Positions 1 through 64,000 of a stretch of DNA of 64,000 nucleotides are shown in pieces; the stretch's first letter is position 1, and every line of letters starts with the position of its first letter. The notes beneath the pieces are model-generated. The model saw only the letters and a list, made by a program, of their open reading frames with translations, did no database searches and had not been told where the DNA came from. Origin of the DNA: Nitrosopumilus piranensis (GTDB taxonomy: Archaea; Thermoproteota; Nitrososphaeria; Nitrososphaerales; Nitrosopumilaceae); assembly GCF_000875775.1 (NCBI RefSeq), contig NZ_CP010868.1:1251707-1315706 (forward strand), written 5' to 3'. The translations under genes were made by a program, and so were the position numbers.

Positions 1-6
1 GAAAAA

Positions 7-354
7 ATGGGTAAAGAAAAGAAAGGTTTGTTTGGAATTACAAGAAAGAGATTACCAAAACCAGTAAAGAATCTCAAAGAACTAAGCCAAGCAATTCAAG
101 ATGCAAGAGAAGCAATTGAGGAAGAGAATGCAGAAAAAGCAATTGAGATATTTGATGAGTTTGTAGACCCTAAAAAATCAGGAGAACAGATGATTGAAAA
201 TTTCTTTGATGAACACAGAGAAATAAGATTGTGGAAAATAAGACTAAAAGATAGAGGCGATGATTACATTGCTGAAAACAAAGAAAAGATGTTAATGTTA
301 TTTGGTAATGTCGAAGTTACAATCACAAAAAAACTTAGAAACGAAATTTCTTAA
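7..354 (+). CDS. Hypothetical charged protein (115 aa)
   Basis: I do not recognise this family. The product is 115 residues, soluble, rich in Lys and Glu, and looks mostly helical, with a possible coiled stretch around residues 25-50. There is no signal peptide, membrane segment or Cys cluster. It opens with ATG only six bases into the window, so its promoter lies outside. Its stop codon directly abuts the end of the convergent rhodanese gene. The even codon use and clean convergent boundary suggest a real gene, but the sequence gives no function. Confidence 0.7.
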   Translation: MGKEKKGLFGITRKRLPKPVKNLKELSQAIQDAREAIEEENAEKAIEIFDEFVDPKKSGEQMIENFFDEHREIRLWKIRLKDRGDDYIAENKEKMLMLFGNVEVTITKKLRNEIS

Positions 355-1161
355 TTATTCAGCAGACAAATCCCAGTAATTTGCATCTTCTTGTTTTGCA
401 GTAGGTTTTTGAAGATTCTTCCATTCCTTAAAAGAGCGAACATACAGTTTGGCATTTGGCAGTCCAGCAGTTTTTAGTGCATAATAGGCCAATCCAGAAA
501 GAGTTCCCACACTTCCACAGTACGTAATAATTTCAGAATTCCCAGTCACGCCACGATTATCAAGCAAGCGCTTCATGTCATCTTTTGGTCGTAAAATTTT
601 ATCATCTGATGCAAGGGTTCTGTATGGAAGGCTAATTGCCCCAGGAATATGTTGCTCAAGGAAATTTAGACGCTCTCTATTATCAATTAGAATCACATCA
701 TCTCTTTGTTTTGCAGTCTCTAGATAATCAGAGGTGGCCAAAATATCAGGCTGTAATTTCAAAGAGTGTCCCTTACTTTGTACGTCAGGAGTCTGAGAAT
801 CACTTTCCAATCCAAGAGACTTCCAATTACTATAAGTTGTTTCAAGAAGACTAACATCTGCATGTCCAAGATATTCTAATGTCCAAGCAACTCTTGATGC
901 TAGAGCACCAAATGTATCATCATAAACTACAACACGAGTCTCATCATCAATTCCCATTGAATTTACTAATTTTAAAACACGATCAGGGCTGTCATCAGAC
1001 AATAGATTTGCCAAGGGTAAATTTACAGCAGTAGAGATATGATCTTTTTTGTAATCATCTTCTCGTCTCACATCAATTACTCGAACGCTCTTATCTCTAA
1101 TCTCAGAACGTAAAGAATCTACGTCGGTTGTTATTTTACCAGATTCTGTCAAGCAGCGCAT
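355..1161 (-). CDS. Rhodanese-family thiosulfate/3-mercaptopyruvate sulfurtransferase
   Basis: This is a two-domain rhodanese of 268 residues, the usual length for the thiosulfate/mercaptopyruvate sulfurtransferase family. The N-terminal domain (about residues 10-125) has the fold motifs but no catalytic Cys. The C-terminal domain carries the active-site loop YCGSVGT, with Cys215 as the likely persulfide carrier. It overlaps the end of the sulfite/nitrite reductase gene by 13 bases and is probably co-transcribed with it. The listed ATG sits against a GGGTGA motif; a TTG three codons later (1152) would have better Shine-Dalgarno spacing and may be the true start. The link to reductive sulfur metabolism is inferred from the neighbour. 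Confidence 0.88.
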   Translation of the reverse strand: MRCLTESGKITTDVDSLRSEIRDKSVRVIDVRREDDYKKDHISTAVNLPLANLLSDDSPDRVLKLVNSMGIDDETRVVVYDDTFGALASRVAWTLEYLGHADVSLLETTYSNWKSLGLESDSQTPDVQSKGHSLKLQPDILATSDYLETAKQRDDVILIDNRERLNFLEQHIPGAISLPYRTLASDDKILRPKDDMKRLLDNRGVTGNSEIITYCGSVGTLSGLAYYALKTAGLPNAKLYVRSFKEWKNLQKPTAKQEDANYWDLSAE

Positions 1162-2957
1162 TCACCCTTTCCAGTTTTAGTATGGTAACTAGTATCGCTG
1201 CCATAATCAAGATAGAAATCAGGATCCTCATCTTTTGTTGGAGGAGTTGTTAGTGGTTCAATTGCTTTTCTAATGTCATTTATGGATTTGATTTGTGAGT
1301 CCTCACTATTATTTACAATTCTATGAATCCAAGATTTGAGAGTATCATCAGATTTTTTATTTTCTTTGAACAGTTCAATAATCTTCAAAATTACTGGGAT
1401 TACTCTTTTTGCAGGAACTCTGTGACAAATTTGTCCTAACATTGTATCTCCATCAGAACGACCACCAATCAACATCTGGTAGTTTGCATACATGTCTTTT
1501 CCAAGACGTGCACCTCCACCAAAGAATCCAATTGTTGCAATCCCATGTTGACCACAAGAATTTGGACAGCCACTAATTTTGATAGAGGAATCACGAAGAT
1601 CATCATCTTCATCAAGTTTTAATTCCAAGAATTTTCTTTGGATTTCTTTTGCTAGTCTATGTGAATTGGTTAATGCAAGATTACAAGATGTAGTACCAGA
1701 GCATCCAATAGGAGCAGTCATGGTAAGGGCACCAGATTTTGCCAATCCAATCTCAAGGAGTTTAGAATACAAACGTGGTAAATCATCTTCATGGACATAA
1801 CGTAATGCAACATTTTGAACAAAGCCTGCACGTGCTTTGCCTTCAGAAGAAAAGTCGCGAATAATATCAGCTAGTGCTTTTAGTTGATTAGAAGTGATAT
1901 CTCCTGCTTCAAGAGTGATAAAGACTGTGCGATAATCAGTTTGTTTTTGTTTTTCAGTGTTTGTTTTTAGCCATCTCGCATAACCATCAGGTGTTCCACT
2001 TCCACTCTCATCACTAATTCGAATTGGTCGTTTAATTTCATCAGGAGTGTGGTCTAAATCAAGTTGCGTAACTATAGATTGTGTAGCTTTTACAACAGCT
2101 CTCTCTTTTAAGACAAGGTTCTGGAATTTCTCCCAACCCATATCATTTACAAGATAACGCATTCTATTTCTTGCAAGATTTTTTCTATCCCCTAATCTAT
2201 CAAATATTCTCAATACAGCAATTGATGTGTAAAGTAAATCTTCTTCGGGAGTAAAGTCTTCTAATTGATGTCCAACAAATGATCTATTTCCCAATCCGCC
2301 ACCAAGGAAAATTTTGAATCCCCTTTGAGGAGTTCCATCTATTTCTTTGATTTGAGGAATTAATCCAACATCTACCATCCTTACCATTCCATGTTTCTCA
2401 CAACATGTGAAATTGAATTTGAATTTACGAGGAAGGTTTTGAGCCATTGGATTTCTCAAAAAGAATTTTGCAGTAGCAAGTGCATATGGTGTAGAATCAA
2501 ATTCTTCATCAGAACAAACACCAGACATTGGACTACACATTACATTTCGAACACTATTTCCACATGCTTCCCTTGAAGTTAATCCAACATCAGCTAATCC
2601 TCTAAAGATTTCTGAAACATCTTCAAGAATTACCCAATGTAGTTGAATGTTTTCTCTTGTTGAAAAGTGAGCACTTCCAATGGAATATTGTTCGCTGAGT
2701 TGAGAGATCTTTTCAAATTGATGAGGATAAATTTCACCTGCAGGAAGTTTAATTCTAACCATTGCATAGTCGCCAGTCATTCTAGTACCATATGCACCAT
2801 GTTGAAGTCTAAATCGTCTAAAACTATCTTCGTCATATTTTCCCTGACGGAACAGTTTTACAGTTTTTGCAAAATTATCTGCCTCTTCCATTCTTGCCCA
2901 ATTAATTTTAGGCTTGGGAGAATCAGCTGCAGATTGTTTAAGATCAGATATTGTCAA
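1149..2957 (-). CDS. Ferredoxin-dependent sulfite/nitrite reductase (siroheme, 4Fe-4S)
   Basis: This 602-residue protein belongs to the siroheme and [4Fe-4S] sulfite/nitrite reductase family. It has duplicated ferredoxin-like halves and the cluster-ligand pattern C-x5-C (Cys419, Cys425) followed by CPNSC (Cys464, Cys468). The family makes the six-electron reduction of sulfite to sulfide or nitrite to ammonia; sequence reading alone does not separate them. The co-transcribed rhodanese favours sulfite, while assimilatory nitrite reduction is the alternative. The start is TTG, about 25-30 bases after the TATA-like ATTTATATC on the minus strand, consistent with a leaderless mRNA. An inverted repeat lies between that box and the start. 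Confidence 0.88.
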   Translation of the reverse strand: MTISDLKQSAADSPKPKINWARMEEADNFAKTVKLFRQGKYDEDSFRRFRLQHGAYGTRMTGDYAMVRIKLPAGEIYPHQFEKISQLSEQYSIGSAHFSTRENIQLHWVILEDVSEIFRGLADVGLTSREACGNSVRNVMCSPMSGVCSDEEFDSTPYALATAKFFLRNPMAQNLPRKFKFNFTCCEKHGMVRMVDVGLIPQIKEIDGTPQRGFKIFLGGGLGNRSFVGHQLEDFTPEEDLLYTSIAVLRIFDRLGDRKNLARNRMRYLVNDMGWEKFQNLVLKERAVVKATQSIVTQLDLDHTPDEIKRPIRISDESGSGTPDGYARWLKTNTEKQKQTDYRTVFITLEAGDITSNQLKALADIIRDFSSEGKARAGFVQNVALRYVHEDDLPRLYSKLLEIGLAKSGALTMTAPIGCSGTTSCNLALTNSHRLAKEIQRKFLELKLDEDDDLRDSSIKISGCPNSCGQHGIATIGFFGGGARLGKDMYANYQMLIGGRSDGDTMLGQICHRVPAKRVIPVILKIIELFKENKKSDDTLKSWIHRIVNNSEDSQIKSINDIRKAIEPLTTPPTKDEDPDFYLDYGSDTSYHTKTGKGECAA

Positions 2958-2958
2958 T

Positions 2959-2977
2959 ACAAGGAAATTCCTTTGTG
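2959..2977. promoter_or_regulatory. Inverted repeat at the reductase transcription start (candidate operator)
   Basis: AAGGAAATTCCTT forms two six-base arms around a central A at 2961-2973, and imperfect symmetry continues into the flanks (ACA on the left, TGTG on the right). It lies between the minus-strand TATA-like element (2982-2990) and the TTG start of the reductase gene at 2957, where a repressor would block transcription. The operator role is inferred only from symmetry and position. Confidence 0.4.
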
Positions 2978-2981
2978 TTGT

Positions 2982-2990
2982 GATATAAAT
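2982..2990 (-). promoter_or_regulatory. TATA box of the sulfite/nitrite reductase gene
   Basis: On the minus strand this reads ATTTATATC, an archaeal TATA-like element 25-33 bases before the TTG start at 2957. The spacing fits leaderless transcription. Confidence 0.5.
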
Positions 2991-3148
2991 TTTTGAGAAA
3001 TGGAGGTTTTAGGGCTTAAACTTTCATGGACGACACAATATTTCCTATATTTTTTGAATAGTTATTTTACCAATATAGAATAATTAGTTGATCCTAATTT
3101 TTGATGTGCGTGGGAAAGTATTAATGGGTTCTAGGTAACAATTTTTTC

Positions 3149-3967
3149 ATGCAAGAAGCTACAGTAGCAGAACAATCAACAAAAATATTTACTGATGTTC
3201 GCGAAGTCGAAATTACTCAAGCTATTGCAAATGAATTTCATGAGGTTTTAATTGACAGAGCAGAGTCTGACGTTATCATTATTGGTGCAGGTCCTGCCGG
3301 TCTTACTGCAAGCAGAGAACTATCAAACTTGGGTTTCAAGGTTTTAGTTATTGAACAAAACAACTACCTAGGCGGAGGATATTGGCTAGGAGGATATATG
3401 ATGAATCCAGTTACTGTAAGAGAACCTGCACAAAAAATTTGGGATGAATTGGGGATTCCATACAAAAAAGTAAAGGAAGGATTGTATTTGACACCAGGAC
3501 CACATGCAGTATCAAAATTAATTGCAGGCGCATGTGATGCAGGAGTAAAATTCTTACAACTAACAAAGTTTGATGATTTAGTTCTAAAGAACGGAAGAGT
3601 TGCAGGAATTGTTGTAAATTGGATGCCAGTTTCAGCATTACCACGCAACATTACATGTGTTGATCCAGTTGCATTTGAAGCCAAAGTAATCATTGATGCT
3701 TCAGGTCATGATTCTGTTGCAGTAAAAAGACTAGTAGACAGAGGTCTTGCAGAATGGAAGGGAATGGAACCAATGTTTGTAAACGATGGAGAAGAACATG
3801 TAGTTCACAAGACAGGGGAAATATATCCAGGACTTATTGCAGCTGGAATGTCAGTTACTGAAACTCATGGTTTGGCAAGAATGGGACCTACATTTGGTTC
3901 AATGTTGTATTCTGGAAAAAGAGCAGCTGAAATTGCAGCTGAAAAAATCAAAGAGCTAGAAAGATAA
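3149..3967 (+). CDS. thi4: Thiamine thiazole synthase, Thi4 family (Cys type)
   Basis: The 272-residue protein makes the thiazole half of thiamine from NAD and glycine. It has the N-terminal dinucleotide-binding motif GAGPAG (about residues 46-51), the following acidic residue in VIEQ, and the Thi4 signature GGGYWLGGYMMN. At the sulfur-donor position the sequence is ITCVDP, so Cys170 is present. In yeast and Haloferax this Cys gives its own sulfur (single-turnover enzyme), whereas methanogens have His here and use free sulfide. The gene is divergent from the reductase operon; AGTATTAATG about 30 bases before ATG is a plausible TATA box. No TPP riboswitch is visible upstream. Confidence 0.92.
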   Translation: MQEATVAEQSTKIFTDVREVEITQAIANEFHEVLIDRAESDVIIIGAGPAGLTASRELSNLGFKVLVIEQNNYLGGGYWLGGYMMNPVTVREPAQKIWDELGIPYKKVKEGLYLTPGPHAVSKLIAGACDAGVKFLQLTKFDDLVLKNGRVAGIVVNWMPVSALPRNITCVDPVAFEAKVIIDASGHDSVAVKRLVDRGLAEWKGMEPMFVNDGEEHVVHKTGEIYPGLIAAGMSVTETHGLARMGPTFGSMLYSGKRAAEIAAEKIKELER

Positions 3968-4033
3968 AGCAATTCGTTTGTTACTAATCTTTAATTAACT
4001 TGAAAAAAATGCGATGTAATTACAAATCAAAAT

Positions 4034-4222
4034 CTACTTTGTAATGTTTTCATGCATGCCCCATTTGAGATGATATTCCTTTTCCGTAATTGGAATTCTG
4101 GATTTGCATTTTAGACACCTACGAATTTTGTTATGTTTAGAATATCTCCAAACATGGGCTTCACTTTTTTTATGACAGTTCATACTATTGTATGGCATAC
4201 TAGTATTTAGGAAACGAGACAT
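4034..4222 (-). CDS. Small Cys/His protein, possible zinc-binding (62 aa)
   Basis: I do not recognise this protein. It is basic and carries CLKC followed by spaced histidines near the C-terminus, plus an NCH and further His residues near the N-terminus, so zinc binding is possible. Internal ATG codons (Met9, Met14) could be the true start. It lies divergent from the microprotein cassette, with two TATA-like stretches in the 70-base gap. No homology evidence is available here, so confidence is moderate. Confidence 0.45.
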   Translation of the reverse strand: MSRFLNTSMPYNSMNCHKKSEAHVWRYSKHNKIRRCLKCKSRIPITEKEYHLKWGMHENITK

Positions 4223-4265
4223 AGACGGTATATTTTCTAATCAAAAAGTGTAAGAATTACGCCGG

Positions 4266-4271
4266 TATATA
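4266..4271 (+). promoter_or_regulatory. TATA box of the microprotein cassette
   Basis: GGTATATATC contains a clean TATATA about 25 bases before the ATG at 4294. This is the standard thaumarchaeal leaderless spacing and is the best evidence that the tiny genes downstream are expressed. Confidence 0.55.
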
Positions 4272-4293
4272 TCAAGGGAAAACTACACATAGT

Positions 4294-4410
4294 ATGTTTA
4301 AAAAAATTATTGAAAAATTACGATTTGGTTCTTCCAAAATCAAAGCAGTAAAAGATGTAAATGCATTTGAAGAATCCAAGAATAAGAAATCCAAGGATGC
4401 AGGAAAATAA
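4294..4410 (+). CDS. Basic microprotein (38 aa), first gene of the cassette
   Basis: This 38-codon ORF starts with MFKKIIEKLRFG and is strongly basic with an amphipathic N-terminal helix. It follows a well-placed TATA box, and its TAA stop directly abuts the ATG of the next tiny gene, so the two are probably translated from one mRNA. I recognise no domain. The promoter spacing and tight packing are the only support for reality. Confidence 0.5.
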   Translation: MFKKIIEKLRFGSSKIKAVKDVNAFEESKNKKSKDAGK

Positions 4411-4518
4411 ATGACATATCATTGCAAACATTGCAATTTTACTTGGGATGCATCAGAAGATAATTTTCAGAAATTACTTCTCCATGAAAAGAGTCACAAA
4501 AGAAAGGTTTCAAATTGA
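4411..4518 (+). CDS. C2H2 zinc-finger microprotein (35 aa)
   Basis: The whole protein is a single zinc finger: Cys5-x2-Cys8, a 16-residue spacer, then His25-x3-His29, with aromatic residues at 10, 12 and 19. The gene begins on the base after the stop codon of the preceding ORF. It is a paralogue of the 51-residue protein at 4606-4761, which has the same spacing. Proteins like this may bind nucleic acid or other proteins; the sequence does not say which. It is short, but the intact metal-ligand pattern argues that it is coding. Confidence 0.6.
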   Translation: MTYHCKHCNFTWDASEDNFQKLLLHEKSHKRKVSN

Positions 4519-4622
4519 TGTCAAGTGTCAATGAACCCAATAACAAATATCACATAGATATCAAGCAATTCAAATTACAAGTTTTTGTAAAAGGAGTTCT
4601 ACAAAATGAAGTACAAATGTAA
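4518..4622 (+). CDS. Possible microprotein bridging two zinc-finger genes (34 aa)
   Basis: This ORF starts at an ATG that shares one base with the TGA of the preceding finger gene, and runs 17 bases into the next finger gene in another frame. It has no recognisable motif. It could be a genuine coupled gene or simply an open frame across the spacer. The Shine-Dalgarno-like aaggag of the next gene lies inside it. Confidence 0.25.
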   Translation: MSSVNEPNNKYHIDIKQFKLQVFVKGVLQNEVQM

Positions 4623-4761
4623 GGAATGTGATTTTCATTGGATTGGAACATCATACACATTTGATGAGGTACGTAAACATGAAAAAACTCATTTGAAAAG
4701 CAAAGTTAAAACAATCAAGCCTAAAATATCCAACACTCAAAATAAGATTTCCAAAAAATAA
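4606..4761 (+). CDS. C2H2 zinc-finger microprotein (51 aa)
   Basis: Residues 1-30 form one zinc finger with Cys5-x2-Cys8, a 16-residue spacer and His25-x3-His29. A Lys-rich tail of about 20 residues follows and could contact nucleic acid. It has the same ligand spacing as the 35-residue protein at 4411 and is likely a duplicate. AAGGAG about nine bases before ATG is a good Shine-Dalgarno site, as expected for an internal gene of an archaeal operon. The function is unknown; DNA, RNA or protein binding are all possible. Confidence 0.62.
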   Translation: MKYKCKECDFHWIGTSYTFDEVRKHEKTHLKSKVKTIKPKISNTQNKISKK

Positions 4762-4813
4762 TAGAATGATTTTGAATTAGATTATTACTTACGTTTAGAA
4801 CATTATTTTTATT

Positions 4814-4876
4814 GTGAATTCAGTGAAGGCAGACCTACATCGCATGTATAAGGTAGCTGTCTTATCACGAATTCAC
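4814..4876. other. Long imperfect hairpin (possible structured RNA or regulatory element)
   Basis: GTGAATTC at 4814-4821 pairs with GAATTCAC at 4869-4876. Inside, GTG pairs with CAC, AAGGCAG with CTGTCTT, CCT with AGG, and ACAT with ATGT around a CGC loop. That gives about 25 base pairs in 63 bases with only small bulges. It stands alone between the microprotein cassette and the SHOCT gene. It could be a small RNA, a 3' processing signal or a relic inverted element. Confidence 0.5.
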
Positions 4877-4983
4877 TAATCAATTATGTCATTTGTTATT
4901 ATTAAAACAGATTAGAGTTGATTTAAGTCTGGATTAGATCATCTTACTTATGGATTATATCCATAATTGATCTACGGTCACTC

Positions 4984-5457
4984 ATGAAACAAATGAGAAA
5001 TCAAAAAGCAATAATTAATACACAAATCGGTCCCATGTTGCCATCATCTCAAAAAATTAATCAAGATATATCAGATTTTCAAGAGTCATTTAAAACAAAT
5101 GCCACAATAGCAAAAGATTTTGTGATTAAAGAAAAACGGGCTAGACTAAAAGATTTGAATGAGAAAATTACCAGTATTCCAGACAAGGTATCAACATCAG
5201 AGTACTGGAATAAACTAAAAAATTCTACAAAAACAACATCTAAAATTATTCAAAACGCTACTAAAGATGGATTAAAAGAGTCAAGAGGCCCCATAAACAA
5301 ATTTAAAAAATTTGTTACAGGCATGTTCATCAGAGAAAAATATCCTGGAGAAAGGGATCTTGAACTTTTAACAAAACTTGCAGAATTAAAACAAAAGAAA
5401 ATAATTACTCAAAAAGAATTTAATTCAAAAAAGAAGAAAATTCTTGCAAAAATCTAA
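4984..5457 (+). CDS. Hypothetical protein with C-terminal SHOCT-like domain (157 aa)
   Basis: The last 35 residues (about 122-157) match the SHOCT pattern: LLTKLAELKQKKIITQKEF followed by Lys-rich helix, a short C-terminal module often attached to unrelated N-terminal domains. The first 120 residues are basic and helical with no recognised domain and no membrane segment. The 220-base gap upstream holds a long hairpin and the near-palindrome TATGGATTATATCCATA. The role is unknown. SHOCT domains are thought to help oligomerisation, but that is family knowledge of low specificity. Confidence 0.7.
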   Translation: MKQMRNQKAIINTQIGPMLPSSQKINQDISDFQESFKTNATIAKDFVIKEKRARLKDLNEKITSIPDKVSTSEYWNKLKNSTKTTSKIIQNATKDGLKESRGPINKFKKFVTGMFIREKYPGERDLELLTKLAELKQKKIITQKEFNSKKKKILAKI

Positions 5458-5522
5458 GAAAGACTTGCACAGATATCAATTAGAATCCATAACTACTTAT
5501 CAGCATCTGAAAAACATAAGAG

Positions 5523-5702
5523 ATGAATAAAAATATCCTAATTTTTTCATTAGGAGTTGCCATAACAATTTTGATTGGCATTGTGATTGTAACTAATTTT
5601 GATTGGTTTTCACAAGAGTGGTTGATAGGATTGGCCATAATTGTGATAGGTTTTGCAGCCATTGGGATTTTTGTGTATTCAAAAATTAAAAAGAACATAT
5701 AA
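5523..5702 (+). CDS. Small two-helix membrane protein (59 aa)
   Basis: Translation gives two hydrophobic helices (about residues 4-22 and 34-53) joined by a short loop containing NFDWFSQEW, ending in a basic KIKKN tail. The pattern, Lys before the first helix and a basic C-terminus, is that of a real small membrane protein rather than random sequence. I recognise no family. It is followed by the convergent Usp gene. Confidence 0.5.
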   Translation: MNKNILIFSLGVAITILIGIVIVTNFDWFSQEWLIGLAIIVIGFAAIGIFVYSKIKKNI

Positions 5703-5751
5703 TTTCTAATTGCTACCTTAAATTTTGTAAAATAGCATTACATTGATTTGA

Positions 5752-6222
5752 TTAAATTTTTTCAACATCAATCAAAGTTACAGGGCAAGATACGTTTTCA
5801 ACTACTTTTCGAGATACACTACCCAAAGAAAGCAGTTTCTTGACTCCCTTTAACTTCCTACGTTTTGCCATAACAACTAGATCTACATTTTCATTCTGCA
5901 CAATATTTAGAATTTTTTCTGCAGCATTTCCCATTTCGACTTTAACTTGAACATTTATGTTTTCATCTTTGCATTCCTGACTTCTTTGTTCCATCTCTTT
6001 TACCATTTCTTGACGGATTGATTCATTAGCTTCTTGTATACTGTTTAACATTTTTTCTCGTTCTGATTCAGATAAAGCAAATGTGGCAGGGTGTTGAATT
6101 TCTTCAATTACATGTAAAAGGATAATTTTAGAAGATGATTCCTTTGCGGCATGTATTGCATGTTTGAGTGCAAGATCTCCAGCTGGAGTTCCCCCATGAG
6201 GTACTAGAATTGTTTTGTACAT
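5752..6222 (-). CDS. Universal stress protein (UspA family, 156 aa)
   Basis: This is a single-domain Usp protein with the alpha/beta fold start TILVPHGGTPAGDLALKHA and the C-terminal SLGSVSRKVVENVSCPVTLI. The ATP-binding motif G-x2-G-x9-G-S is incomplete: the first Gly is replaced in AKRRKLKG, so nucleotide binding is uncertain. It is the first of four Usp genes in 6.5 kb and follows the SLC13 transporter in the same direction with a 44-base gap, so it may be co-transcribed. Usp proteins usually act in stress or energy sensing. Confidence 0.88.
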   Translation of the reverse strand: MYKTILVPHGGTPAGDLALKHAIHAAKESSSKIILLHVIEEIQHPATFALSESEREKMLNSIQEANESIRQEMVKEMEQRSQECKDENINVQVKVEMGNAAEKILNIVQNENVDLVVMAKRRKLKGVKKLLSLGSVSRKVVENVSCPVTLIDVEKI

Positions 6223-6266
6223 GTCGAATTCTCATTGAATTAGTAAATAAACTATAAAGACATTTA

Positions 6267-7685
6267 TCAAAAAAGAAATTTTGTCGAAATAAATATTGTA
6301 AAGGCAGAAATCAATCCAATAGCCATAGCATTAAGCACGAGACCATGTTTTACCATTGCTTTAATTGGAATCTGTGCTTTTTCATAAATTAAAGCATTAG
6401 GGGGAGTGCCCATTGGAAGTAAAAATGCAAACGATGTGGCAACAGTTATGGCAAATAAAATTGGTAATGGAGTCCACCCGTTAAGTAATGCCATGGTTCC
6501 TACTATCGGAATGAATATTGCTGCAGTAGCAGTATTTGATTTCACATTGGTTAGAAACATGATCATTGCTACTAAAATGACAATCACAAACTCAAATGGA
6601 TAATTCCCAACAAATGCAAAATATTGTGCAATCCAGTTTGCCAAACCAGAATCTACAAATGCTAATGATAATGCAAATCCCCCTCCTAACAAAAACAACA
6701 ATCCATAAGGAAGTCTTTCAATACCAGCCCAATTCATTAAACTTTCAGAACGGGTTTTTGGTAAAACAAAAAGAGAGATACCTCCCAAAATAGCAATTAC
6801 TGAATTTGTAATAAAAGAATTATCTGGTTGCCATAACGGAATAGTAAACATTAGCACCAACACCACCAACAGTACTACCAGAACTGTTTTTTGTTCCAGG
6901 GTTATTTTTCCAATTTGTGATTTTTCAAGTAACAAAGTGTTTTTAATTTCAGATGTGGTTTCAAAGTTAGATTTCCCAATTTGTCTACTCATATAAAATC
7001 CACAAATTATTAGCATAGAAAATGCTAATGGAGCTCCAAACAGAGACCATTCTGCAAATGTCACTTTATGTGCAAACATCTCCATCACAGTTGCAGCATA
7101 AAGTAGGTTTGGAGGAGCACCAATTAAAGTTGCAACACTACCAATTGATGAAGCATAAGATATAGACAACATGAAAATAATTTTAAATTTTGTTGTAATG
7201 AAATTAGTTTTTGTTAGTGCTGTCAAAATAATGCCTGCTACTGGAAGCAATATCAAAACCACTGTAGTACTCATAACAACAGTAGATAACAAAGCAGTTG
7301 TTATCATAAAACCCCAAAGAATTCTCTTGGGAGAATATCCAAACACAGAAATTAATTCAAAAGCAATCTTCCTATGTAAGCCAGATTTTTCGATAGCTAG
7401 TGCTATCATAAACATTCCAAGAAGCAATACAATTATTGGATGCATATATTCAGCTGCAACTTGTTTCACAGGTAAAACACCTAGTACAGGAATCAATCCT
7501 ATAGGAAGAAGTGCGGTTGCATAAACAGGGATTGCTTCTGTGATCCACCAAACAATCATCCAGACAGAAATAGCAAGAACAGATTTTGCATTTTCAGACA
7601 TACCATCAGGAGTGGGCATGAATAAAATTAGAAAAAACAGTAAAGGTCCTAAACCCATCCCAAAGCGTCTAAGATTAAATTTCAT
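6267..7685 (-). CDS. SLC13/DASS-family anion transporter
   Basis: The 472-residue integral membrane protein has about 11-12 hydrophobic helices and both hallmark regions of the divalent anion:sodium symporter family: the N-terminal GSVATLIGAPPNLL loop and its pseudo-symmetric C-terminal partner LLPMGTPPNALIYEKA, preceded by the SNTATAAIFIPI helix. The family moves dicarboxylates, citrate or sulfate, usually with sodium. The substrate cannot be read from the sequence. It lies upstream of a Usp gene and near a malate/lactate dehydrogenase-like gene, which weakly suggests a dicarboxylate. Confidence 0.88.
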   Translation of the reverse strand: MKFNLRRFGMGLGPLLFFLILFMPTPDGMSENAKSVLAISVWMIVWWITEAIPVYATALLPIGLIPVLGVLPVKQVAAEYMHPIIVLLLGMFMIALAIEKSGLHRKIAFELISVFGYSPKRILWGFMITTALLSTVVMSTTVVLILLPVAGIILTALTKTNFITTKFKIIFMLSISYASSIGSVATLIGAPPNLLYAATVMEMFAHKVTFAEWSLFGAPLAFSMLIICGFYMSRQIGKSNFETTSEIKNTLLLEKSQIGKITLEQKTVLVVLLVVLVLMFTIPLWQPDNSFITNSVIAILGGISLFVLPKTRSESLMNWAGIERLPYGLLFLLGGGFALSLAFVDSGLANWIAQYFAFVGNYPFEFVIVILVAMIMFLTNVKSNTATAAIFIPIVGTMALLNGWTPLPILFAITVATSFAFLLPMGTPPNALIYEKAQIPIKAMVKHGLVLNAMAIGLISAFTIFISTKFLF

Positions 7686-7718
7686 TTTTTGCGTGCACCC
7701 TATTAGTAATTATCAGTG

Positions 7719-7868
7719 TTATTCTTGAGATAATACATCCGTATTTTCTATTTCTTCAAAGCTTGTACCTTTGCATTGGGGGCATTCTGAAATATTTGTA
7801 ACACCTGCTTTTTTAGAAAAAACATTACCACAGTTCTTGCAAACACGTAGTTCCTCAAGTAATACCAT
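7719..7868 (-). CDS. Zinc-ribbon microprotein (49 aa)
   Basis: Reading the minus strand from the ATG at 7868 gives a 49-residue protein with Cys10-x2-Cys13 and Cys29-x2-Cys32, the classic two-knuckle zinc ribbon, followed by an acidic tail (FEEIENTDVLSQE). The pattern resembles the short rubredoxin-like and Zn-ribbon proteins common in archaea. Its stop lies 33 bases upstream of the SLC13 start, in the same direction. The role is unknown. Confidence 0.6.
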   Translation of the reverse strand: MVLLEELRVCKNCGNVFSKKAGVTNISECPQCKGTSFEEIENTDVLSQE

Positions 7869-8026
7869 TATTCAAAATAACTTCTCTCAAATTATTAAAG
7901 TAGTTGCTAAAAATCATGGCAGATATTCAAAAACAGTGTAGGGTTACAAGACATTAGAAAAATCATACGTAAAAACTATCTAATTTTAAAAAAATTAACG
8001 TTAGAAAGATATGCAATCATGTTATT

Positions 8027-8800
8027 TTGTACATGTTGAACATTAAAAAAATTATCATTTATGATGAACCAACTGTACCTGAAATTAAAATTAATGAGGT
8101 AAAAGAATTCATCAGCAAAACCTTTCATGTCAATGTGGAAATTAGACCAAATTTCTTTGAAAATACAAATGGAGAAATTTTCCAAAAAATTGCAACAACT
8201 CGAATTTTTGAATTAAAAAAACCATTTGAAAAACACAATCCAACAGTCCAAGAAATACAAATGGAAGAAAGTAATACAGATAACTCACAAAATGAGGAAA
8301 GAGTTCTTTATGATGGATTTGAATTTCAAAAAATAATTGAAAAATTCATTTCACCAAATGAAAGCAATCAAGAAATACTGCACATAATTTTTACAAACAA
8401 ACTTACATGTACTTTTGATAAAAGTGATTACAGATATCATGCAAGGGCACTGATTGGATCAAATCCTACAATCATATCAACTACAGGGATAATAGAGGCA
8501 CCTGCTAAACCAAAGCAATACTATCTAGACTTGATGACAAATTTAAAAAAAGAAAATGAAATCAAGGAAAAATACAAAGGCGAATTTTTAGAATACAATG
8601 ATTCAAGAATATCAGAAGTTGTTAAAGGTTATCTCCTACAGACAATCATGTATTATGAAACAGGAGAAGTATTTTGTGATGATAAGAAGTGTAGGCTATA
8701 CAATGCACATTGGCAAAAAGATCTTATTTATTCACAATTAAAAAATAGAAAACTCTGCAACAAGCATCAACAAAAGTTACAGAATATAGTAAATCATTGA
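8027..8800 (+). CDS. Conserved archaeal protein, possibly DUF6775-type putative metallopeptidase
   Basis: The 257-residue protein starts MYMLNIKKIIIYDEP; Met3 (8033) is an alternative start. It has an N-terminal alpha/beta part and a C-terminal segment with spaced Cys and His: FCDDKKCRLYNAHW and KLCNKHQQKL, which could bind zinc. From memory this resembles the archaeal family annotated as DUF6775 putative metallopeptidase, but I cannot search to confirm it. The gene stop overlaps the convergent dehydrogenase gene by seven bases. Confidence 0.65.
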   Translation: MYMLNIKKIIIYDEPTVPEIKINEVKEFISKTFHVNVEIRPNFFENTNGEIFQKIATTRIFELKKPFEKHNPTVQEIQMEESNTDNSQNEERVLYDGFEFQKIIEKFISPNESNQEILHIIFTNKLTCTFDKSDYRYHARALIGSNPTIISTTGIIEAPAKPKQYYLDLMTNLKKENEIKEKYKGEFLEYNDSRISEVVKGYLLQTIMYYETGEVFCDDKKCRLYNAHWQKDLIYSQLKNRKLCNKHQQKLQNIVNH

Positions 8801-9696
8801 TGAATAGATTTTATGTAATTACGAATTATTTCAGATGATTTTTTCAAAGAGGATGACTCTGTGTCATCAAGTTTTACTTTTTGTATCTCAGATACACCAT
8901 TTTGATTAATTTTTACGGGCACACCCATTGCAACATCATTTTCTCCATATTCTCCCTCAAGAACAACGGATGCAGGTAGGGCAATCTCTTTTTTACCTAA
9001 AATTGCATCAATTACATCAAATGTGTTTTTAGCAATGCCAAATTGAGATCTGCTCTTAAAATTTCTCAATGTCTTCCAATAATTTCGTACATTTTCAGTG
9101 ATTGTGTCCCTTCTGTCAATCATTGAAAAAAGAGGGTTACCACCAACAGATACGCCTGAAAAAACAGGAACCATAGAATCACCATGCTCCCCTAAAACAA
9201 GAGCGTTAGAAATTGAGGACTGTGGGACAGATAGTGTCTCAGAAATGTAATAACGAAATCTGCTAGTATCAAGACTAGAAGCAATACCAATCACTCTAAA
9301 TCTGGAAAAACCACTTTGTTTTTGAAAAAAGTAAGTTAGGACATCAAGAGGATTTGAAACAATCAAAACTATGGCAGAAGGACAGTATTGTTTGATTTTA
9401 TTTGCAATATCTTTTATCATTTTGACTTGCAAATCCATGTTTTCAGTTCTGTCCTTGGTATAAACTTCAACACTTGCAGTTATTACAACAATATCAGAGC
9501 CAACCAATTCAGAATAGTCATCAGTTCCTCGAATAGAAAATTTAGAATGTGCAGGTATTGCACTTGCAATGTCTAATGCCTCGCCAAGGGCTTTTTCTTT
9601 TGATCGATTTACAAGTAGCACGTCATCTAATCCATTTGAAACACAAAGAAATGCAGTTGATGCGCCAACTCTACCACTACCAACTATTGAGATCAA
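8794..9696 (-). CDS. Malate/lactate dehydrogenase-like enzyme (TTG start)
   Basis: This is an NAD-dependent LDH/MDH-family protein of about 300 residues. It shows the GSGRVG nucleotide-binding loop, VSNPLDVLTY, the catalytic GEHGDSM histidine and the LDTSRFR aspartate/arginine segment. I place the start at TTG 9696, because GGTGAT lies four bases upstream and the protein then begins MISIVGSGRVG as in the family; the longer ATG start (9735) would overlap the Usp gene. In the mobile loop the residue that binds the substrate's second carboxylate (Arg in malate dehydrogenases) seems replaced, the sequence reading ASVEVYTKDR, so the substrate is uncertain. Confidence 0.82.
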   Translation of the reverse strand: MISIVGSGRVGASTAFLCVSNGLDDVLLVNRSKEKALGEALDIASAIPAHSKFSIRGTDDYSELVGSDIVVITASVEVYTKDRTENMDLQVKMIKDIANKIKQYCPSAIVLIVSNPLDVLTYFFQKQSGFSRFRVIGIASSLDTSRFRYYISETLSVPQSSISNALVLGEHGDSMVPVFSGVSVGGNPLFSMIDRRDTITENVRNYWKTLRNFKSRSQFGIAKNTFDVIDAILGKKEIALPASVVLEGEYGENDVAMGVPVKINQNGVSEIQKVKLDDTESSSLKKSSEIIRNYIKSIHQ

Positions 9697-9710
9697 TAAT
9701 ATCACCAGGA

Positions 9711-10142
9711 CTATTTTACTATAAGAACCGGACACTTTGCTTTTTGAGAAACGCCGTTTGCAACACTTCCCAAAATAGCCTTATCAAAACCAGTTCTACT
9801 ATGAGACCCAATTACAATTAGATCATGCTTTCTAGATTTTGCAAATACCACAATATCATTTACAACTGATTTTGATGTCAATATGTGAGATTTAACAGAG
9901 ACATTATTTTTTTTAGCAATTGCCTCTAATTTTTCAAGATGTTGTTGTGAAACCTTTTTTTGTTTTTTAATTAATTCAGAATCAGCTCTTGCATCATAGA
10001 ACTTGTGATGCCATGCATCACCCTCAAGGCAGGTCAGAAGAGTAAGTTTTGATCGATATTTTTTTGCAACGTCTACTGCAGCCTTAAAGGCCCTAGTAGA
10101 TTGTGCAGACAGATCAAATGGAACTAAAATATTCTGAAACAT
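9711..10142 (-). CDS. Universal stress protein (UspA family, 143 aa)
   Basis: A standard-length Usp domain beginning MFQNILVPFDLSAQSTRAFK. The nucleotide motif reads IGSHSRTGFDKAILGS, close to G-x2-G-x9-G-S but with Ser for the second Gly. It sits two bases from the gene upstream on the same strand (10145) and 14 bases before the dehydrogenase start, so the three genes probably form one transcript. This ties stress signalling to a central carbon enzyme, by context only. Confidence 0.9.
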   Translation of the reverse strand: MFQNILVPFDLSAQSTRAFKAAVDVAKKYRSKLTLLTCLEGDAWHHKFYDARADSELIKKQKKVSQQHLEKLEAIAKKNNVSVKSHILTSKSVVNDIVVFAKSRKHDLIVIGSHSRTGFDKAILGSVANGVSQKAKCPVLIVK

Positions 10143-10144
10143 GG

Positions 10145-10486
10145 TTAATCCTTCCTCTTACGAATACTTTCTCTTTGACGATTATCATCATGTTTTGGCA
10201 TTTCTCTCTCTAATTTTTTAATTAACTGATCACAAATTTTTAGAATATCCCATCCAGATTCAGTATAGACTAGTTGTCTTTTTGAGGTTTTTACAGTAGC
10301 AGTAACATCATAATGAGTTCTAGAACCTTCAGGATTTTGAGATTTTACAGAAATTTTAGCCTCAATTATATCAGACAATACCTGTTGAACTTTCTCTAAC
10401 GCATCACCAAACTTAGACATTAAAATTTCGCTGGCAGGTTCATCTTTAGATAAACCAATTATGTATAATGGAATTTTTTCAGACAT
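10145..10486 (-). CDS. HPF/RaiA-like protein, possible ribosome hibernation factor (113 aa)
   Basis: The 113-residue protein has a beta-alpha-beta-beta-beta-alpha pattern like the S30AE domain. There is an N-terminal helix (residues 20-45), the strands KISVKSQN, THYDVTATVKT and RQLVYTES, and a last amphipathic helix DILKICDQLIKKLE ending in a basic tail. This resembles short archaeal members of the HPF/RaiA family, which bind the 30S decoding centre and silence ribosomes. The match is judged by eye and is moderate. Being first in a Usp-containing operon fits a starvation role. Confidence 0.55.
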   Translation of the reverse strand: MSEKIPLYIIGLSKDEPASEILMSKFGDALEKVQQVLSDIIEAKISVKSQNPEGSRTHYDVTATVKTSKRQLVYTESGWDILKICDQLIKKLEREMPKHDDNRQRESIRKRKD

Positions 10487-10596
10487 AGATAAACTCTTGA
10501 AATTACAATTAAAAACTCTTTTAGTAATTACTAGTCGTGATTTTCATGCATGGTATTAAGAATGACATATTTAATGAATATTAGAATAATAATCAC

Positions 10597-11451
10597 ATGA
10601 ATCTAAAAGACTCGAAATTAACAAAATTACTAACAAAACCAATTACAGTTGGACCAAATGCAACCCTTGTAAAAGTAAGAGAGTCACTTCTAAAAAACAA
10701 AGTAAAGAGAATAGTTGTAGTTGACAAAAAAAATCCAATAGCAGTAATTACTGAAAAAGACATTGCAAAAAAAATTTATGAATTAGGCAATAATCCAATA
10801 AAATCAGTAAAAGCAAAAAATTTCATACCAAAAAAATTATTCACACTTACCAGAGAAAATACAGTTAAAGAATGCGCACAGATTATGAAAAAGCACAGAA
10901 TAAGTGTGGTAATTATTCTAAATGATGACAAAACACTTGGTGGAATTATAACAAAAACAGATCTAGTTAAAATATTTCTAACAAAAGGTTCTGAATCACT
11001 CAAAATATCTCAAGTGATGAAAAAAGATTTGATTACAGCATCCCCAAGTGATCCAATTTTGCATGTCGAAAGTATGTTACTAAGGTATGGAATATCCAGA
11101 GTGATAATTAAAGGAAATCAAAAGCCAGTGGGGATTATCACATTCAGAGATTTTGTTCCTGCAAAAATTCCACAATGGATTGCAGAATCAGCTGATCCAA
11201 AGGAAGTACAAGAGTACAAATTCAAAAAAGGATTAACAGAAGGGCACGCAAATCAAATGAGTTATCTTTTTCCATTCCATGCAACAGACATTATGACAAC
11301 AAACCCAGTTACAGTTGATGCTGATGAAGAAATCAGAGCAGCAATTACGCTTATGATAAAACACAACATTAGCGGATTGCCGGTTGTAAAAAAATCAAAA
11401 TTAGTAGGAATTATTACAAAATCAGATATTGTAAGTGTTTTAGCAAACTAG
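10597..11451 (+). CDS. Four-CBS-domain protein (284 aa)
   Basis: Four CBS motifs follow one another with little else: near residues 5-55, 65-120, 135-185 and 225-284, each with the typical pattern of a short 'M/L-x-x-P-x-T-V' start and an 'H-x-I/V-S-x-x-P/V-V' strand (for example HNISGLPVV). Two such pairs make two Bateman modules that usually bind adenosine nucleotides or SAM and sense energy state. No effector domain is attached. It lies between divergent and convergent Usp genes. Confidence 0.9.
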   Translation: MNLKDSKLTKLLTKPITVGPNATLVKVRESLLKNKVKRIVVVDKKNPIAVITEKDIAKKIYELGNNPIKSVKAKNFIPKKLFTLTRENTVKECAQIMKKHRISVVIILNDDKTLGGIITKTDLVKIFLTKGSESLKISQVMKKDLITASPSDPILHVESMLLRYGISRVIIKGNQKPVGIITFRDFVPAKIPQWIAESADPKEVQEYKFKKGLTEGHANQMSYLFPFHATDIMTTNPVTVDADEEIRAAITLMIKHNISGLPVVKKSKLVGIITKSDIVSVLAN

Positions 11452-11453
11452 AC

Positions 11454-11888
11454 TTACTTTACAATGAACAAAGAGCATGGAGAATGTTGAGCAAGTTTAT
11501 TTGAAACACTGCCAAGCAAAAATCTTGTAACTGCACCAAGGCCTTTATTTCCAACAATTATCAGATCACATTTCTCAGATTTTACGGTTTTTTCAATTTC
11601 AGAAACAATATTTCCTTCTTTAAGAAATGATTTTGTAATAATTCCTTTTTTAGATAGTGTCTTGTTTGAACGCTCTAGTGTTTTTTTCCCAAATTTTCTA
11701 AGAATTGACAGATATTCTTTACGATCGAGTAGGTTGATAGTAGGAGATTTTTCAACAACATAAATCAAAATAATCTTAGAACCAAACGCATCAACTAATT
11801 CACATGCACGTTGCAATGCTTTTTCAGAATATTTAGAACCATCAAGAGGAACAAGAATTTTTTTAAAGTTTGTAGCACGTATGGTCAT
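11454..11888 (-). CDS. Universal stress protein (UspA family, 144 aa)
   Basis: This Usp domain has an intact ATP-binding motif, GNKG followed by nine residues and GS (VGNKGLGAVTRFLLGS), so it is a likely ATP-binding member. Its start overlaps the stop of the upstream Usp gene by four bases (ATGA type), indicating translational coupling of the pair. It ends two bases from the convergent CBS gene. Confidence 0.92.
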   Translation of the reverse strand: MTIRATNFKKILVPLDGSKYSEKALQRACELVDAFGSKIILIYVVEKSPTINLLDRKEYLSILRKFGKKTLERSNKTLSKKGIITKSFLKEGNIVSEIEKTVKSEKCDLIIVGNKGLGAVTRFLLGSVSNKLAQHSPCSLFIVK

Positions 11889-12316
11889 TTTACAATAAGT
11901 ACAGGCTTTTTTGATTTGTGTAAAACATAGTTAGAAACACTTCCTAAGAAAAGCTTCTTTGCAGAACTTCTGCCGCGAGCCCCAATTACAACCAAATCAA
12001 TTTTATTTTTTTTATTATTTACAAATCGTGCAATGTCATATCCTGGATCTCCAGACATTGCTTTAGGAATTAGTTTAATTCCTTTTTTTGCAGCCCTTAG
12101 TTTTGCAGCATCAAGAATTTTTTTTGCTTCCTTTGCAGAGTTAAAATCTAAAAATCCCAAAGGATGAATGGCATATATTCCAGGCACAGATTTTACAGTT
12201 AAAGCAACAACTACTCCCTGAGATTGTCTTGCAACATGTATGGCCATGTCTAAACCACGAATAGAGTTTTTTGAGCCATCAAGAGGCACTAAAATTCTCT
12301 TTGTCTTAATGACCAT
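11885..12316 (-). CDS. Universal stress protein (UspA family, 143 aa)
   Basis: A complete Usp protein with intact G-x2-G-x9-G-S (IGARGRSSAKKLFLGS). It is the first gene of a two-Usp operon and overlaps the second by four bases. The pair probably forms homo- or heterodimers, as Usp proteins usually do. About 110 bases separate it from the divergent CBS gene at 12427, which may share the regulatory region. Confidence 0.92.
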   Translation of the reverse strand: MVIKTKRILVPLDGSKNSIRGLDMAIHVARQSQGVVVALTVKSVPGIYAIHPLGFLDFNSAKEAKKILDAAKLRAAKKGIKLIPKAMSGDPGYDIARFVNNKKNKIDLVVIGARGRSSAKKLFLGSVSNYVLHKSKKPVLIVK

Positions 12317-12426
12317 GTTTTAGAATAAGCAGATTACCATTAAAAGGATTTAACGATTATCTGATTTGATTTTCAATTATGATAATTTAGAATTTAAGTG
12401 ATATAATTGGGATAGGCTAATAGAAC

Positions 12427-12864
12427 ATGGACAATACATTTGTCAGTCAAGTAATGAGTAAAAACGTCCTTACTGCAGACAAATCAACATCATTACAGGA
12501 TGTAGCACAAAAGATGAAGAAAATGAGTGTTGGGTGTGTTGTTGTCACAGATCAATCAAAACCAATAGGCATTGTTACAGAAAGAGATTTTGTTACAAAA
12601 GTTGCTGCTGAAGGAAGACCATTATTTACTGAAATTGGCGAAGTGATGTCATCACCACTAATCACAATTAGCCCAGAAGAAACAATTTGGGAGGCATCAG
12701 AAATAATGAAAGAAAAAGTAATTCACAAACTCCCAGTAAAAGAAAATGACCAAATTACAGGAATGATTACAACCACAGACATAGTTAAAATTTCAAGTGT
12801 TGGATCTGATTCTCAAATGCGAAAAATATGTGATCAGATTCTAATGAGAATGAAAGATGATTAG
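12427..12864 (+). CDS. Two-CBS-domain protein (145 aa)
   Basis: The 145 residues are almost wholly a single Bateman module of two CBS repeats. The first (residues 5-60) contains VSQVMSKNVLTA and VGCVVVTDQSKPIGIVTERD; the second (70-125) contains VMSSPLITISP and KLPVKENDQITGMITTTDI. This is the common small CBS protein that binds AMP/ATP or related ligands. It is divergent from a Usp operon, another member of the Usp/CBS block. Confidence 0.92.
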   Translation: MDNTFVSQVMSKNVLTADKSTSLQDVAQKMKKMSVGCVVVTDQSKPIGIVTERDFVTKVAAEGRPLFTEIGEVMSSPLITISPEETIWEASEIMKEKVIHKLPVKENDQITGMITTTDIVKISSVGSDSQMRKICDQILMRMKDD

Positions 12865-12913
12865 TCAAAAAGGGATATTCACTTAAATTATTGAAACTAA
12901 AAGATGATTTACT

Positions 12914-13918
12914 ATGATGGCAGCAGATTCAGGTGCAACTGTACTTGAAACAAATGATGACAATCCAAAGATGCCAGACAAAAAGAAAACAAAATTTGAT
13001 GTTATCATAATTGGTGCAGGACCATCAGGATATACTGCTGGAATTTATTGTTCCAGAGCAGGTTATGACACATTAATTTTATCAGGAATATTACCAGGTG
13101 GACAATTGGTCAATACAACAGAGGTTGAAAATTATCCAGGGTTTGAAAACGGCATAATGGGGCCAGATTTGATGATTGAAATGAGAAAACAGTCTCAAAG
13201 AATGGGAACTACAATAATTGATGATGAAGCAGTTGATGTTGATTTTAGGCGAAAACCACTAAAAGTTTTGACAGCATCTGAAGAATACGAAGGGCGTGCA
13301 GTCATTATCGCCACAGGTGCAAATCCAAGAAAATTAGGATTGGAAGGTGAAGAAACATTTGGTGGAAAAGGTGTATCATATTGTGCCACATGTGATGGGC
13401 CATTCTTTAGAAATCAAGAACTAGTTGTAGTGGGCGGAGGTGATTCTGCAATTGAAGAGGCAACATTTCTTACAAAATTTGCAACTACCGTACATCTAGT
13501 ACACAGACGAGATGAATTACGTGCAAGTAAAGTGATGCAAGAAAGAGCCTTCAATAATGAAAAAATAAAATTTCATTGGGATTCAGCTGTCATTGACATT
13601 AAAGGTAATGAAAAAATGCAACAAGCAGTTCTAAAAAATCTCAAAACAAATGAAGAAGCAACATTAGATGTAGGAGGCCTATTTGTTGCAATTGGCCACG
13701 TCCCAAATACAAAATTGTTCAAAAATCAAATTGATTTGGATGACGAAGGCTACGTGGTTTTAAAAGACAAAACACACACAAATGTTGAAGGCGTATTTGC
13801 AGCAGGGGATGTTCATGATAGAAGTTATAGACAAGCAATTACTGCTGCAGGATTTGGATGTATGGCAGCAATTGATGTTGACAAATATCTAACAGAAAGT
13901 GCAGACAAACAAGAATGA
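12914..13918 (+). CDS. trxB: Thioredoxin reductase
   Basis: This 334-residue protein is a low-molecular-weight thioredoxin reductase. It has the FAD-binding GAGPSG loop (about residue 37), the redox pair CATC in SYCATCDGPFF, the NADPH-binding GGGDSA loop, and the C-terminal FAD motif GVFAAGDVHDRSYRQAITAAG. The N-terminus is about 25 residues longer than usual (DDNPKMPDKKKTKF before the first strand); Met2 or a later start is possible. Its stop overlaps the start of the next small gene by four bases, suggesting a functional pair. Confidence 0.94.
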   Translation: MMAADSGATVLETNDDNPKMPDKKKTKFDVIIIGAGPSGYTAGIYCSRAGYDTLILSGILPGGQLVNTTEVENYPGFENGIMGPDLMIEMRKQSQRMGTTIIDDEAVDVDFRRKPLKVLTASEEYEGRAVIIATGANPRKLGLEGEETFGGKGVSYCATCDGPFFRNQELVVVGGGDSAIEEATFLTKFATTVHLVHRRDELRASKVMQERAFNNEKIKFHWDSAVIDIKGNEKMQQAVLKNLKTNEEATLDVGGLFVAIGHVPNTKLFKNQIDLDDEGYVVLKDKTHTNVEGVFAAGDVHDRSYRQAITAAGFGCMAAIDVDKYLTESADKQE

Positions 13919-14130
13919 AAAATGCACAATGCAAAAAATGCTTAAACAAGTTTCTTGAAAAAGACATCTATACAATTCAGCAGTTTCAATATCGAGAAGA
14001 ACCACCATACAAATGGTCAATAGATTATTTCAAAAAAATAGGAATAGGAGAATGGGATTCATTTTGTGAAAAATGTATACTAGAGTATTCCAAAGAATCC
14101 CTTGACTCGTGGAATAAATCAAAAATCTAA
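13915..14130 (+). CDS. Small CxxC protein coupled to trxB (71 aa)
   Basis: I do not recognise this family. It has two Cys pairs, C-x2-C near the N-terminus (AQCKKCLNKF) and C-x2-C near residue 56 (FCEKCILEY), consistent with a zinc knuckle. Its ATG overlaps the trxB stop (ATGA), so translation is coupled to thioredoxin reductase. The pairing could be redox-linked, but zinc binding alone is equally possible. Confidence 0.65.
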   Translation: MKNAQCKKCLNKFLEKDIYTIQQFQYREEPPYKWSIDYFKKIGIGEWDSFCEKCILEYSKESLDSWNKSKI

Positions 14131-14162
14131 ACTCTTTATTGGAATAGAATTTACTGATATTC

Positions 14163-14636
14163 ATGAGTGCTGAGGCAGAAAATAACAAAAAAATGATCAA
14201 AGAGCAGAGTGATAAATTGGCAAAATTAGGCAGAGAATTAAGTAAAATTCAATTCAGTTACAAAGTAGAAGAAAAAAATTCTAAAGAATATTGGCAAAAA
14301 AGAATTAAAAATTTTGAAGAGTACAACACAAAAAGTTTAGAGTATTACAATCAGATATTTTCATTAGTAAAAATCACTAACAAAGAAGAAGCAAATAGAT
14401 TTCTTTTACAAATAAGCAAATTTCGTCAGTTATCATTATCGTTAATAGGTACTATGAAGAAAATTCAAGAAAATCCATCAATAATTAATTCTAAAGATAA
14501 ACAACAGAGCCAATGGAGCAGAGAAATTAAAAATGCTATTACAGAACAGAGTAATAATTGTCTAAACCATGAAAGGGATATGAATTCATTTTTTAGAGAT
14601 TTTTATGAGAGAAATTTGAAAAGCATTCTAGGGTAA
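14163..14636 (+). CDS. Hypothetical coiled-coil protein (157 aa)
   Basis: This is a highly charged, Gln/Asn/Lys/Glu-rich, mostly helical protein with no membrane segment and no recognised domain. Residues 5-50 and 65-130 look like long helices that could form a coiled coil. It ends one base before the convergent cysteine synthase gene. The function is unknown. Confidence 0.65.
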   Translation: MSAEAENNKKMIKEQSDKLAKLGRELSKIQFSYKVEEKNSKEYWQKRIKNFEEYNTKSLEYYNQIFSLVKITNKEEANRFLLQISKFRQLSLSLIGTMKKIQENPSIINSKDKQQSQWSREIKNAITEQSNNCLNHERDMNSFFRDFYERNLKSILG

Positions 14637-14637
14637 T

Positions 14638-15630
14638 TTAGTATGCTAATTCAGACATGTGTTTTGCATCTTTAAGACAATTTTCAAAATCATCTTCAGA
14701 CATTACATTCTGATTTGCATAAACACTCTTGAATTTTCTTCCATCATCAGCAAAGATTCCAACAACACATGCATCTCCTTGGATAGGGTATTTTTTCATA
14801 CATGCATAAACTGCTGCAGAAGATGGACTAATCAATAATTGATCTTTTTCAAAGACTTCCTTTACTACAGAGAATGCCTCACTGTTATCAACAGAAATCC
14901 AATCATCAACTACATTTTCTCTCTTCAAAAACAAATCAGGTTTTGCAGATTCCTCAAAGTTTCTCCATCCTTGAATTAAGTGATTTTGTTGTGGCTGGCA
15001 TCCGATAATTTTTACATTTGGATTTTTTTCTTTAAGGAATGCACCGATTCCAGTTATTGTGCCACCAGTACCTACACCAGTAAAGAAATGAGTTACTTTG
15101 CCTTCAGTTTGTTTCCAGATTTCAGGTCCAGTCCCAACATAGTGTCCTTTGAAATTTGCTTCGTTTGCATACTGATTAGGTGAATAGTACGTATCTGGCC
15201 TCGAGGATGCAATTGAAGTTGCAAGGGCAATACTTTGATCAGTACCTGCACCAACTTTAGGACATAAATCATCACTTGTCTCAAATACCTTAGCACCTAA
15301 ATTTCGAATAATATCTTTAGTTTCATTGCTTGCTTTTTCAGGGATTACAATCTCAACTTTGTACCCCCACAAATTTGCAATTCCAGTTAGTGCAATTCCA
15401 GTATTTCCAGATGTAGGTTCTATGATAATGCTCTTACCTTTTGTTAAAATTCCTCTCTCCTCACCATCTTTTATCATCCAATATGCAGCTCTGTCCTTTA
15501 CTGAACCAAATGGATTGTGCCCTTCTAATTTTGCAAAATAATCAGTGTTATCATGTGAAAGAGAGTCTAGTTTTACAAGAGGAGTATTGCCTACACGACT
15601 CAAAACATCTGTATCAGTGACGGTGGTCAT
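14638..15630 (-). CDS. Cysteine synthase (PLP-dependent, CysK/CysM family)
   Basis: A 330-residue fold-type II PLP enzyme. The PLP lysine lies in FGSVKDRAAYWM, the substrate loop is EPTSGNTGIAL, and the phosphate-binding loop is GVGTGGTITG. The family joins sulfide to O-acetylserine or O-phosphoserine; which one cannot be told by eye. It is downstream of a TusA gene on the same strand (8-base gap), and a phosphoserine phosphatase-like gene lies 2 kb away, giving a small sulfur-amino-acid neighbourhood. Confidence 0.9.
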   Translation of the reverse strand: MTTVTDTDVLSRVGNTPLVKLDSLSHDNTDYFAKLEGHNPFGSVKDRAAYWMIKDGEERGILTKGKSIIIEPTSGNTGIALTGIANLWGYKVEIVIPEKASNETKDIIRNLGAKVFETSDDLCPKVGAGTDQSIALATSIASSRPDTYYSPNQYANEANFKGHYVGTGPEIWKQTEGKVTHFFTGVGTGGTITGIGAFLKEKNPNVKIIGCQPQQNHLIQGWRNFEESAKPDLFLKRENVVDDWISVDNSEAFSVVKEVFEKDQLLISPSSAAVYACMKKYPIQGDACVVGIFADDGRKFKSVYANQNVMSEDDFENCLKDAKHMSELAY

Positions 15631-15638
15631 AATTTTGG

Positions 15639-15875
15639 TTATTTCACCTTTTTAATTTGAAAAGTAATAACATCGCCATCTTTAGACATGTCTAGGAGTT
15701 CATGACCATTTCTTGTAACCCATCTAGAAATATCATCTTCAGCAGCAGGATCATCTGCAGAAACAGTTAACGTTTCACCTACTTGCATTCTTTCAATTTC
15801 AATTTTGGTTCTAAAAACAGGTTCTGGACAAAACAATCCAGTTGCATCTAATTTTTTTTCTGAGGATTCAGACAT
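15639..15875 (-). CDS. TusA-family sulfurtransferase (78 aa)
   Basis: This short SirA/TusA-like protein has the hallmark LDATGLFCPEPVFRTK, where the Cys of the CPxP motif carries a persulfide. The rest is the two-layer fold with the strand pair around VSADDPAAEDDI. It lies directly upstream of cysteine synthase, so it could supply or accept sulfur for the same pathway or for tRNA thiolation. Operon membership is inferred from the 8-base spacing. Confidence 0.92.
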   Translation of the reverse strand: MSESSEKKLDATGLFCPEPVFRTKIEIERMQVGETLTVSADDPAAEDDISRWVTRNGHELLDMSKDGDVITFQIKKVK

Positions 15876-15943
15876 AGTATCTAATTGAAAAAGAGCGTTT
15901 TGTCATATTAAAAGCTATTTGAGTTAATTAGATTCATTTTTGA

Positions 15944-16864
15944 TCATAACGCCATTTTAAACATAGTTGGAAGATACCTATCTTTCATGAAACTTGGATC
16001 ATGATTTTGAAAATTAATTTTTTGGGAAATTCTCTTCATAAAATAAATTCCAAGTTTATAGAACAAAGTCCATGCATGACTGTTTGGATTTGAATCATAG
16101 AGTTTCAATAACAATGAAAAAAGCCATTTTGTACTTGGGTAATGCTCAGAAATATAATCAAAAATGTATTCTTTTGAATTGTTGATTTTGTATCGTAAGT
16201 GATCAAGAGTTTCATTTTGCAAAGCATATCCAGTTTGGGAAATCGAAATCTTACCTTTTTTCATTGCACGTAAAATATCATCAAGATTATTTTCTGAATC
16301 AATTACATTAACACATCTACCAAGAGTGGATAAAACATGAGAGTCACTTCCTGCAACTTGAGTCATATTGTTATCTAGAGCAAATTCAGTTGCACGTGCA
16401 TTAGACAAAATATCAATATTGTTACTGTTAAAGACCTCAACCATATCACATTTTTTTGCATCATTGCGTAATGCATCAAGCAAACTAAATGGATGAGGAG
16501 CAGATGAAACACCATCTTGTTTTCTTACTTCATCAATAATCTCTTCTAAAGAAAGACCAGGAGAAATTGCATCATGAATGCCATAAGCTAAAACATGCGC
16601 TCCTGTATCAGTAGTAATTTCTTCAGCTGGAAAAACATCAATGTTTTTGAATTTAGCGTGATCATTTTTGTATTCCAATAATTGATTATATCCATCCAGC
16701 GTGTTGTGGTTTGTTACAAAAATTGCATCTAATCCTAGATTATATGATCGCTCTAGCTGATCTCGTATAGAAATATCACAGTCATATGGAGGTTCATCAT
16801 CACCAACATGAAAGTTTGAAAAGGAATTGTGGCAATGTAATTCTGCACTTATTGGCATTTTCAA
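15944..16864 (-). CDS. PHP-domain metal-dependent phosphoesterase (306 aa)
   Basis: The N-terminal 200 residues hold the PHP metal-binding motifs: HCHNSFS near residue 10, VTNHNTLDG (about 75), a Glu in FPAEEITT, AHPFS (about 140) and GSDSHV (about 195). PHP proteins hydrolyse phosphoesters such as histidinol phosphate or short nucleotides. The C-terminal 80 residues are unusual and helical, and may set specificity. Start choice between Met1 and Met3 is open. It lies alone downstream of CofE on the same strand. Confidence 0.85.
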   Translation of the reverse strand: MKMPISAELHCHNSFSNFHVGDDEPPYDCDISIRDQLERSYNLGLDAIFVTNHNTLDGYNQLLEYKNDHAKFKNIDVFPAEEITTDTGAHVLAYGIHDAISPGLSLEEIIDEVRKQDGVSSAPHPFSLLDALRNDAKKCDMVEVFNSNNIDILSNARATEFALDNNMTQVAGSDSHVLSTLGRCVNVIDSENNLDDILRAMKKGKISISQTGYALQNETLDHLRYKINNSKEYIFDYISEHYPSTKWLFSLLLKLYDSNPNSHAWTLFYKLGIYFMKRISQKINFQNHDPSFMKDRYLPTMFKMAL

Positions 16865-16912
16865 ATAAAATTTTTCTTCTTTAGGTAATAATCTTACTGA
16901 AATTAGAGAAAT

Positions 16913-17638
16913 TCATCTAAAAAGATCTTCATGCTCAGGACGAATTAATTCATGTGTTCCAGTATCTCCTTTTGTGAAGGAGTAATTACGAATAATTGCT
17001 ACAGGGGTTTTCAATGTTTTTCCCATTACTAATTCAGATGCAGCTGAAAGTTCATCAGCAATTGCAATCGCAGTAACTCGTAAAGTTTTTCCAAATGTAT
17101 CTTTTGTTCCCTCATAATCAATAATTGGAACTAATCCAGAAATACCTATAGCACAATTAGTTTGTCCCATTCTAAATGGTCGTCCAAAGGTATCAGAAAT
17201 TATTACTGCAACATCTTTTTTTGTGTGCTCATAAATTTTTTCACGAATAGTTTTTGCTGATTTATCAGAATCTAATGGCAATAATGTTGCAAACCCCTCT
17301 TTCACATTACTCTCATCAATTCCAGCATTTGCACATATTACTCCACCATTTGTTTCAACAATTAGAATTCCATTTTTCATTCGAATGATTCGTTTTGATT
17401 CAGATAAAATTAATTCAGTTATTCGAGGATCTTTTTGATACTGAGAGCTTATTCCTTCAGAAAGTAGTGAAGGAGTTACTGTAGATAGATCAATTAAGCG
17501 CCCTTCCTGTTTTGAAATAATTTTTTGAGCAATTACAATGATATCACCATCTTGAATTTTAGATGAAGATGTAATTAATTGAGAAATATCATCGGATTTC
17601 TCAATTTCTTTTTCAATAGTTACAGGGATAATTTCCAA
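16913..17638 (-). CDS. cofE: Coenzyme F420-0:L-glutamate ligase
   Basis: The 241-residue protein matches CofE, which adds glutamate residues to coenzyme F420-0 using GTP. Visible family features are the N-terminal IIPVTIEKEI, GDIIVIAQKIISKQEGR, the metal/phosphate loop ISDTFGRPFRMGQTNCAIG and the C-terminal GKTLKTPVAIIRNY. CofD and CofC are at 45-46.6 kb, so the pathway genes are split across the window. F420 in this lineage serves redox enzymes of unknown number. Confidence 0.92.
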   Translation of the reverse strand: MEIIPVTIEKEIEKSDDISQLITSSSKIQDGDIIVIAQKIISKQEGRLIDLSTVTPSLLSEGISSQYQKDPRITELILSESKRIIRMKNGILIVETNGGVICANAGIDESNVKEGFATLLPLDSDKSAKTIREKIYEHTKKDVAVIISDTFGRPFRMGQTNCAIGISGLVPIIDYEGTKDTFGKTLRVTAIAIADELSAASELVMGKTLKTPVAIIRNYSFTKGDTGTHELIRPEHEDLFR

Positions 17639-17673
17639 TTAAAGTATCTCAAGTGTATGGACTAAAAAATTGT

Positions 17674-18342
17674 TTATGCAGGTGTTGGAACTTCTAATTC
17701 TAATTTGTAGTGTTTATTGATAATGTCAAGTATTTTGGAAAGATCTTTTTCTTCCAAAGTCGTTGTTGCTAAATCCTTAACTAAATCCTGTGCACGATAT
17801 GCGATGCCCAGTCCACAAATATCAAATAATTTGACATCATTGGCACCATCTACAACACAAACAATATCTTCTTTCTTTTCACCCCATTCTTCAATTTTTA
17901 TTTTTGCAGATTTTGACTTGTCTGAATCAACATTGATTTTTACTCCATCAAGTTTACCATCTTTGAAAATCAATTCATTACAAAAAACATAATCAAGGTC
18001 TAATTCTTTTTGTAATCTCTCCATCATCAGGGTGAATCCTCCTGAAACAGCCATCAATTTCCAACCAGCTGCTTTTAATGCTCTACATGCTTCTTTTGCA
18101 CCAGTCATGATTGGTAATGTATCTGAAACTTCTTGACATGTTTTTTCATCGAGTCCTTTTAGGGCAGCAACTCTAGTTTTTAGTCCATCTTCCCAGTTAA
18201 TTTTTCCTTGAATGCCTTGTTTTGTAATTGCCCAAATCTCATCTTGTTTGTTGACCTTTTCTGCAAGAATTGGAAGGTATTCTTCATCATACAAAACACC
18301 TTCAACATCAAAAATTACTAACAATTGATTTCTGTTTTGCAA
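17674..18342 (-). CDS. HAD-family phosphatase, phosphoserine phosphatase-like
   Basis: The 222-residue protein is a HAD superfamily IB hydrolase similar to SerB. It has the nucleophile Asp12 in FDVEG, the second motif AVSGGF, the conserved Lys region and motif IV VVDGANDVKLFD. The usual DxDGT is changed: the second acid is Glu14 and Thr is Val, so the catalytic acid differs from standard phosphoserine phosphatases. It could be SerB of serine synthesis or another small-molecule phosphatase. Confidence 0.85.
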   Translation of the reverse strand: MQNRNQLLVIFDVEGVLYDEEYLPILAEKVNKQDEIWAITKQGIQGKINWEDGLKTRVAALKGLDEKTCQEVSDTLPIMTGAKEACRALKAAGWKLMAVSGGFTLMMERLQKELDLDYVFCNELIFKDGKLDGVKINVDSDKSKSAKIKIEEWGEKKEDIVCVVDGANDVKLFDICGLGIAYRAQDLVKDLATTTLEEKDLSKILDIINKHYKLELEVPTPA

Positions 18343-18426
18343 AAATTTGCTAATTATATTAAAGTTTAAACTTTTTTGAGATCGAAAAAACGTTAGTAAT
18401 AAATCACCGGAGTTAGTCGTATAGTC

Positions 18427-18717
18427 ATGGGCGAACTAGAACACAAATTTGAAGTAGAAATTCAAGAACGAGAAGGACGACAAAAACTACCAGATGACGT
18501 AAAAGCTGAGCTAAAAGCATCAGGAATGATGGATGATAAAGGAAAATTGAAGTTAAAGGGAGTCAGTCCAAAAATGCTCAAAAGAATGAAACAAGAATTT
18601 GTAGCTTGTCCTGTTCTAAAAGATGACATTCATTTTATCCAGTGCTTCGTATGTCCAAACTTCCAAAGTAGAGTAACAGGAAAAGTCCTCTGTAAAGGCG
18701 ACCCACTCAAAAAATAG
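18427..18717 (+). CDS. Conserved thaumarchaeal Cys-containing protein (96 aa)
   Basis: The protein has a basic, helical N-terminal half and a C-terminal cluster of four Cys: FVACPVLKDD, then QCFVCPNF, then VLCKGD. The pattern C-x12-C-x2-C-x12-C suggests a metal site, either zinc or an iron-sulfur cluster. It precedes proS on the same strand with a 50-base gap. I do not know its function. Confidence 0.72.
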   Translation: MGELEHKFEVEIQEREGRQKLPDDVKAELKASGMMDDKGKLKLKGVSPKMLKRMKQEFVACPVLKDDIHFIQCFVCPNFQSRVTGKVLCKGDPLKK

Positions 18718-18768
18718 AATCATTGTTCACGAAAGGCTCATTAGTTAATTTATTCTTAAAATTTTAGT

Positions 18769-20211
18769 TTGAGTAAAGAAGACGTTGGCATCACGGTTTC
18801 AAAAAAAGATGATTTTAGTGAGTGGTATACTCAAGTAGTGCTCAAAGCCAAATTGGCAGATTACGCACCTGTAAAAGGATTAATTGTACTAAGGCCAGAC
18901 GGATATTCCATTTGGGAGTCATTGAAAAACACGTTTGATAAAAAATTTGCAAAAAATGGAATCAGAAATGGATTTCTTCCAGTATTAATTCCAGAGTCAC
19001 TTTTAGGAAAAGAACAAAAACATTTTGCAGGTTTTAATCCTGAAGTTTTTTGGGTAACACATTCTGGAACAAATGAGATAGGGGACAGATTGGCTTTAAG
19101 GCCAACATCTGAGACATTGGCATACACATTGTATTCTAAATGGATTCAAAGTTGGAGAGACCTACCATTAAAAATTAATTTCTGGAACACTGCTTTGCGT
19201 GCAGAGATAAAGGCAACAAAACCATTTTTGAGAACATCAGAATTTCTGTGGCAAGAAGGACATACAGTACACACAACACAAGAAGAAGCAGAAAAAGAAG
19301 TGATGAAAATTTTAGAAATTTACAAAAATACTGTTGAAGAGGAATTGGCAATTCCGGTTACAACCGGAAAGAAAAGTGAAAAAGAAAAGTTTGTAGGAGC
19401 AGTGTATACAACTACTATGGAATCCATAATGCCAGATGGCAAAGCACTGCAAATGGGAACATCACATTTCTTAGGACAAAATTTCTCAAAACCATTTGAA
19501 GTAAAGTTTGCAGACAAAGATAATGTAGAACATTTTGCATGGCAAACATCATGGGGAGTGTCATGGAGATTAATTGGAGCTATGATTATGGCTCATGGAG
19601 ATGATCAAGGTCTTGTTTTACCACCCAAAGTTGCACCAACTCAAGTAGTAATTGTTCCAATTTACAAAAATGATGAAGGTAGAGACAAAGTAATACCAAA
19701 AGTAAAAGAGATTCAAGAAAAATTAGAATCAAAAGATATTCGAATTCAAGTAGATGACAGGCAAGGATTGTCACCAGGTTACAAATTCAATGATTGGGAA
19801 ATGAAAGGAGTACCAATGCGTATTGAAATTGGACCAAAAGATATCGAAAAACAGAGTGTCGTTATTGCAAAAAGATACAATCGTGAAAAATTGAATTTAG
19901 AATTTAACAATATAGAAAAAATTATTACTATTTTAGATGAAATACAAAAAAACATGTTAGAAAATGCACAAATACAATCAAAAGAAAATACAAAAAATAT
20001 TTTAGATTATGCAGAGTTCAAATCAAAAATTGAAGATGGCGGATTCTTCAATGCACCCTGGTGTGGAAAATTAGAATGCGAAGAGAAGATAAAAGAAGAA
20101 ACAGGCGCAGATATACGAGTCATTCCATTTGGAAGTGAAAATACAGATTCAAAATGCATCTATTGTGGAGAGCAAAGCCAGTCAGTTCCAGTTTTTGCTA
20201 GAGGATACTAA
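18769..20211 (+). CDS. proS: Prolyl-tRNA synthetase, archaeal/eukaryotic type (TTG start)
   Basis: This is a 480-residue class II synthetase. Motif 2 lies in ALRAEIKATKPFLRTSEFLWQ, motif 3 in SWGVSWRLIGAMIMAHGDD, and the anticodon-binding domain follows from about residue 285. The C-terminal zinc-like domain has CGKLECEE and CIYCG. The start is TTG at 18769; no in-frame ATG precedes the conserved N-terminus. A tRNA-Pro(UGG) gene is present 40 kb away. Its stop overlaps the end of the convergent 121-residue gene by four bases. Confidence 0.95.
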   Translation: MSKEDVGITVSKKDDFSEWYTQVVLKAKLADYAPVKGLIVLRPDGYSIWESLKNTFDKKFAKNGIRNGFLPVLIPESLLGKEQKHFAGFNPEVFWVTHSGTNEIGDRLALRPTSETLAYTLYSKWIQSWRDLPLKINFWNTALRAEIKATKPFLRTSEFLWQEGHTVHTTQEEAEKEVMKILEIYKNTVEEELAIPVTTGKKSEKEKFVGAVYTTTMESIMPDGKALQMGTSHFLGQNFSKPFEVKFADKDNVEHFAWQTSWGVSWRLIGAMIMAHGDDQGLVLPPKVAPTQVVIVPIYKNDEGRDKVIPKVKEIQEKLESKDIRIQVDDRQGLSPGYKFNDWEMKGVPMRIEIGPKDIEKQSVVIAKRYNREKLNLEFNNIEKIITILDEIQKNMLENAQIQSKENTKNILDYAEFKSKIEDGGFFNAPWCGKLECEEKIKEETGADIRVIPFGSENTDSKCIYCGEQSQSVPVFARGY

Positions 20212-20573
20212 GAATTATTTTCAATTGAACACAAATTCATTATTTTGTGTGCCATCTTGTCAATATCCACATCAGATTCTGCAGATACAAACAAAACTAC
20301 ATTATCTAATGGAAAAGTAAATGTTACAACTTTTTTTCTTCGTGCAGCAGCATAAGATACAGATCCAAGATTATCATCAAAATCCTGCCTCGTTCTAATA
20401 CGCAATACAGCCTCAATGAACATCTTCTTACGTTCTTCCTCAGTTTTTAGAGGTTTAACGTCATCACGGAATGATCCTACAATCAAATTTCCCATCATAT
20501 CTAAAAATCCTGCAAAACGAATTTCAGGTTCTTTTAGCAAAAGTTCACATTTTGAAGTAAAATCATCAGACAT
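20208..20573 (-). CDS. Small conserved thaumarchaeal protein, roadblock/LC7-like (DUF6659-type?)
   Basis: This 121-residue protein opens with a helix then IRFAGFLDMMGNLIVGSFRDD, a beta-hairpin seen in profilin/roadblock-like sensors, and continues with RKKVVTFTFPLDNVVLFVSAE and a last helix. From memory it resembles the thaumarchaeal DUF6659 family. Roadblock-like domains often pair with small GTPases or act in signalling, but no partner is beside it. I am fairly sure it is a gene and less sure of the family name. Confidence 0.72.
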   Translation of the reverse strand: MSDDFTSKCELLLKEPEIRFAGFLDMMGNLIVGSFRDDVKPLKTEEERKKMFIEAVLRIRTRQDFDDNLGSVSYAAARRKKVVTFTFPLDNVVLFVSAESDVDIDKMAHKIMNLCSIENNS

Positions 20574-20669
20574 GCCTTCTCAAGATAAGCTAAAGATAAA
20601 AAGAATTTTCAAATTCCCAATAATGAATCTATGGTCAGATATAATAGTGGAAAAAACTGATAAAAAATT

Positions 20670-21980
20670 ATGACTAGCAATGCAGAGCTAGAAGTAAAAA
20701 AACCACTATTAGAACAATTCAGAGAGACTAGAAGTAGAACTTTAGAGTTAGTGAAAACGCTTGAAAAAGATGATTTTGTTGTACAGACTGCAGTTTTCAT
20801 GAGCCCACCAAAATGGCACATAGGGCATGTCAGTTGGATCTATGAAGCAATTATGAGTAAATTGGACAAAAATTATGAGTTCTATTCAAAAGAATTTTCA
20901 GAATATTTGAATTCTTATTATCAACAATTTGGAGTTCCACAAGACAAAGGACTGCGTGGAGTAATTTCCAGACCAACAGTTGATCAAATTTTTGAATATT
21001 TTAACACAATAAATCAAAGGGTTGAGAAATTCATAGAAACCCAATCTTTGAGTGATGATGCAGTGAGATTAATTACAATGGGTTTTCATCATGAATGCCA
21101 ACATCAAGAGCTTTTAGTTTATGATTTACAGCATCTTTTAGCTGAGCAATACAGACCAGTACGAAAAAACAAAATAAAATCACAAAATAGAGTTGAAAAA
21201 AAATCTGTGCAAATTAAAGGTGGCTTATACACAATGGGATTTAATGGAAAAGAATTCTGTTATGACATCGAGCTCCCAGAACACAAAGTTTACCTTAATG
21301 ATTACAAGATAGATGTTTTTCCAGTTACAAATGAGGAATATTTAGAATTCATCGAAGATGGAGGATACGAGACATACAAGTATTGGTTATCAGATGGATG
21401 GGAAAAGGTAAAGGAGAACAATTGGAAAGCTCCAATGTATTGGGGAAAAATTGATGGTAAATGGCATACTAGAGACTTTTTAGGAATTAGAGAAATCAAT
21501 CCAAACGAACCAGTTTGCCATGTTAGTTTCTATGAAGCAGATGCATATTGTAAATGGGCAGGAAAAAGATTGCCAACCGAAGCAGAATGGGAAAAAGCTG
21601 CTTGTTGGAATGAAGATAAACAAGAAAAAACAGTCTTCCCATGGGGAAACGATCAACCATCAGAAGACAAATGCAATATTCTTGAATCATATCATTGGGG
21701 ATGTGCTGAGATGGGAGCATATCCAAACGGAGTTAGTTCTTCAGGTTGCCAACACATGATTGGAGATGTATGGGAATGGACATCCTCAGAATTTGCAGGC
21801 TATCCAGGATTCAAAACAGGTTTTGATGAATATAATGACAAGTGGTTTACAAATCAAAAAGTCTTGAGAGGAGGCTCTTTTGGTACTCCAAGAATGTCAA
21901 TTCGTGGAAGTTACAGGAACTTTTTCAGACTAGACGAGAGATGGTTGTTTTCAGGATTTAGATGTGCTGAAGACATCTAG
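20670..21980 (+). CDS. egtB: Ergothioneine/ovothiol-type sulfoxide synthase, EgtB family
   Basis: The 436-residue protein has the two EgtB domains. The N-terminal DinB-like domain carries iron ligands (His in PKWHIGHVSW, about residue 50, and the HxxxHxE motif HHECQHQE with His141 and His145). The C-terminal formylglycine-generating-enzyme-like domain ends with FFRLDERWLFSGFRCAED. EgtB couples a thiol (gamma-glutamylcysteine or cysteine, depending on type) to N-alpha-trimethylhistidine. The convergent egtD supplies that substrate. I see no egtC or egtE nearby, so the thiol donor and C-S lyase are unknown. Confidence 0.9.
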   Translation: MTSNAELEVKKPLLEQFRETRSRTLELVKTLEKDDFVVQTAVFMSPPKWHIGHVSWIYEAIMSKLDKNYEFYSKEFSEYLNSYYQQFGVPQDKGLRGVISRPTVDQIFEYFNTINQRVEKFIETQSLSDDAVRLITMGFHHECQHQELLVYDLQHLLAEQYRPVRKNKIKSQNRVEKKSVQIKGGLYTMGFNGKEFCYDIELPEHKVYLNDYKIDVFPVTNEEYLEFIEDGGYETYKYWLSDGWEKVKENNWKAPMYWGKIDGKWHTRDFLGIREINPNEPVCHVSFYEADAYCKWAGKRLPTEAEWEKAACWNEDKQEKTVFPWGNDQPSEDKCNILESYHWGCAEMGAYPNGVSSSGCQHMIGDVWEWTSSEFAGYPGFKTGFDEYNDKWFTNQKVLRGGSFGTPRMSIRGSYRNFFRLDERWLFSGFRCAEDI

Positions 21981-22999
21981 TTTTTAGAGACCAAAGTCAG
22001 TGAGAAGTGTTTTTTATCATCTAACCAAGTATGTTTTAATTCAAATCCAACATCGTCAAGGAGGTCATGAATTTGAGATAGACGATATTTATGAGAATAT
22101 TCAGTATGAATCAATTCATCTTTTTGTAATTTTAACTCAAGATCAGATTTTGAAACAACGATAGACTGGTCAGCCAAAGATTTCAAATACATCTCAATAC
22201 GCTGATCTTTTTCGTTGTAAATTGCATAATGTGAAAAATTTTTTAGATCAAAATCTGCATCAAGCTCATCATTGATTCTAGATAAAACATTAAGATTGAA
22301 TTTAGCAGTTATTCCTTCTGAGTCATTATATGCAGATTCAAGAATAGTTTTGTCTTTAACAAGATCAAGTCCAATTAAAAACAAGTCACCAGGTTTCATT
22401 GTGGAGTAAACCTTCTCTAAAAATTTGTAACCATCAATTGGTGAAAAATTACCAAAACTAGAACCTAAAAAGATAATAAGATTTTTCTTGTCATCATATG
22501 TTTTTAGGAATTCTAAACCACCCTCATACGTATCGATTATACCAGTTATCGTTAGATTTTTGTAATCATTTAGAAGTTCCTCAGAGCTTTCTGTAAGAAT
22601 TTCAGAGATATCTATTGGAAAATATTCAGTGTTTTTTTGAGAGCTAGTAAAAAAATCCAAAATCAATCGTGTCTTTACAGATGACCCACTACCCAATTCC
22701 ACTAGTCTAAAATCTTCATCTAAAAATGGAGGTAACTCAGTTTGTAGTTTTTGTAAAATAGAGATTTCAGTTCTAGTCGGATAATATTCTGAAACAGAAC
22801 AGATTTGTTTAAACAATTCAGAACCTTTGTTGTCGTAAAAGAATTTAGGATGAATGGATTTTGAATTGGAGCCTAGAGTTGAAGATATTTCTTCAGCAAA
22901 TGTTTTTTCAATTTTTGTAGCATGAGGCTTAAAGTATTGTAATCTAGAGTCAACTACAAATTTTTTGTATTTTTTGTTTTCTTGTAGAGCATTATTCAA
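21977..22999 (-). CDS. egtD: Histidine N-alpha-methyltransferase, EgtD family
   Basis: A 340-residue SAM-dependent methyltransferase. It shows the EgtD signature FFYDNKGSELF followed by EYYPTRTE (residues about 58-80), the SAM loop ELGSGSSVKTRLIL, and LGSSFGNFSP, all typical of the enzyme that trimethylates histidine to hercynine. It is convergent with egtB and overlaps it by four bases, an unusual arrangement for pathway partners. The TATA-like CTTAAAAC on the minus strand lies about 25-35 bases before ATG. Confidence 0.9.
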   Translation of the reverse strand: MNNALQENKKYKKFVVDSRLQYFKPHATKIEKTFAEEISSTLGSNSKSIHPKFFYDNKGSELFKQICSVSEYYPTRTEISILQKLQTELPPFLDEDFRLVELGSGSSVKTRLILDFFTSSQKNTEYFPIDISEILTESSEELLNDYKNLTITGIIDTYEGGLEFLKTYDDKKNLIIFLGSSFGNFSPIDGYKFLEKVYSTMKPGDLFLIGLDLVKDKTILESAYNDSEGITAKFNLNVLSRINDELDADFDLKNFSHYAIYNEKDQRIEMYLKSLADQSIVVSKSDLELKLQKDELIHTEYSHKYRLSQIHDLLDDVGFELKHTWLDDKKHFSLTLVSKN

Positions 23000-23022
23000 G
23001 TATTAAAATTCCATTTACTCGA

Positions 23023-23037
23023 CTTAAAAGTTTTAAG
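23023..23037. promoter_or_regulatory. Palindromic TATA-region element between egtD and an ABC gene
   Basis: CTTAAAAGTTTTAAG is a perfect palindrome with seven-base arms. It lies 24-38 bases before the egtD ATG on the minus strand, where the TATA box is expected. It may be simply an AT-rich promoter core or double as an operator. Confidence 0.4.
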
Positions 23038-23064
23038 CCAATTATTTACGCATAACTATATCTC

Positions 23065-23073
23065 TTGATATAC
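23065..23073 (+). promoter_or_regulatory. TATA box of the ABC ATPase gene
   Basis: TTGATATAC is a TATA-like element about 25 bases before the two consecutive TTG codons at 23092 and 23095. This supports a leaderless TTG start for the ATPase gene. Confidence 0.4.
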
Positions 23074-23091
23074 TTCTAAATTCAATAACAT

Positions 23092-24060
23092 TTGTTGGAA
23101 GAAATTCTTCGAATTGAACATTTGAAAAAATATTTTTCTAAAAAAGGAATGTTTGGGAGTAGTTCATCGACAGTCAGAGCAACAGATGATATTTCTTTTT
23201 CGGTGAACAGAGGAGAAGTTTTTGTTTTAGCAGGTGAATCAGGTTCTGGAAAATCAACTATTGCAAAATTAATTTTAAGATCAATAGAACCAGATTCTGG
23301 AAAAATATTTTTTGAAAATCAAGAAATTGACAACAGACCTGAAAATTTGAAAAAAATTAGGATGAGTTGCCAAATGATACATCAGGATCCCTATGATTCA
23401 ATTAATCCAAGAATGAAAATTGGAGATATTGTTTCAGAACCGTTGGAGATACATAATCTTGGAAACAAAGAAGAAAGAAGGAAAAGAGTAATTGAAGTTC
23501 TTCACGAAGTAAAATTAGAGCCAGCCGAAGAGATTATCAAAAAATATCCACATATGTTATCAGGTGGACAAAGACAAAGGGTGGTTCTGGCCAGAGCATT
23601 GTCATTAAAACCAAAAGTGATTTTGGCAGATGAACCTGTTTCAATGCTAGATGTGTCAATAAGAGCTGAAATGCTTGAATTAATGCATGAATTACAAAAA
23701 AAATACAACATTTCATTCATCTACATTACACATGATTTAGCAACAGCCAGGTATTTTGGTCAAAGAATAGGAATTCTGTACTTAGGAAAAATTGTTGAGA
23801 TAGGTCCAATTGACAAAGTACTATTGAGCCCAAAGCACCCATACACACAAGCACTAATTGATGCAATATCAGAAATAGACCCAGATAATCTACATAGAGA
23901 AAAGAAGATTAGAATTAATGAGCCAACAGACATAGATATTCTTCACGGCTGTAGATTCAGAAATAGGTGTCCATACATCATAGAGAAATGTAGTGTTGAG
24001 CCCGATTTAGAACAAACAGATGAAGGACAATTTTCAGCTTGTCATGTCAAAATAGACTAA
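23092..24060 (+). CDS. ABC transporter ATP-binding protein, OppF/DppF-like (TTG start)
   Basis: This 322-residue ATPase has Walker A GESGSGKST, the Q-loop region, signature LSGGQRQRV, Walker B VILADEP and a C-terminal oligopeptide-type extension with CRFRNRCPYIIEKC, typical of OppF/DppF. It would energise import of peptides or nickel-like ligands. No permease or second ATPase gene is adjacent, and the gene begins at TTG after a leaderless-type TATA box. A large solute-binding protein of the same broad class is at 52 kb, far away. The gene ends four bases inside the end of SMC. Confidence 0.88.
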   Translation: MLEEILRIEHLKKYFSKKGMFGSSSSTVRATDDISFSVNRGEVFVLAGESGSGKSTIAKLILRSIEPDSGKIFFENQEIDNRPENLKKIRMSCQMIHQDPYDSINPRMKIGDIVSEPLEIHNLGNKEERRKRVIEVLHEVKLEPAEEIIKKYPHMLSGGQRQRVVLARALSLKPKVILADEPVSMLDVSIRAEMLELMHELQKKYNISFIYITHDLATARYFGQRIGILYLGKIVEIGPIDKVLLSPKHPYTQALIDAISEIDPDNLHREKKIRINEPTDIDILHGCRFRNRCPYIIEKCSVEPDLEQTDEGQFSACHVKID

Positions 24061-27000
24061 GAGTTTCTTACTGAAGGCATACGTTTGTCTTTGTATGTAA
24101 CAACATTTGAGACGCCATTTTTTGGGAACACACCATAGATCAGTTTTGCTTTCTGGACAACAGAATCTTTTAGAGATACCATAATGAATTGACTTTCTTT
24201 TGAACGTTCTTCCAAAATATTTGACAATCTCTCAGAGTTTGGAGCATCAAGGTGTGCATCTACCTCATCAAACAAGTAGAATGGAGATGGTTTGAGTTTT
24301 TGCAAAGCAAGAACAAATACAATTGCAGCTAGAGTTTTCTCACCACCACTAATTGATGTAGATTCTCTCTTTGGTTTATTTGGGAATTGAATTAGATAAG
24401 AAATTCCAGAATTAAAAATGTCATCTTCATTTTGTAATTCTAACCAGGCATTTCCACCAGTCATTTTATTGAAAATTAGTTTTATTTCTTTATCGACTTT
24501 ATCAAATGCATCCAAGAATGTTTGACGTTTATCCTTTTCAATATCTTCAATAAATTTAACAATAGAGTTTCTTTCTTCCTCAAGTGAGTTCTTTCTTGTA
24601 GACATTGAGCGGTATCCATATGATACCTCAAGATATGTTTCAGGAGCTTTTGCGTTTAAGGCATTCAATGAGGCTAATTCTGCAGACAATCCTTGAACAA
24701 TAGATTCCACATCAAATGTTTCCATGTCCTTATCAAAGCCAAATGCAGAAAGAATTTGCTTTAATTTGTTCTCATTTTCAGTCAAATCATGCAGATCCCT
24801 ATTCAAGGAATCAGATTGCCTCTCTAGGGAATTGATTTGTTTGGTTAATTCTCTATCTTTTTCAGACAATACTTTGAGTTTATCATCAAACTCTTTGAGT
24901 TGGCCAATAGAGGAACCAGAGGTTTCAATAAGATCTTGTTCTTTTTCTCTTAATTTGACAAGAACCTCGTTTTTAGATTCTTTTTGAACTTCTAGTTCAC
25001 TAATTTTTGTTTGTAATTCCTCTTTTTCTAAATTCAAAGAACGTTCTTCATCATTAAGACGATTGGATTGTGATTTTTCACGATTATCTTGAGTTTCCAG
25101 AGTTGTCAATTGTGAGGATTTGTCACGATATTCATTTGCAATAGTTGTGTATAGTTTTTCAATTTCTGCTTTCTTTAAATTAATTTTAGATAATTCATTT
25201 GCAATACGTGCTTGTTCGCCACTTGCATAGTTGTCTTCTACAATTGAAATTCGTTCTAATAGTGATTCTACTTGAGATTCAGTAGTGAGGACTTCAGATT
25301 CTATTGTTTTATCACGTGAAGTTAAATCAGAGATTCTTTTTGTGAGTTGTTCTTTCATTGCCAATGTAGATTCAATTCTGGGTTTGAGATGAGAATAGTT
25401 TTCATTTACAGATGCTAATGATTGCTCAGAAATTGAAAGTCTATCAGAATTTGATTGAATAGCATCATCTAATTTTTTAATAGAGTTCTTTTTTATCAGC
25501 AAGTATTTCTTTACAGCATTAATTGATTGAAATAATCCATCAACATCACTGGTCATAGAAATTAATTTTGTGAGTTTTGATATTTTTGAATCAATATCAA
25601 TGACCACGGTACCTCCTTTTGCCTCAAAGTATTCACCATCCAAAGTGACTGCCTTGTATCCTGATTGGGACACATTGTATGCAGACTCTCGAGTTTTTGT
25701 AAGAACAATATTGCCAAACAGGAATGTTTTGAGTTCAGAATAAGTAGGATTACAACGAACAAAGTCAGCAAGTACACCTATGACACCTGATTCTTTGGGC
25801 AACTTTAGTTTGAATTTAGGAATTGCATCAAGTGGGATAATCTTTAGTTTTGGCAATTTTCTGGATCTAGCAAATTCTGCAATTCCAAGAAGAGTTGCAA
25901 AGTCTTTTACAATTATGGCTTTAATCCAATCAGAACTCACAGCCAGAATTGGACGTTCATATTGTTTGTCCCAAGAAATCATTTCATAAACTAAACCTTC
26001 AATGCCAAGTTTTTCTGCATCCTCTTTTAATTTTGCAACGGTATAATCTTCATGCATGAAGCCTTTGACAGTTTTAATTTTTGATTCATAACGTGTTGCA
26101 GCTTTGTTAGATTTTTCTAGAATTTCACCCCACTCATCCATATCAGAAACAATTTTAGATTTTTTTAGTTGTAAATTCTTTATTCTAGATTTTAATTCAA
26201 CAATTGTTGCATTATGATTTTTAATCATAGATTCTAATTTAGATTTAGAAGATGTAAGCTCTTCAATGCCATGTTCAAGCCCTTCTAACTTGGCAGTGTT
26301 TAATTCTATTTTTCTTTTTGATTCTTCTTGTTCATGTTGAAGTTTAGAGAGTTTTAGTTTGGCATCGTTTAATTGATTTGTAAGGGTTCTAATTTTTTCA
26401 TCAATTTCAGATTTTTTGGCAGCAGCTTGTGATTGCTCATCTAAAATTTTATTTCTTTGAGAATCTATAGATTCCAAATCAGAATTAATTTTATTTTTCT
26501 TAGTATTGGTTTCTTCAATAGAATCTTTAATTTTTAAAATCTGAGTATCGATATCACTTCTTGCGGTATTAATTTCTTCAAGTTCTTTTTGTATTTCTGG
26601 AATTCTAGAATTGATTTGTTCTATTCTTTTCTTTGATGCAGATATTGCACTGTTATCTATTTCATATTGTTCCATAGCTGCTGCAATTTCAGCATCAAGT
26701 GAAGATTTTGCTTTAGTGTAATCATTAGCTTCTGTCATCAATTTTGATTTTTCAGATTCCAAAGTTCCAATTTCGGTTCTCAAAACACTTCTTTCTTCAT
26801 CAAAAGTTGTAATTTCAGAGGTTACTGATCCTAAAGTTGATTCCTTTGACTCTTTTTGGCCAGATATTACCTTTAGTTTGTTGGCAGCAGCTATTGCTTT
26901 GTACCTGTTTAATTCACGCTCAAGAATGTCATGTCGGAGTTTTTGATTCCGTTCTTCTTCAAGTTCATCTATTCTTTTCTTGATTTCACCCATTTTAGCA

Positions 27001-27581
27001 AGTGCAATCTCAAGTCTTCGATCGGCCTCATCAAGTTGTTTTACAGATTCAGCCTTTTTTTCATCAAAATATGAAAGTCCAATCAAATCTTCAATTGTCT
27101 TTCTTTTTTCTTCAGATGTGAATTCAGATATTCTAGTTACAGTTCCTTGTTGCACGGCATTTAGTTGACCCAATCCAGCGTTTGCCATATCCAATAAATC
27201 AAGAATGTGACTTCGATTGGTTTTCTTTTTATTCAAATAGTATGTGTTTTCGCCATTAGCATCCATCTCTCTTGTAATTTCAACAACATCAGAGTCAACA
27301 GGAATCTTTCGATCAGAATTATCAAAGTGTACACTTGATCTTGCCATTTTTGGTCCACGTCTATTCCCTTCAATATCATGAATCAGTGATCGTAATTTGT
27401 CAACTCTCATTATTTTGGGTTTGTTTTCACCCATTGCAAAAATTATGGCATCCAGAATGTTACTTTTACCAGAGCCATTAGGACCTGAGATCGATACCAG
27501 TCCAGGTTCAAATTGGACAGTTGTATTCTTAAAACCAAATGACTTGAAACCAAAGATCTCTACTTTTTTAACATGAACCAA
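24057..27581 (-). CDS. smc: Chromosome segregation protein SMC
   Basis: At 1174 residues this is a full-length SMC. It has the N-terminal Walker A GPNGSGKSNILDAI, about 300 residues of coiled coil, a hinge around 510-660 (GLVYEMISWDKQYERP region), a second coiled coil and the C-terminal ABC half with SISGGEKTLAA and FYLFDEVDAHLD. It condenses and organises the chromosome as a dimer. No ScpA or ScpB partner is beside it in this window. The start is ATG at 27581. Confidence 0.96.
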   Translation of the reverse strand: MVHVKKVEIFGFKSFGFKNTTVQFEPGLVSISGPNGSGKSNILDAIIFAMGENKPKIMRVDKLRSLIHDIEGNRRGPKMARSSVHFDNSDRKIPVDSDVVEITREMDANGENTYYLNKKKTNRSHILDLLDMANAGLGQLNAVQQGTVTRISEFTSEEKRKTIEDLIGLSYFDEKKAESVKQLDEADRRLEIALAKMGEIKKRIDELEEERNQKLRHDILERELNRYKAIAAANKLKVISGQKESKESTLGSVTSEITTFDEERSVLRTEIGTLESEKSKLMTEANDYTKAKSSLDAEIAAAMEQYEIDNSAISASKKRIEQINSRIPEIQKELEEINTARSDIDTQILKIKDSIEETNTKKNKINSDLESIDSQRNKILDEQSQAAAKKSEIDEKIRTLTNQLNDAKLKLSKLQHEQEESKRKIELNTAKLEGLEHGIEELTSSKSKLESMIKNHNATIVELKSRIKNLQLKKSKIVSDMDEWGEILEKSNKAATRYESKIKTVKGFMHEDYTVAKLKEDAEKLGIEGLVYEMISWDKQYERPILAVSSDWIKAIIVKDFATLLGIAEFARSRKLPKLKIIPLDAIPKFKLKLPKESGVIGVLADFVRCNPTYSELKTFLFGNIVLTKTRESAYNVSQSGYKAVTLDGEYFEAKGGTVVIDIDSKISKLTKLISMTSDVDGLFQSINAVKKYLLIKKNSIKKLDDAIQSNSDRLSISEQSLASVNENYSHLKPRIESTLAMKEQLTKRISDLTSRDKTIESEVLTTESQVESLLERISIVEDNYASGEQARIANELSKINLKKAEIEKLYTTIANEYRDKSSQLTTLETQDNREKSQSNRLNDEERSLNLEKEELQTKISELEVQKESKNEVLVKLREKEQDLIETSGSSIGQLKEFDDKLKVLSEKDRELTKQINSLERQSDSLNRDLHDLTENENKLKQILSAFGFDKDMETFDVESIVQGLSAELASLNALNAKAPETYLEVSYGYRSMSTRKNSLEEERNSIVKFIEDIEKDKRQTFLDAFDKVDKEIKLIFNKMTGGNAWLELQNEDDIFNSGISYLIQFPNKPKRESTSISGGEKTLAAIVFVLALQKLKPSPFYLFDEVDAHLDAPNSERLSNILEERSKESQFIMVSLKDSVVQKAKLIYGVFPKNGVSNVVTYKDKRMPSVRNS

Positions 27582-27722
27582 TGACGTTATTCTTTCAAAT
27601 GGTGAGATAATCGATGTTTAACAAGTTTAGTTGACACTATTGCATAATTTTTCTTGTTGTAGTATGATATTTTTCGTAACGGTGAGCACAAACAAATTAA
27701 GAAATGATTGTCAGTGTGCCTA

Positions 27723-27730
27723 CTTATAAT
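27723..27730 (+). promoter_or_regulatory. TATA box of the C-N hydrolase gene
   Basis: CTTATAAT lies about 25 bases before the ATG at 27754. The rest of the 170-base gap from SMC shows no further gene that I can support. Confidence 0.45.
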
Positions 27731-27753
27731 TACCAAATAGCTATTCAAAAAAT

Positions 27754-28491
27754 ATGGTAAAATTAGGAATAATTCAAACGATTTCATATCTTAATAATCA
27801 AAAAGGAATATCCAGAGCAGCCCATATCCTAAGAAAGTTGGGTAGGCAAGAAACAGATATTGTTTGTCTGCCTGAGCAATGGCTTAAGGATAACATAATT
27901 TCAGACTTTGATTCAGAATTTGCTGAATTCAAGGAAATTGCTAAAGATTTTTCAATGACCATAATACCAGGCGCATTTTACGAAGTCAATAAAAGGAATT
28001 CATCAATAATTGCACCAGTAATTGGTCCCAAGGGAGAATTCATAGGCAGGCAAGAAAAGATACACCCATTTGACTATGAAAGAGACAATGTCAAGCCTGG
28101 AAAGGAGGCTAAGATTTTCAATACAGCCTGTAAGTTTGGAGTGATAATTTGTTATGATATGGTATTTCCACAGGTTGCAAATACTTTAGTCAAAAAAGGG
28201 GCTCAAGTCTTACTATCTCCTAGTAGAATAGTCAGAAGAGGAATAGAACCATGGCAGATGTATGTTCAGGTTAGAGCATTGGAGAACAGAATTCCAATCC
28301 TTGCAGCAAATGTAGAAAATAGAAGGTTTGGTGGAAATAGCATCATAGTAGATTTGGCAGAGAACAACAAAGTTGTCAACACCAAAATCACTAAACTAAA
28401 AAATGAAAATTCTATTTCAAAAGAATTCAAACTGGAAAAATATGAGAAAAGTAGAAAAATCAGATTTTCAGACGCAAATAAATTCAGATAG
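27754..28491 (+). CDS. Carbon-nitrogen hydrolase (nitrilase superfamily, 245 aa)
   Basis: The catalytic triad of the superfamily is visible: Glu41 in VCLPEQW, Lys102 in EKIHPF and Cys133 in GVIICYDMVFP. The protein is of normal length for a one-domain amidase of this class. Possible substrates include omega-amides, carbamoyl compounds or N-acyl chains; nothing narrows the choice. Its stop codon is directly followed by the stop of the convergent inositol-phosphate synthase gene. Confidence 0.9.
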   Translation: MVKLGIIQTISYLNNQKGISRAAHILRKLGRQETDIVCLPEQWLKDNIISDFDSEFAEFKEIAKDFSMTIIPGAFYEVNKRNSSIIAPVIGPKGEFIGRQEKIHPFDYERDNVKPGKEAKIFNTACKFGVIICYDMVFPQVANTLVKKGAQVLLSPSRIVRRGIEPWQMYVQVRALENRIPILAANVENRRFGGNSIIVDLAENNKVVNTKITKLKNENSISKEFKLEKYEKSRKIRFSDANKFR

Positions 28492-29586
28492 TTATTCGTC
28501 TGCTACAAACTGTTCACAAGCAGCTTTTGCTTTAACATCTGATGTTTGCTCAATGGGATGCTTCATCAAGTATGCACTTGCAGGCTTGATTGGTCCGCCA
28601 ACCCCTCGATCAAGAGCAATTTTTGCAAGCCTAATTGCATCAATTACAATTCCAGCTGAATTTGCCTTGTCATCTACTTCTAAACGAACTTCCATATTGT
28701 AAGGGATATTTGCCCATTGGCGTCCTTCAATTCTCATAAACATCAATTTTGTATTACCTAAGAATGGAATAAAGTCAGAGGGTCCGACATAGATTTGATC
28801 ATCATCTAGTCGTTCATCAAGTTGACTTTGAACACTTTCAGTTTTAGATATTTTCTTTGAAACAAGTCTATCTTGTTCCTTCATGTTTAAGAAATCAGTA
28901 TTACCACCAACGTTAATTTGGTAAGTTTTTTCGATTTTGGTTCCCCTATCATTACATAATTTTGCCAAAGTCCTGTGAACAATAGTTGCTCCAACTTGTC
29001 CTTTGATATCATCTCCAATACAAGGAATATTTTTTTCTTCGAATTTTTTTGCCCATTCAGGATCTGATGCAATAAAGGAAGGAATACAATTTACAAATGC
29101 AGTGTTAGTATCTAGGCAAATCTGTGCCCAATATTCAGTTACTTTGTCAGAACCTACAGGCAGATAAGAGACAATTATTTCAACGCCAGTATCCTTGATG
29201 ACTTTTTTAACTTCTTCAGTGATTTCTTCTACAGATTTTGGATTTTCAACAGGCTTGATTCTGTTTTCTACCCAAAGTCCAACACCGTCTAGAATGGGGC
29301 TTTCGTAAATTTTGGCATCAGTTTTTGGTAACTCATCTTTTGGAATCCAATCAACCATGTTTGGATAAGCATAGATTGCCTCATGGAGAGGTTTACCAAC
29401 TTTGTTTTCACCAACATCAAATCCACAAACAAAATCAATATCATGGATTCCATATCCAGCTAATTTATCATGAATAATTCCAGTAACTTCCTGTGTAGGA
29501 TTTTTTCGATAATATTCAATACCTTGAATTAAACCTGAAAAACAATTTCCGATTCCTACTAGTCCTACCTTTATTCTACCTGCCAT
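28492..29586 (-). CDS. Inositol-3-phosphate synthase
   Basis: This family converts glucose 6-phosphate to myo-inositol 3-phosphate, the precursor of archaeal phosphoinositol lipids and some compatible solutes. Features are the Rossmann start RIKVGLVGIGNCFSGLIQG, the SYLPVGSDK and GDDIKGQVGAT segments, and the lysine-containing TDFLNMKEQDRL. I choose Met at 29586 rather than a longer upstream ATG, because the protein then begins with the Rossmann strand and a TATA box (29611-29618) sits 25-30 bases before it. Length is then 364 residues, normal for archaea. Confidence 0.9.
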   Translation of the reverse strand: MAGRIKVGLVGIGNCFSGLIQGIEYYRKNPTQEVTGIIHDKLAGYGIHDIDFVCGFDVGENKVGKPLHEAIYAYPNMVDWIPKDELPKTDAKIYESPILDGVGLWVENRIKPVENPKSVEEITEEVKKVIKDTGVEIIVSYLPVGSDKVTEYWAQICLDTNTAFVNCIPSFIASDPEWAKKFEEKNIPCIGDDIKGQVGATIVHRTLAKLCNDRGTKIEKTYQINVGGNTDFLNMKEQDRLVSKKISKTESVQSQLDERLDDDQIYVGPSDFIPFLGNTKLMFMRIEGRQWANIPYNMEVRLEVDDKANSAGIVIDAIRLAKIALDRGVGGPIKPASAYLMKHPIEQTSDVKAKAACEQFVADE

Positions 29587-29610
29587 TCGAAAATTGGTGT
29601 TATTAGACGG

Positions 29611-29618
29611 GTTTAAAG
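29611..29618 (-). promoter_or_regulatory. TATA box of the inositol-phosphate synthase gene
   Basis: On the minus strand the element reads CTTTAAAC, 25-30 bases before the ATG at 29586. It decides in favour of that start over the longer ORF. Confidence 0.45.
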
Positions 29619-29661
29619 TTTTCTTAGAGAAATAAAAAAAATTAATGAAATTAAGGCAGGA

Positions 29662-29669
29662 TTTTATAC
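29662..29669 (+). promoter_or_regulatory. TATA box of the deoxyhypusine synthase gene
   Basis: TTTTATAC lies about 25 bases before the ATG at 29691. The in-frame TTG at 29670 is directly next to the box and would be too close for a leaderless start. Confidence 0.45.
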
Positions 29670-29690
29670 TTGACATCAAGAATTAAGATC

Positions 29691-30632
29691 ATGATAGAAC
29701 CAGGGCGCCCTGTAAAAGATATACAAATTGATTCAAACACATCAATTGAAAAAATTTTTGAAGAGTTGTCTCAATCAGGGGGTTTTGAATCAGTAAATCT
29801 TTCAACAGGGGTAGAAATTTTAGCAGAGATGATTTCAGATAAACAATGTCTTAGATTCATTTCATTTGTAGGAGCAGTTGTTTCTACAGGGTTAAGAGGA
29901 ATTCTAAAAGACATGTTAAAAAACAAATGGTTTGATGTTGCAATTACAACATGCGGTGCACTAGATCATGACATTGCAAGACATTTTTCACATTACAAAG
30001 AAGGTTCCTTTACAATGGATGACAACGAATTAGCAGATCAAGATATTCACAGATTAGGCAGTGTACTTGTGCCTATGGACAGTTATGGGCCATTAATTGA
30101 AGAGAAGATGCAAGCATTTTTGGAAGAGGAATATCAAAATGGTGTAAAAGAAATGACTACTGCTCAAATCTGTAAAATGATTGGGAAGCATTTAGGAGAA
30201 GATTCATTTCTTTATTGGGCATACAAAAATGACATTAGTGTAGTAGTTCCAGGAATCATGGATGGTGCAGTAGGAAGTCAGATTTGGTTATTCACACAAA
30301 AGCATAATGATTTTAAATTGAACATGGCAGGTGATGCGGATTTACTTTCAGGTTTTATTTTCAAAGCTGAAAAATCAGGAGCATTTATGATTGGTGGAGG
30401 AATTTCAAAACATCATACTTTATGGTGGAATCAATACAGAGAAGGGTTAGACTATGCATTTTACATTACAACTGCACAAGAATTTGATGGTAGTCTTAGT
30501 GGCGCACTAGTCAGAGAAGCAATTTCCTGGGGAAAAGTTACACAAAAAGCAAAGCAATCAACACTTCATGCAGAAGTGACAACCATATTGCCATTCATTT
30601 ATTCATCACTAGTATCAAAATTAAAAAATTAG
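29691..30632 (+). CDS. dys: Deoxyhypusine synthase
   Basis: This enzyme transfers an aminobutyl group from spermidine to a lysine of aIF5A. The 313-residue protein has the family motifs FVGAVVSTGLRGIL, TTCGALDHD, the active-site lysine in IGGGISKHHTLWWNQYREG, and TTAQEFDGSLSGA near the end. A TTG seven codons upstream (29670) could extend it, but the TATA spacing favours the ATG at 29691. It is divergent from inositol-phosphate synthase and followed by a PAC2-family gene. Confidence 0.93.
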   Translation: MIEPGRPVKDIQIDSNTSIEKIFEELSQSGGFESVNLSTGVEILAEMISDKQCLRFISFVGAVVSTGLRGILKDMLKNKWFDVAITTCGALDHDIARHFSHYKEGSFTMDDNELADQDIHRLGSVLVPMDSYGPLIEEKMQAFLEEEYQNGVKEMTTAQICKMIGKHLGEDSFLYWAYKNDISVVVPGIMDGAVGSQIWLFTQKHNDFKLNMAGDADLLSGFIFKAEKSGAFMIGGGISKHHTLWWNQYREGLDYAFYITTAQEFDGSLSGALVREAISWGKVTQKAKQSTLHAEVTTILPFIYSSLVSKLKN

Positions 30633-30668
30633 ACAAACCCTATTATCTAATAAAAACAAAAAACAATC

Positions 30669-31382
30669 ATGCTTCCCAAAATAAGAATTAAGGAATTCAA
30701 ACCACTCAACTTAGAAGGAGGATACCTAATTGACGGATTTCCATCAGCAGGTTTTAGCAGCGCTATTGCATCAGAATCAATGATACACACATCCAAATTG
30801 AAATTAGCAGGAATTATTGATTCAGAACTATTTCCTCCAATTAGTATAATTAAAAATGGAAAGCCAAACTATCCATCAAGAATATTTGTCAATGAAGATT
30901 TGAAAGTTAGTATCTTCTTATCATATCTCACACTTGATCAAGCACTACATAGAACAACAGCTAAAACAATGCTCAAATGGGCACAAAAACACAAAATCGG
31001 TTTAATCGTAAGTAGCATCGCAGTAAAATCTCCAGAGGGCAATGAAGAAATTATTGGTATTGGAAGTACTGATGCTGCAAGAAAGAAAGTGAAAAAAGCA
31101 GGACTCAAAGTATTAGCACATGGAACGGTACCAGGAATCCCTGGAATGCTACTAAATGAAGCAAGCATAACAGGACAGGATGTTATTGTAATTATTTTTC
31201 ATACAGATGGAAAAGGTCCTGATTTCAAATCCAGTGCACAATTATGTTTGGCAATGTCACAATTGATTCCAGGAGCTTCATGCGATATTCCATCTCTACA
31301 AAAAGAGGCAGAAAAAGCAGAATCAATAATCAAAGAAGCTGAAGAAGGATCAAAACACATGAAAGACATCATGTACAGATAA
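30669..31382 (+). CDS. PAC2 family protein (proteasome assembly chaperone-like)
   Basis: The 237-residue protein matches the archaeal PAC2 family: YLIDGFPSAGFSSAIASE near residue 17-34, the VSSIAVKSPEG segment, AHGTVPGIPGMLLNEA, and an acidic C-terminal helical tail rich in Glu and Lys. Eukaryotic relatives help assemble the proteasome core; the archaeal role is less certain. It follows deoxyhypusine synthase after 36 bases in the same direction. Confidence 0.88.
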   Translation: MLPKIRIKEFKPLNLEGGYLIDGFPSAGFSSAIASESMIHTSKLKLAGIIDSELFPPISIIKNGKPNYPSRIFVNEDLKVSIFLSYLTLDQALHRTTAKTMLKWAQKHKIGLIVSSIAVKSPEGNEEIIGIGSTDAARKKVKKAGLKVLAHGTVPGIPGMLLNEASITGQDVIVIIFHTDGKGPDFKSSAQLCLAMSQLIPGASCDIPSLQKEAEKAESIIKEAEEGSKHMKDIMYR

Positions 31383-31432
31383 TTTTTAGATTATGTTTAA
31401 TTCATAATCATTATAACAAAAATTTGAATTAG

Positions 31433-32047
31433 ATGGAGCAATTTGTAGAATTTGCAGTATTAGTAATAGTCATATCAACATCAGGAGTAATGGCACCAGG
31501 ACCACTTTTTGCAGCTAACATAGCATATGGGTTAAAAGGAGGTGCAAAATCAGGCATCAAGTTAGCTACAGGTCATGCAATTGTTGAATTGCCGCTTGTG
31601 ATATTATTAGGGATTGGAGTTTTTTCATTAGAAAGTTTTCCAGAATTCAGAACAATTATTTCTATTTTAGGAGCATTGACGCTTTTTACATTTGCAATAT
31701 TGCAAATTAGATCAGTCTTAAGGGAAAAAGAATTATCAATTTCAAATATAAAACAAGGGGCTTTAATTACAGGGGTTTTACTAAGCGGATTAAATCCATT
31801 TTTCATTATTTGGTGGTTGACAATAGGATTCAAATTAATATCAGATGCCATGCTAATTTGGGCATTTTCAGGTATGTTAATCATGTTTGGATTACATATT
31901 TGGATGGATTTTGCTTGGTTAGGAGCAATTTCATTTTTGGCATCAAAGAGTACAAAAATTCTTTCAAACAAAAATTATAAAATATTAATGATAGGACTAA
32001 GTATCATGTTAATTTATTTTGGAATTACATTTTTGCAAGAAATATAG
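31433..32047 (+). CDS. LysE-family transporter
   Basis: A 204-residue membrane protein with about six hydrophobic helices. The N-terminal APGPLFAANIAYGLKGGAKSG and the central LSGLNPFFIIWWLTIG are typical of the LysE/RhtB amino-acid exporter family. The substrate is not deducible. The gene is downstream of PAC2 and convergent to a small membrane protein gene, with two bases between the stop codons. Confidence 0.88.
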   Translation: MEQFVEFAVLVIVISTSGVMAPGPLFAANIAYGLKGGAKSGIKLATGHAIVELPLVILLGIGVFSLESFPEFRTIISILGALTLFTFAILQIRSVLREKELSISNIKQGALITGVLLSGLNPFFIIWWLTIGFKLISDAMLIWAFSGMLIMFGLHIWMDFAWLGAISFLASKSTKILSNKNYKILMIGLSIMLIYFGITFLQEI

Positions 32048-32049
32048 TA

Positions 32050-32322
32050 TTAGCCACAATCAAGAATTTCTATTTCAGGTTTGCAACTATCATTAAACAA
32101 ATCAATTTTTTCAACAATTACTTCACAAAATTCAGGATCAAGTGTTTTTTCAAAAGAATTTATTTCGTTTAAAATTTGCATATGTTGTACACCACAAGAA
32201 TAATTTGAAAAAAATATTAAAACTGCTGCAATTAAAATTCCACCTATGATTATAATCGGGATTTTAAAATTATTCTTTTGAAATGTCAATTTCCATGGTA
32301 GAGACATTACGTTGCTTACCAT
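32050..32322 (-). CDS. Small single-helix membrane protein (up to 90 aa)
   Basis: One strong transmembrane helix (IPIIIIGGILIAAVLIFF) is followed by an outward-looking segment with Cys residues (NYSCGVQH, FCEVIVEK, NDSCKPEIEILDCG) that could form disulfides. The displayed ATG overlaps the end of the Alba-like gene by 53 bases; internal starts (ATG 32307 or TTG 32289) shorten that overlap. Its family is unknown to me. Confidence 0.55.
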   Translation of the reverse strand: MVSNVMSLPWKLTFQKNNFKIPIIIIGGILIAAVLIFFSNYSCGVQHMQILNEINSFEKTLDPEFCEVIVEKIDLFNDSCKPEIEILDCG

Positions 32323-32851
32323 CTTGAGAAGTAAGTGAATCAGATGAAATTCTTACATCACTAATTACATACCCAACAGAGTCCATTCTTTTTACAATCA
32401 TTTGCGAGACATCAACAGCTTGAGTAATTCTTTTTCCTCTTGCTTTTATGGTAACAGTAGGTCTTGTTGAAAGTTGAGTTAAGGTTGCAGAAACATAAGT
32501 CATTATAGGTTTTGTTCCAACAAAAATAACATTACGTTCTTCAGGATGTTTAGGAGTTTCCGGTTTACTAGATTGTGGTTCAGGTTCTGGGGACTCTAGT
32601 TGTGGTTCAGGTTCTGGGGACTCTAGTTGTGGTTCAGGTTCTGGGGACTCTAGTTGTGGTTCAGGTTCTGGGGACTCTAGTTGTGGTTCAGGTTCTGGGG
32701 ACTCTAGTTGTGGTTCAGGTTCTGGGGACTCTAGTTGTGGTTCAGGTTCTGGGGACTCTAGTTGTGGTTCAGGTTCGGGTTCAGATTTAGTTCTAGAATC
32801 AAACTCTGATAAAATATCTTCTGCGTCTTTTGATTTTCTAGTGTCACTCAA
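32270..32851 (-). CDS. Alba-domain DNA/RNA-binding protein with repetitive acidic N-terminus
   Basis: The C-terminal 88 residues are a clear Alba domain: NVIFVGTKPIMTYVSATLTQL, TVTIKARGKRITQAVDVSQMI and a final EIDISKE strand. Alba coats DNA or RNA in archaea. The N-terminal half is instead a 27-base repeat coding seven perfect EPEPQLESP units, very acidic and proline-rich, so the protein has a flexible, negatively charged arm. Alba proteins normally are about 90-100 residues, so this one is twice the usual length. The acidic arm could keep neighbouring DNA or protein contacts apart; that is inference. Confidence 0.85.
   Translation of the reverse strand: MSDTRKSKDAEDILSEFDSRTKSEPEPEPQLESPEPEPQLESPEPEPQLESPEPEPQLESPEPEPQLESPEPEPQLESPEPEPQLESPEPEPQSSKPETPKHPEERNVIFVGTKPIMTYVSATLTQLSTRPTVTIKARGKRITQAVDVSQMIVKRMDSVGYVISDVRISSDSLTSQDGKQRNVSTMEIDISKE
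32573..32761. repeat. Seven perfect 27-bp direct repeats inside the Alba gene
   Basis: The unit ttgtggttcaggttctgggg plus actctag (plus strand) recurs seven times without a single change, then a degenerate partial copy follows to about 32776. In the coding strand each unit encodes EPEPQLESP. Perfect identity at the DNA level implies recent expansion or active homogenisation, for example by slipped replication. Copy number is likely to vary among close relatives. Confidence 0.95.
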
Positions 32852-32892
32852 TTCGTAATTCCTTTAATAACAAAATTCTCTCTCGCTTTTAT

Positions 32893-33141
32893 TTAATTTT
32901 TCAGGTCTTGTGCCTTAAGATAGTCATCAAATAATTTTTCTAGATCGTCATCATTGTCAATTTTCTTGATTTTTTCAACGAGATCTTTTTCTTCAATCTC
33001 ATAGCAATTCATTACATCCTGAGAATCTTTGAAAACCAACATTGCTTTTTCTTTGAAAATGCAGTGGTAAAGTTTCTCTTTTTCCATTTTTTCAGGTTTT
33101 ATTTTTACGCCATTTTCATCAACAGAAATTGGATAATCCAT
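32893..33141 (-). CDS. Hypothetical acidic protein (82 aa)
   Basis: The protein has an N-terminal beta-rich half (DYPISVDENGVKIKPEKM, LYHCIFKEKAMLVFKDS) and a strongly acidic C-terminal helix (KIDNDDDLEKLFDDYL). No domain is recognised and it has no membrane segment. It is divergent from the Y-family polymerase gene, with 72 bases between them, so they may share a regulatory region. Confidence 0.65.
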   Translation of the reverse strand: MDYPISVDENGVKIKPEKMEKEKLYHCIFKEKAMLVFKDSQDVMNCYEIEEKDLVEKIKKIDNDDDLEKLFDDYLKAQDLKN

Positions 33142-33213
33142 GAAACTGATGAACCAAATGAGTATTTAGATTAATGCACAATATAGTAATAATCTAAAGT
33201 TCATTACAAAGTA

Positions 33214-34308
33214 TTGGAAACAAGAATAGTTTTCCACATAGATTTTGATTATTTTTATGCCCAGTGTGAAGAGATAAGATCACCAGAATTAAAATCAAAA
33301 CCAGTTTGCGTATGTGTTTTTTCAGATAGAGGTGGAGATAGCGGAGCCATTGCAACAGCAAATTATACTGCAAGAAAGTATGGAGTAAAATCAGGAATAC
33401 CGATAGTATTTGCTAAAAAAAGATTGGATGAAAGAAACGATGCTGTTTTTTTGCCTGTGGATTTTGATTACTATTCAGAAATATCGGAAAAGGCGATGAA
33501 GATTATGGAAGAGTTTGCAGATATTTTTGAGTATGTTGGAAGAGACGAAGCATATTTGGATGTAACAAAAAGAGTAGAAGGTGATTTCCACAAAGCAAGT
33601 CATTTGGCTCAACAAATTAAAAATTCCATTAGAGAGAAAACAAAGCTCAGTTGCTCAATTGGAATTTCGCCAAACAAACTAATTTCAAAGATTGCTTCTG
33701 ACTTTCAAAAACCAGACGGACTAACAATAGTTTCATCAGAAAAAATTGATGAATTTTTAGAGTCATTAAAAATAAGGGACATACCAGGTATTGGTAAAAA
33801 AACAGAACAAAGATTTGCAGAAATGAATTTGGAAACAATCGGCGAGTTAAAAAAACTCGATGTATTTACATTAAATAAAGAATTTGGCAGAAAAAGTGGA
33901 ACATACATCTACAATTCAGTGAGAGGAATTGATAACGAACCAGTACACAAAAGAGAGCCAAGTATTCAACATGGAAAAATTACAACTCTAAAAAAAGATT
34001 CAAAGGATTACTCTTTTCTTTTAGAGAATCTATTAGAATTATGCAAGGAAGTTCACGAGGTCATTAAACAAAAAAATCAAATGTTCAAGTCAGTTGGAAT
34101 AAATTTTGTTCAATCAGATTTATCAAATAAGTCAAAATCAAAAATGCTCAGAAACCCAACTATGAGTTTGGAGGAATTGGAAAAAACAGCAGAGCAATTA
34201 CTAAGAGAAGCATTAGAAAACCAAACAATCACAATTAGGCGGCTTGGGGTAAAAGTTTCAGAACTTTCAGAGAGTCAGGGACAGAGAGATATTACGAGTT
34301 ATTTTTAG
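33214..34308 (+). CDS. Y-family DNA polymerase (Dpo4/DinB type) with C-terminal PIP box
   Basis: This 364-residue translesion polymerase begins with METRIVFHIDFDYFYAQ (catalytic Asp10) and has the second catalytic motif in GRDEAYLD; thumb and little-finger domains follow from about residue 170. The very last eight residues, QRDITSYF, match the PCNA-interacting consensus Q-x2-(I/L/M)-x2-(F/Y)-(F/Y) exactly, so the sliding clamp probably recruits it. The start is TTG at 33214, about 30 bases after CAATATAGTA. Its end overlaps the convergent archaeosortase-like gene by 17 bases. Confidence 0.92.
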   Translation: METRIVFHIDFDYFYAQCEEIRSPELKSKPVCVCVFSDRGGDSGAIATANYTARKYGVKSGIPIVFAKKRLDERNDAVFLPVDFDYYSEISEKAMKIMEEFADIFEYVGRDEAYLDVTKRVEGDFHKASHLAQQIKNSIREKTKLSCSIGISPNKLISKIASDFQKPDGLTIVSSEKIDEFLESLKIRDIPGIGKKTEQRFAEMNLETIGELKKLDVFTLNKEFGRKSGTYIYNSVRGIDNEPVHKREPSIQHGKITTLKKDSKDYSFLLENLLELCKEVHEVIKQKNQMFKSVGINFVQSDLSNKSKSKMLRNPTMSLEELEKTAEQLLREALENQTITIRRLGVKVSELSESQGQRDITSYF

Positions 34309-35239
34309 ACGGCAATTTACCTTGTTTCTCTAGTTTTTTCAAACGTCTAGATTCTATCAAAATGACAACTAAAATGAATGCAAATAGCCACGGCAGGAAC
34401 ATTATTTCACCTGCGATTTTGTGATATTCTTCCCATGCGACAGGATCAGTTGTCACTTTGAGGGCATACCAAGATAATGAGAATATTCTAATTAAATTTA
34501 CAGTAATTGTTCCAATTATACCTAAAACAAAATACATTGATTTTCTTGCTCTAGGAATATTCATCTTTAACATGAATGCCCCAATTACCAATGAGAAAAT
34601 TATGATGCTGTGAACACCTGCTGATGGCCAGAATACTTGAAGTGCCATAGAACCATGATCACCACGTAGGAACATGACGTTATCTCTTGCAATGGCAGTA
34701 CCAAGATCAAGTGCAGTAATTACCCAAACATTTGCTTGTACAAAGTATGGAACAATGTATTGTAAAGGTCCAAGTGTGTCATAAGGGAAGAAAGCATCAA
34801 GAGACAAAATAATTGCAGTTCCAGTTAAGAAGATAGGTCCGGCAGGTGCAATTCGAATCCATCTCCTTCCAAAGAAAATTGATAATGCAACAACAATGAA
34901 AATTGCCATAACAATAAAGTCCCACATCCATGTCCAAGAATAGATTAATTGAACATCAAATTGTTCTGCAGATGCAACTAAGTAATCGCGTAAACCATTT
35001 TCTAATGAAACCAAATAGGAAATAGTAAGTAGTGCTATTGGAATTACTGCAAGTAATCGTTTTTTTGAAATAACAATTTTTAGACCAACAAGTTCAGCTA
35101 CAACAAAAACAAGTGCAAAAAGATATCCTCCTCTTCCTTCATTCCAACTCCAAGCTATAGAATCAGGATATGCGATCATAGAAAACAGGATCGGACTGGC
35201 AATTATCAAAATTCCAGCAATCATACTCCAGTTTTGCAT
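34292..35239 (-). CDS. Exosortase/archaeosortase-family membrane protein (thaumarchaeosortase-like)
   Basis: The 315-residue protein has about eight to ten membrane helices and the exosortase core. In the family the catalytic Cys stands before a small-residue motif (ACSG); here the matching site reads PSAG with Ser206. The other expected residues are visible as Arg251 (NLIRIFS) and His273 (EYHKIAG). Exosortases process C-terminally anchored surface proteins. The Ser may be a known feature of the thaumarchaeal branch (from memory, unverified) or may mean loss of activity. No PEFG-type substrate is apparent in the window. Confidence 0.8.
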   Translation of the reverse strand: MQNWSMIAGILIIASPILFSMIAYPDSIAWSWNEGRGGYLFALVFVVAELVGLKIVISKKRLLAVIPIALLTISYLVSLENGLRDYLVASAEQFDVQLIYSWTWMWDFIVMAIFIVVALSIFFGRRWIRIAPAGPIFLTGTAIILSLDAFFPYDTLGPLQYIVPYFVQANVWVITALDLGTAIARDNVMFLRGDHGSMALQVFWPSAGVHSIIIFSLVIGAFMLKMNIPRARKSMYFVLGIIGTITVNLIRIFSLSWYALKVTTDPVAWEEYHKIAGEIMFLPWLFAFILVVILIESRRLKKLEKQGKLPSKNNS

Positions 35240-35328
35240 TAAGTTAAACTTGAAAAAGGCAAATAAATAGCTCGACTTTGAAAATTCTAAAAATTCAATT
35301 ATTCACAATACAAATGGGAAAAAGATGC

Positions 35329-35406
35329 TTACTCTTCAGCATCTTCTATTTCATCAGCTTCTGGATCTCTCCTACTTGGCCTAATTGGAACATAAATGAA
35401 TGTCAC
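35329..35406 (-). CDS. Possible 25-residue microprotein (GTG start)
   Basis: On the minus strand a GTG codon opens a 25-codon frame reading MTFIYVPIRPSRRDPEAD and then an acidic end. A TATA-like stretch (TATCTTAAAG) lies about 25-30 bases before it. The 245-base gap around it holds no other supported gene. It is too short to be sure. Confidence 0.3.
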   Translation of the reverse strand: MTFIYVPIRPSRRDPEADEIEDAEE

Positions 35407-35484
35407 ACCAATAGTTTAACGGACTTTAAGATACATCCGAAGGTCGAAAACGTTTGCCTAAATGGTAATTTCTTGTACATCAAA

Positions 35485-35964
35485 TCAGGATTCTATCTTA
35501 CATTCAACTTTGAGTGATTTTACTGTTGTAAAGTAAGTAATTGCCAGTATCCCAATTGCAGCCAGTCGGATTGGAATCTCATAATTTGTTAGAAATGCAG
35601 TTGCAGTAGCGCCAACAGAGCCAAAGGTTGAGATCACTGCAAACCCAATTGGTCCACAACTACAAGCACCAGCTGCAGCCCCAATTATAGAACCAAAAAT
35701 GCCACCACCCATTTTCTGTTTTGAGCCTTGGAGTAATTTTATTCTAAAGACATTCATTGGAATTACCAACGCAGATAAGGCAGATAAAATGACAATCAAA
35801 ATAAATCCAAATTCAGTACCAGATGGAAGATGGCTTACAACATAAGGCTCCAGAAAAATATATTCAGATAATATCAGAAGTCCAATTAGCATTGGAACAA
35901 ATATAGAAACAGACAATACAACATATCTAAAATTTGAAAAAACAAGTTTGACTGTGTTTGTCAT
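35485..35964 (-). CDS. Four-helix membrane protein with a CSCGP motif, partner of a DsbA-like protein
   Basis: This 159-residue protein has four hydrophobic helices. The motif GACSCGPIG (Cys101, Cys103) is at the start of helix 3, a position like redox- or metal-relay cysteines in small membrane oxidoreductases and metal transporters. The gene starts on the base after the stop of the DsbA-like gene, so the two are translated from one mRNA. A role in reoxidising the DsbA-like protein is the obvious hypothesis, but I know of no direct family evidence. Confidence 0.7.
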   Translation of the reverse strand: MTNTVKLVFSNFRYVVLSVSIFVPMLIGLLILSEYIFLEPYVVSHLPSGTEFGFILIVILSALSALVIPMNVFRIKLLQGSKQKMGGGIFGSIIGAAAGACSCGPIGFAVISTFGSVGATATAFLTNYEIPIRLAAIGILAITYFTTVKSLKVECKIES

Positions 35965-36633
35965 TTATACCATGGGATCCAAAATTTGCTTAAACACAGA
36001 AAATGGTTGTGCACCGCCAATCTGGTGTTGCCCATCAGGACCTACAATAAAGAATCCAGGAGTTCCTCTTACACCATGATCTCTTGCTTGTTGACTATTG
36101 TATTGAACACGTTTAGAATATTTTCCAGAGTCAAGACAACTCTCAAACAATTCCATATCCAATCCCATTGAAAATGCAAAAGCCTTTAGTCTTTCAGTAT
36201 TAGCCCAACCATTATCAATTTGAGGTTCTTGGGAATTGTAAAGTACATCATGATACTCCCAATACATTCCCTGATCTTCAGCACAGTATGATGCTTGAGC
36301 AGCTTTTGGTGAATCCTTTCCCAAAAATGCCAAATCAACAAAAACCAAATTGGCTTTTCCTGTGTTAATATAATCACGAGTTATAGCAGGTTTAGTGTTA
36401 TGAAACCAATTATAGCATTGATGGCATTGATAATCACCAAATTCAACAATAGTTACAGAAGCAGAAGGATCACCAAGTATAGGAGAACCCATGGCAGTAG
36501 AGATAGTTCCATGAGTTCTAGTCATGTCAAGATTTACAGTTTCAGTAGGGGTTGAAGATAATGATGCTACAATTCCAGCAATAATGGCAATAGATGTGAC
36601 GCCTATAATTACACCTTTTTTATTCATGTTCAA
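35965..36633 (-). CDS. DsbA-family thiol:disulfide oxidoreductase, membrane-anchored
   Basis: An N-terminal anchor helix (residues 7-26) precedes a thioredoxin-fold domain. The catalytic motif is Cys70-His-Gln-Cys73 in DYQCHQCYNW, the insertion helix follows, and the cis-Pro loop is VRGTPGFFIVG. It probably forms or isomerises disulfides outside the membrane, where ammonia-oxidising archaea have many secreted copper proteins. The next gene, a four-helix membrane protein with a CSC motif, abuts it. The DsbB-type partner is otherwise not seen. Confidence 0.9.
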   Translation of the reverse strand: MNMNKKGVIIGVTSIAIIAGIVASLSSTPTETVNLDMTRTHGTISTAMGSPILGDPSASVTIVEFGDYQCHQCYNWFHNTKPAITRDYINTGKANLVFVDLAFLGKDSPKAAQASYCAEDQGMYWEYHDVLYNSQEPQIDNGWANTERLKAFAFSMGLDMELFESCLDSGKYSKRVQYNSQQARDHGVRGTPGFFIVGPDGQHQIGGAQPFSVFKQILDPMV

Positions 36634-36658
36634 AATATCTGAGATGAGTTAAAAAAAC

Positions 36659-36856
36659 TTATTCCAAATTATGAGATGATTTTCGTCTAAACAGATTGGT
36701 AAATTTTGCAATAGCAGTATCAATTGGACAAACCTCACATTGAACACCAGAAGAGTGACTATCAAGATGTTTTTCAAATTGCTCTCTTGATTCAAATACA
36801 AGATCACATTTTTCACAATAGACCTTTGTGACATTGTTTCTTGGTGGTTTATCCAT
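36659..36856 (-). CDS. C2H2 zinc-finger small protein (65 aa)
   Basis: A classical finger is present: Cys14-x2-Cys17, twelve residues, His30-x3-His34, with Phe21 and Phe27 in expected hydrophobic places. A second Cys pair (Cys40-x2-Cys43) follows, then a basic end. The gene lies upstream of the DsbA-like gene on the same strand with a 25-base gap. It may be a nucleic-acid-binding regulator, as is usual for the fold. Confidence 0.75.
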   Translation of the reverse strand: MDKPPRNNVTKVYCEKCDLVFESREQFEKHLDSHSSGVQCEVCPIDTAIAKFTNLFRRKSSHNLE

Positions 36857-36877
36857 AATAATTAATCAGAATTAGTG

Positions 36878-36886
36878 CTTATAAAG
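36878..36886 (+). promoter_or_regulatory. TATA box before the GTG-started 100-aa gene
   Basis: CTTATAAAG lies about 25 bases before GTG at 36907, matching the leaderless spacing seen elsewhere in the window. Confidence 0.5.
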
Positions 36887-36906
36887 ATCCTGTTAAAAAT
36901 CAACAT

Positions 36907-37209
36907 GTGAGAAAAATTCTAGATAAATTTGTTACAGGATTCTTTGTAGTTACACTAGGAATTATGTGGTATTGTAGTACAAAATTCTATGTTAAACCAA
37001 ACAGACATTCAATAGTAGTTTACGATATTTTTGGAAAAGAGACAAAACTAGATGGAGTCAGAGTGGATTTTAAAACACAAAATATTGCACAAAGTTACAT
37101 TTCAGAATACAAAAAAAGATTTCCACATTATAATTTTGCAATGAGAATGGAGATACCAGAGATTAGAAAAAATACAATACCTAGAATTTTTAAAAAGATT
37201 CAGAGGTAA
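36907..37209 (+). CDS. Small membrane-anchored protein (100 aa, GTG start)
   Basis: One N-terminal membrane helix (residues 8-22, KFVTGFFVVTLGIMWYCS) is followed by a soluble basic domain of about 75 residues. The family is not recognised. The start GTG is supported by a TATA box at 36878-36886; no other start fits. It overlaps the end of the convergent zinc-finger gene by 10 bases. Confidence 0.6.
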   Translation: MRKILDKFVTGFFVVTLGIMWYCSTKFYVKPNRHSIVVYDIFGKETKLDGVRVDFKTQNIAQSYISEYKKRFPHYNFAMRMEIPEIRKNTIPRIFKKIQR

Positions 37210-37586
37210 TGGATTCTCATATGAGTATTGAGTTCAACTTGATATCGAGTTACAAATCCACAATGTGAGCATGAGAACATTTCTTGTTGTTGAGTAGATT
37301 CTCTTTCAATAACTTTTCCAGACACAGAAGTGATACTGATGAAATTGTTATTTCCTATGACAGCAAAATTACGTCCTTCCCCAATAGAATCTAAAAATTC
37401 TTTGATTGCAGTAACTACAGTATTGGTGTCAATTGCCTCATCATCCAAAGTTGATAAAGTAAATTGGTTATTTTTTAGTGTAGGTATGGCTGCAACTTGA
37501 TCTGAGACATATACTACAAGTTCATTTTTGATTGGTAAAACATCTTTACAGTCAATTGTAAGCATGAATAATTTGACGCAACTCAA
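37200..37586 (-). CDS. Protein with C-terminal C2H2 zinc finger (up to 128 aa)
   Basis: The first 95 residues form an alpha/beta domain with no recognised family. The last 25 residues are a single, textbook finger FSCSHCGFVTRYQVELNTHM: C-x2-C-x12-H-x3-H. Met8 (37565) is an alternative start that removes a Cys-containing leader and gives MLTIDCKDV. It could be a sequence-specific regulator or an RNA-binding protein. Confidence 0.72.
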   Translation of the reverse strand: MSCVKLFMLTIDCKDVLPIKNELVVYVSDQVAAIPTLKNNQFTLSTLDDEAIDTNTVVTAIKEFLDSIGEGRNFAVIGNNNFISITSVSGKVIERESTQQQEMFSCSHCGFVTRYQVELNTHMRIHYL

Positions 37587-37633
37587 TATTTTAGTTTAAC
37601 AATTATCGAAAATGATTATTATGGTTCAATATT

Positions 37634-38032
37634 GTGAATTTTGTAATGGGAGATTCAGAAACTTTTGGGATAGAGAAAGGTCATGGCCAAGAAGTAATTG
37701 CGTGGTTAAATGAGCAAGCAAAATCACAAAAAACAAAACTTGAAGCAAGATTGTATGGGTATACGGTATCAACAAAGAATTTTGGAGACTTTGAGATGTT
37801 TTCATGGGTTGGAGATGTTCAAGCAGCTAGAAAGATGATAATTAAAGCAAGTAAGAGATTCAAAGTAAAAGTTATCGAAGGAGGATACAAGCCAAAAGAG
37901 AAAGTGCTAAGTATGAAAAAATTTGATTTTGCCAAAGTCAAAAAGAGTGATAAAACAATAGGACAGTTAAAATTTGTAGCACCAAGATTTGGAAATAGTC
38001 AATGGGAAATTGAAGATGAGGAGCGTCATTAG
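37634..38032 (+). CDS. Hypothetical small basic protein (132 aa)
   Basis: The protein appears to be an alpha/beta domain with a Lys-rich C-terminal third. No family is recognised. GTG at 37634 is the displayed start; an ATG at 37646 gives MGDSETFGIEK and is equally likely. It precedes a dehydrogenase gene in the same direction with three bases between them, so both are probably one transcript. Confidence 0.65.
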   Translation: MNFVMGDSETFGIEKGHGQEVIAWLNEQAKSQKTKLEARLYGYTVSTKNFGDFEMFSWVGDVQAARKMIIKASKRFKVKVIEGGYKPKEKVLSMKKFDFAKVKKSDKTIGQLKFVAPRFGNSQWEIEDEERH

Positions 38033-38035
38033 AAT

Positions 38036-38914
38036 ATGAAAAATATAGGAATCATAGGTTTAGGGATGTTAGGAAATGCAGTTGCATTACACTTGTTAGA
38101 TTCAGGTTACAAAGTCACTGTATTCAATAGAGATGAAAAAAAGACCATGCAGTCAAAAGAGAAAGGAGCTACGGTTGTTGATTCACCAAAAGATGTTGCA
38201 AAAAAATCAGATTTAGTAATTATAGTTGTAAAGGATGCGGATGCAGTAAAGCAAGTCTCATTTGGTAAAAATGGAATCATAGAGGCAGAAAATAATGAAT
38301 TAATTGTTGCAGATATGAGTACAATTGATCCTTCAGAATCAAAAAATATTTCAGAGAAATTTCAAGAATACAACATTAACAAATTAGACATACCAGTAAT
38401 GGGAGGCCCCAACGTAGCAATTACAGGCGATTTGGTAATGATGGTTTCAGGAGATAAAGAAAGTTTTGAAGAGTGCAAAGCCATATTTGAAAAAATTGCA
38501 AATAAGGTATTTTTCTTAGGAGAAAGTGGTGTTGCACATTCTATCAAGCTAGCCATGAATCTGCAAATCACCATGCTTGCACTTGCATTGTCTGAAGGAA
38601 TAACACTAGTCAAAAAGACAGGAGTAGATCCTAAAAAATTTCTCGAGATTTTAAATTCGACTTATTTTAAAACTGGGATGAGTGAAAAAAAGGCATTTAA
38701 GATGATAGATAGAAACTATGATCCAACATTTACACTTGCAAATTTAAAAAAAGATATTTCTACAATGACTAGTGTTGCAAAAGATTTAGGAATTGAACTG
38801 CCCATGATACAAAAAGCTGAAGAAGTGTACGAAAATGCGATAAAAGAAGGACTAGGGGAAATTGACTATACAGGAATTATTGAATATCTTAAACGAATTA
38901 ATGAATCCAAATAA
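38036..38914 (+). CDS. 3-hydroxyisobutyrate/beta-hydroxyacid dehydrogenase-family oxidoreductase
   Basis: A 292-residue NAD(P)-dependent enzyme: Rossmann GLGMLGNAVALHL, substrate-binding MGGPNVAITGDL, catalytic-lysine helix AHSIKLAMNLQITM. The family reduces or oxidises small beta-hydroxyacids and includes glyoxylate and succinic semialdehyde reductases. The 3-hydroxypropionate/4-hydroxybutyrate cycle needs semialdehyde reductases, so a link is thinkable, but nothing in the sequence proves it. It is followed by an SDR gene after 53 bases. Confidence 0.88.
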   Translation: MKNIGIIGLGMLGNAVALHLLDSGYKVTVFNRDEKKTMQSKEKGATVVDSPKDVAKKSDLVIIVVKDADAVKQVSFGKNGIIEAENNELIVADMSTIDPSESKNISEKFQEYNINKLDIPVMGGPNVAITGDLVMMVSGDKESFEECKAIFEKIANKVFFLGESGVAHSIKLAMNLQITMLALALSEGITLVKKTGVDPKKFLEILNSTYFKTGMSEKKAFKMIDRNYDPTFTLANLKKDISTMTSVAKDLGIELPMIQKAEEVYENAIKEGLGEIDYTGIIEYLKRINESK

Positions 38915-38967
38915 TCAGGAACGAAATTTAACAAAAATTCTATAAGTTATTAGAAATATACCAAATC

Positions 38968-39729
38968 ATGAGATTAAAAGATAAAGTAGCCATTGTTACT
39001 GGTGCTTCTAGTGATATTGGTAAAGGAATTGCAAAGAGATTTGCTGATGAAGGTTCCAAAGTTATTCTTATTGCAAGGAATCTTGAGAAATTAGAAGAAA
39101 CCAGAAAAGAGATCGGAAACGAAGATTCCACTGTCTCAATGACTTGTGATTTAACAGATGAATCTCAAACATTACAAGTTGTAAATCAAATCATGGACAC
39201 ATATGGAAAAATAGACATCCTTGTAAATAATGCAGGGGCAATCAATGATCCTATTCATTTTCACGAAATGAAAGATTCGGAAATTAAAAAATTGATTGAT
39301 GTGAATCTGTTAGGAGTGTTCAATATGACAAAATCTGTTTTGGCAAAGATGTCAGATGTTAGAAGTGGGGCAATTGTAAATATTGGTTCTATCTCAAGTG
39401 AGAGAGCTATCCCACGAGTACATTTAGCAGTGTATTCTTCTACAAAGGCAGCAATCCCCATGTTCACAAAATCAATTGCAGTAGAATATGCAAGAAGAAA
39501 CATTAGATGTAATTGCATCAATCCAGGAATTATTAACTCAGGCTCTATTAAGCCATACCTTGATGATCCTCAAGCAAGAAAAGTTCTAGAAGAAAGATTA
39601 CCTCTTGCAAGAGTTGGAGAACCAGAAGATGTTGCAAATGCAGTGTTATACTTGGCTTCTGATGAAGCAAGCTGGGTCACTGGAGCAATTCTTAATGTTG
39701 ATGGCGGAAAGACAGCTTCAGAAGGATAA
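38968..39729 (+). CDS. Short-chain dehydrogenase/reductase (SDR, FabG-like)
   Basis: This is a classical SDR of 253 residues. It has [15 protein letters not shown], the NNAGA loop, the catalytic Ser and Tyr-x3-Lys in IGSISSE and VYSSTKAA, and the C-terminal [11 protein letters not shown]. It reduces a ketone or oxidises an alcohol with NAD(P). It lies in an apparent two-gene dehydrogenase unit. The end overlaps the convergent DUF99 gene by 12 bases. Confidence 0.9.
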
Positions 39730-40299
39730 TCCTTTCTCAAGTAATGTTTTTGCCAAAAGTTGAGAGACCCTAATTGGTTCAGGAACTGTTCCATGTAATG
39801 TTAAATCATTGAGAAGATGTTTTACATCATTTAATGTGCAACCTTCTTTTCTAACAAAAACATCATAAGATGTACTCAAGGTAATTTTTTTACGTTTTCC
39901 CAGTTTAGCATACTTGTTTAGTTTTGATTCAAAAGAATTTGGGAAATGGTGTTTTATTGAATCCTCTATCCCATCTGAATCATGATAAGATACTCCAATA
40001 AGTGGAATTTTTAATATATCAAATAATTTTTTGATGTCAATGATATTATACATTGAAACAATTAGTCCTGAAATCAGAACATAACTGATATCAGACCTGT
40101 TTAGGTCATAATACATCTTCAATATTGCATCAGTTGCATCATCGCCTTCTAATGTAGCGCTTCCAAAAACAAATCCATCTATAACAAAATCTCTTCTCAT
40201 CACAATACCAGAAAAAACAGATTTTCTAGAGTTTTGTTTGAAACTCTCAGCAATAGCTAATCCACGCAGACCTTTTTTTTCAAGATGAAGAGATCTCAT
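39718..40299 (-). CDS. DUF99 family protein (endonuclease dU-like)
   Basis: The 193-residue protein fits archaeal DUF99: SFKQNSRKSVFSGIVMRRDF, the DDATDAILKMYYDL segment and the ISGLIVSMYNIID strand. Structurally the family is related to endonuclease V, and some members cut DNA at deaminated uracil; activity here is inferred. It overlaps by 20 bases with a small membrane ORF upstream on the same strand. Confidence 0.85.
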   Translation of the reverse strand: MRSLHLEKKGLRGLAIAESFKQNSRKSVFSGIVMRRDFVIDGFVFGSATLEGDDATDAILKMYYDLNRSDISYVLISGLIVSMYNIIDIKKLFDILKIPLIGVSYHDSDGIEDSIKHHFPNSFESKLNKYAKLGKRKKITLSTSYDVFVRKEGCTLNDVKHLLNDLTLHGTVPEPIRVSQLLAKTLLEKGLSF

Positions 40300-40402
40300 T
40301 TTTCTTCCTCATATATGCACGATAGCTTAATCCAGTGACAAGCATAATGATTCCAGTAACTGCAGACCACATTACAAAAGATGAGATTTGAGATTCATCC
40401 AT
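40280..40402 (-). CDS. Possible single-helix membrane microprotein (40 aa)
   Basis: Reading the minus strand from ATG at 40402 gives MDESQISSFVMWSAVTGIIM, followed by a hydrophobic continuation and a basic SYRAYMRKKNE end. One transmembrane helix with charge order in accord with a cytoplasmic C-terminus is visible. It overlaps the DUF99 start by 20 bases. Its reality rests on the helix and overlap only. Confidence 0.4.
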   Translation of the reverse strand: MDESQISSFVMWSAVTGIIMLVTGLSYRAYMRKKNEISSS

Positions 40403-40495
40403 GAAAAATAAGAGATTTTTAAACATCTAAAGTTTCGGATCAGAAGACTCGTTTTTGTCTGAAACATCTAAATAGATTTGATATTGATTAAAATT

Positions 40496-40705
40496 ATGCC
40501 TGAATTCATATGCCCAGACTGTGGTAAACGTCTATTTCATGAGAATGAAACCACACTAAAAATTGAAGAGACAATTCATTCAAAATTCTGTAGAAAAACA
40601 GAAGGGGAAACTCACAGTTACATGCATAGAGATCCAGCACATATGAGCACATTTGATTCAGAAAGAGAGAATGATTCAAACGGTGTGCCTGTATTGAAAA
40701 AATAG
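40496..40705 (+). CDS. Small zinc-finger-like protein (69 aa)
   Basis: I start this gene at ATG 40496 (MPEFICPDCGKRLF); an ATG 18 bases upstream exists but adds only a poor leader. Cys6-x2-Cys9 and a later His/Cys region (HSKFCRKTEGETHSYMHRDPAH) give a possible four-ligand zinc site. It precedes geranylgeranyl reductase. The function is unknown. Confidence 0.65.
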   Translation: MPEFICPDCGKRLFHENETTLKIEETIHSKFCRKTEGETHSYMHRDPAHMSTFDSERENDSNGVPVLKK

Positions 40706-40757
40706 TTTTTCAGGTTTTCCTCAAAATTATATCCTAGATATTATTGATTCAAACCAA

Positions 40758-41972
40758 TTGTCTGACACATATGATTATGATTTAGTGGTTGTTGGTGGAG
40801 GTCCTGCAGGATCATCAGCCGCATTTGAAGCTGCAAAAAACGGCACAAGGGTTGCATTAATTGAAAAAGAGGAATCGATTGCAGAAACTGTAAGGACTAG
40901 CGGAGTTACATGGATTAAAAATATCAAAGAGTTTGGAATACCAGATGATTGCTTTAATCCAATTAGGAATTTTTCATTTTGTTCCCCAAATAACGAAGTT
41001 ACAATAAGTGATTCAGTTCCAAGAGCTGCAGTATTAGATGTTAGAAAAACATACAGATGGCTAGCAAAGCAAGCTGAAAAATCAGGGGCAGATATTTTTG
41101 TTAAAACAAATGTTAATGAAGTAATAAAAAATGACAAAGGGGACATCATAGGGGTCAGAGCTTCAGAACCTAATGGAAAAATTACATTTAACTCCAAAGT
41201 AGTCATTGATGCAAGTGGATTTCCTTCAACCGTTTGCAAAGCTATGGGATATGTTACACAATGGGAGAGATTCGGAGCGGGTGCAGAATATGAAGTAAAA
41301 GCTGAGAACGTTGACTCTGAGACATGGTGGCTTATGGTAGGACAACAGTATTCGCCTGCAGGATATGCATGGATTTTCCCATTAGGAGACAACATTGTCA
41401 GAATAGGGGTAGGAGTTGGAAAACCAGAATCCGATGTGGATCCTACGCAAAGACTCAATGAATTAATTGACAACAGAGTGGGTCCAATAAAAAAACTAGG
41501 AAAAATAACCCAACTAGAATTTCATTACGGATTAATACCAAATGATGGACTGTCAAGACAAACTGTCTTTAATAATTTGATTCTAGTAGGAGACTCTGCA
41601 GGTCAAGCAAACCCACTTGTATTAGAGGGAATAAGATACGCAATCAGATTTGGAAGAGTTGCAGGAAAGGTAGCATCAGATGCTATCAAATCAGGCAATA
41701 CTGACAAGAATTCATTGTATCCATATGAGGATCACTGGCGAAAGGAGATAGAGTCAAAAATTAATTCTGCTGGAAGAGTTCAGGACAGATGGATAGGACT
41801 CACAGATGAAGAATGGGATAAAGAGTTAAACATCATTAAAGAACTAAAATCTGAAGAATTCCTAGATTTTATAAAAGCAGATTTTGGATTATCAAATATG
41901 GTAAAATTAGCAACACGTCACCCAAAACTTGCTGTCAGACAATTATTTAATTTAGTCAAGGGCAAAAACTAG
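40758..41972 (+). CDS. Geranylgeranyl reductase family FAD-dependent oxidoreductase (TTG start)
   Basis: This 404-residue protein has the N-terminal FAD motif GGGPAGSSAAFEAA, the second FAD segment VGDSAGQANPLVLEGIRYA and the GGR-type YxWxFP segment (YAWIFPLGDN). Enzymes of this family saturate the isoprenoid chains of archaeal membrane lipids. The start is TTG at 40758, about 30 bases after AATTATATCC. Thaumarchaea usually carry several GGR paralogues, so the exact lipid step is open. Confidence 0.9.
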   Translation: MSDTYDYDLVVVGGGPAGSSAAFEAAKNGTRVALIEKEESIAETVRTSGVTWIKNIKEFGIPDDCFNPIRNFSFCSPNNEVTISDSVPRAAVLDVRKTYRWLAKQAEKSGADIFVKTNVNEVIKNDKGDIIGVRASEPNGKITFNSKVVIDASGFPSTVCKAMGYVTQWERFGAGAEYEVKAENVDSETWWLMVGQQYSPAGYAWIFPLGDNIVRIGVGVGKPESDVDPTQRLNELIDNRVGPIKKLGKITQLEFHYGLIPNDGLSRQTVFNNLILVGDSAGQANPLVLEGIRYAIRFGRVAGKVASDAIKSGNTDKNSLYPYEDHWRKEIESKINSAGRVQDRWIGLTDEEWDKELNIIKELKSEEFLDFIKADFGLSNMVKLATRHPKLAVRQLFNLVKGKN

Positions 41973-41999
41973 TCTTCTTTTTGCAACAAGATTCTAAAA

Positions 42000-42215
42000 T
42001 CAAGCCATGGTAACTACCCCAGGGTAGTTGCAGGACTTGAAATAGGGCACGGTATTGGTCTGGTCTGTCTTTACAGACATACAAATTGAATGAAATTGCT
42101 CAGCAGTACAAAGACTACAATCTCTACAAATCATGATGTTAGGTTTCATACAATGAGCACATTTTGTGTGCTCTGTCAATTTTCCACCACATCTTCTGCA
42201 TGATTCATCAGGCAT
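42000..42215 (-). CDS. Small Cys-rich zinc-ribbon protein (71 aa)
   Basis: Three Cys pairs are visible: CRRC (6-9), CAHC (19-22) and CRDCSLC (31-37), plus later single Cys. This suggests two zinc knuckles in the first 40 residues. The hairpin AACTACCC/GGGTAGTT lies inside the final codons. It is convergent with geranylgeranyl reductase. The role is unknown; similar small ribbons often assist translation or DNA enzymes. Confidence 0.7.
   Translation of the reverse strand: MPDESCRRCGGKLTEHTKCAHCMKPNIMICRDCSLCTAEQFHSICMSVKTDQTNTVPYFKSCNYPGVVTMA
42012..42029. other. Short hairpin at the 3' end of a zinc-ribbon gene
   Basis: AACTACCC and GGGTAGTT flank two bases, giving an eight-base inverted repeat in the last codons of the minus-strand gene, between two convergent genes. 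It could be a terminator or a processing hairpin, or chance. Confidence 0.35.
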
Positions 42216-42325
42216 TTCTATTCAAAAGATATTTAGAAAAATTGAATATAAGCAGCACGTAGAAATTATTCATATCAATGATCAGTAAGACGAAGATTAT
42301 AATGTAATTTAAAAAAACAAATTCC

Positions 42326-42949
42326 ATGGATAGGGTTAGAAAAACATTTGATGAGTGGGCTCAAAATGGCAGGGCCGAATTAATGGAGATAGAACATGGA
42401 AAAAACGTATCTAAGTTTTTAGAAAAAGTGTCATTTGACAAACCTTTTAGTTTTCTTGATGTAGGATGTGGAAATGGATGGGTCGTAAGAAAAATTTCCA
42501 AAGAAAGTAACTGCAAAAAAGCAGTAGGGATTGATAAAAGCAAAAAAATGATCATTCAAGCAAAAAAGAAGAAAGATAATAAAAATCAAGAATTCATTCA
42601 TACAAATATAGAATCATGGAAATATAGAGGAAAATTCAATTTCATTTTTTCAATGGAGACTCTATATTATTCAGATTCCATAGAGGAAGCACTCAAAAAA
42701 ATTTACAGATTGTTAAAATCAGGAGGACAGTTTTTTTGTGGTACAGACTTTTATGCAGACAACAAAGCAACTGCAAGGTGGGCAGATGTAATGAAAATAC
42801 AGATGCATTTGCACTCAAAAAAAGAATGGAAACAGTTTTTTGAAACTGCAGGATTTCATGTAAAAACTAAACACGTCAAAGATTTGAAAAGTAAAAAGAA
42901 ATGGAAAAGAGAGTTTGGAACTTTGTTCATCATAGGCACAAAAGTCTAA
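42326..42949 (+). CDS. Class I SAM-dependent methyltransferase (207 aa)
   Basis: The methyltransferase core is plain: motif I FLDVGCGNGWVVRKI (about residues 45-60), the acidic end of strand two VGIDKSKKM, and motif IV FIFSMETLYYSD. Typical small-molecule or protein methyltransferases share this, so the substrate is unknown. It stands alone before the RNase P RNA gene. Confidence 0.85.
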   Translation: MDRVRKTFDEWAQNGRAELMEIEHGKNVSKFLEKVSFDKPFSFLDVGCGNGWVVRKISKESNCKKAVGIDKSKKMIIQAKKKKDNKNQEFIHTNIESWKYRGKFNFIFSMETLYYSDSIEEALKKIYRLLKSGGQFFCGTDFYADNKATARWADVMKIQMHLHSKKEWKQFFETAGFHVKTKHVKDLKSKKKWKREFGTLFIIGTKV

Positions 42950-42987
42950 GGTAATATTCAAATTCAATAAACAGATACCATAACTAT

Positions 42988-43266
42988 GTGAGCTGGAGCA
43001 CGACACGCTGCTACGGCAGAGGAAACTCCTCCCTCCATACAGGAAATGTGATCTGGAGATAGATAATCAGAGATGATTGGCAACGGAGCAGAAAAAAATC
43101 CAATATGGCGCACTATGATGGCAAAACCTGAGGTTTCCATAAAAGGAATGAAAAAGCCGACCCACATGGAGCAAAGCCAAACAGAACTGTAAGTTCCTGT
43201 ACCAAGTTCAGGTAGGCTGCAAAGCGAAATATCGTGAAAACAGAAGGAGGGTTACTCCCAGCACAC
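42988..43266 (+). ncRNA. rnpB: RNase P RNA
   Basis: This 279-base stretch has no sensible ORF and shows the conserved RNase P elements in order: GAGGAAACTCC at about 43018-43028 (CR-I), GAGCAAAGCCAA at 43169-43180, and ACAGAA followed by GGAGGGTTACTCC at 43240-43257 (CR-V). CCCTCC after CR-I pairs with GGAGGG of CR-V (helix P4), and the ends pair (GCTGG with CCAGC, GTG with CAC) as helix P1. The RNA cuts 5' leaders from tRNA precursors. End points may be off by a few bases; a T-rich stretch follows. Confidence 0.9.
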
Positions 43267-43270
43267 ACTT

Positions 43271-43570
43271 TTAATTTTTAATTTCATAGTATTCAACTGG
43301 ATGAGAAAACTGTCTGTTATAATCAACTTCTCTCCAAAATTTTTCTTCGTCAATTTTTTTGCCTTCAAAAATCCAAACGTTTAGAATTTTTTGCATGTAC
43401 ATTTGTGTAGTCTCATCAATCTCAGGTCTAGTACCAGTTTCTTTTTCTATTCTATCCCTTTCTTCTTTGAATGTTTTAAGTAGTCCTTTGAGAGTTTCCC
43501 CATTAATTTGAGCTGCCTTTTTTGCTTTAGCAAATTTCAAATCTTTTTTAAAATTGGATAAAAAACCCAT
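43271..43570 (-). CDS. Hypothetical protein (99 aa)
   Basis: A mostly helical, charged protein; residues 5-45 form an amphipathic basic helix and the end is beta/aromatic-rich (VDYNRQFSHPVEYYEI). No domain is recognised. Its stop lies four bases past the RNase P RNA end, so the two transcripts run towards each other. Confidence 0.65.
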   Translation of the reverse strand: MGFLSNFKKDLKFAKAKKAAQINGETLKGLLKTFKEERDRIEKETGTRPEIDETTQMYMQKILNVWIFEGKKIDEEKFWREVDYNRQFSHPVEYYEIKN

Positions 43571-43598
43571 AGTAAAACTAGAAAACTTTTCTAAAAAT

Positions 43599-44966
43599 CT
43601 AACTCATAGAGTTGGCTTGTTCTTTACAGATTTCTGCATTACATCCACATGTTGCATCACACAAACATGCACCTTGCATTTCACAATCACATTCAGATCC
43701 CATATCGGCTGATGCTGCACACCCACATGCTGCCTCTTCAATTGCACCCTCAGGTTGTGGAGGATTTGGTTCAGTGGGTTCAGATGTTTCATCATAAACA
43801 CTACGTGTCTGCTGATAACCAGCATCGTCTTTTAGTTGGGCTTCTCCTCTGTTGGTCTGATAACCACCTGATGAGGCGCTAGTTTGATAGCCTTGTAATC
43901 TACTTGGATCAATTCCTTGCTGACCCTCTTTTGTGTTCTTTAGTTGACGATTACTAAACATAAAGAATGCACCACCTGCAATTGCGGCAATTGCAGCCAT
44001 TCCATAAATAATCATAACAGGGAAATCACCTGTAGAAGTCGTAGCATAATCTTCTGGAGGAGTTGGAGTTACACCTGCAATCTCTACACCATCAAAAATA
44101 TCTAAAGCACCAAATCCAATTGCATACAAGTTTCCTTGATCTGAAGATTGAACACTTCTAACAACATATGGTTGGTCTGCAACAATTTCTGCTTCAAAGA
44201 CTCTTTCGACTTGTCTTCCTTCTCTAATACTACTTTCACCCATAGTCCAACTAGAAACTACAAATCCAGAAATTTCTTGACTTAGACCAAAGGTTCCAGC
44301 ATCAACATTAATTCCTGTTGGATCAAATAAGAAATGCCAGTTTGTTAATGGTTGTTGCAAGATAAAGTCAGCATTAATGAGATTTTTTCGTAAAACATCT
44401 TCAGCCTCAGTGCCTACAAAGAATGCTGCAGCTTCAGGTTCTACTTCAAGTAAAATGTTTATTGGAAAATTAATTTCATGTCCGTCAATGACAACATCAC
44501 CATTTGCAGTTAGTCCTCTCCACCCCAAATCAACGAGTGTTTTTTGAGAGTCTTTGGTAATCACATAATTTGTTAAAGTTCCTTCAAGGATTACTCTATA
44601 ATCAACAGATGTGTTGATGTTTCTTGCTTTAAGATGGATATCATAAGAAACATTCAAGTCAGAAATATGAGCCTGACTTCCATCTGCTTTAATTTTATCA
44701 TTAAGTTGTCTTATCAAATTTTGAACACCAGGATCTGATGAATCAGCAGTTCCTTCAATGGTCCATTCTTGGCCTCTTAAGACATCAAAGAGTTGGCCAC
44801 CATTTGGGTACTCGATGAATACGGTCTTTTGATAATTCATCTTAAATGGAGAACTTTCACTGTTTGGATTGATTTTTGCATCCATTTGAGCAGCCCATAC
44901 AGGACTAGTAGAACCAATAACAAGTAGACCAGCAAGTAAAATTGTTAAAGTGACTGCCCTAGACAC
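43599..44966 (-). CDS. Membrane protein with extracellular domain and CxC-rich C-terminal tail
   Basis: This 455-residue protein has an N-terminal signal peptide (residues 1-26), about 285 residues of beta-rich extracellular domain, one transmembrane helix (about 316-339) and a 115-residue Gln/Gly/Ser/Pro-rich tail. The last 42 residues hold nine Cys at 414, 416, 426, 428, 434, 436, 440, 442 and 447, as four CxC pairs plus one. By topology the tail is cytoplasmic and looks like a metallothionein-type metal site. I do not recognise the extracellular domain. A metal-sensing or storage role is inference. Confidence 0.75.
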   Translation of the reverse strand: MSRAVTLTILLAGLLVIGSTSPVWAAQMDAKINPNSESSPFKMNYQKTVFIEYPNGGQLFDVLRGQEWTIEGTADSSDPGVQNLIRQLNDKIKADGSQAHISDLNVSYDIHLKARNINTSVDYRVILEGTLTNYVITKDSQKTLVDLGWRGLTANGDVVIDGHEINFPINILLEVEPEAAAFFVGTEAEDVLRKNLINADFILQQPLTNWHFLFDPTGINVDAGTFGLSQEISGFVVSSWTMGESSIREGRQVERVFEAEIVADQPYVVRSVQSSDQGNLYAIGFGALDIFDGVEIAGVTPTPPEDYATTSTGDFPVMIIYGMAAIAAIAGGAFFMFSNRQLKNTKEGQQGIDPSRLQGYQTSASSGGYQTNRGEAQLKDDAGYQQTRSVYDETSEPTEPNPPQPEGAIEEAACGCAASADMGSECDCEMQGACLCDATCGCNAEICKEQANSMS

Positions 44967-45081
44967 GATCTAGAAAGCAATTATTTGTAGTAATAAACTT
45001 ATCCAACGTAAAGATCGGTATTTTTTGAAAAAGTAATATGGAGTAAGGTCTTCAGACTTTGCAGTTTTAGGAGAAAATGGT

Positions 45082-46002
45082 ATGATTACAGTTTTAGCAG
45101 GAGGGACAGGTTCAGTCAAACTAGTCAGAGGATTAGTTTCACAGGAATCCAAAGTTAATGTAGTCAGCAATGTGGGAGACAATTATTGGTTGTATGGACT
45201 GTATGTATGCCCAGATATTGATACAATTGTTTATGGATTAGCAGATTTGCTTGATCAAGAAAGAGGTTGGGGAATTAAAAAAGACACATTCAATTTTTTG
45301 CGTCAGATGGAAGTTTTTGGAGAAGAGACATGGTTTAGAGTAGGAGACAGAGATGCTGCAACACATCTAATTAGAACAAACATGTTAAAGAACGGAAAAA
45401 ATCTTAGCGACATTACAAAATGGATGTGTGAAAAATTTGCAGTTAGTGCAAACATCATTCCAGTTACAGACAACAGCATTGAAACTAGAATTATTACAGA
45501 TAAAGGAGAATTACATTTACAAGAATATTGGGTAAAGCATAGAGGAAAAGATCCTGTTGAAGGAATTCAATACATCGGAGCTGACAAAGCCCGCCCTAAT
45601 CCTGAAGCAGTAAATGCAATACACGATGCAGACATGGTAATTTTAGCTCCAGGGAATCCATTGACTTCAATTGGACCAATGCTCCAGATCAAAGGAATTA
45701 GAAAAGAGTTATCCAAAATAAAGAAAAAAGTTGTAGCAATTAGTCCATTAATCGGAGATAATGCAATTAGCGGTCCTGCTGCAAAATACATGCAGGCTGC
45801 AGGCATAGAGTCAAATGCTTATGGATTAGCAAAGATGTATTCTGACGTATGTTCTAACATAATTGTTGATACCAAAGATAGAATGTTAGTAAAGAAGATT
45901 CAAAGTCTAGATATGAAAGTTTTTGAGACAAAAATTACTATGAAAAATAAATTAGCCGAAGATGCATTAGCAAATTTCATCCTAAAACAAGTACACGTAT
46001 AA
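45082..46002 (+). CDS. cofD: 2-phospho-L-lactate transferase (F420 biosynthesis)
   Basis: CofD joins the phospho-lactyl group to the deazaflavin Fo. The 306-residue protein has the family start ITVLAGGTGSVKLVRGL, NVGDNYWLYGLYVCPD, the GDRDAATH segment and ILAPGNPLTSIGPML. A Shine-Dalgarno-like AGGAG is about ten bases before ATG. The next gene, cofC, begins one base after its stop. Together they form a two-gene F420 unit. Confidence 0.94.
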   Translation: MITVLAGGTGSVKLVRGLVSQESKVNVVSNVGDNYWLYGLYVCPDIDTIVYGLADLLDQERGWGIKKDTFNFLRQMEVFGEETWFRVGDRDAATHLIRTNMLKNGKNLSDITKWMCEKFAVSANIIPVTDNSIETRIITDKGELHLQEYWVKHRGKDPVEGIQYIGADKARPNPEAVNAIHDADMVILAPGNPLTSIGPMLQIKGIRKELSKIKKKVVAISPLIGDNAISGPAAKYMQAAGIESNAYGLAKMYSDVCSNIIVDTKDRMLVKKIQSLDMKVFETKITMKNKLAEDALANFILKQVHV

Positions 46003-46003
46003 T

Positions 46004-46642
46004 TTGAAAATAGCTGCAATAATTCCTGTAAAGACTTTCTCTAATGCAAAAACGCGTTTAGATTTATCTCCTCAAAAAATTGAAGATTTGTGCAAAGTGA
46101 TGTTAGAAGAAATTCTACATACAGTTTCGATTTCCCCACAAATTGACAAAGTCATCATGGTGACAAAAGAAGAAAAAGCAATTGAGATAGGCAAAAAATT
46201 TAACACTAATACCATAATTGATGAAAAAGAAGAAAGTGTAAACAGCGCAGTTGTACTTGCAGACAAGTATCTCTTAGAGAACAATTATGATGCATCCATT
46301 GTTTTTCCTCAGGATATACCATACATCAAAACCCAAGATATTGATTTTATGCTAAATTACAAGTCACCTCCCAATTTTGCCATAATTGTTCCATCAAGAA
46401 GATTTGATGGCACTAATGCACTAGTCAGAATGCCAATCGATTTAATGGAGACTCATTATGATGAAGACAGTTACAAGATTCACATGAATACTGCAAAAGA
46501 GCACACACTAAATGTTGCAATGGTATTTGTAAAAAGAATCATGTGGGATATAGACAATTCCGAAGATTTGAAATTCCTTTTAGAGCAAAAAGAAAAACCA
46601 CACATTGCAGAAAAAATTAAAAATATTTTGGAAATAGACTAA
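46004..46642 (+). CDS. cofC: 2-phospho-L-lactate guanylyltransferase (F420 biosynthesis)
   Basis: CofC activates 2-phospholactate (or a related acid) with GTP for CofD. The 212-residue nucleotidyltransferase has the N-terminal AIIPVKTFSNAKTRLD motif and the conserved VFPQDIPYI segment. The start is TTG at 46004 directly after the cofD stop. A run of eight T at 46672-46679 follows the stop by 30 bases and may end the transcript. Confidence 0.9.
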   Translation: MKIAAIIPVKTFSNAKTRLDLSPQKIEDLCKVMLEEILHTVSISPQIDKVIMVTKEEKAIEIGKKFNTNTIIDEKEESVNSAVVLADKYLLENNYDASIVFPQDIPYIKTQDIDFMLNYKSPPNFAIIVPSRRFDGTNALVRMPIDLMETHYDEDSYKIHMNTAKEHTLNVAMVFVKRIMWDIDNSEDLKFLLEQKEKPHIAEKIKNILEID

Positions 46643-46671
46643 AAGAATCAAAAAATATCCAGAAAATTACC

Positions 46672-46679
46672 TTTTTTTT
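46672..46679 (+). terminator. T-run terminator after cofDC
   Basis: Eight T follow the cofC stop by about 30 bases. Runs of T are the usual archaeal termination signal. No hairpin is needed. Confidence 0.45.
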
Positions 46680-46758
46680 AGGTACGATCACCAGCAGACT
46701 TATAAGGTATGGTTTAGAAAATGTTAAATATTATCATAAAAGGTTTTGGGAGATTAAG

Positions 46759-47667
46759 ATGGTTAAAACAGTAAATCCAAAGGACAGATGTCCAAGATGC
46801 GGAAAAGGCACACTAGTTACCGATGCCAATACAGGAGAGAATTTTTGTGGCAAATGTGGATTTGTAATTACAGATAAAGTTGAAGAGTCAGGTCCAGAAT
46901 GGAGATCATTTTCAAACGAAGGTGAAAACAAAAGCAGAGCAGGTGTTCCAACATCACTTGCGATGCACGATATGGGACTGGCAACTGTAATCAATCCCCA
47001 AAACAGAGATGCTACAGGAAAACCACTAACAGCTTCTATGAAAAGCACCATTGAAAGATTAAGAACATGGGATAGCAGAAGTCAGGTTCATGAGCCAGTT
47101 GATAGAAACTTTAGACAAGCATTCAGTGAATTAGACAGACTCAAAGACAAACTTGCAGTAGGTGATGCAGTTATAGAAAAAGCAGCTTATATTTACAGAA
47201 AAGCACTTGAAAAAGGACTAGTTAGAGGTAGGTCTATTTCAGCCCTTATTGCATCAGCACTTTATGCAGCATGTCGTGATACTGAAACTCCAAGAACGCT
47301 AAAAGATATTGGTCAAGCAAGCAACATCAAAAGAAAAGACATTGCAAGATGTTACAGACTATTGTTAAGGGAATTAAATTTGAAGATGCCCGTTGTGGAT
47401 CCAATTAAATGTATTTCAAGAATTGCAAGTAAAGCAGGACTATCAGAAAAAACAAAAAGAAAAGCAACAAAGATTTTACAAACAGCTGAAGAAAATAAAA
47501 TTTCAGCAGGAAAAGATCCAATGGGATTGGCGGCGGCTGCACTTTATGTTGCATGTGTAACAAATGGTGAAAACAAAACACAAAGAGATGTTGCAGAAGC
47601 TGCAGGGGTTACAGAAGTAACAATTAGAAATAGATACAAAGGATTGAAAGTAGCCTTAAATCTCTAG
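46759..47667 (+). CDS. tfb: Transcription initiation factor TFB
   Basis: This 302-residue protein is archaeal TFB. It has an N-terminal zinc ribbon (CPRCGKG...CGKCGF, about residues 9-35), the B-finger region, and two cyclin-like repeats (about 110-200 and 210-300), each with the ASALYAACR or AAALYVAC signature. It recruits RNA polymerase to TBP-bound promoters. Thaumarchaea often encode several TFBs. It overlaps the convergent CPBP gene by 12 bases. Confidence 0.95.
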   Translation: MVKTVNPKDRCPRCGKGTLVTDANTGENFCGKCGFVITDKVEESGPEWRSFSNEGENKSRAGVPTSLAMHDMGLATVINPQNRDATGKPLTASMKSTIERLRTWDSRSQVHEPVDRNFRQAFSELDRLKDKLAVGDAVIEKAAYIYRKALEKGLVRGRSISALIASALYAACRDTETPRTLKDIGQASNIKRKDIARCYRLLLRELNLKMPVVDPIKCISRIASKAGLSEKTKRKATKILQTAEENKISAGKDPMGLAAAALYVACVTNGENKTQRDVAEAAGVTEVTIRNRYKGLKVALNL

Positions 47668-48645
47668 TGCAGATTCTTTTTTGAAATAAAATCTACTTAG
47701 AAACAGCATCGCCACAGAGAATATTCCAGAGGCCAAAAGTAACAATTCTAAAGTAGACATTAGAGAATGCGAAAATGCGTTTTCAATAGATATAGAATTA
47801 ATCTGTGAGATAAAAGTCGCATAAGAGAATATGAAGTAATTTGTTGCCCAATGAATTAACAGGGATGCAACAAAACCAAACCTAAGATAGACCCATCCTA
47901 AAATAATGCCACCCGCAGTTGCTTGTGCAAACTTGCCTTCACTCCAAGAATCTCCAAACGCAATGTGTGCAAATCCAAATAAAACACCAACAAAAACAAT
48001 CAAGAATATAGCTTTTCTAGAATCATAAACATCAAGATTTCTAGGAGACCACAAACATTTTAGAAAATATTTTGGAGATGTTCTGTGAGAATAGAGTGCA
48101 AATAATGGAATTCCAAGTAGAATTAAACGAAACCCAACTTCTTCTATCAAAGGTGCAAGTGAAACATAGAAAAATTGAATCAAATCATTGTCATCAAGTG
48201 GAGGAACTGTAACAATACCAAATTGTTCTTGAACAAAATTAATCACCACAGAAACTAAAACTAAGATAGAAAGCCATTTTGTGACACCAATCATATAATT
48301 TGAAGTGGCATCATATTTTCCAAAAGAGATGATAGAAGTAAATGATTTTAAAAATCCTGTTTGGGGACCCAAAAGTGCAATTACAAACAATACAGCATAA
48401 AAAATCCACAAGACAACAAAGACATCACCTATGCTGATATTAGAAAAAGTCTGGTGTATTGAAGTTCCTTCAAAAAGTGCTAAATGAGTTACAGGGAAAT
48501 CATAATTGATATCATTTCCAACATCACTTTCAAATATTACAAATGCGCCTATAGGAAAAGATACAAGAAGTAATCCAAAAATTACTGATAGTAATGCAGT
48601 AAAAGGAATTCCAATGGCTTGGAGTAACTTGGTTTTATTTTGCAA
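47656..48645 (-). CDS. CPBP-family intramembrane metalloprotease (Abi/CAAX type)
   Basis: The 329-residue membrane protein has about seven helices and the CPBP motifs: PLIEEVGFRLILLG (EExxxR), FGFAHIAFGD (FxxxH) and LIHWATNYF (H-x3-N/D). Family members are intramembrane proteases for prenylated or bacteriocin-type substrates; the natural substrate here is unknown. It starts seven bases from the end of the SUI1 gene on the same strand, so they may be co-transcribed. Confidence 0.88.
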   Translation of the reverse strand: MQNKTKLLQAIGIPFTALLSVIFGLLLVSFPIGAFVIFESDVGNDINYDFPVTHLALFEGTSIHQTFSNISIGDVFVVLWIFYAVLFVIALLGPQTGFLKSFTSIISFGKYDATSNYMIGVTKWLSILVLVSVVINFVQEQFGIVTVPPLDDNDLIQFFYVSLAPLIEEVGFRLILLGIPLFALYSHRTSPKYFLKCLWSPRNLDVYDSRKAIFLIVFVGVLFGFAHIAFGDSWSEGKFAQATAGGIILGWVYLRFGFVASLLIHWATNYFIFSYATFISQINSISIENAFSHSLMSTLELLLLASGIFSVAMLFLSRFYFKKESALEI

Positions 48646-48651
48646 TTTGCT

Positions 48652-48960
48652 TTAATGCAGTTCTATACTTTCTTCAGCAAAACCTAGGTTGGTCAATGTA
48701 TCTTTGATGGTATCACGATGATCACCTTGTAAGAAAATATAACCTTCTTTGGCAGTTCCGCCACATGCATATTTGCTTTTGAGTTCTTTTGCAACAGTCT
48801 CTAAATTATTTAATTTAGGATCCAAGCCCTCAATCATAGTACCTTTTTTCTTAAATCGTCTTGTTTCTAATCGAATTATAATTTTGGTGCTATCTTTGGC
48901 AAGTTCACCGCATGCACACAAGTCCTCTGGAAGACCACAAGTATTACAAATTACTGCCAT
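48652..48960 (-). CDS. Translation initiation factor SUI1/eIF1 family
   Basis: The 102-residue protein has the archaeal N-terminal Cys cluster CNTCGLPEDLCACG and the SUI1 fold with KIIIRLETRRFKKKGTMIEGLD and the GGTAKEGYIFLQGDHRD strand-loop. It helps start-codon selection on the 30S subunit, an interesting role in a genome with many TTG and GTG starts. Confidence 0.93.
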   Translation of the reverse strand: MAVICNTCGLPEDLCACGELAKDSTKIIIRLETRRFKKKGTMIEGLDPKLNNLETVAKELKSKYACGGTAKEGYIFLQGDHRDTIKDTLTNLGFAEESIELH

Positions 48961-49063
48961 TCGTTCGAAATGAATTCAATTATACGCACTATTAAGCCTT
49001 GTTTGAATATAGAATATTTTAAAAAATAATGAGATTTTTTAGATAGAAAATACAAGAAGAACC

Positions 49064-49393
49064 GTGTCAAAAGATCTGACAAAAAAAGCAGCAGAGATGC
49101 TGTTGCAAGGGGCAACACTGCTTAGTGAACCCTGCCCCTACTGTAAGGGAGTAAGAGTGATGAAAGAAGGCCATGCATTATGCATAAGCTGTGGCCGTGA
49201 ACCTGAAAAAAAAGAAATTCCAGAAACAAAACCAATTGAGGCTCAATCTCCAATTCTAGGTACTTTAGAAAAGAAACTACAAGTCCTATCAAAGGAATTA
49301 GAAGACGAAAAAAATCATGCTAAGCAACAAGAAATACTAAAATCAATAAATTCATTGTTAGAAACGATCGAAAAGATAAAAGACAAACAATAA
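49064..49393 (+). CDS. UPF0148 / SSSCA1-like zinc-ribbon protein (GTG start)
   Basis: The 109-residue protein begins with KKAAEMLLQGATLLSEPCPY and contains CPYCKG and CISCGRE, the zinc ribbon of the Sjogren-syndrome/scleroderma autoantigen 1 (UPF0148) family, followed by a coiled-coil tail. The start is GTG at 49064. It precedes the Sec61-beta gene by 34 bases. Confidence 0.88.
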   Translation: MSKDLTKKAAEMLLQGATLLSEPCPYCKGVRVMKEGHALCISCGREPEKKEIPETKPIEAQSPILGTLEKKLQVLSKELEDEKNHAKQQEILKSINSLLETIEKIKDKQ

Positions 49394-49427
49394 AGTTTTT
49401 ATGTCAAAATCCTTGTTTTGAGATAGA

Positions 49428-49592
49428 ATGGCAGATAAGAAATCAGCACCACTCCCAGCATCAAGTGGAGGTCTCATGAGATTCTTTGAAGATGAGACAA
49501 AAGGATTCAGAGTGGATCCAAAAATCGTAGTATCAATTCCCATCAGCCTAATTGCAGTATCATGGGCAATCGATATCTTTCTAGCTCCGTGA
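49428..49592 (+). CDS. Preprotein translocase subunit Sec61-beta
   Basis: This 54-residue protein has the archaeal Sec61-beta layout: a polar N-terminus with PLPASSGGLMRFFEDE, the conserved GFRVDPKIVV and one C-terminal membrane helix (ISLIAVSWAIDIFLA). It is the small tail-anchored partner of SecY in the protein-export channel. It starts at ATG 49428 and ends eight bases before the DUF2070 gene. The SecY and SecE genes are not in the window. Confidence 0.9.
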   Translation: MADKKSAPLPASSGGLMRFFEDETKGFRVDPKIVVSIPISLIAVSWAIDIFLAP

Positions 49593-49599
49593 AGAAACA

Positions 49600-51345
49600 A
49601 TGGAAAAAGCACCAGATGATGTATCAAATATCCACAACAGGTTTTCCCTTACTCTAGTCAATCCGTCTTCACATTACTTTTCACTATTTGTCTCATTAGG
49701 GGTTGCTGCAATAATTTCACTGGCAACACTTTTGGGCTACTTTGGAACTAATATAGAAGAAACATGGCATGTAGTTCTTGCAGTAATCACGGTACTTTTC
49801 TTAACACAATTACTTGACACCAGATTCACAAAGAAAAAAGAATACTCAAAGTCATTGCATTCATCATTATTTGCAAACATGTTATGGGCAGCAACAGTAT
49901 TGTTAGGACTACTTGCAAGTCTAGTGTTATCCAAAGAGCCATCATTGTTCTTGATCACATTTGGTATGTTTCTATTTGCAAGTTTTAGAATCGGGATTTA
50001 CACAACAACACTTGGTGTAAGCATAAAGAGAGCATGGGCAATTTGCTTTGTTCAACCACTAGCAATGTTTTTGGCCTTAGTACCACAAGACCAATGGATT
50101 CCAATGCTAAGTGATCCACTTGCATTAGGATATGGAGTCTCATTTATGATCATTGCAAGCGTATGGTCCATTCTCACAGACAGAGCTGGAAGACCAGGAA
50201 TGGAAAGCACACACAAAACAATTCAAGCATATTTGGCATCTCAAAAAAATGATCATACAGAAGCTGAAGAAATTATGGAACAACGCTCAAGTGAGACAAA
50301 AGTTGCAACATCCCAAATCAGATTATCACCACAAAACGGAGGTAAAGAATTCAGAATGGTGTTACCTGAAATTCATCCAGGGCCATACCATCCTGTTGGA
50401 GGAAGCAACATACCATATCTAATTTACAAAAATTTGTCATCTTCAGCCATGGTAATGCATAGCATATCAGATCATGCATTAAATCTCCCATCAAAAAATG
50501 AAGTTGAGAATTATCTCAAAAATTTAGAAAATAGTAAAATCAAAGAAGAGGGATTACAGTGCACAGAACCAGTAACAGTACAAATCAACAAAGCAAGAGT
50601 AATCGGATTACTTTTTGGAAAAAATCCATTATTGTTTTTATCATTGTCACCTCACGGAATGGAAGATATTCCAAATTACATGAAAAATGAAATCGAACAA
50701 TATGCTAAAAATAGAAACTATTCAAAACCACTAATCGTTGATTGCCACAATGCAATGGGCGAAGAGATTTCAAATGAAGATGGAGAAGATATGCTAAAGG
50801 CTGCAAAATCATGTCTAGACACTCTAATAACAAAAGATAGTTTTCCAATTGAATTTGGTTATGCAAACTCAGACAACATGGATGTATGGACCGAAGATCT
50901 AGGAATGGGAGGACTAGGAATTGTTTGTCTCAAAATAAATGAAAAAAAATACTTTCTAGGGTGGGCGGATGCAAACAATATGGAAAATGGAGTTAGAGAA
51001 AAAATCATAGATTTGTTTGCAAAAAAAGATCTCCAATTACTTGAAATTTGCACTTCAGATACTCATTACGCCCCTGTTAAAGCCAGGAATAGAAACGGAT
51101 ACTATCAATTAGGATTAATCACAAGTGCAGACAAACTTGCAAAATGGTTCTTAGAGATTGCAAGTAACGCCGAATCAAACACTTCAACTGCAAAATTTGA
51201 GATTTTAGAAAACGAGACAAAGGTCAAAGTTATGGGTCAAGGAATCTACGAGGATTACTCTAGGGCACTAGATAACTCGTTGAAAATTACCAAAGTATTC
51301 ATGATTGGAGGAGTGGGGTTCTTCATTACTAGTCTTTTTGTATAG
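49600..51345 (+). CDS. DUF2070 family membrane protein (581 aa)
   Basis: This archaeal family has an N-terminal membrane part (about six or seven helices, residues 25-200), a large soluble domain (about 230-550) with the conserved PEIHPGPYHPVGGSNIPY and VDCHNAMGE segments, and a last C-terminal helix. Conserved His and Asp residues suggest a metal-dependent enzyme, but no activity is known to me. It follows Sec61-beta in a likely operon and overlaps the convergent nuclease-like gene by 17 bases. Confidence 0.88.
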   Translation: MEKAPDDVSNIHNRFSLTLVNPSSHYFSLFVSLGVAAIISLATLLGYFGTNIEETWHVVLAVITVLFLTQLLDTRFTKKKEYSKSLHSSLFANMLWAATVLLGLLASLVLSKEPSLFLITFGMFLFASFRIGIYTTTLGVSIKRAWAICFVQPLAMFLALVPQDQWIPMLSDPLALGYGVSFMIIASVWSILTDRAGRPGMESTHKTIQAYLASQKNDHTEAEEIMEQRSSETKVATSQIRLSPQNGGKEFRMVLPEIHPGPYHPVGGSNIPYLIYKNLSSSAMVMHSISDHALNLPSKNEVENYLKNLENSKIKEEGLQCTEPVTVQINKARVIGLLFGKNPLLFLSLSPHGMEDIPNYMKNEIEQYAKNRNYSKPLIVDCHNAMGEEISNEDGEDMLKAAKSCLDTLITKDSFPIEFGYANSDNMDVWTEDLGMGGLGIVCLKINEKKYFLGWADANNMENGVREKIIDLFAKKDLQLLEICTSDTHYAPVKARNRNGYYQLGLITSADKLAKWFLEIASNAESNTSTAKFEILENETKVKVMGQGIYEDYSRALDNSLKITKVFMIGGVGFFITSLFV

Positions 51346-51982
51346 TTTTCATTTGATCAATATTTCCATAAAACTCATCAACAAATGAAGAGAATTGAAA
51401 AATAGGTACTATGGGTACATTTTCAATAAAATCTACTTTGTCTTGATACAGCGTAACTATTACAGGCACAGCAATTGCGCCCTCTGTTTTTGCAACATAT
51501 TGTTTTGTTCTTTCGATTTGTTTTTTTACAACAGAAGAAAGGGACGACGTACTATAACGCTTCCAGTGTTTACAATCAATTAAAATTGCAATTCCTAACC
51601 TGATTCCAACTACATCAATTTCCATTCTGGGTTTTGTTAAGATCATGTTTTTTATTACAGCAAAATTTTTTGATGATAAAATTTCAGCAGTCAATCCTTC
51701 AAAATCTTTCCAATCAAGAGCGATTGAAATTTCATCAATTGGGAGTCCCTTTTCAAGCAATGAGATGGCTATCTTTAGTTTATCCCCATCTTCAAAATAA
51801 TAGAAATTGTCATGTTTTGTTCCAATTTGATTTTTGACAAATTCATCTAAAATTATTTTTGAATCACCCTCATTTATCTTTGTAACAGCAGAAAAATCTT
51901 TGACAGATACACCACCTGGAATTATACCTTGTAATCCAGTAATCATTTTTAAATTAATTTTCAATGGGATTTCGTGAGACAT
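51329..51982 (-). CDS. Restriction endonuclease-like (Mrr-type PD-(D/E)xK) protein
   Basis: The 217-residue protein contains the nuclease motif MEIDVVGIRLGIAILIDCKHW, i.e. Asp-x(n)-(D)-x-Lys as in Mrr-type enzymes, preceded by a FEGLTAEILSSKNFAV helix. The N-terminal 85 residues resemble a winged-helix or helical reader domain. No methylase gene is near, so it would be a solitary, type IV-like or repair nuclease. Activity is inference. Confidence 0.78.
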   Translation of the reverse strand: MSHEIPLKINLKMITGLQGIIPGGVSVKDFSAVTKINEGDSKIILDEFVKNQIGTKHDNFYYFEDGDKLKIAISLLEKGLPIDEISIALDWKDFEGLTAEILSSKNFAVIKNMILTKPRMEIDVVGIRLGIAILIDCKHWKRYSTSSLSSVVKKQIERTKQYVAKTEGAIAVPVIVTLYQDKVDFIENVPIVPIFQFSSFVDEFYGNIDQMKTIQKD

Positions 51983-52034
51983 GAAAGGAATTTAGGTTTT
52001 AGGAAATAAGAACGACAGGGTATTGTGATATAGG

Positions 52035-52045
52035 TTTTATTATAA
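52035..52045 (+). promoter_or_regulatory. TATA box of the solute-binding protein gene
   Basis: TTTTATTATAA lies about 24 bases before ATG at 52064, flanked by GGTT and CCCG. This fits a leaderless transcript. Confidence 0.5.
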
Positions 52046-52063
52046 CCCGATTAAATTAGCGGT

Positions 52064-54517
52064 ATGAAAAAATTGCTAGTTTTCATACTAGCTCTTTCAA
52101 TTGTAGTTGTTGTAAACAATCAGTCATTTGCTGAAAAAAGTGTATTTGTTGATTCTGTGAAATTTATTCAGTATTTAGATGAAAATACTGCATTAGAAGA
52201 AGTTCGAAATGGGAATTTAGACATTTATTATTACAGAATTTCATCAGACAGATTAGAAAGCAATCAGTCAAGAGAAGGATTACAGGTCTTTGATTCAACT
52301 GGTGGCTCTTATAGTATTCTTGTAAATCCAGCAGATGCTGAAAAGTTTAATCCATTTTCAATCAAAGAAATCAGATTTGCATTAAATTATTTGGTAGATA
52401 GAAAATTAATTGTAAATGAATTAATGGGAGGATATGGTTCACCCATAATTTCCTATTACAGCACTTCAGATCCGGAATATCTAACAATTTTAGAGGAGTT
52501 GGAGATATTTAACTTCAAATACAATCCAGGGCTTGCAGAAGAAATTATTACAAAAGCTCTCAAAGAGAAGGGGGCAATCAAAAAAGAAGGAAAATGGAAG
52601 ATAAATGAAAATTCAATAGAAATTAAAATTTTTATCAGAAGTGATGACCCCGTTAGAAAATCTATCGGAGAGATTCTTGCAATAGAGTTAGAGAGAATAG
52701 GATTTGTAGTCAAAAAAGATTTTGGTGATTTGAATAAAGCATTTGTTGTTGTATATGGTTCAAATCCATCTGAGTTACAATGGAGTCTATACACTGAAGG
52801 GTGGGGACGTTCGGCATTTGTGAAATATGATTCTGTAGGATTGGGTCAAATGTACTCTCCATGGTTTTCAAACATGCCAGGATTCAATGATCCATCATAT
52901 TGGAATTATGAAAATAACAAACTAGATGAGATTACACAAAAAATTTACACAGGAGAATTCGAAACATCTGAAAAAAGATCAGAGTTGATTCGAGAAGCAG
53001 TAGTTGAAGGAATTAATGAATCTGTAAGAATTTTCTTGGCAAGCAAAATTGATCAGTACGTTGTAAATGAAAGAGTCAGTGGAGTTGTTAATGATTTTGG
53101 AGCAGGAGTACCAAGCAGATTTACACCAATTAACGCACAAAGTGATAGTGACGAACTTGTGATTGGGGTCAAACAGATCTATCAAGGTGCATGGAATCCT
53201 GTTATGGGATTAACAGACAGCTACAGCAGACATATTTGGGGCACGATATCAGATCCTGGAACATTCAAGCATCCATTTACAGGAGAAACATTTCCAATTA
53301 GAACAAGTTGGCAAGTTGAAACAGCAGGTCCAGATGGAAATCTCATAGTTCCTACAAAAGCAATAATGTGGAATCCAACATTGCAAAAATGGGAAAATAT
53401 CAAACCAGAAACAATGGCAACAAGCAAAGTTGTTTTGGATTTTAATTTTGGAAATTGGCATCACGGTCAGAGAATAGACATGAATGATATTTTGTATTCA
53501 CTATACTTTACAATTGAATGGGGGACACAAATAGATGAAAACGATAGAACCTTTGATACAGAGTTTACACCAAGGGCTGCTCAAAGTATTCAGACAATAA
53601 AAGGGATAAATCAAATCGATAAAGACACTATAGAAGTTTATGTTGATTACTGGCATTTTGATGAAGGGGAGATAGCGGACTGGGCAGTTATTTGGAATAC
53701 AATGCCATGGGAGATTTCTGCTGCAATGGAAAAAGCAGTTTTAGATGGCAAGGCATCATTTTCCAGATCGGGAGCTACAAGTAAGAATGTAAATTGGATT
53801 TCATTGATAGTGCCAAATGATGCAAATCTAGTCAAAGATTATTTGAGTGATTTTAGAAACTCGAACTACATACCTATATCATTAAAACAAAATAATTTAG
53901 AATCAAAATACTATCAAGAAAGATTTGAATCAGCAATAAAGTGGATTGATGAAAAAAACCATGCAGTAATTAGTAATGGTCCATTTTATTTAGAGTCATA
54001 TTCACCAGAATCACGGACAATTTTAGTAACTGCTTTTGATGATGATTCATATCCCTTTGAAATTGGAAGTTGGTCTGAATTTCAAAATGCAGCATTTCCA
54101 ATTATCAGAGAAATTAAATTAAAAGATGTGATTCAAAAAGGAGAAGAATTTTCAGTAGAAATAGAGGTTGAAAATACAGATTCTATCCTATACTTTTTAT
54201 TAAATAGTCATGGAAATATGATATCATCAGAATCCATACAAGTGGATAAAGACAAAATAAATCTCAAAATAGATTCAGAAAAATTACTGCCTGGAACAGG
54301 TAACATCAAAATTTTTGCTGTTTCAAATTCAGTTCTTAAACCAGATTTTTATGAATCAAGTTTTATTGTAACTGAAAAGAAAACAGAGTTACCAAGTAGT
54401 TCTTCTGATAATATAGAATTTTCAGAAGATGGTATAAAATACGAGGTTTTGATTATTCCCATAATCATTATTATCGGAATTATTATTTTATTAAAAAAAC
54501 ATCATAACAACCCATAA
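52064..54517 (+). CDS. Extracellular solute-binding protein, family 5-like, with membrane anchor
   Basis: This 817-residue protein has a signal peptide (residues 1-24), two long stretches like the peptide/nickel-binding family 5 (for example FSIKEIRFALNYLVDRKLIVNEL and MSDLPRF-type hinge parts later), and a C-terminal membrane helix (IIPIIIIIGIIILLKK). It is longer than the usual 500-600 residues, so it may have an added domain (VSVEIEVENTDS region, about 690-780). It probably captures peptides or other ligands outside the membrane. No permease is next to it. Confidence 0.82.
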   Translation: MKKLLVFILALSIVVVVNNQSFAEKSVFVDSVKFIQYLDENTALEEVRNGNLDIYYYRISSDRLESNQSREGLQVFDSTGGSYSILVNPADAEKFNPFSIKEIRFALNYLVDRKLIVNELMGGYGSPIISYYSTSDPEYLTILEELEIFNFKYNPGLAEEIITKALKEKGAIKKEGKWKINENSIEIKIFIRSDDPVRKSIGEILAIELERIGFVVKKDFGDLNKAFVVVYGSNPSELQWSLYTEGWGRSAFVKYDSVGLGQMYSPWFSNMPGFNDPSYWNYENNKLDEITQKIYTGEFETSEKRSELIREAVVEGINESVRIFLASKIDQYVVNERVSGVVNDFGAGVPSRFTPINAQSDSDELVIGVKQIYQGAWNPVMGLTDSYSRHIWGTISDPGTFKHPFTGETFPIRTSWQVETAGPDGNLIVPTKAIMWNPTLQKWENIKPETMATSKVVLDFNFGNWHHGQRIDMNDILYSLYFTIEWGTQIDENDRTFDTEFTPRAAQSIQTIKGINQIDKDTIEVYVDYWHFDEGEIADWAVIWNTMPWEISAAMEKAVLDGKASFSRSGATSKNVNWISLIVPNDANLVKDYLSDFRNSNYIPISLKQNNLESKYYQERFESAIKWIDEKNHAVISNGPFYLESYSPESRTILVTAFDDDSYPFEIGSWSEFQNAAFPIIREIKLKDVIQKGEEFSVEIEVENTDSILYFLLNSHGNMISSESIQVDKDKINLKIDSEKLLPGTGNIKIFAVSNSVLKPDFYESSFIVTEKKTELPSSSSDNIEFSEDGIKYEVLIIPIIIIIGIIILLKKHHNNP

Positions 54518-54993
54518 TCTTTTAGAATTAATTCAACTTGTTCTTCCTTTTCTAATTTGGAATATTCACCCAAAAGGTTTTGATTAAGTTCATAGAATGT
54601 ATGTCCCCACTTGAATTTATCAAGCAACTCTAATCCCTGTTCGTTATGTCCCAAAATAAACAAAGATGCTGTCAAGGCTTCAGCAGTAGTTAATTTATTT
54701 AATTTAGCATAGTTTACTGGATTTCCTGCAAGCAACGGGGGCAACTTTCGTTTTATTCCATTAAATTTTTTTGAAAATGCTTGATCTGCTAGATTCCAAG
54801 AGCAATCAATTCCAACTATAGAGTTGATCAATGACCTGTCTTTTGGCATCAAAGTATTTTTTGAAAAGGGATCTAAAACTAAACCTTTTATTCCAATCTT
54901 TTTAATATTTTGAGCAAGACCAAACTTTATCATTTTTGCAGCAGTACATTTTTTTGGATCATCTTGATAAAACATCAAAACCTGAAGTTTCAT
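54502..54993 (-). CDS. Tsr3-family rRNA aminocarboxypropyltransferase (DUF367)
   Basis: This family adds the 3-amino-3-carboxypropyl group from SAM to a modified uridine of the small-subunit rRNA. The 163-residue protein has DDPKKCTAAKM, the VLDPFSKNTL, DCSWN and RKLPPLLAGNPVNYAKLNKL segments of the family. It overlaps the convergent solute-binding-protein gene by 16 bases. Confidence 0.92.
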   Translation of the reverse strand: MKLQVLMFYQDDPKKCTAAKMIKFGLAQNIKKIGIKGLVLDPFSKNTLMPKDRSLINSIVGIDCSWNLADQAFSKKFNGIKRKLPPLLAGNPVNYAKLNKLTTAEALTASLFILGHNEQGLELLDKFKWGHTFYELNQNLLGEYSKLEKEEQVELILKDYGLL

Positions 54994-55027
54994 TTCAAAT
55001 AATTTTAGAATGAAGAGTATTTTGAAT

Positions 55028-58000
55028 TTACTCTACAGTCTTGTATGTTACCTTGTAATAGAATCGAGATACCTGATCATCTTTTATTATCTCCACATTC
55101 CAATCAGAATCAAGTAAGAAATCTTCAGAGGATTCAGGTAAAATACTGAATTTTTCTAGGCGAACATCAGGACCACTATATCTAACATTTAGGCTCATTC
55201 CATCCACCTCCACAACATCATAGATTTGACCAGGTTTTCTAGTAGATTCACTAACAAGGCAATCAGCATCAGGACCAATTACACAAATACCACTTGAAGA
55301 TGAAATTTTGAGATTAACATCAGAAATATCAGATCTTAAAGGAGTTAGCAAAGAACCTGAAATAACTCTTGGCAACAGAGTCACATCATCAACAGTTTTT
55401 TCTTGTGCAGATACAGAAATGATATTATCAGCAATTCTATTTTCTTTTTCAATTACTGTTTCCAATTTTGGAGTAGGTGGTTTTTCAACAACATTAAATC
55501 GGATATGTTTTGTTTCAAAGTCAGCATCAATGGTCACCTCATATTTTCCAATTGCAGATGCAGTGTTTGGTATTTTATATTCATGAGTAAATGAACCAGA
55601 TGGGCTTGGGCGAATTGATTTAACTGCACCAGTATGAACTCCACAAATAAAAGAGCCACAGGTAATTTCGGTATCAGACTTTTTAATTATGCTTACATCA
55701 TATGTTTCTAGATAGATGAGTTTGTTTGGCTTTCCAGAAATTATTACAGTATCACCAGGGTGATATTCAGGTTTATCAGTAGAGACTAACAAAGATACAG
55801 GATCATCAATACCAAAAGTAAAATCATTAGCAACACTAAAGGTAGCAGTTGCTCTAGCAGTAGAATAGACTGCCTTGACAGAATAAAATCCTTCACTAAA
55901 TACGGTTGCAGGTAATTCAAACAAACTTGAAAATTCACCTCCAGGCTTTGGATAAACAGCAGATTCATGAATAATTTTGTAAGGGAATACACCATCCAGA
56001 ATTTGGATTGTTACACGGTCAGGTACAACAAGTCCTTCATCGCCCTGTATTCGTTGAATTACATTTCCCACTACCTTGAGTTTTTCTCCTGCTTGGTAAA
56101 GGGGTTTTCCAGTTGTTACAAATATAGGAGTTTTTGAAATAGAATCATTTGCAGGATCTGCTGAAACCTTAAAAAATAGTGTTTCACCATAGGAGTCAGT
56201 TCCTATGTTTATTTTATAAAGACCAAAATTAGAAGAAGATGTACTTCTACTATCATCTCCTTTAATAGTTTGATATCTTTCAGAGACAGGAGTGGTCCAG
56301 GACCATGAAAATCTCTGATTATCAATTGGAGCTCCATATGTTGTGGTTGTTCCATCAGGTCGTGTTACTGAAATTGTTACGGCTCGATCACTAGTAGGAA
56401 TAATTCCGTTAAGAGAGACCTTTTCTCCTAATCCATATACCTCTTTGTCAAGGGAGATAGTAAGGCCACCAGCCAAATCATCAACAACTTCAAAAGTTGC
56501 AGTGGCCAAAAGATCAAGATATTGTGCAGTAATTATGTATGTCCCTTCAGAAAATATTAATCTGCTAATATCAGTTGCGACTTCAAACGTTCCACCAGCT
56601 TCAGGAATTGCAGTAAGCTGGTAATCTGCTACTACAGATCCTTTTCCTCCAGTAGCACCTTGATTTACCCCTCCAGGTACCCCAAAAATCGAAAGAGGTT
56701 TTCCATCTTCAGTTTTTATTGAAATCAACACTGTAGGAATCTCAAAACTTGTGCGTTCAACAAGGTTCTTTATTTTACCACTAATTACAAGTTCTTTATC
56801 CAAATTGAAATCATAAACAAGTTTGTTAGTTGTAATAGCCAAAGGTTCAGTTATCTGAACAAAATTTTCAGGATCTACTACCGCTTTTATGGTTTTTTTG
56901 ACAGAGCCAACATCTTTTGAAACTTTAATTTTATAATCTCCTAACCGCATATTCTCATTAGGAATGGTAAATGAGTATTGGAATTTTCCATTTCCATCAA
57001 TTCTAACGACATCCAAAATTTTTAGGACAGAGCCGCCACCAACTTTACTACCAGTACCTAATGAAAGGCTCTTTGTTTGTACTATTTCTAAATCAAGTGC
57101 AGGAATCCAAACATCATTTAGTCTTCCTGTAATAGTAACAACTTCACCCAATCCATAAACTTCTTTATCAGTCCACAAAGATATTGGAACTGTTTCTTTA
57201 ACATCTTCTACTACCTCAAATGTAGCAATTACAGATTTGTCAAAATATTCCCCAATTATTTGATAAGTTCCATAAACTGGGTTGACAGTAGATATGAAAA
57301 CATTAGTTTTGAATTGGCCATCCACTGGAAACAAATTTCCATTATAGACAACATTATCAGAAGAATCAGTTACTGTGAACTTCATTCCTTGAAGAGGTAT
57401 AATTTCAGTAGTAGTGCCCATAATTGAAACAAGTTCACCAGGAAGGTATTGAGATTTGTTCGTAACCAAACTTAGATAACCATCCTGTTTAGATTGTTGT
57501 TCCGTTATTTCAAAACCTACAGAAAACGAGGTACTTGCAGTAGCACCAGCATAACTTACATTTACATCATAATTTCCTTCATTAATACCTAAAACTTGGT
57601 GTAGACTCAAAGTTGTTTTATAATTTAATTTTAAATCAGGATGCAAAGTCAAAGTTCTATCAAAGTTTGGACCAGTAATTTTTACAGTAATTACTTCAGG
57701 TTGGAAGAATGGTTTTTCAATAAAGACTTTTTTTGAGACACTTCCTTGAATTATTACAGTTTCTCCAAATGAATATGAAGACTTTGGAGATGAAACTGTT
57801 ACAGTGGTTTCTTCTGCTTTTTGTTCTTGTATTAATTTCCCATTAGTAGAGCCAGATGTAGAGGTTACAAATTTCCAATCATCATAGCTGTCAAAATCAT
57901 AGCCATCATAGATTCTTTGCCAAGATTTAAAATCATTTTGAATGTCAGATAGAACAGGAGTCTTGTCAATTACAACACCATTTTCATCTCTCAACTCAAC

Positions 58001-58318
58001 TGATTCACTCGAATCAGTGAACCAAACACTTTGATATGAAAACGTTAAGAATTGTCCAGGATTAATAGTTGTCCCAGATGGAATGGTCATAGTTTTCTTT
58101 AGAACAGTAGTTGATGCAATCTTCCATCCACTCAAATCAATTGTAGAGTCAGTGGGATTGTAAAGTTCTACCCATTCAGAAATAGATTTTGAATCATCTC
58201 CAGGGGGATTGATATCAACTTCATTAATTACAACGGTTTGATCAGTTTGGGCATATGCAGGTACAATTACTCCTGCAAGTAAGAATATGAAAAATACTAT
58301 AGGCAGGTTCCGATTCAT
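55028..58318 (-). CDS. Large secreted protein with lamin-tail domain and seven repeated beta modules (1096 aa)
   Basis: A signal peptide (ending AYAQ, residue 24) precedes a lamin-tail domain (EVDINPPGDDSKSISEWVEL, about 30-150). Then come seven modules of roughly 100-150 residues, each starting with a motif like T-x-K-x-x-Y-x-x-G-E-x-V-x-I-x-G (for example DKEVYGLGEVVTITG, DKPEYHPGDTVIISG). These look like immunoglobulin/MG2-type beta domains. There is no C-terminal anchor. It is probably an S-layer-associated or adhesive surface protein; ligand unknown. Confidence 0.85.
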   Translation of the reverse strand: MNRNLPIVFFIFLLAGVIVPAYAQTDQTVVINEVDINPPGDDSKSISEWVELYNPTDSTIDLSGWKIASTTVLKKTMTIPSGTTINPGQFLTFSYQSVWFTDSSESVELRDENGVVIDKTPVLSDIQNDFKSWQRIYDGYDFDSYDDWKFVTSTSGSTNGKLIQEQKAEETTVTVSSPKSSYSFGETVIIQGSVSKKVFIEKPFFQPEVITVKITGPNFDRTLTLHPDLKLNYKTTLSLHQVLGINEGNYDVNVSYAGATASTSFSVGFEITEQQSKQDGYLSLVTNKSQYLPGELVSIMGTTTEIIPLQGMKFTVTDSSDNVVYNGNLFPVDGQFKTNVFISTVNPVYGTYQIIGEYFDKSVIATFEVVEDVKETVPISLWTDKEVYGLGEVVTITGRLNDVWIPALDLEIVQTKSLSLGTGSKVGGGSVLKILDVVRIDGNGKFQYSFTIPNENMRLGDYKIKVSKDVGSVKKTIKAVVDPENFVQITEPLAITTNKLVYDFNLDKELVISGKIKNLVERTSFEIPTVLISIKTEDGKPLSIFGVPGGVNQGATGGKGSVVADYQLTAIPEAGGTFEVATDISRLIFSEGTYIITAQYLDLLATATFEVVDDLAGGLTISLDKEVYGLGEKVSLNGIIPTSDRAVTISVTRPDGTTTTYGAPIDNQRFSWSWTTPVSERYQTIKGDDSRSTSSSNFGLYKINIGTDSYGETLFFKVSADPANDSISKTPIFVTTGKPLYQAGEKLKVVGNVIQRIQGDEGLVVPDRVTIQILDGVFPYKIIHESAVYPKPGGEFSSLFELPATVFSEGFYSVKAVYSTARATATFSVANDFTFGIDDPVSLLVSTDKPEYHPGDTVIISGKPNKLIYLETYDVSIIKKSDTEITCGSFICGVHTGAVKSIRPSPSGSFTHEYKIPNTASAIGKYEVTIDADFETKHIRFNVVEKPPTPKLETVIEKENRIADNIISVSAQEKTVDDVTLLPRVISGSLLTPLRSDISDVNLKISSSSGICVIGPDADCLVSESTRKPGQIYDVVEVDGMSLNVRYSGPDVRLEKFSILPESSEDFLLDSDWNVEIIKDDQVSRFYYKVTYKTVE

Positions 58319-58456
58319 TGCTGTTTCCTACTTTTTTGGGCCAGAAGAGTCATTTTAGAATGAAATTGAGGAAAAGTTGAGCTAGTTGTTAAAGTCATAT
58401 ATCTTAAAGACATCAGGAATTTTAGTAGTTTTTCAGTTTTAAGGCATACGTAGGAA

Positions 58457-58753
58457 TCATTCCTGAGAATAGTCACAGTTTGGACATTTTTTCTCATGTA
58501 TTTTAGCCCCGCACTCAAGGCATATGCCTTCACCCACATCCCTTTGAATTAACTGTCGTCTCTTTGCAACATAGATTTTGATTCCAAAATACATGATAAT
58601 TACAATAATTGCAGCATATGCAGGACTCATAAAGGGAATAAGACCAATCATAAAAAGCAATAATCCTGCAATCAAAATTATATCTCGTCTCTCAAATTTC
58701 AATGAATCAAGACCTCGATGAATTGATAAAAACATGCCGGAGCTCAGAGCCAT
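58457..58753 (-). CDS. Membrane protein with C-terminal zinc ribbon (98 aa)
   Basis: Two hydrophobic helices (about residues 25-40 and 45-62) are followed by a cytoplasmic ribbon CLECGAKIHEKKCPNCDY with two Cys pairs. The N-terminal 20 residues are polar. The pattern is typical of small archaeal membrane zinc-ribbon proteins without known function. It lies upstream of the large secreted protein on the same strand, with about 140 bases between. Confidence 0.75.
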   Translation of the reverse strand: MALSSGMFLSIHRGLDSLKFERRDIILIAGLLLFMIGLIPFMSPAYAAIIVIIMYFGIKIYVAKRRQLIQRDVGEGICLECGAKIHEKKCPNCDYSQE

Positions 58754-58841
58754 TAGTTTACTTCATATCAAAGTCATTACTCTAACTCTTCTTCATTGCT
58801 CGGCAGTAATAATATGAATTGATTTGATAATAAGATAATGG

Positions 58842-58915
58842 TGGGATCGGCGAGATTTGAACGCGCGACCTCTGCGTCCCAAACGCAGAATCATACCAAG
58901 CTAGACCACGATCCC
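58842..58915 (-). tRNA. tRNA-Pro (anticodon UGG)
   Basis: On the minus strand the sequence folds as a complete cloverleaf: acceptor GGGATCG with CGATCCC, anticodon stem CTGCG/CGCAG around the loop TTTGGGA (anticodon TGG), and T-loop TTCAAAT. CCA is encoded at 58839-58841. There is no intron. One T-stem pair (52-62) is C-U, slightly unusual. The TATA-like AATTTAAGC at 58937-58945 lies 25 bases upstream. Confidence 0.95.
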
Positions 58916-58936
58916 AGTAAATCCTAAAAGTTGCCC

Positions 58937-58945
58937 AATTTAAGC
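58937..58945. promoter_or_regulatory. Shared TATA region of tRNA-Pro and methionine aminopeptidase
   Basis: AATTTAAGC reads as a TATA-like element on both strands, about 25 bases from the tRNA 5' end and 45 bases before the GTG of map. It may serve as a bidirectional promoter. Confidence 0.45.
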
Positions 58946-58987
58946 TTCACAGATAATCATTTTAAAGGTACACAAAGGAGCAGAATT

Positions 58988-59881
58988 GTGCAAATAGAAG
59001 AATACATCAAAGCAGGAAAAATTGCATCTGAGGTAAGAGAGATAGTCAGGGTAAAAGATTGGATTGGAAAAACAGTTTATGAAATTTGTGAGTCGGTAGA
59101 AGATGAGATTAAAAAACGTGGTGCAAAATGTGCGTTTCCAGTTAACACAAGTATCAATGAAGTAGCAGCTCACTACACTGCAGAGCCAAATGATCCCATC
59201 ACTATCAAAGATACAGACTTGGTAAAAATTGATCTTGGTGCACAGATTAATGGGTACATTGCAGATACCGCAGTAACAGTATGTTATGATCCACAGTATG
59301 ACGGACTAGTACAAGCAGCAGAAGAAGGACTAGCAAATGCAATGTCAATGATAAAAGCAGGAGTAAAAGCAAGTGATGTTGGAAGAACCATTGAAACTAC
59401 AATAAAGCAAATGGGATACAAACCAATTGCAAATCTTAGTGGTCACTCCCTAGAACAGTACACAATACATGCAGGGAAATCTATTCCAAATATTTGGTCA
59501 ATTGGAGGATTTTCACTTTCAGAAAATTCAGCATATGCATGTGAGCCATTTGTGACAACAAGTGATGGAGGGGGGTTTGTCAGAAACGGGCAGATAAAAA
59601 ATATTTTTGCAATAAATTCTAGAAAGAAGACAAAGGATCCGGAAGCAGACAAGATGCTTGATTTTATTTGGGAGAATTTTAACATGTTACCATTTGCCTT
59701 AAGGTGGATTACAAAAGAAAGAGATGAAAAAGAAGCAAGGGATTTACTCAACATATTGATAAAGAAAAAAGCTGTCCAAGCATATCCAGTTTTAATTGAA
59801 GTCAATGAACAAAGAGTTGCTCAAGCAGAACACACATTCATTCCAACAGAAAATGGGGTCACCGTTACTACCAAGGCATAG
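58988..59881 (+). CDS. map: Methionine aminopeptidase, type II (GTG start)
   Basis: The 297-residue enzyme removes initiator methionine. I start it at GTG 58988, where AAGGAG lies about nine bases before, instead of TTG 58931 which would place the promoter region inside the gene. Metal ligands are visible: KIDLGAQINGYIADTAVTV (two Asp), SGHSLEQYTIHAGKSIPN (His), EPFVTTSDGGG (Glu) and the final VAQAEHTFI (Glu). Two-metal archaeal MetAP2 fits this order. Confidence 0.92.
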   Translation: MQIEEYIKAGKIASEVREIVRVKDWIGKTVYEICESVEDEIKKRGAKCAFPVNTSINEVAAHYTAEPNDPITIKDTDLVKIDLGAQINGYIADTAVTVCYDPQYDGLVQAAEEGLANAMSMIKAGVKASDVGRTIETTIKQMGYKPIANLSGHSLEQYTIHAGKSIPNIWSIGGFSLSENSAYACEPFVTTSDGGGFVRNGQIKNIFAINSRKKTKDPEADKMLDFIWENFNMLPFALRWITKERDEKEARDLLNILIKKKAVQAYPVLIEVNEQRVAQAEHTFIPTENGVTVTTKA

Positions 59882-59882
59882 A

Positions 59883-60062
59883 TTATTGTTCAATAGTTTC
59901 TCCAAATATTTTATCAATCACAGTATCACCATCACAAGAGTTACATTTTGATATTTTAGAGAACAATACATCTCCTTCAGCAAATTTTCTTTTCTTTTGT
60001 ATTCCACAACCTTCACATTTTTCAATAGTGTACGCAATCGTGATTTTTTCTTTTGAGAACAT
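59883..60062 (-). CDS. Zinc-ribbon microprotein (59 aa)
   Basis: Reading the minus strand gives a protein with Cys16-x2-Cys19 and Cys40-x2-Cys43, a regular two-knuckle ribbon (EKCEGCGIQKKRKF, SKCNSCDGD). The ATG overlaps the stop of the DUF1512 gene by one base (TAATG), so it is translated in the same operon. It ends one base after the convergent map stop. The function is unknown. Confidence 0.62.
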   Translation of the reverse strand: MFSKEKITIAYTIEKCEGCGIQKKRKFAEGDVLFSKISKCNSCDGDTVIDKIFGETIEQ

Positions 60063-61201
60063 TATTGAGGAACTCCCACAGTATTGCCAACACCTATGAT
60101 GGCTACAGATTGACCTTCTTTTGTATTCTCTCTAATCATTTCATAGACTTGTAAGCGAACATCATCGGCTTGGTCTGCAATTTCTTTTGTCATCAAAGTT
60201 ATTGCCTCCTTAACAGACTGTTTTACTACAATAGAAAATATTGGAATTTGTTTTTTAGTTGCAATTGCCTCAATGTGGAATTTCTCAGTTCCAATTCCTC
60301 CAATGGCTGCACCAAATCCTCGTGCAACAGATGCAGAGTCCTCACCTTCCATTTTCAATGCAGCATCAATCATAATTATTGCATCCAATTTATTTTCTGA
60401 AATTATTGATTCTAGTGCATCAGCAGGTCTTCCAACAGTAGAACCAGGACCTTCTGCTTTTAATAAAAATAATTTTCTGCTTTCAAACTCAGTTTTAGCA
60501 ACAGCAGTTTGAAACGCAACAATTTCTTTTGGGCTATGTAACATCATTTTTCCAACAACCATGGGTCCAATTCCATCACCCACAGGTTGTCCTCTTTTAA
60601 ATACAGGAATTGCTTCTTTCATTGCCTCTGCCTGCTCCATTATAAAAGGCAGAATCATCTGAAGTGGCAAAATTAAAGGATAGTTATTTTGTTTTTTAGC
60701 AGTCAAAAACATGTGATTGATAATTTTATGAATCATCTGCAAGGATGATGCAATTTCAAGCAAAGTTTGAGTTTTAGATAATTCTACATCATTTATTTCA
60801 GAAAAAAGTGATTTCACATGTTCTCGGGTATAATCTTCTCTGGATCTTACTGTATGCTGGACCTTCTCAACAATTCCATTCGGATCCATATCAACAGGCA
60901 TTATAGTAAAATAATCTAGAAATTGATCAATTTTCTTTTCAGGGTTATCTTTTGGATTCAGATGTTTATTGACATAATTAATTAATTCATTTCTTGATTC
61001 TTCCCTGAATCCACCTAGTTTTTTAATTCCTTTTTTAATTTCACCTGAAGTTACATACAATTGAATTCGTTGACCATAAAAAATGAAGATGATAATTGGC
61101 AAAATCCAGATCAGCATCATTAAGGGATTGGTATCATCTTTCATTCCAAACAGCTGATCAAAATCAAAATTTGTAAAATCCACTAAATCCCCGATCGTCA
61201 A
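60062..61201 (-). CDS. DUF1512 family membrane-anchored protein (379 aa)
   Basis: The protein has one N-terminal membrane helix (about residues 25-43, LIWILPIIIFIFYGQ) and a large soluble domain with conserved ILPFIMEQAEA, GDGIGPMVVGKMM and IGVGNTVGVPQ at the end. This is the archaeal DUF1512 family; no biochemical role is known to me. It is followed by a zinc-ribbon gene translationally coupled to it. Promoter sequence is within the 120 bases before TBP. Confidence 0.9.
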   Translation of the reverse strand: MTIGDLVDFTNFDFDQLFGMKDDTNPLMMLIWILPIIIFIFYGQRIQLYVTSGEIKKGIKKLGGFREESRNELINYVNKHLNPKDNPEKKIDQFLDYFTIMPVDMDPNGIVEKVQHTVRSREDYTREHVKSLFSEINDVELSKTQTLLEIASSLQMIHKIINHMFLTAKKQNNYPLILPLQMILPFIMEQAEAMKEAIPVFKRGQPVGDGIGPMVVGKMMLHSPKEIVAFQTAVAKTEFESRKLFLLKAEGPGSTVGRPADALESIISENKLDAIIMIDAALKMEGEDSASVARGFGAAIGGIGTEKFHIEAIATKKQIPIFSIVVKQSVKEAITLMTKEIADQADDVRLQVYEMIRENTKEGQSVAIIGVGNTVGVPQ

Positions 61202-61287
61202 ATCTCAATTAAACCATTCGTCTGCTACAAAATCAAGCCAAAAAATTGTAGAAAATGCCTCTAGATGTGAAAAAATATGGCGAGTGC

Positions 61288-61298
61288 TTTTATTATAG
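61288..61298 (+). promoter_or_regulatory. TATA box of the TBP gene
   Basis: TTTTATTATAG is centred about 28 bases before ATG 61321 and decides in favour of that start over the in-frame ATG at 61255. Confidence 0.55.
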
Positions 61299-61320
61299 TT
61301 CAAATACAAAAAAATCGAAT

Positions 61321-61881
61321 ATGCCACAAACCAAACCTATCGTAAGTGTGGAAAATGTAGTAGCTTCTGCATCTGTAGACCAAAAGATGGACTTAAATGA
61401 GATCACCAGAACATTTCCAGATGTAGAATACCATCCGGACCAATTTCCAGGATTAGTTTTTAGATTAAAGAGTCCAAAAACTGCAACATTAATTTTCACT
61501 TCAGGTAAAATGGTATGTACTGGTTCTAAATCAGAAGAGATGGCAAGAAAAGCCGTAAAGACAGTTGTTCAAAAACTTCGAAAGGGTGGAATCAAAGTAA
61601 AGAAAGATGCAGTTGTAGAAATCCAAAATATAGTTGCATCAATTAACCTCGGCGGAAAAATCCACCTAGAACAAGCTGCAAGAACATTGCCACGAAGCAT
61701 GTATGAACCAGAACAATTTCCAGGACTTATTCATAGAATGCTAGATCCTAAAACAGTCATTTTGCTATTTTCCTCAGGAAAACTGGTCTGTACAGGTGCA
61801 AAAAAAGAGCCAGATGTTTACAGGTCTGTAAATAATCTGCATGCATTACTAGAAGAAAAAGATCTAATGATTTATGACTAG
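61321..61881 (+). CDS. tbp: TATA-box-binding protein (TBP)
   Basis: The 186-residue protein is a two-repeat TBP: VSVENVVASASVDQKMDLNE and, in the second half, VEIQNIVASINLGGKIHLEQ, each with the FPGL(V/I)xR(L/M) and (F)SSGK(L/M)VCTGxK signatures. It binds promoter TATA elements. I choose ATG 61321 because of the family start and the TATA spacing; the longer ORF would contain the promoter. A perfect 24-base palindrome covers its last four codons and stop. Confidence 0.95.
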   Translation: MPQTKPIVSVENVVASASVDQKMDLNEITRTFPDVEYHPDQFPGLVFRLKSPKTATLIFTSGKMVCTGSKSEEMARKAVKTVVQKLRKGGIKVKKDAVVEIQNIVASINLGGKIHLEQAARTLPRSMYEPEQFPGLIHRMLDPKTVILLFSSGKLVCTGAKKEPDVYRSVNNLHALLEEKDLMIYD

Positions 61882-61891
61882 TCATAAATCA
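61868..61891. other. Perfect 24-base palindrome over the TBP stop codon
   Basis: The bases TGATTTATGACT and AGTCATAAATCA are exact reverse complements, centred on the CTAG with the TBP stop TAG at 61879-61881. In RNA it would fold to a ten-pair stem with a CUAG loop. A T-rich stretch follows, so termination or mRNA-end protection is possible; a protein-binding site is equally likely. Confidence 0.6.
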
Positions 61892-62052
61892 AATATATTT
61901 TCATTAATTTTCTAATTATTTAGTTATAAAAATAATCAAACTTTAATGCAAAATCTACAACATTAATCAGATAATCAAAGAAATTATGGCATCTAAATAA
62001 CAGGTAGAAAACACATTGAATAAAAGACTAGCATTCCCTTTCAAAAATTAAA

Positions 62053-62382
62053 TTATTTGATAGGGCTTCCTAAAGGAACGTCTTCTTCCACGGTCAACCA
62101 GAATGGTCTGTCATCTACATCTGCAGCTAAAAGCATTGCATTAGATTCCACTCCTGCCATCTTTTTTGGTTCCAGATTTGCAAGAACAATTACAGTTTTT
62201 CCAATAATATCATCTGGTTGAAAATATTGAGCGCCACCAATAATCACATCACGTTGATCATCATTTCCTAAATCAATTTGGCCTTTGATTATTCTTGTTT
62301 TTCCTTCAATTGGCTCTGTTGCGATAATTTTTGCAACCCTAATATCCAATTTTGCAAAATCATCATATGATACATTTGACAT
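62053..62382 (-). CDS. tRNA-binding EMAP-like protein (MetRS beta-subunit type)
   Basis: This 109-residue OB-fold protein is the stand-alone form of the MetRS C-terminal/CsaA tRNA-binding domain: FAKLDIRVAKIIATEPIEGKTR, VIIGGAQYFQPDDIIGKTV and KKMAGVESNAMLLAA. It probably helps methionyl-tRNA synthetase hold its tRNA. The synthetase itself is not in the window. A 170-base gap from TBP contains no further gene that I can support. Confidence 0.9.
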   Translation of the reverse strand: MSNVSYDDFAKLDIRVAKIIATEPIEGKTRIIKGQIDLGNDDQRDVIIGGAQYFQPDDIIGKTVIVLANLEPKKMAGVESNAMLLAADVDDRPFWLTVEEDVPLGSPIK

Positions 62383-62420
62383 GAAAAGACATTAATTTTG
62401 CCTGTTAAATGAATTTCGAA

Positions 62421-62636
62421 TTACTGTAAATCTTTTTTATCAATTCCACTAGTTTCAATCTCATATCGCAATGCAGCTGGAAGTTCCATATACTTTTTGT
62501 TAACCATTTGAATAATTTGGTCTTCAGGCACATTGACTTTTTTTAATAATTTTCCACGTTGATGCGCATATGCATTTTTCCAAAAACCAGCACCATCAAA
62601 GGTTCCTATTTTTGGCATGTATTTCGAGGGTTTCAT
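62421..62636 (-). CDS. Conserved hypothetical protein (71 aa)
   Basis: A basic protein with no membrane helix; the centre GKLLKKVNVPEDQIIQMVNKK and the LPAALRYEIETSGIDKKDL end suggest a small helical domain. It follows 38 bases upstream of the MetRS beta-like gene on the same strand and may share its transcript. I do not recognise the family. Confidence 0.65.
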   Translation of the reverse strand: MKPSKYMPKIGTFDGAGFWKNAYAHQRGKLLKKVNVPEDQIIQMVNKKYMELPAALRYEIETSGIDKKDLQ

Positions 62637-62655
62637 TTTCTTTCAAAGATTAATT

Positions 62656-62734
62656 GACTGTGACGGAAGAATGGCAAATGCCATTAGAACTGGAGTTACT
62701 GTTCTGGATTTTAGGCATGTTGCCCATCACAGTC
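62656..62734. other. Branched structured region, possible ncRNA
   Basis: GACTGTGA at 62656-62663 pairs exactly with TCACAGTC at 62727-62734. Inside are three small hairpins: AATGGCA/TGCCATT, AGAAC/GTTCT and GGCA/TGCC. The shape resembles a cloverleaf but lacks a T-loop, D-loop or anticodon arm, so it is not a tRNA. A weak 60-codon frame crosses it. It lies in a 370-base stretch with no convincing intact gene. Confidence 0.35.
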
Positions 62735-62813
62735 TATATTCTATGAAATCGGAATCTAATATATTTGATGAAGCTCAAAAGTTGCAATATAATACTTAGA
62801 ATTTACGAGTAGA

Positions 62814-62963
62814 TCAGGAATAACAAATAGTACACATGATTCTAGGATAGCGTTTTGTATTCCATAGAAGATATACACATTCATCATCTAAGAGAAATTT
62901 TGTTTTGCACTTACGACAAACATATTCACATAAGGGTTCAGGGAGTCTATCCCCACATTCATG
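62814..62963 (-). pseudogene. Start-less zinc-ribbon frame (probable gene remnant or frameshift)
   Basis: The minus-strand frame ending at TGA 62814 encodes about 49 residues with many well-placed Cys: HECGDR, EPLCEYVCRKCKTKF, DDECVY, IMCTICYS. This looks like a real small zinc ribbon. However, a stop codon directly precedes it and there is no ATG, GTG or TTG before the Cys-rich part; the nearby ATG (in MNVGIDSL) is in another frame. It is therefore a decayed or frameshifted gene, or has an unusual start. Confidence 0.4.
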
Positions 62964-63008
62964 TTACAGATTATTACATATTTAATGCAGGATGAATAAT
63001 TTTACCTC

Positions 63009-63425
63009 ATGGCAAAAATAGAAGTCAAAGTCCAAATTATTGCTCCTGTTGAAAAAGTATGGGATATTGTTTCAGATATCGATAATGAACCAAAATTTTG
63101 GAAGGGGACAAAAAAAGTAAGAAATATCTCAAAGAATGAAAATACCATCAACAGAGAAATTACAATAGCATTTCGTGATCAAAAATGTCTACAAGAGATC
63201 ACCATAGAGCCAAAGAAGAGAATTCATGCAAAATTCACCAAAGGAATAATCAATGGTGAAAAAATTGTCACTTTAATTCCAGAAGAAGGTAAGACCATTC
63301 TTCAAACTGTCTGGGACATTAAATTGACAGGAATGATGGGGATGTTTACTGGAATGATAAAAAAACACATCAAAAGCGGTACTGAGCAAGCTATGCAAAG
63401 TATCAAAGAAGAGATTGAGAGATAG
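63009..63425 (+). CDS. SRPBCC (START-like) domain protein (138 aa)
   Basis: The 138 residues make one SRPBCC fold: IEVKVQIIAPVEKVWDIVSD at the start, the central FRDQKCLQEITIEPK strands and a long C-terminal helix (HIKSGTEQAMQSIKEEIER). The fold holds hydrophobic ligands; this subgroup resembles polyketide-cyclase/CoxG-type proteins. It is three bases before the glycosyltransferase gene and likely co-transcribed. Confidence 0.88.
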   Translation: MAKIEVKVQIIAPVEKVWDIVSDIDNEPKFWKGTKKVRNISKNENTINREITIAFRDQKCLQEITIEPKKRIHAKFTKGIINGEKIVTLIPEEGKTILQTVWDIKLTGMMGMFTGMIKKHIKSGTEQAMQSIKEEIER

Positions 63426-63428
63426 TTC

Positions 63429-64000
63429 ATGGACATAGTATTTGATGTTTTTAATTATTCATTGTCTGCAATTCTAATTGGAATATGTGGAGCTTGGACA
63501 TATCTAATAAAATCAATGGTAGATTCATTTCGATTAACACCATATTTAGATAGATTCAAAAACACTGCACAAGCATCACCAAAAGTATCAATAATTCTTC
63601 CAGCAAGAAATGAAGAGGAATTTCTTGGTAGATGTTTAGATTCATTAATCAATCAAGATTATGAGAACTATGAGATTATTGTAATTGATGACTCATCAGA
63701 AGATTCCACAGCAAACATAATTTCAGAGTATGCCAAGAAAAATCTAAAAATTATTCATGTGTCGGCAAGACAAAAACCAGATGGATGGATGGGTAAGAAT
63801 TGGGCATGTATGGAAGGGTACAGAAAGGCAACTGGAGAACTTTTACTGTTTACAGACGCAGATACAACACATCAAAAAAACGTTGTATCACTTGCAGTGG
63901 CACACCTTCTTTCATTTGATTTAGATGCATTATCAACTATACCCAAAATGAGAACATTTGATTTTTGGACAAAAATTACACTTCCAATGATCTCAACATT
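63429..64000 (+). CDS. Glycosyltransferase family 2 protein (3' end beyond the window)
   Basis: The frame from ATG 63429 reaches the window end without a stop, giving at least 190 residues. A first membrane helix (LSAILIGICGAWTYLI) is followed by the GT2 domain: VSIILPARNEEEFLGRCLDSL, then IIVIDDSSEDS and LLLFTDADT, the metal-binding DxD-type site. It probably transfers a sugar to a lipid or surface polymer. The missing C-terminus should hold further membrane helices. Confidence 0.9.
   Translation, partial: MDIVFDVFNYSLSAILIGICGAWTYLIKSMVDSFRLTPYLDRFKNTAQASPKVSIILPARNEEEFLGRCLDSLINQDYENYEIIVIDDSSEDSTANIISEYAKKNLKIIHVSARQKPDGWMGKNWACMEGYRKATGELLLFTDADTTHQKNVVSLAVAHLLSFDLDALSTIPKMRTFDFWTKITLPMIST

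Follow-up and report, generated by a model that had tools for sequence, protein, structure and literature searches.

Ammonia-oxidising archaea depend heavily on copper. We know of no membrane protein with a metallothionein for its cytosolic tail, and among open-licence papers no metallothionein is named for these archaea. The described systems closest to the locus considered here are the metallothioneins (Pfam PF00131 and PF02067; bacterial SmtA, mycobacterial MymT), of which MymT is a small Cys-rich Cu(I) protein (PMC7558416), and Csp (PF03860/DUF326), a Cys-rich cytosolic metal store that is built as a four-helix bundle and has been reported for Nitrososphaera viennensis (PMC7785015). The gene described below, from a 64,000-nucleotide stretch of the Nitrosopumilus piranensis genome (hereinafter the window), codes for a membrane protein ending in a nine-Cys module that resembles both and matches neither.

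Domain organization of the membrane protein

The gene, its parts and the two neighbors that mark its locus are as follows.

43599..44966, − strand: whole gene, single-pass membrane protein of 455 aa, GTG start; orthologues in 116/117 good family genomes
44889..44966, − strand: signal peptide, residues 1-26, AxA-AQ site, then invariant A26-Q27 (hydropathy and invariant columns)
44031..44888, − strand: extracytoplasmic domain, residues 27-312, Cys-free; AlphaFold pLDDT near 90 for most of its length
43953..44030, − strand: transmembrane (TM) segment, residues 313-338 (about 315-338 by hydropathy), from hydropathy and charge bias
43794..43952, − strand: conserved juxtamembrane segment, residues 339-391, GQQGIDPSRLxGYQTSxSSGGYQTNRGEAQL...
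43734..43793, − strand: hypervariable Pro-rich linker, residues 392-411; majority-residue frequency 0.49 versus about 0.8 elsewhere
43602..43733, − strand: nine-Cys module, residues 412-455, CGC-x9-CDC-x5-CLC-x3-CGC-x4-C
45082..46002, + strand: cofD (PF01933), divergent neighbor and locus marker, not a proposed part of the mechanism; divergent in 76/76 loci with enough flank
42988..43266, + strand: RNase P RNA gene (Rfam RF00373, 194 bits), neighbor on the other side and locus marker; 65/65 loci with enough flank

The GTG start is identical in all 29 genus orthologues checked, and the 455-aa product has only two hydrophobic segments, namely the signal peptide and the TM segment. All nine Cys (positions 414, 416, 426, 428, 434, 436, 440, 442 and 447, forming four CxC pairs and one single Cys) are confined to the final 42 residues, the rest of the protein being Cys-free. 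The chance of finding nine Cys in 34 residues is about 2e-11 (binomial, with the 0.9% Cys frequency of the window ORFs), and the runner-up in Cys density among window ORFs of at least 150 aa has four Cys per 30-residue stretch. Because the 18 residues before the TM segment contain no Lys or Arg and the 18 residues after it contain three, the nine-Cys tail is predicted to be cytoplasmic. The preliminary description of this locus, which had proposed a signal peptide, a large ectodomain, one membrane helix and a cytoplasmic tail with nine Cys, four of them as CxC pairs, was thus accurate in its coordinates and layout, and the charge bias agrees with the side on which it had placed the tail. The single paralogue in the window genome carries the same juxtamembrane segment and lacks the Cys tail.

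Searches of the full protein against Pfam and NCBIfam returned no match over the cut-off; a candidate relationship to DUF5305 was dropped, as it appeared at E 0.045 in just 1 of 23 members. An alignment confined to the genus gave a poor initial structure model (mean pLDDT 51); distant relatives were then added, and the AlphaFold model from this deeper alignment displays a confident ectodomain followed by a disordered tail and TM-to-module linker. A fold search of the ectodomain model against the PDB recovered nothing below E 0.001, and no known family corresponds to the ectodomain either. We also considered a C-terminal sorting signal (e.g., PEFG-CTERM) for the tailless relatives discussed below; it was unsupported, the sole NCBIfam match being a sub-threshold Loki-CTERM (E 3.7) in one of them, and the window protein itself matches none of the NCBIfam sorting-signal models, Loki-CTERM included.

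A near-universal stand-alone relative of the tail and its likeness to metallothioneins

The tail has a stand-alone homologue of 44-48 aa, found in 81/82 good Nitrosopumilaceae genomes (in the window genome at C1:1440619-1440759) and in none outside this family, in samples covering other families of the order and the phylum; a scan of viral contigs for the start of the protein likewise recovered nothing. Its gene lies in a neighborhood, c4-Cys-c5-c1-c3-c2, that is conserved across genera and whose members mostly have no Pfam names. Nitrosopumilus sp. Nsub has another short protein rich in Cys (L241, about 1482-1640, + strand; MACGCSSNNEGCVDANCDCQKTGTCTCGSDCNCAANKK), which differs from the nine-Cys module.

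Like metallothioneins, the stand-alone form is short, contains about 20% Cys (nine residues) arranged in multiple CxC pairs, and has a Cys-dense core devoid of a recognisable fold; MymT is similar to it in size. Unlike them, it passes no curated cut-off of a described family model and has no PDB relative by sequence: the best Pfam matches among module members were PF00131 at E 0.015 (in 5/17) and PF02067 at E 0.031, both below the gathering cut-offs, and NCBIfam gave no match. The sub-threshold matches could reflect composition, and on the strength of its sequence we call the module metallothionein-like without assigning it to the metallothioneins. Csp shares with it the character of a Cys-rich, cytosolic protein, but whereas Csp is a four-helix bundle the nine-Cys module is short, predicted to be disordered without metal, and built of CxC pairs. 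PF03860 has no match in the window protein or in any of the Nitrosopumilaceae genomes and is present in 23 genomes of other families; this complementarity, which is partial and holds at the family level only, would leave room in Nitrosopumilaceae for another thiol store. A zinc ribbon or zinc finger was rejected, as all pairs are CxC with no CxxC and there is no Pfam zinc-finger match.

Distribution, fixed locus and conservation

Relatives with the ectodomain and TM segment occur in 116 of 117 good Nitrosopumilaceae genomes and extend to several further families of the same order, in which the proteins read over their whole length end shortly after the TM segment with a few basic residues. The one genome with no membrane protein (G129; 1,645,259 bases) also gave no match to a CofD query, so that the stretch may be missing, and we do not interpret this absence. 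cofD/cofC and the RNase P RNA gene are the constant neighbors, and cofD also adjoins tailless relatives at three loci (L189, L196 and L197). The ORFs called across the RNase P RNA gene (42988-43266) are spurious. A 99-aa gene (43271-43570) was dropped as a candidate partner, since it lies downstream in just 4/68 loci. Near the locus there is also a 71-aa ORF with CxxC pairs (window 42000-42215, − strand), which shows weak, sub-threshold ZZ/zinc-ribbon matches and whose proximity to the locus is conserved in other genera. In the window genome, neither the membrane-protein gene nor the stand-alone Cys gene has a metal transporter, metallochaperone or metal regulator beside it.

The tail was compared at 72 loci that carry it, all from named genomes (Nitrosopumilus, Nitrosarchaeum and unclassified Nitrosopumilaceae). 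None of the 72 orthologous tails lacks any of the nine Cys, and both TGT and TGC occur at each site. Conservation is 0.84 in the module and 0.80 in the ectodomain, versus 0.49 in the linker ahead of the module, a pattern that looks like selection on a functional module. Together with the homology of the tail to the family-wide 44-48 aa CxC protein, this strengthens the earlier characterization of the tail as metallothionein-like. The preliminary description had further made its reading depend on conservation of the tail Cys; that part stands wherever the tail is present, but the tail itself proved optional, with other C-termini in its place in several lineages that still keep the membrane protein.

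Exchange of the tail and of the stand-alone gene

At the fixed locus the tail alternates with a stand-alone version of the Cys module, with an unrelated and mostly Cys-free 83-aa domain (KMINV), and with a PKG[WF] motif. On a phylogeny of 128 membrane-protein sequences stripped of their tails, the distribution of tail types needs 20 changes versus 48 with shuffled labels. PKG[WF] tails make up the basal part of the family. One large clade carries predominantly the Cys type, and inside it the tail has switched to the stand-alone Cys type (two forced, four by parsimony), to KMINV (four) and back to PKGF (several); the tree comes from a quick search with SH-aLRT support, so these counts are approximate. 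In some lineages (L307, L326) the ORF stops with no recognisable module. In genome G208 one relative (L327) has a C-terminal CxxC pair motif similar to a zinc ribbon (LCFKCGYYTLTSQNHCSNCGAARPT), which may represent yet another tail type.

The stand-alone-type tail was recovered at nine loci, mostly with the start Met included. In two genomes it is 98% and 96% identical in DNA to the genome's own stand-alone gene, which indicates that the tails of these two genomes arose by recent copying or conversion. The KMINV tails present a different picture. For G034 and G222, DNA identities do not favor capture of the stand-alone gene from the same genome: the two tails share 0.83 DNA identity and are only 0.67 and 0.78 identical to their own stand-alone genes. 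The tails of G034, G222 and L175 are more alike mutually than to the stand-alone genes, and that of G022 stands apart; two or more origins followed by spread through recombination would be a safer reading than four captures. KMINV tails are found in 3 of the 10 family genomes with a stand-alone KMINV gene versus 0 of the 72 without one (Fisher p=0.0014, a value that ignores relatedness).

The stand-alone KMINV proteins of Nitrososphaeraceae and other families share with the Cys module both a gene slot and the tail position, though the two are unrelated in sequence. In three other families, the stand-alone KMINV gene adjoins c5 and c1 or c4 in 26/27 loci, and the slot it occupies in these ammonia-oxidising archaea is that of the stand-alone Cys gene in Nitrosopumilaceae, in the opposite orientation. 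The two thus substitute for each other at the level of independent genes as well as at the tail position, which we regard as the most surprising result of this analysis. KMINV proteins are 83-85 aa long, have at most one Cys, located at the C-terminal end, and by eye follow a beta-alpha-beta-beta-alpha-beta order; they have no relative in Pfam or the PDB, a lysozyme match at E 0.14 being weak and not taken as real. In G022, the stand-alone KMINV gene (L210:2750-3004) lies near lookalikes, by eye, of DtxR-type and NikR-type metal regulators (L210:4166-4621 and L210:5236-5619). Adjacent genes at L209:4157-5128 (− strand) and L209:5511-6218 (− strand) code for proteins of 323 and 235 aa with KGTLPKGF repeats and a C-terminal motif identical to an alternative tail of the membrane protein; the one that was scanned has no Pfam family over the cut-off.

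Discussion

We favor, with a probability of roughly 0.6, the reading that this is a type I membrane protein of ammonia-oxidising archaea (with a signal peptide, a folded ectodomain, a single TM helix and a cytosolic tail) serving as a membrane platform that presents interchangeable cytosolic modules, here a putative thiolate metal-binding one. The topology signals, the conservation, the fixed locus, and the modularity and exchange of the tail are seen directly in the sequences. In the window lineage the module is a copy of the small nine-Cys protein that almost every Nitrosopumilaceae genome encodes. It would fold around a metal-thiolate cluster and keep Cu(I) or Zn(II) at the cytosolic side of the membrane. 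Buffering of that metal in the cytosol would fall to the soluble copy, and its tethered counterpart may serve as a local reserve or, once loaded, alter the state of the membrane protein. Nine Cys would suit a cluster of the Zn3Cys9 or Cu(I)4-6 kind, known from the beta domains of metallothioneins. We infer metal binding by the module from its composition, conservation and cytosolic placement; as for the identity of the metal, copper is suggested by just the physiology of ammonia-oxidising archaea and the absence of Csp from the family. Because unrelated, Cys-poor modules can replace the Cys module, the tail probably plays an accessory part, with the core function residing in the ectodomain, and is unlikely to be the purpose of the protein. 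The KMINV and PKG[WF] tails are nearly or wholly Cys-free, and metal binding cannot therefore be the membrane protein's whole purpose. Since the Cys module and KMINV also replace each other as stand-alone genes at a conserved slot, we tentatively entertain a broader possibility, in which the membrane protein is a docking platform and the two modules are functionally equivalent parts of a single, undescribed system for handling metal or redox state at the membrane.

Clearly less likely than the favored reading is the proposal that the tails are docking handles recruiting a common cytosolic partner or assembly, which the stand-alone copies would compete for or join, with any metal being structural only. 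It would account for the exchange of three sequence-unrelated tails at one locus, for the existence of each tail type as a separate protein (stand-alone Cys, stand-alone KMINV and the 323-aa KGTLPKGF-repeat protein), and for the filling of the same slot, c4-X-c5-c1, by KMINV and the Cys protein in different families. However, an invariant set of nine Cys, with four CxC pairs, goes far beyond the needs of a docking peptide, and the stand-alone Cys protein is retained even where the membrane protein has lost its Cys tail. A transmembrane sensor, put forward for metal in the preliminary description and extended here to redox state, in which loading or oxidation of the Cys cluster would switch the ectodomain or the oligomer state, strikes us as unlikely: while strict Cys conservation, cytosolic placement and a folded extracytoplasmic domain permit a signaling architecture, there is no output domain and no partner regulator in the neighborhood, lineages with Cys-free tails keep the membrane protein, and the hypervariable, model-disordered linker between the TM segment and the module is poorly suited to transmitting a signal. 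We give very little credence to functionless exchange, whereby the 3′ end of the gene would be recombination-prone and take up any small ORF, its tails being left to drift. The several tail types, the hypervariable linker and the module-less ORF ends would fit such a process, but the same few modules recur, the module is conserved as strongly as the ectodomain, and its Cys codons vary only synonymously; this codon-level conservation already disfavors it.

Under the favored reading of a membrane platform with exchangeable modules, the near-universal nine-Cys protein and its membrane-tethered copy are concrete candidates for handling metal through thiols in the cytosol of Nitrosopumilaceae. The exchange of tails, mirrored as it is at the stand-alone slot, provides an unusual natural experiment, which points to a testable functional equivalence of unrelated small proteins.
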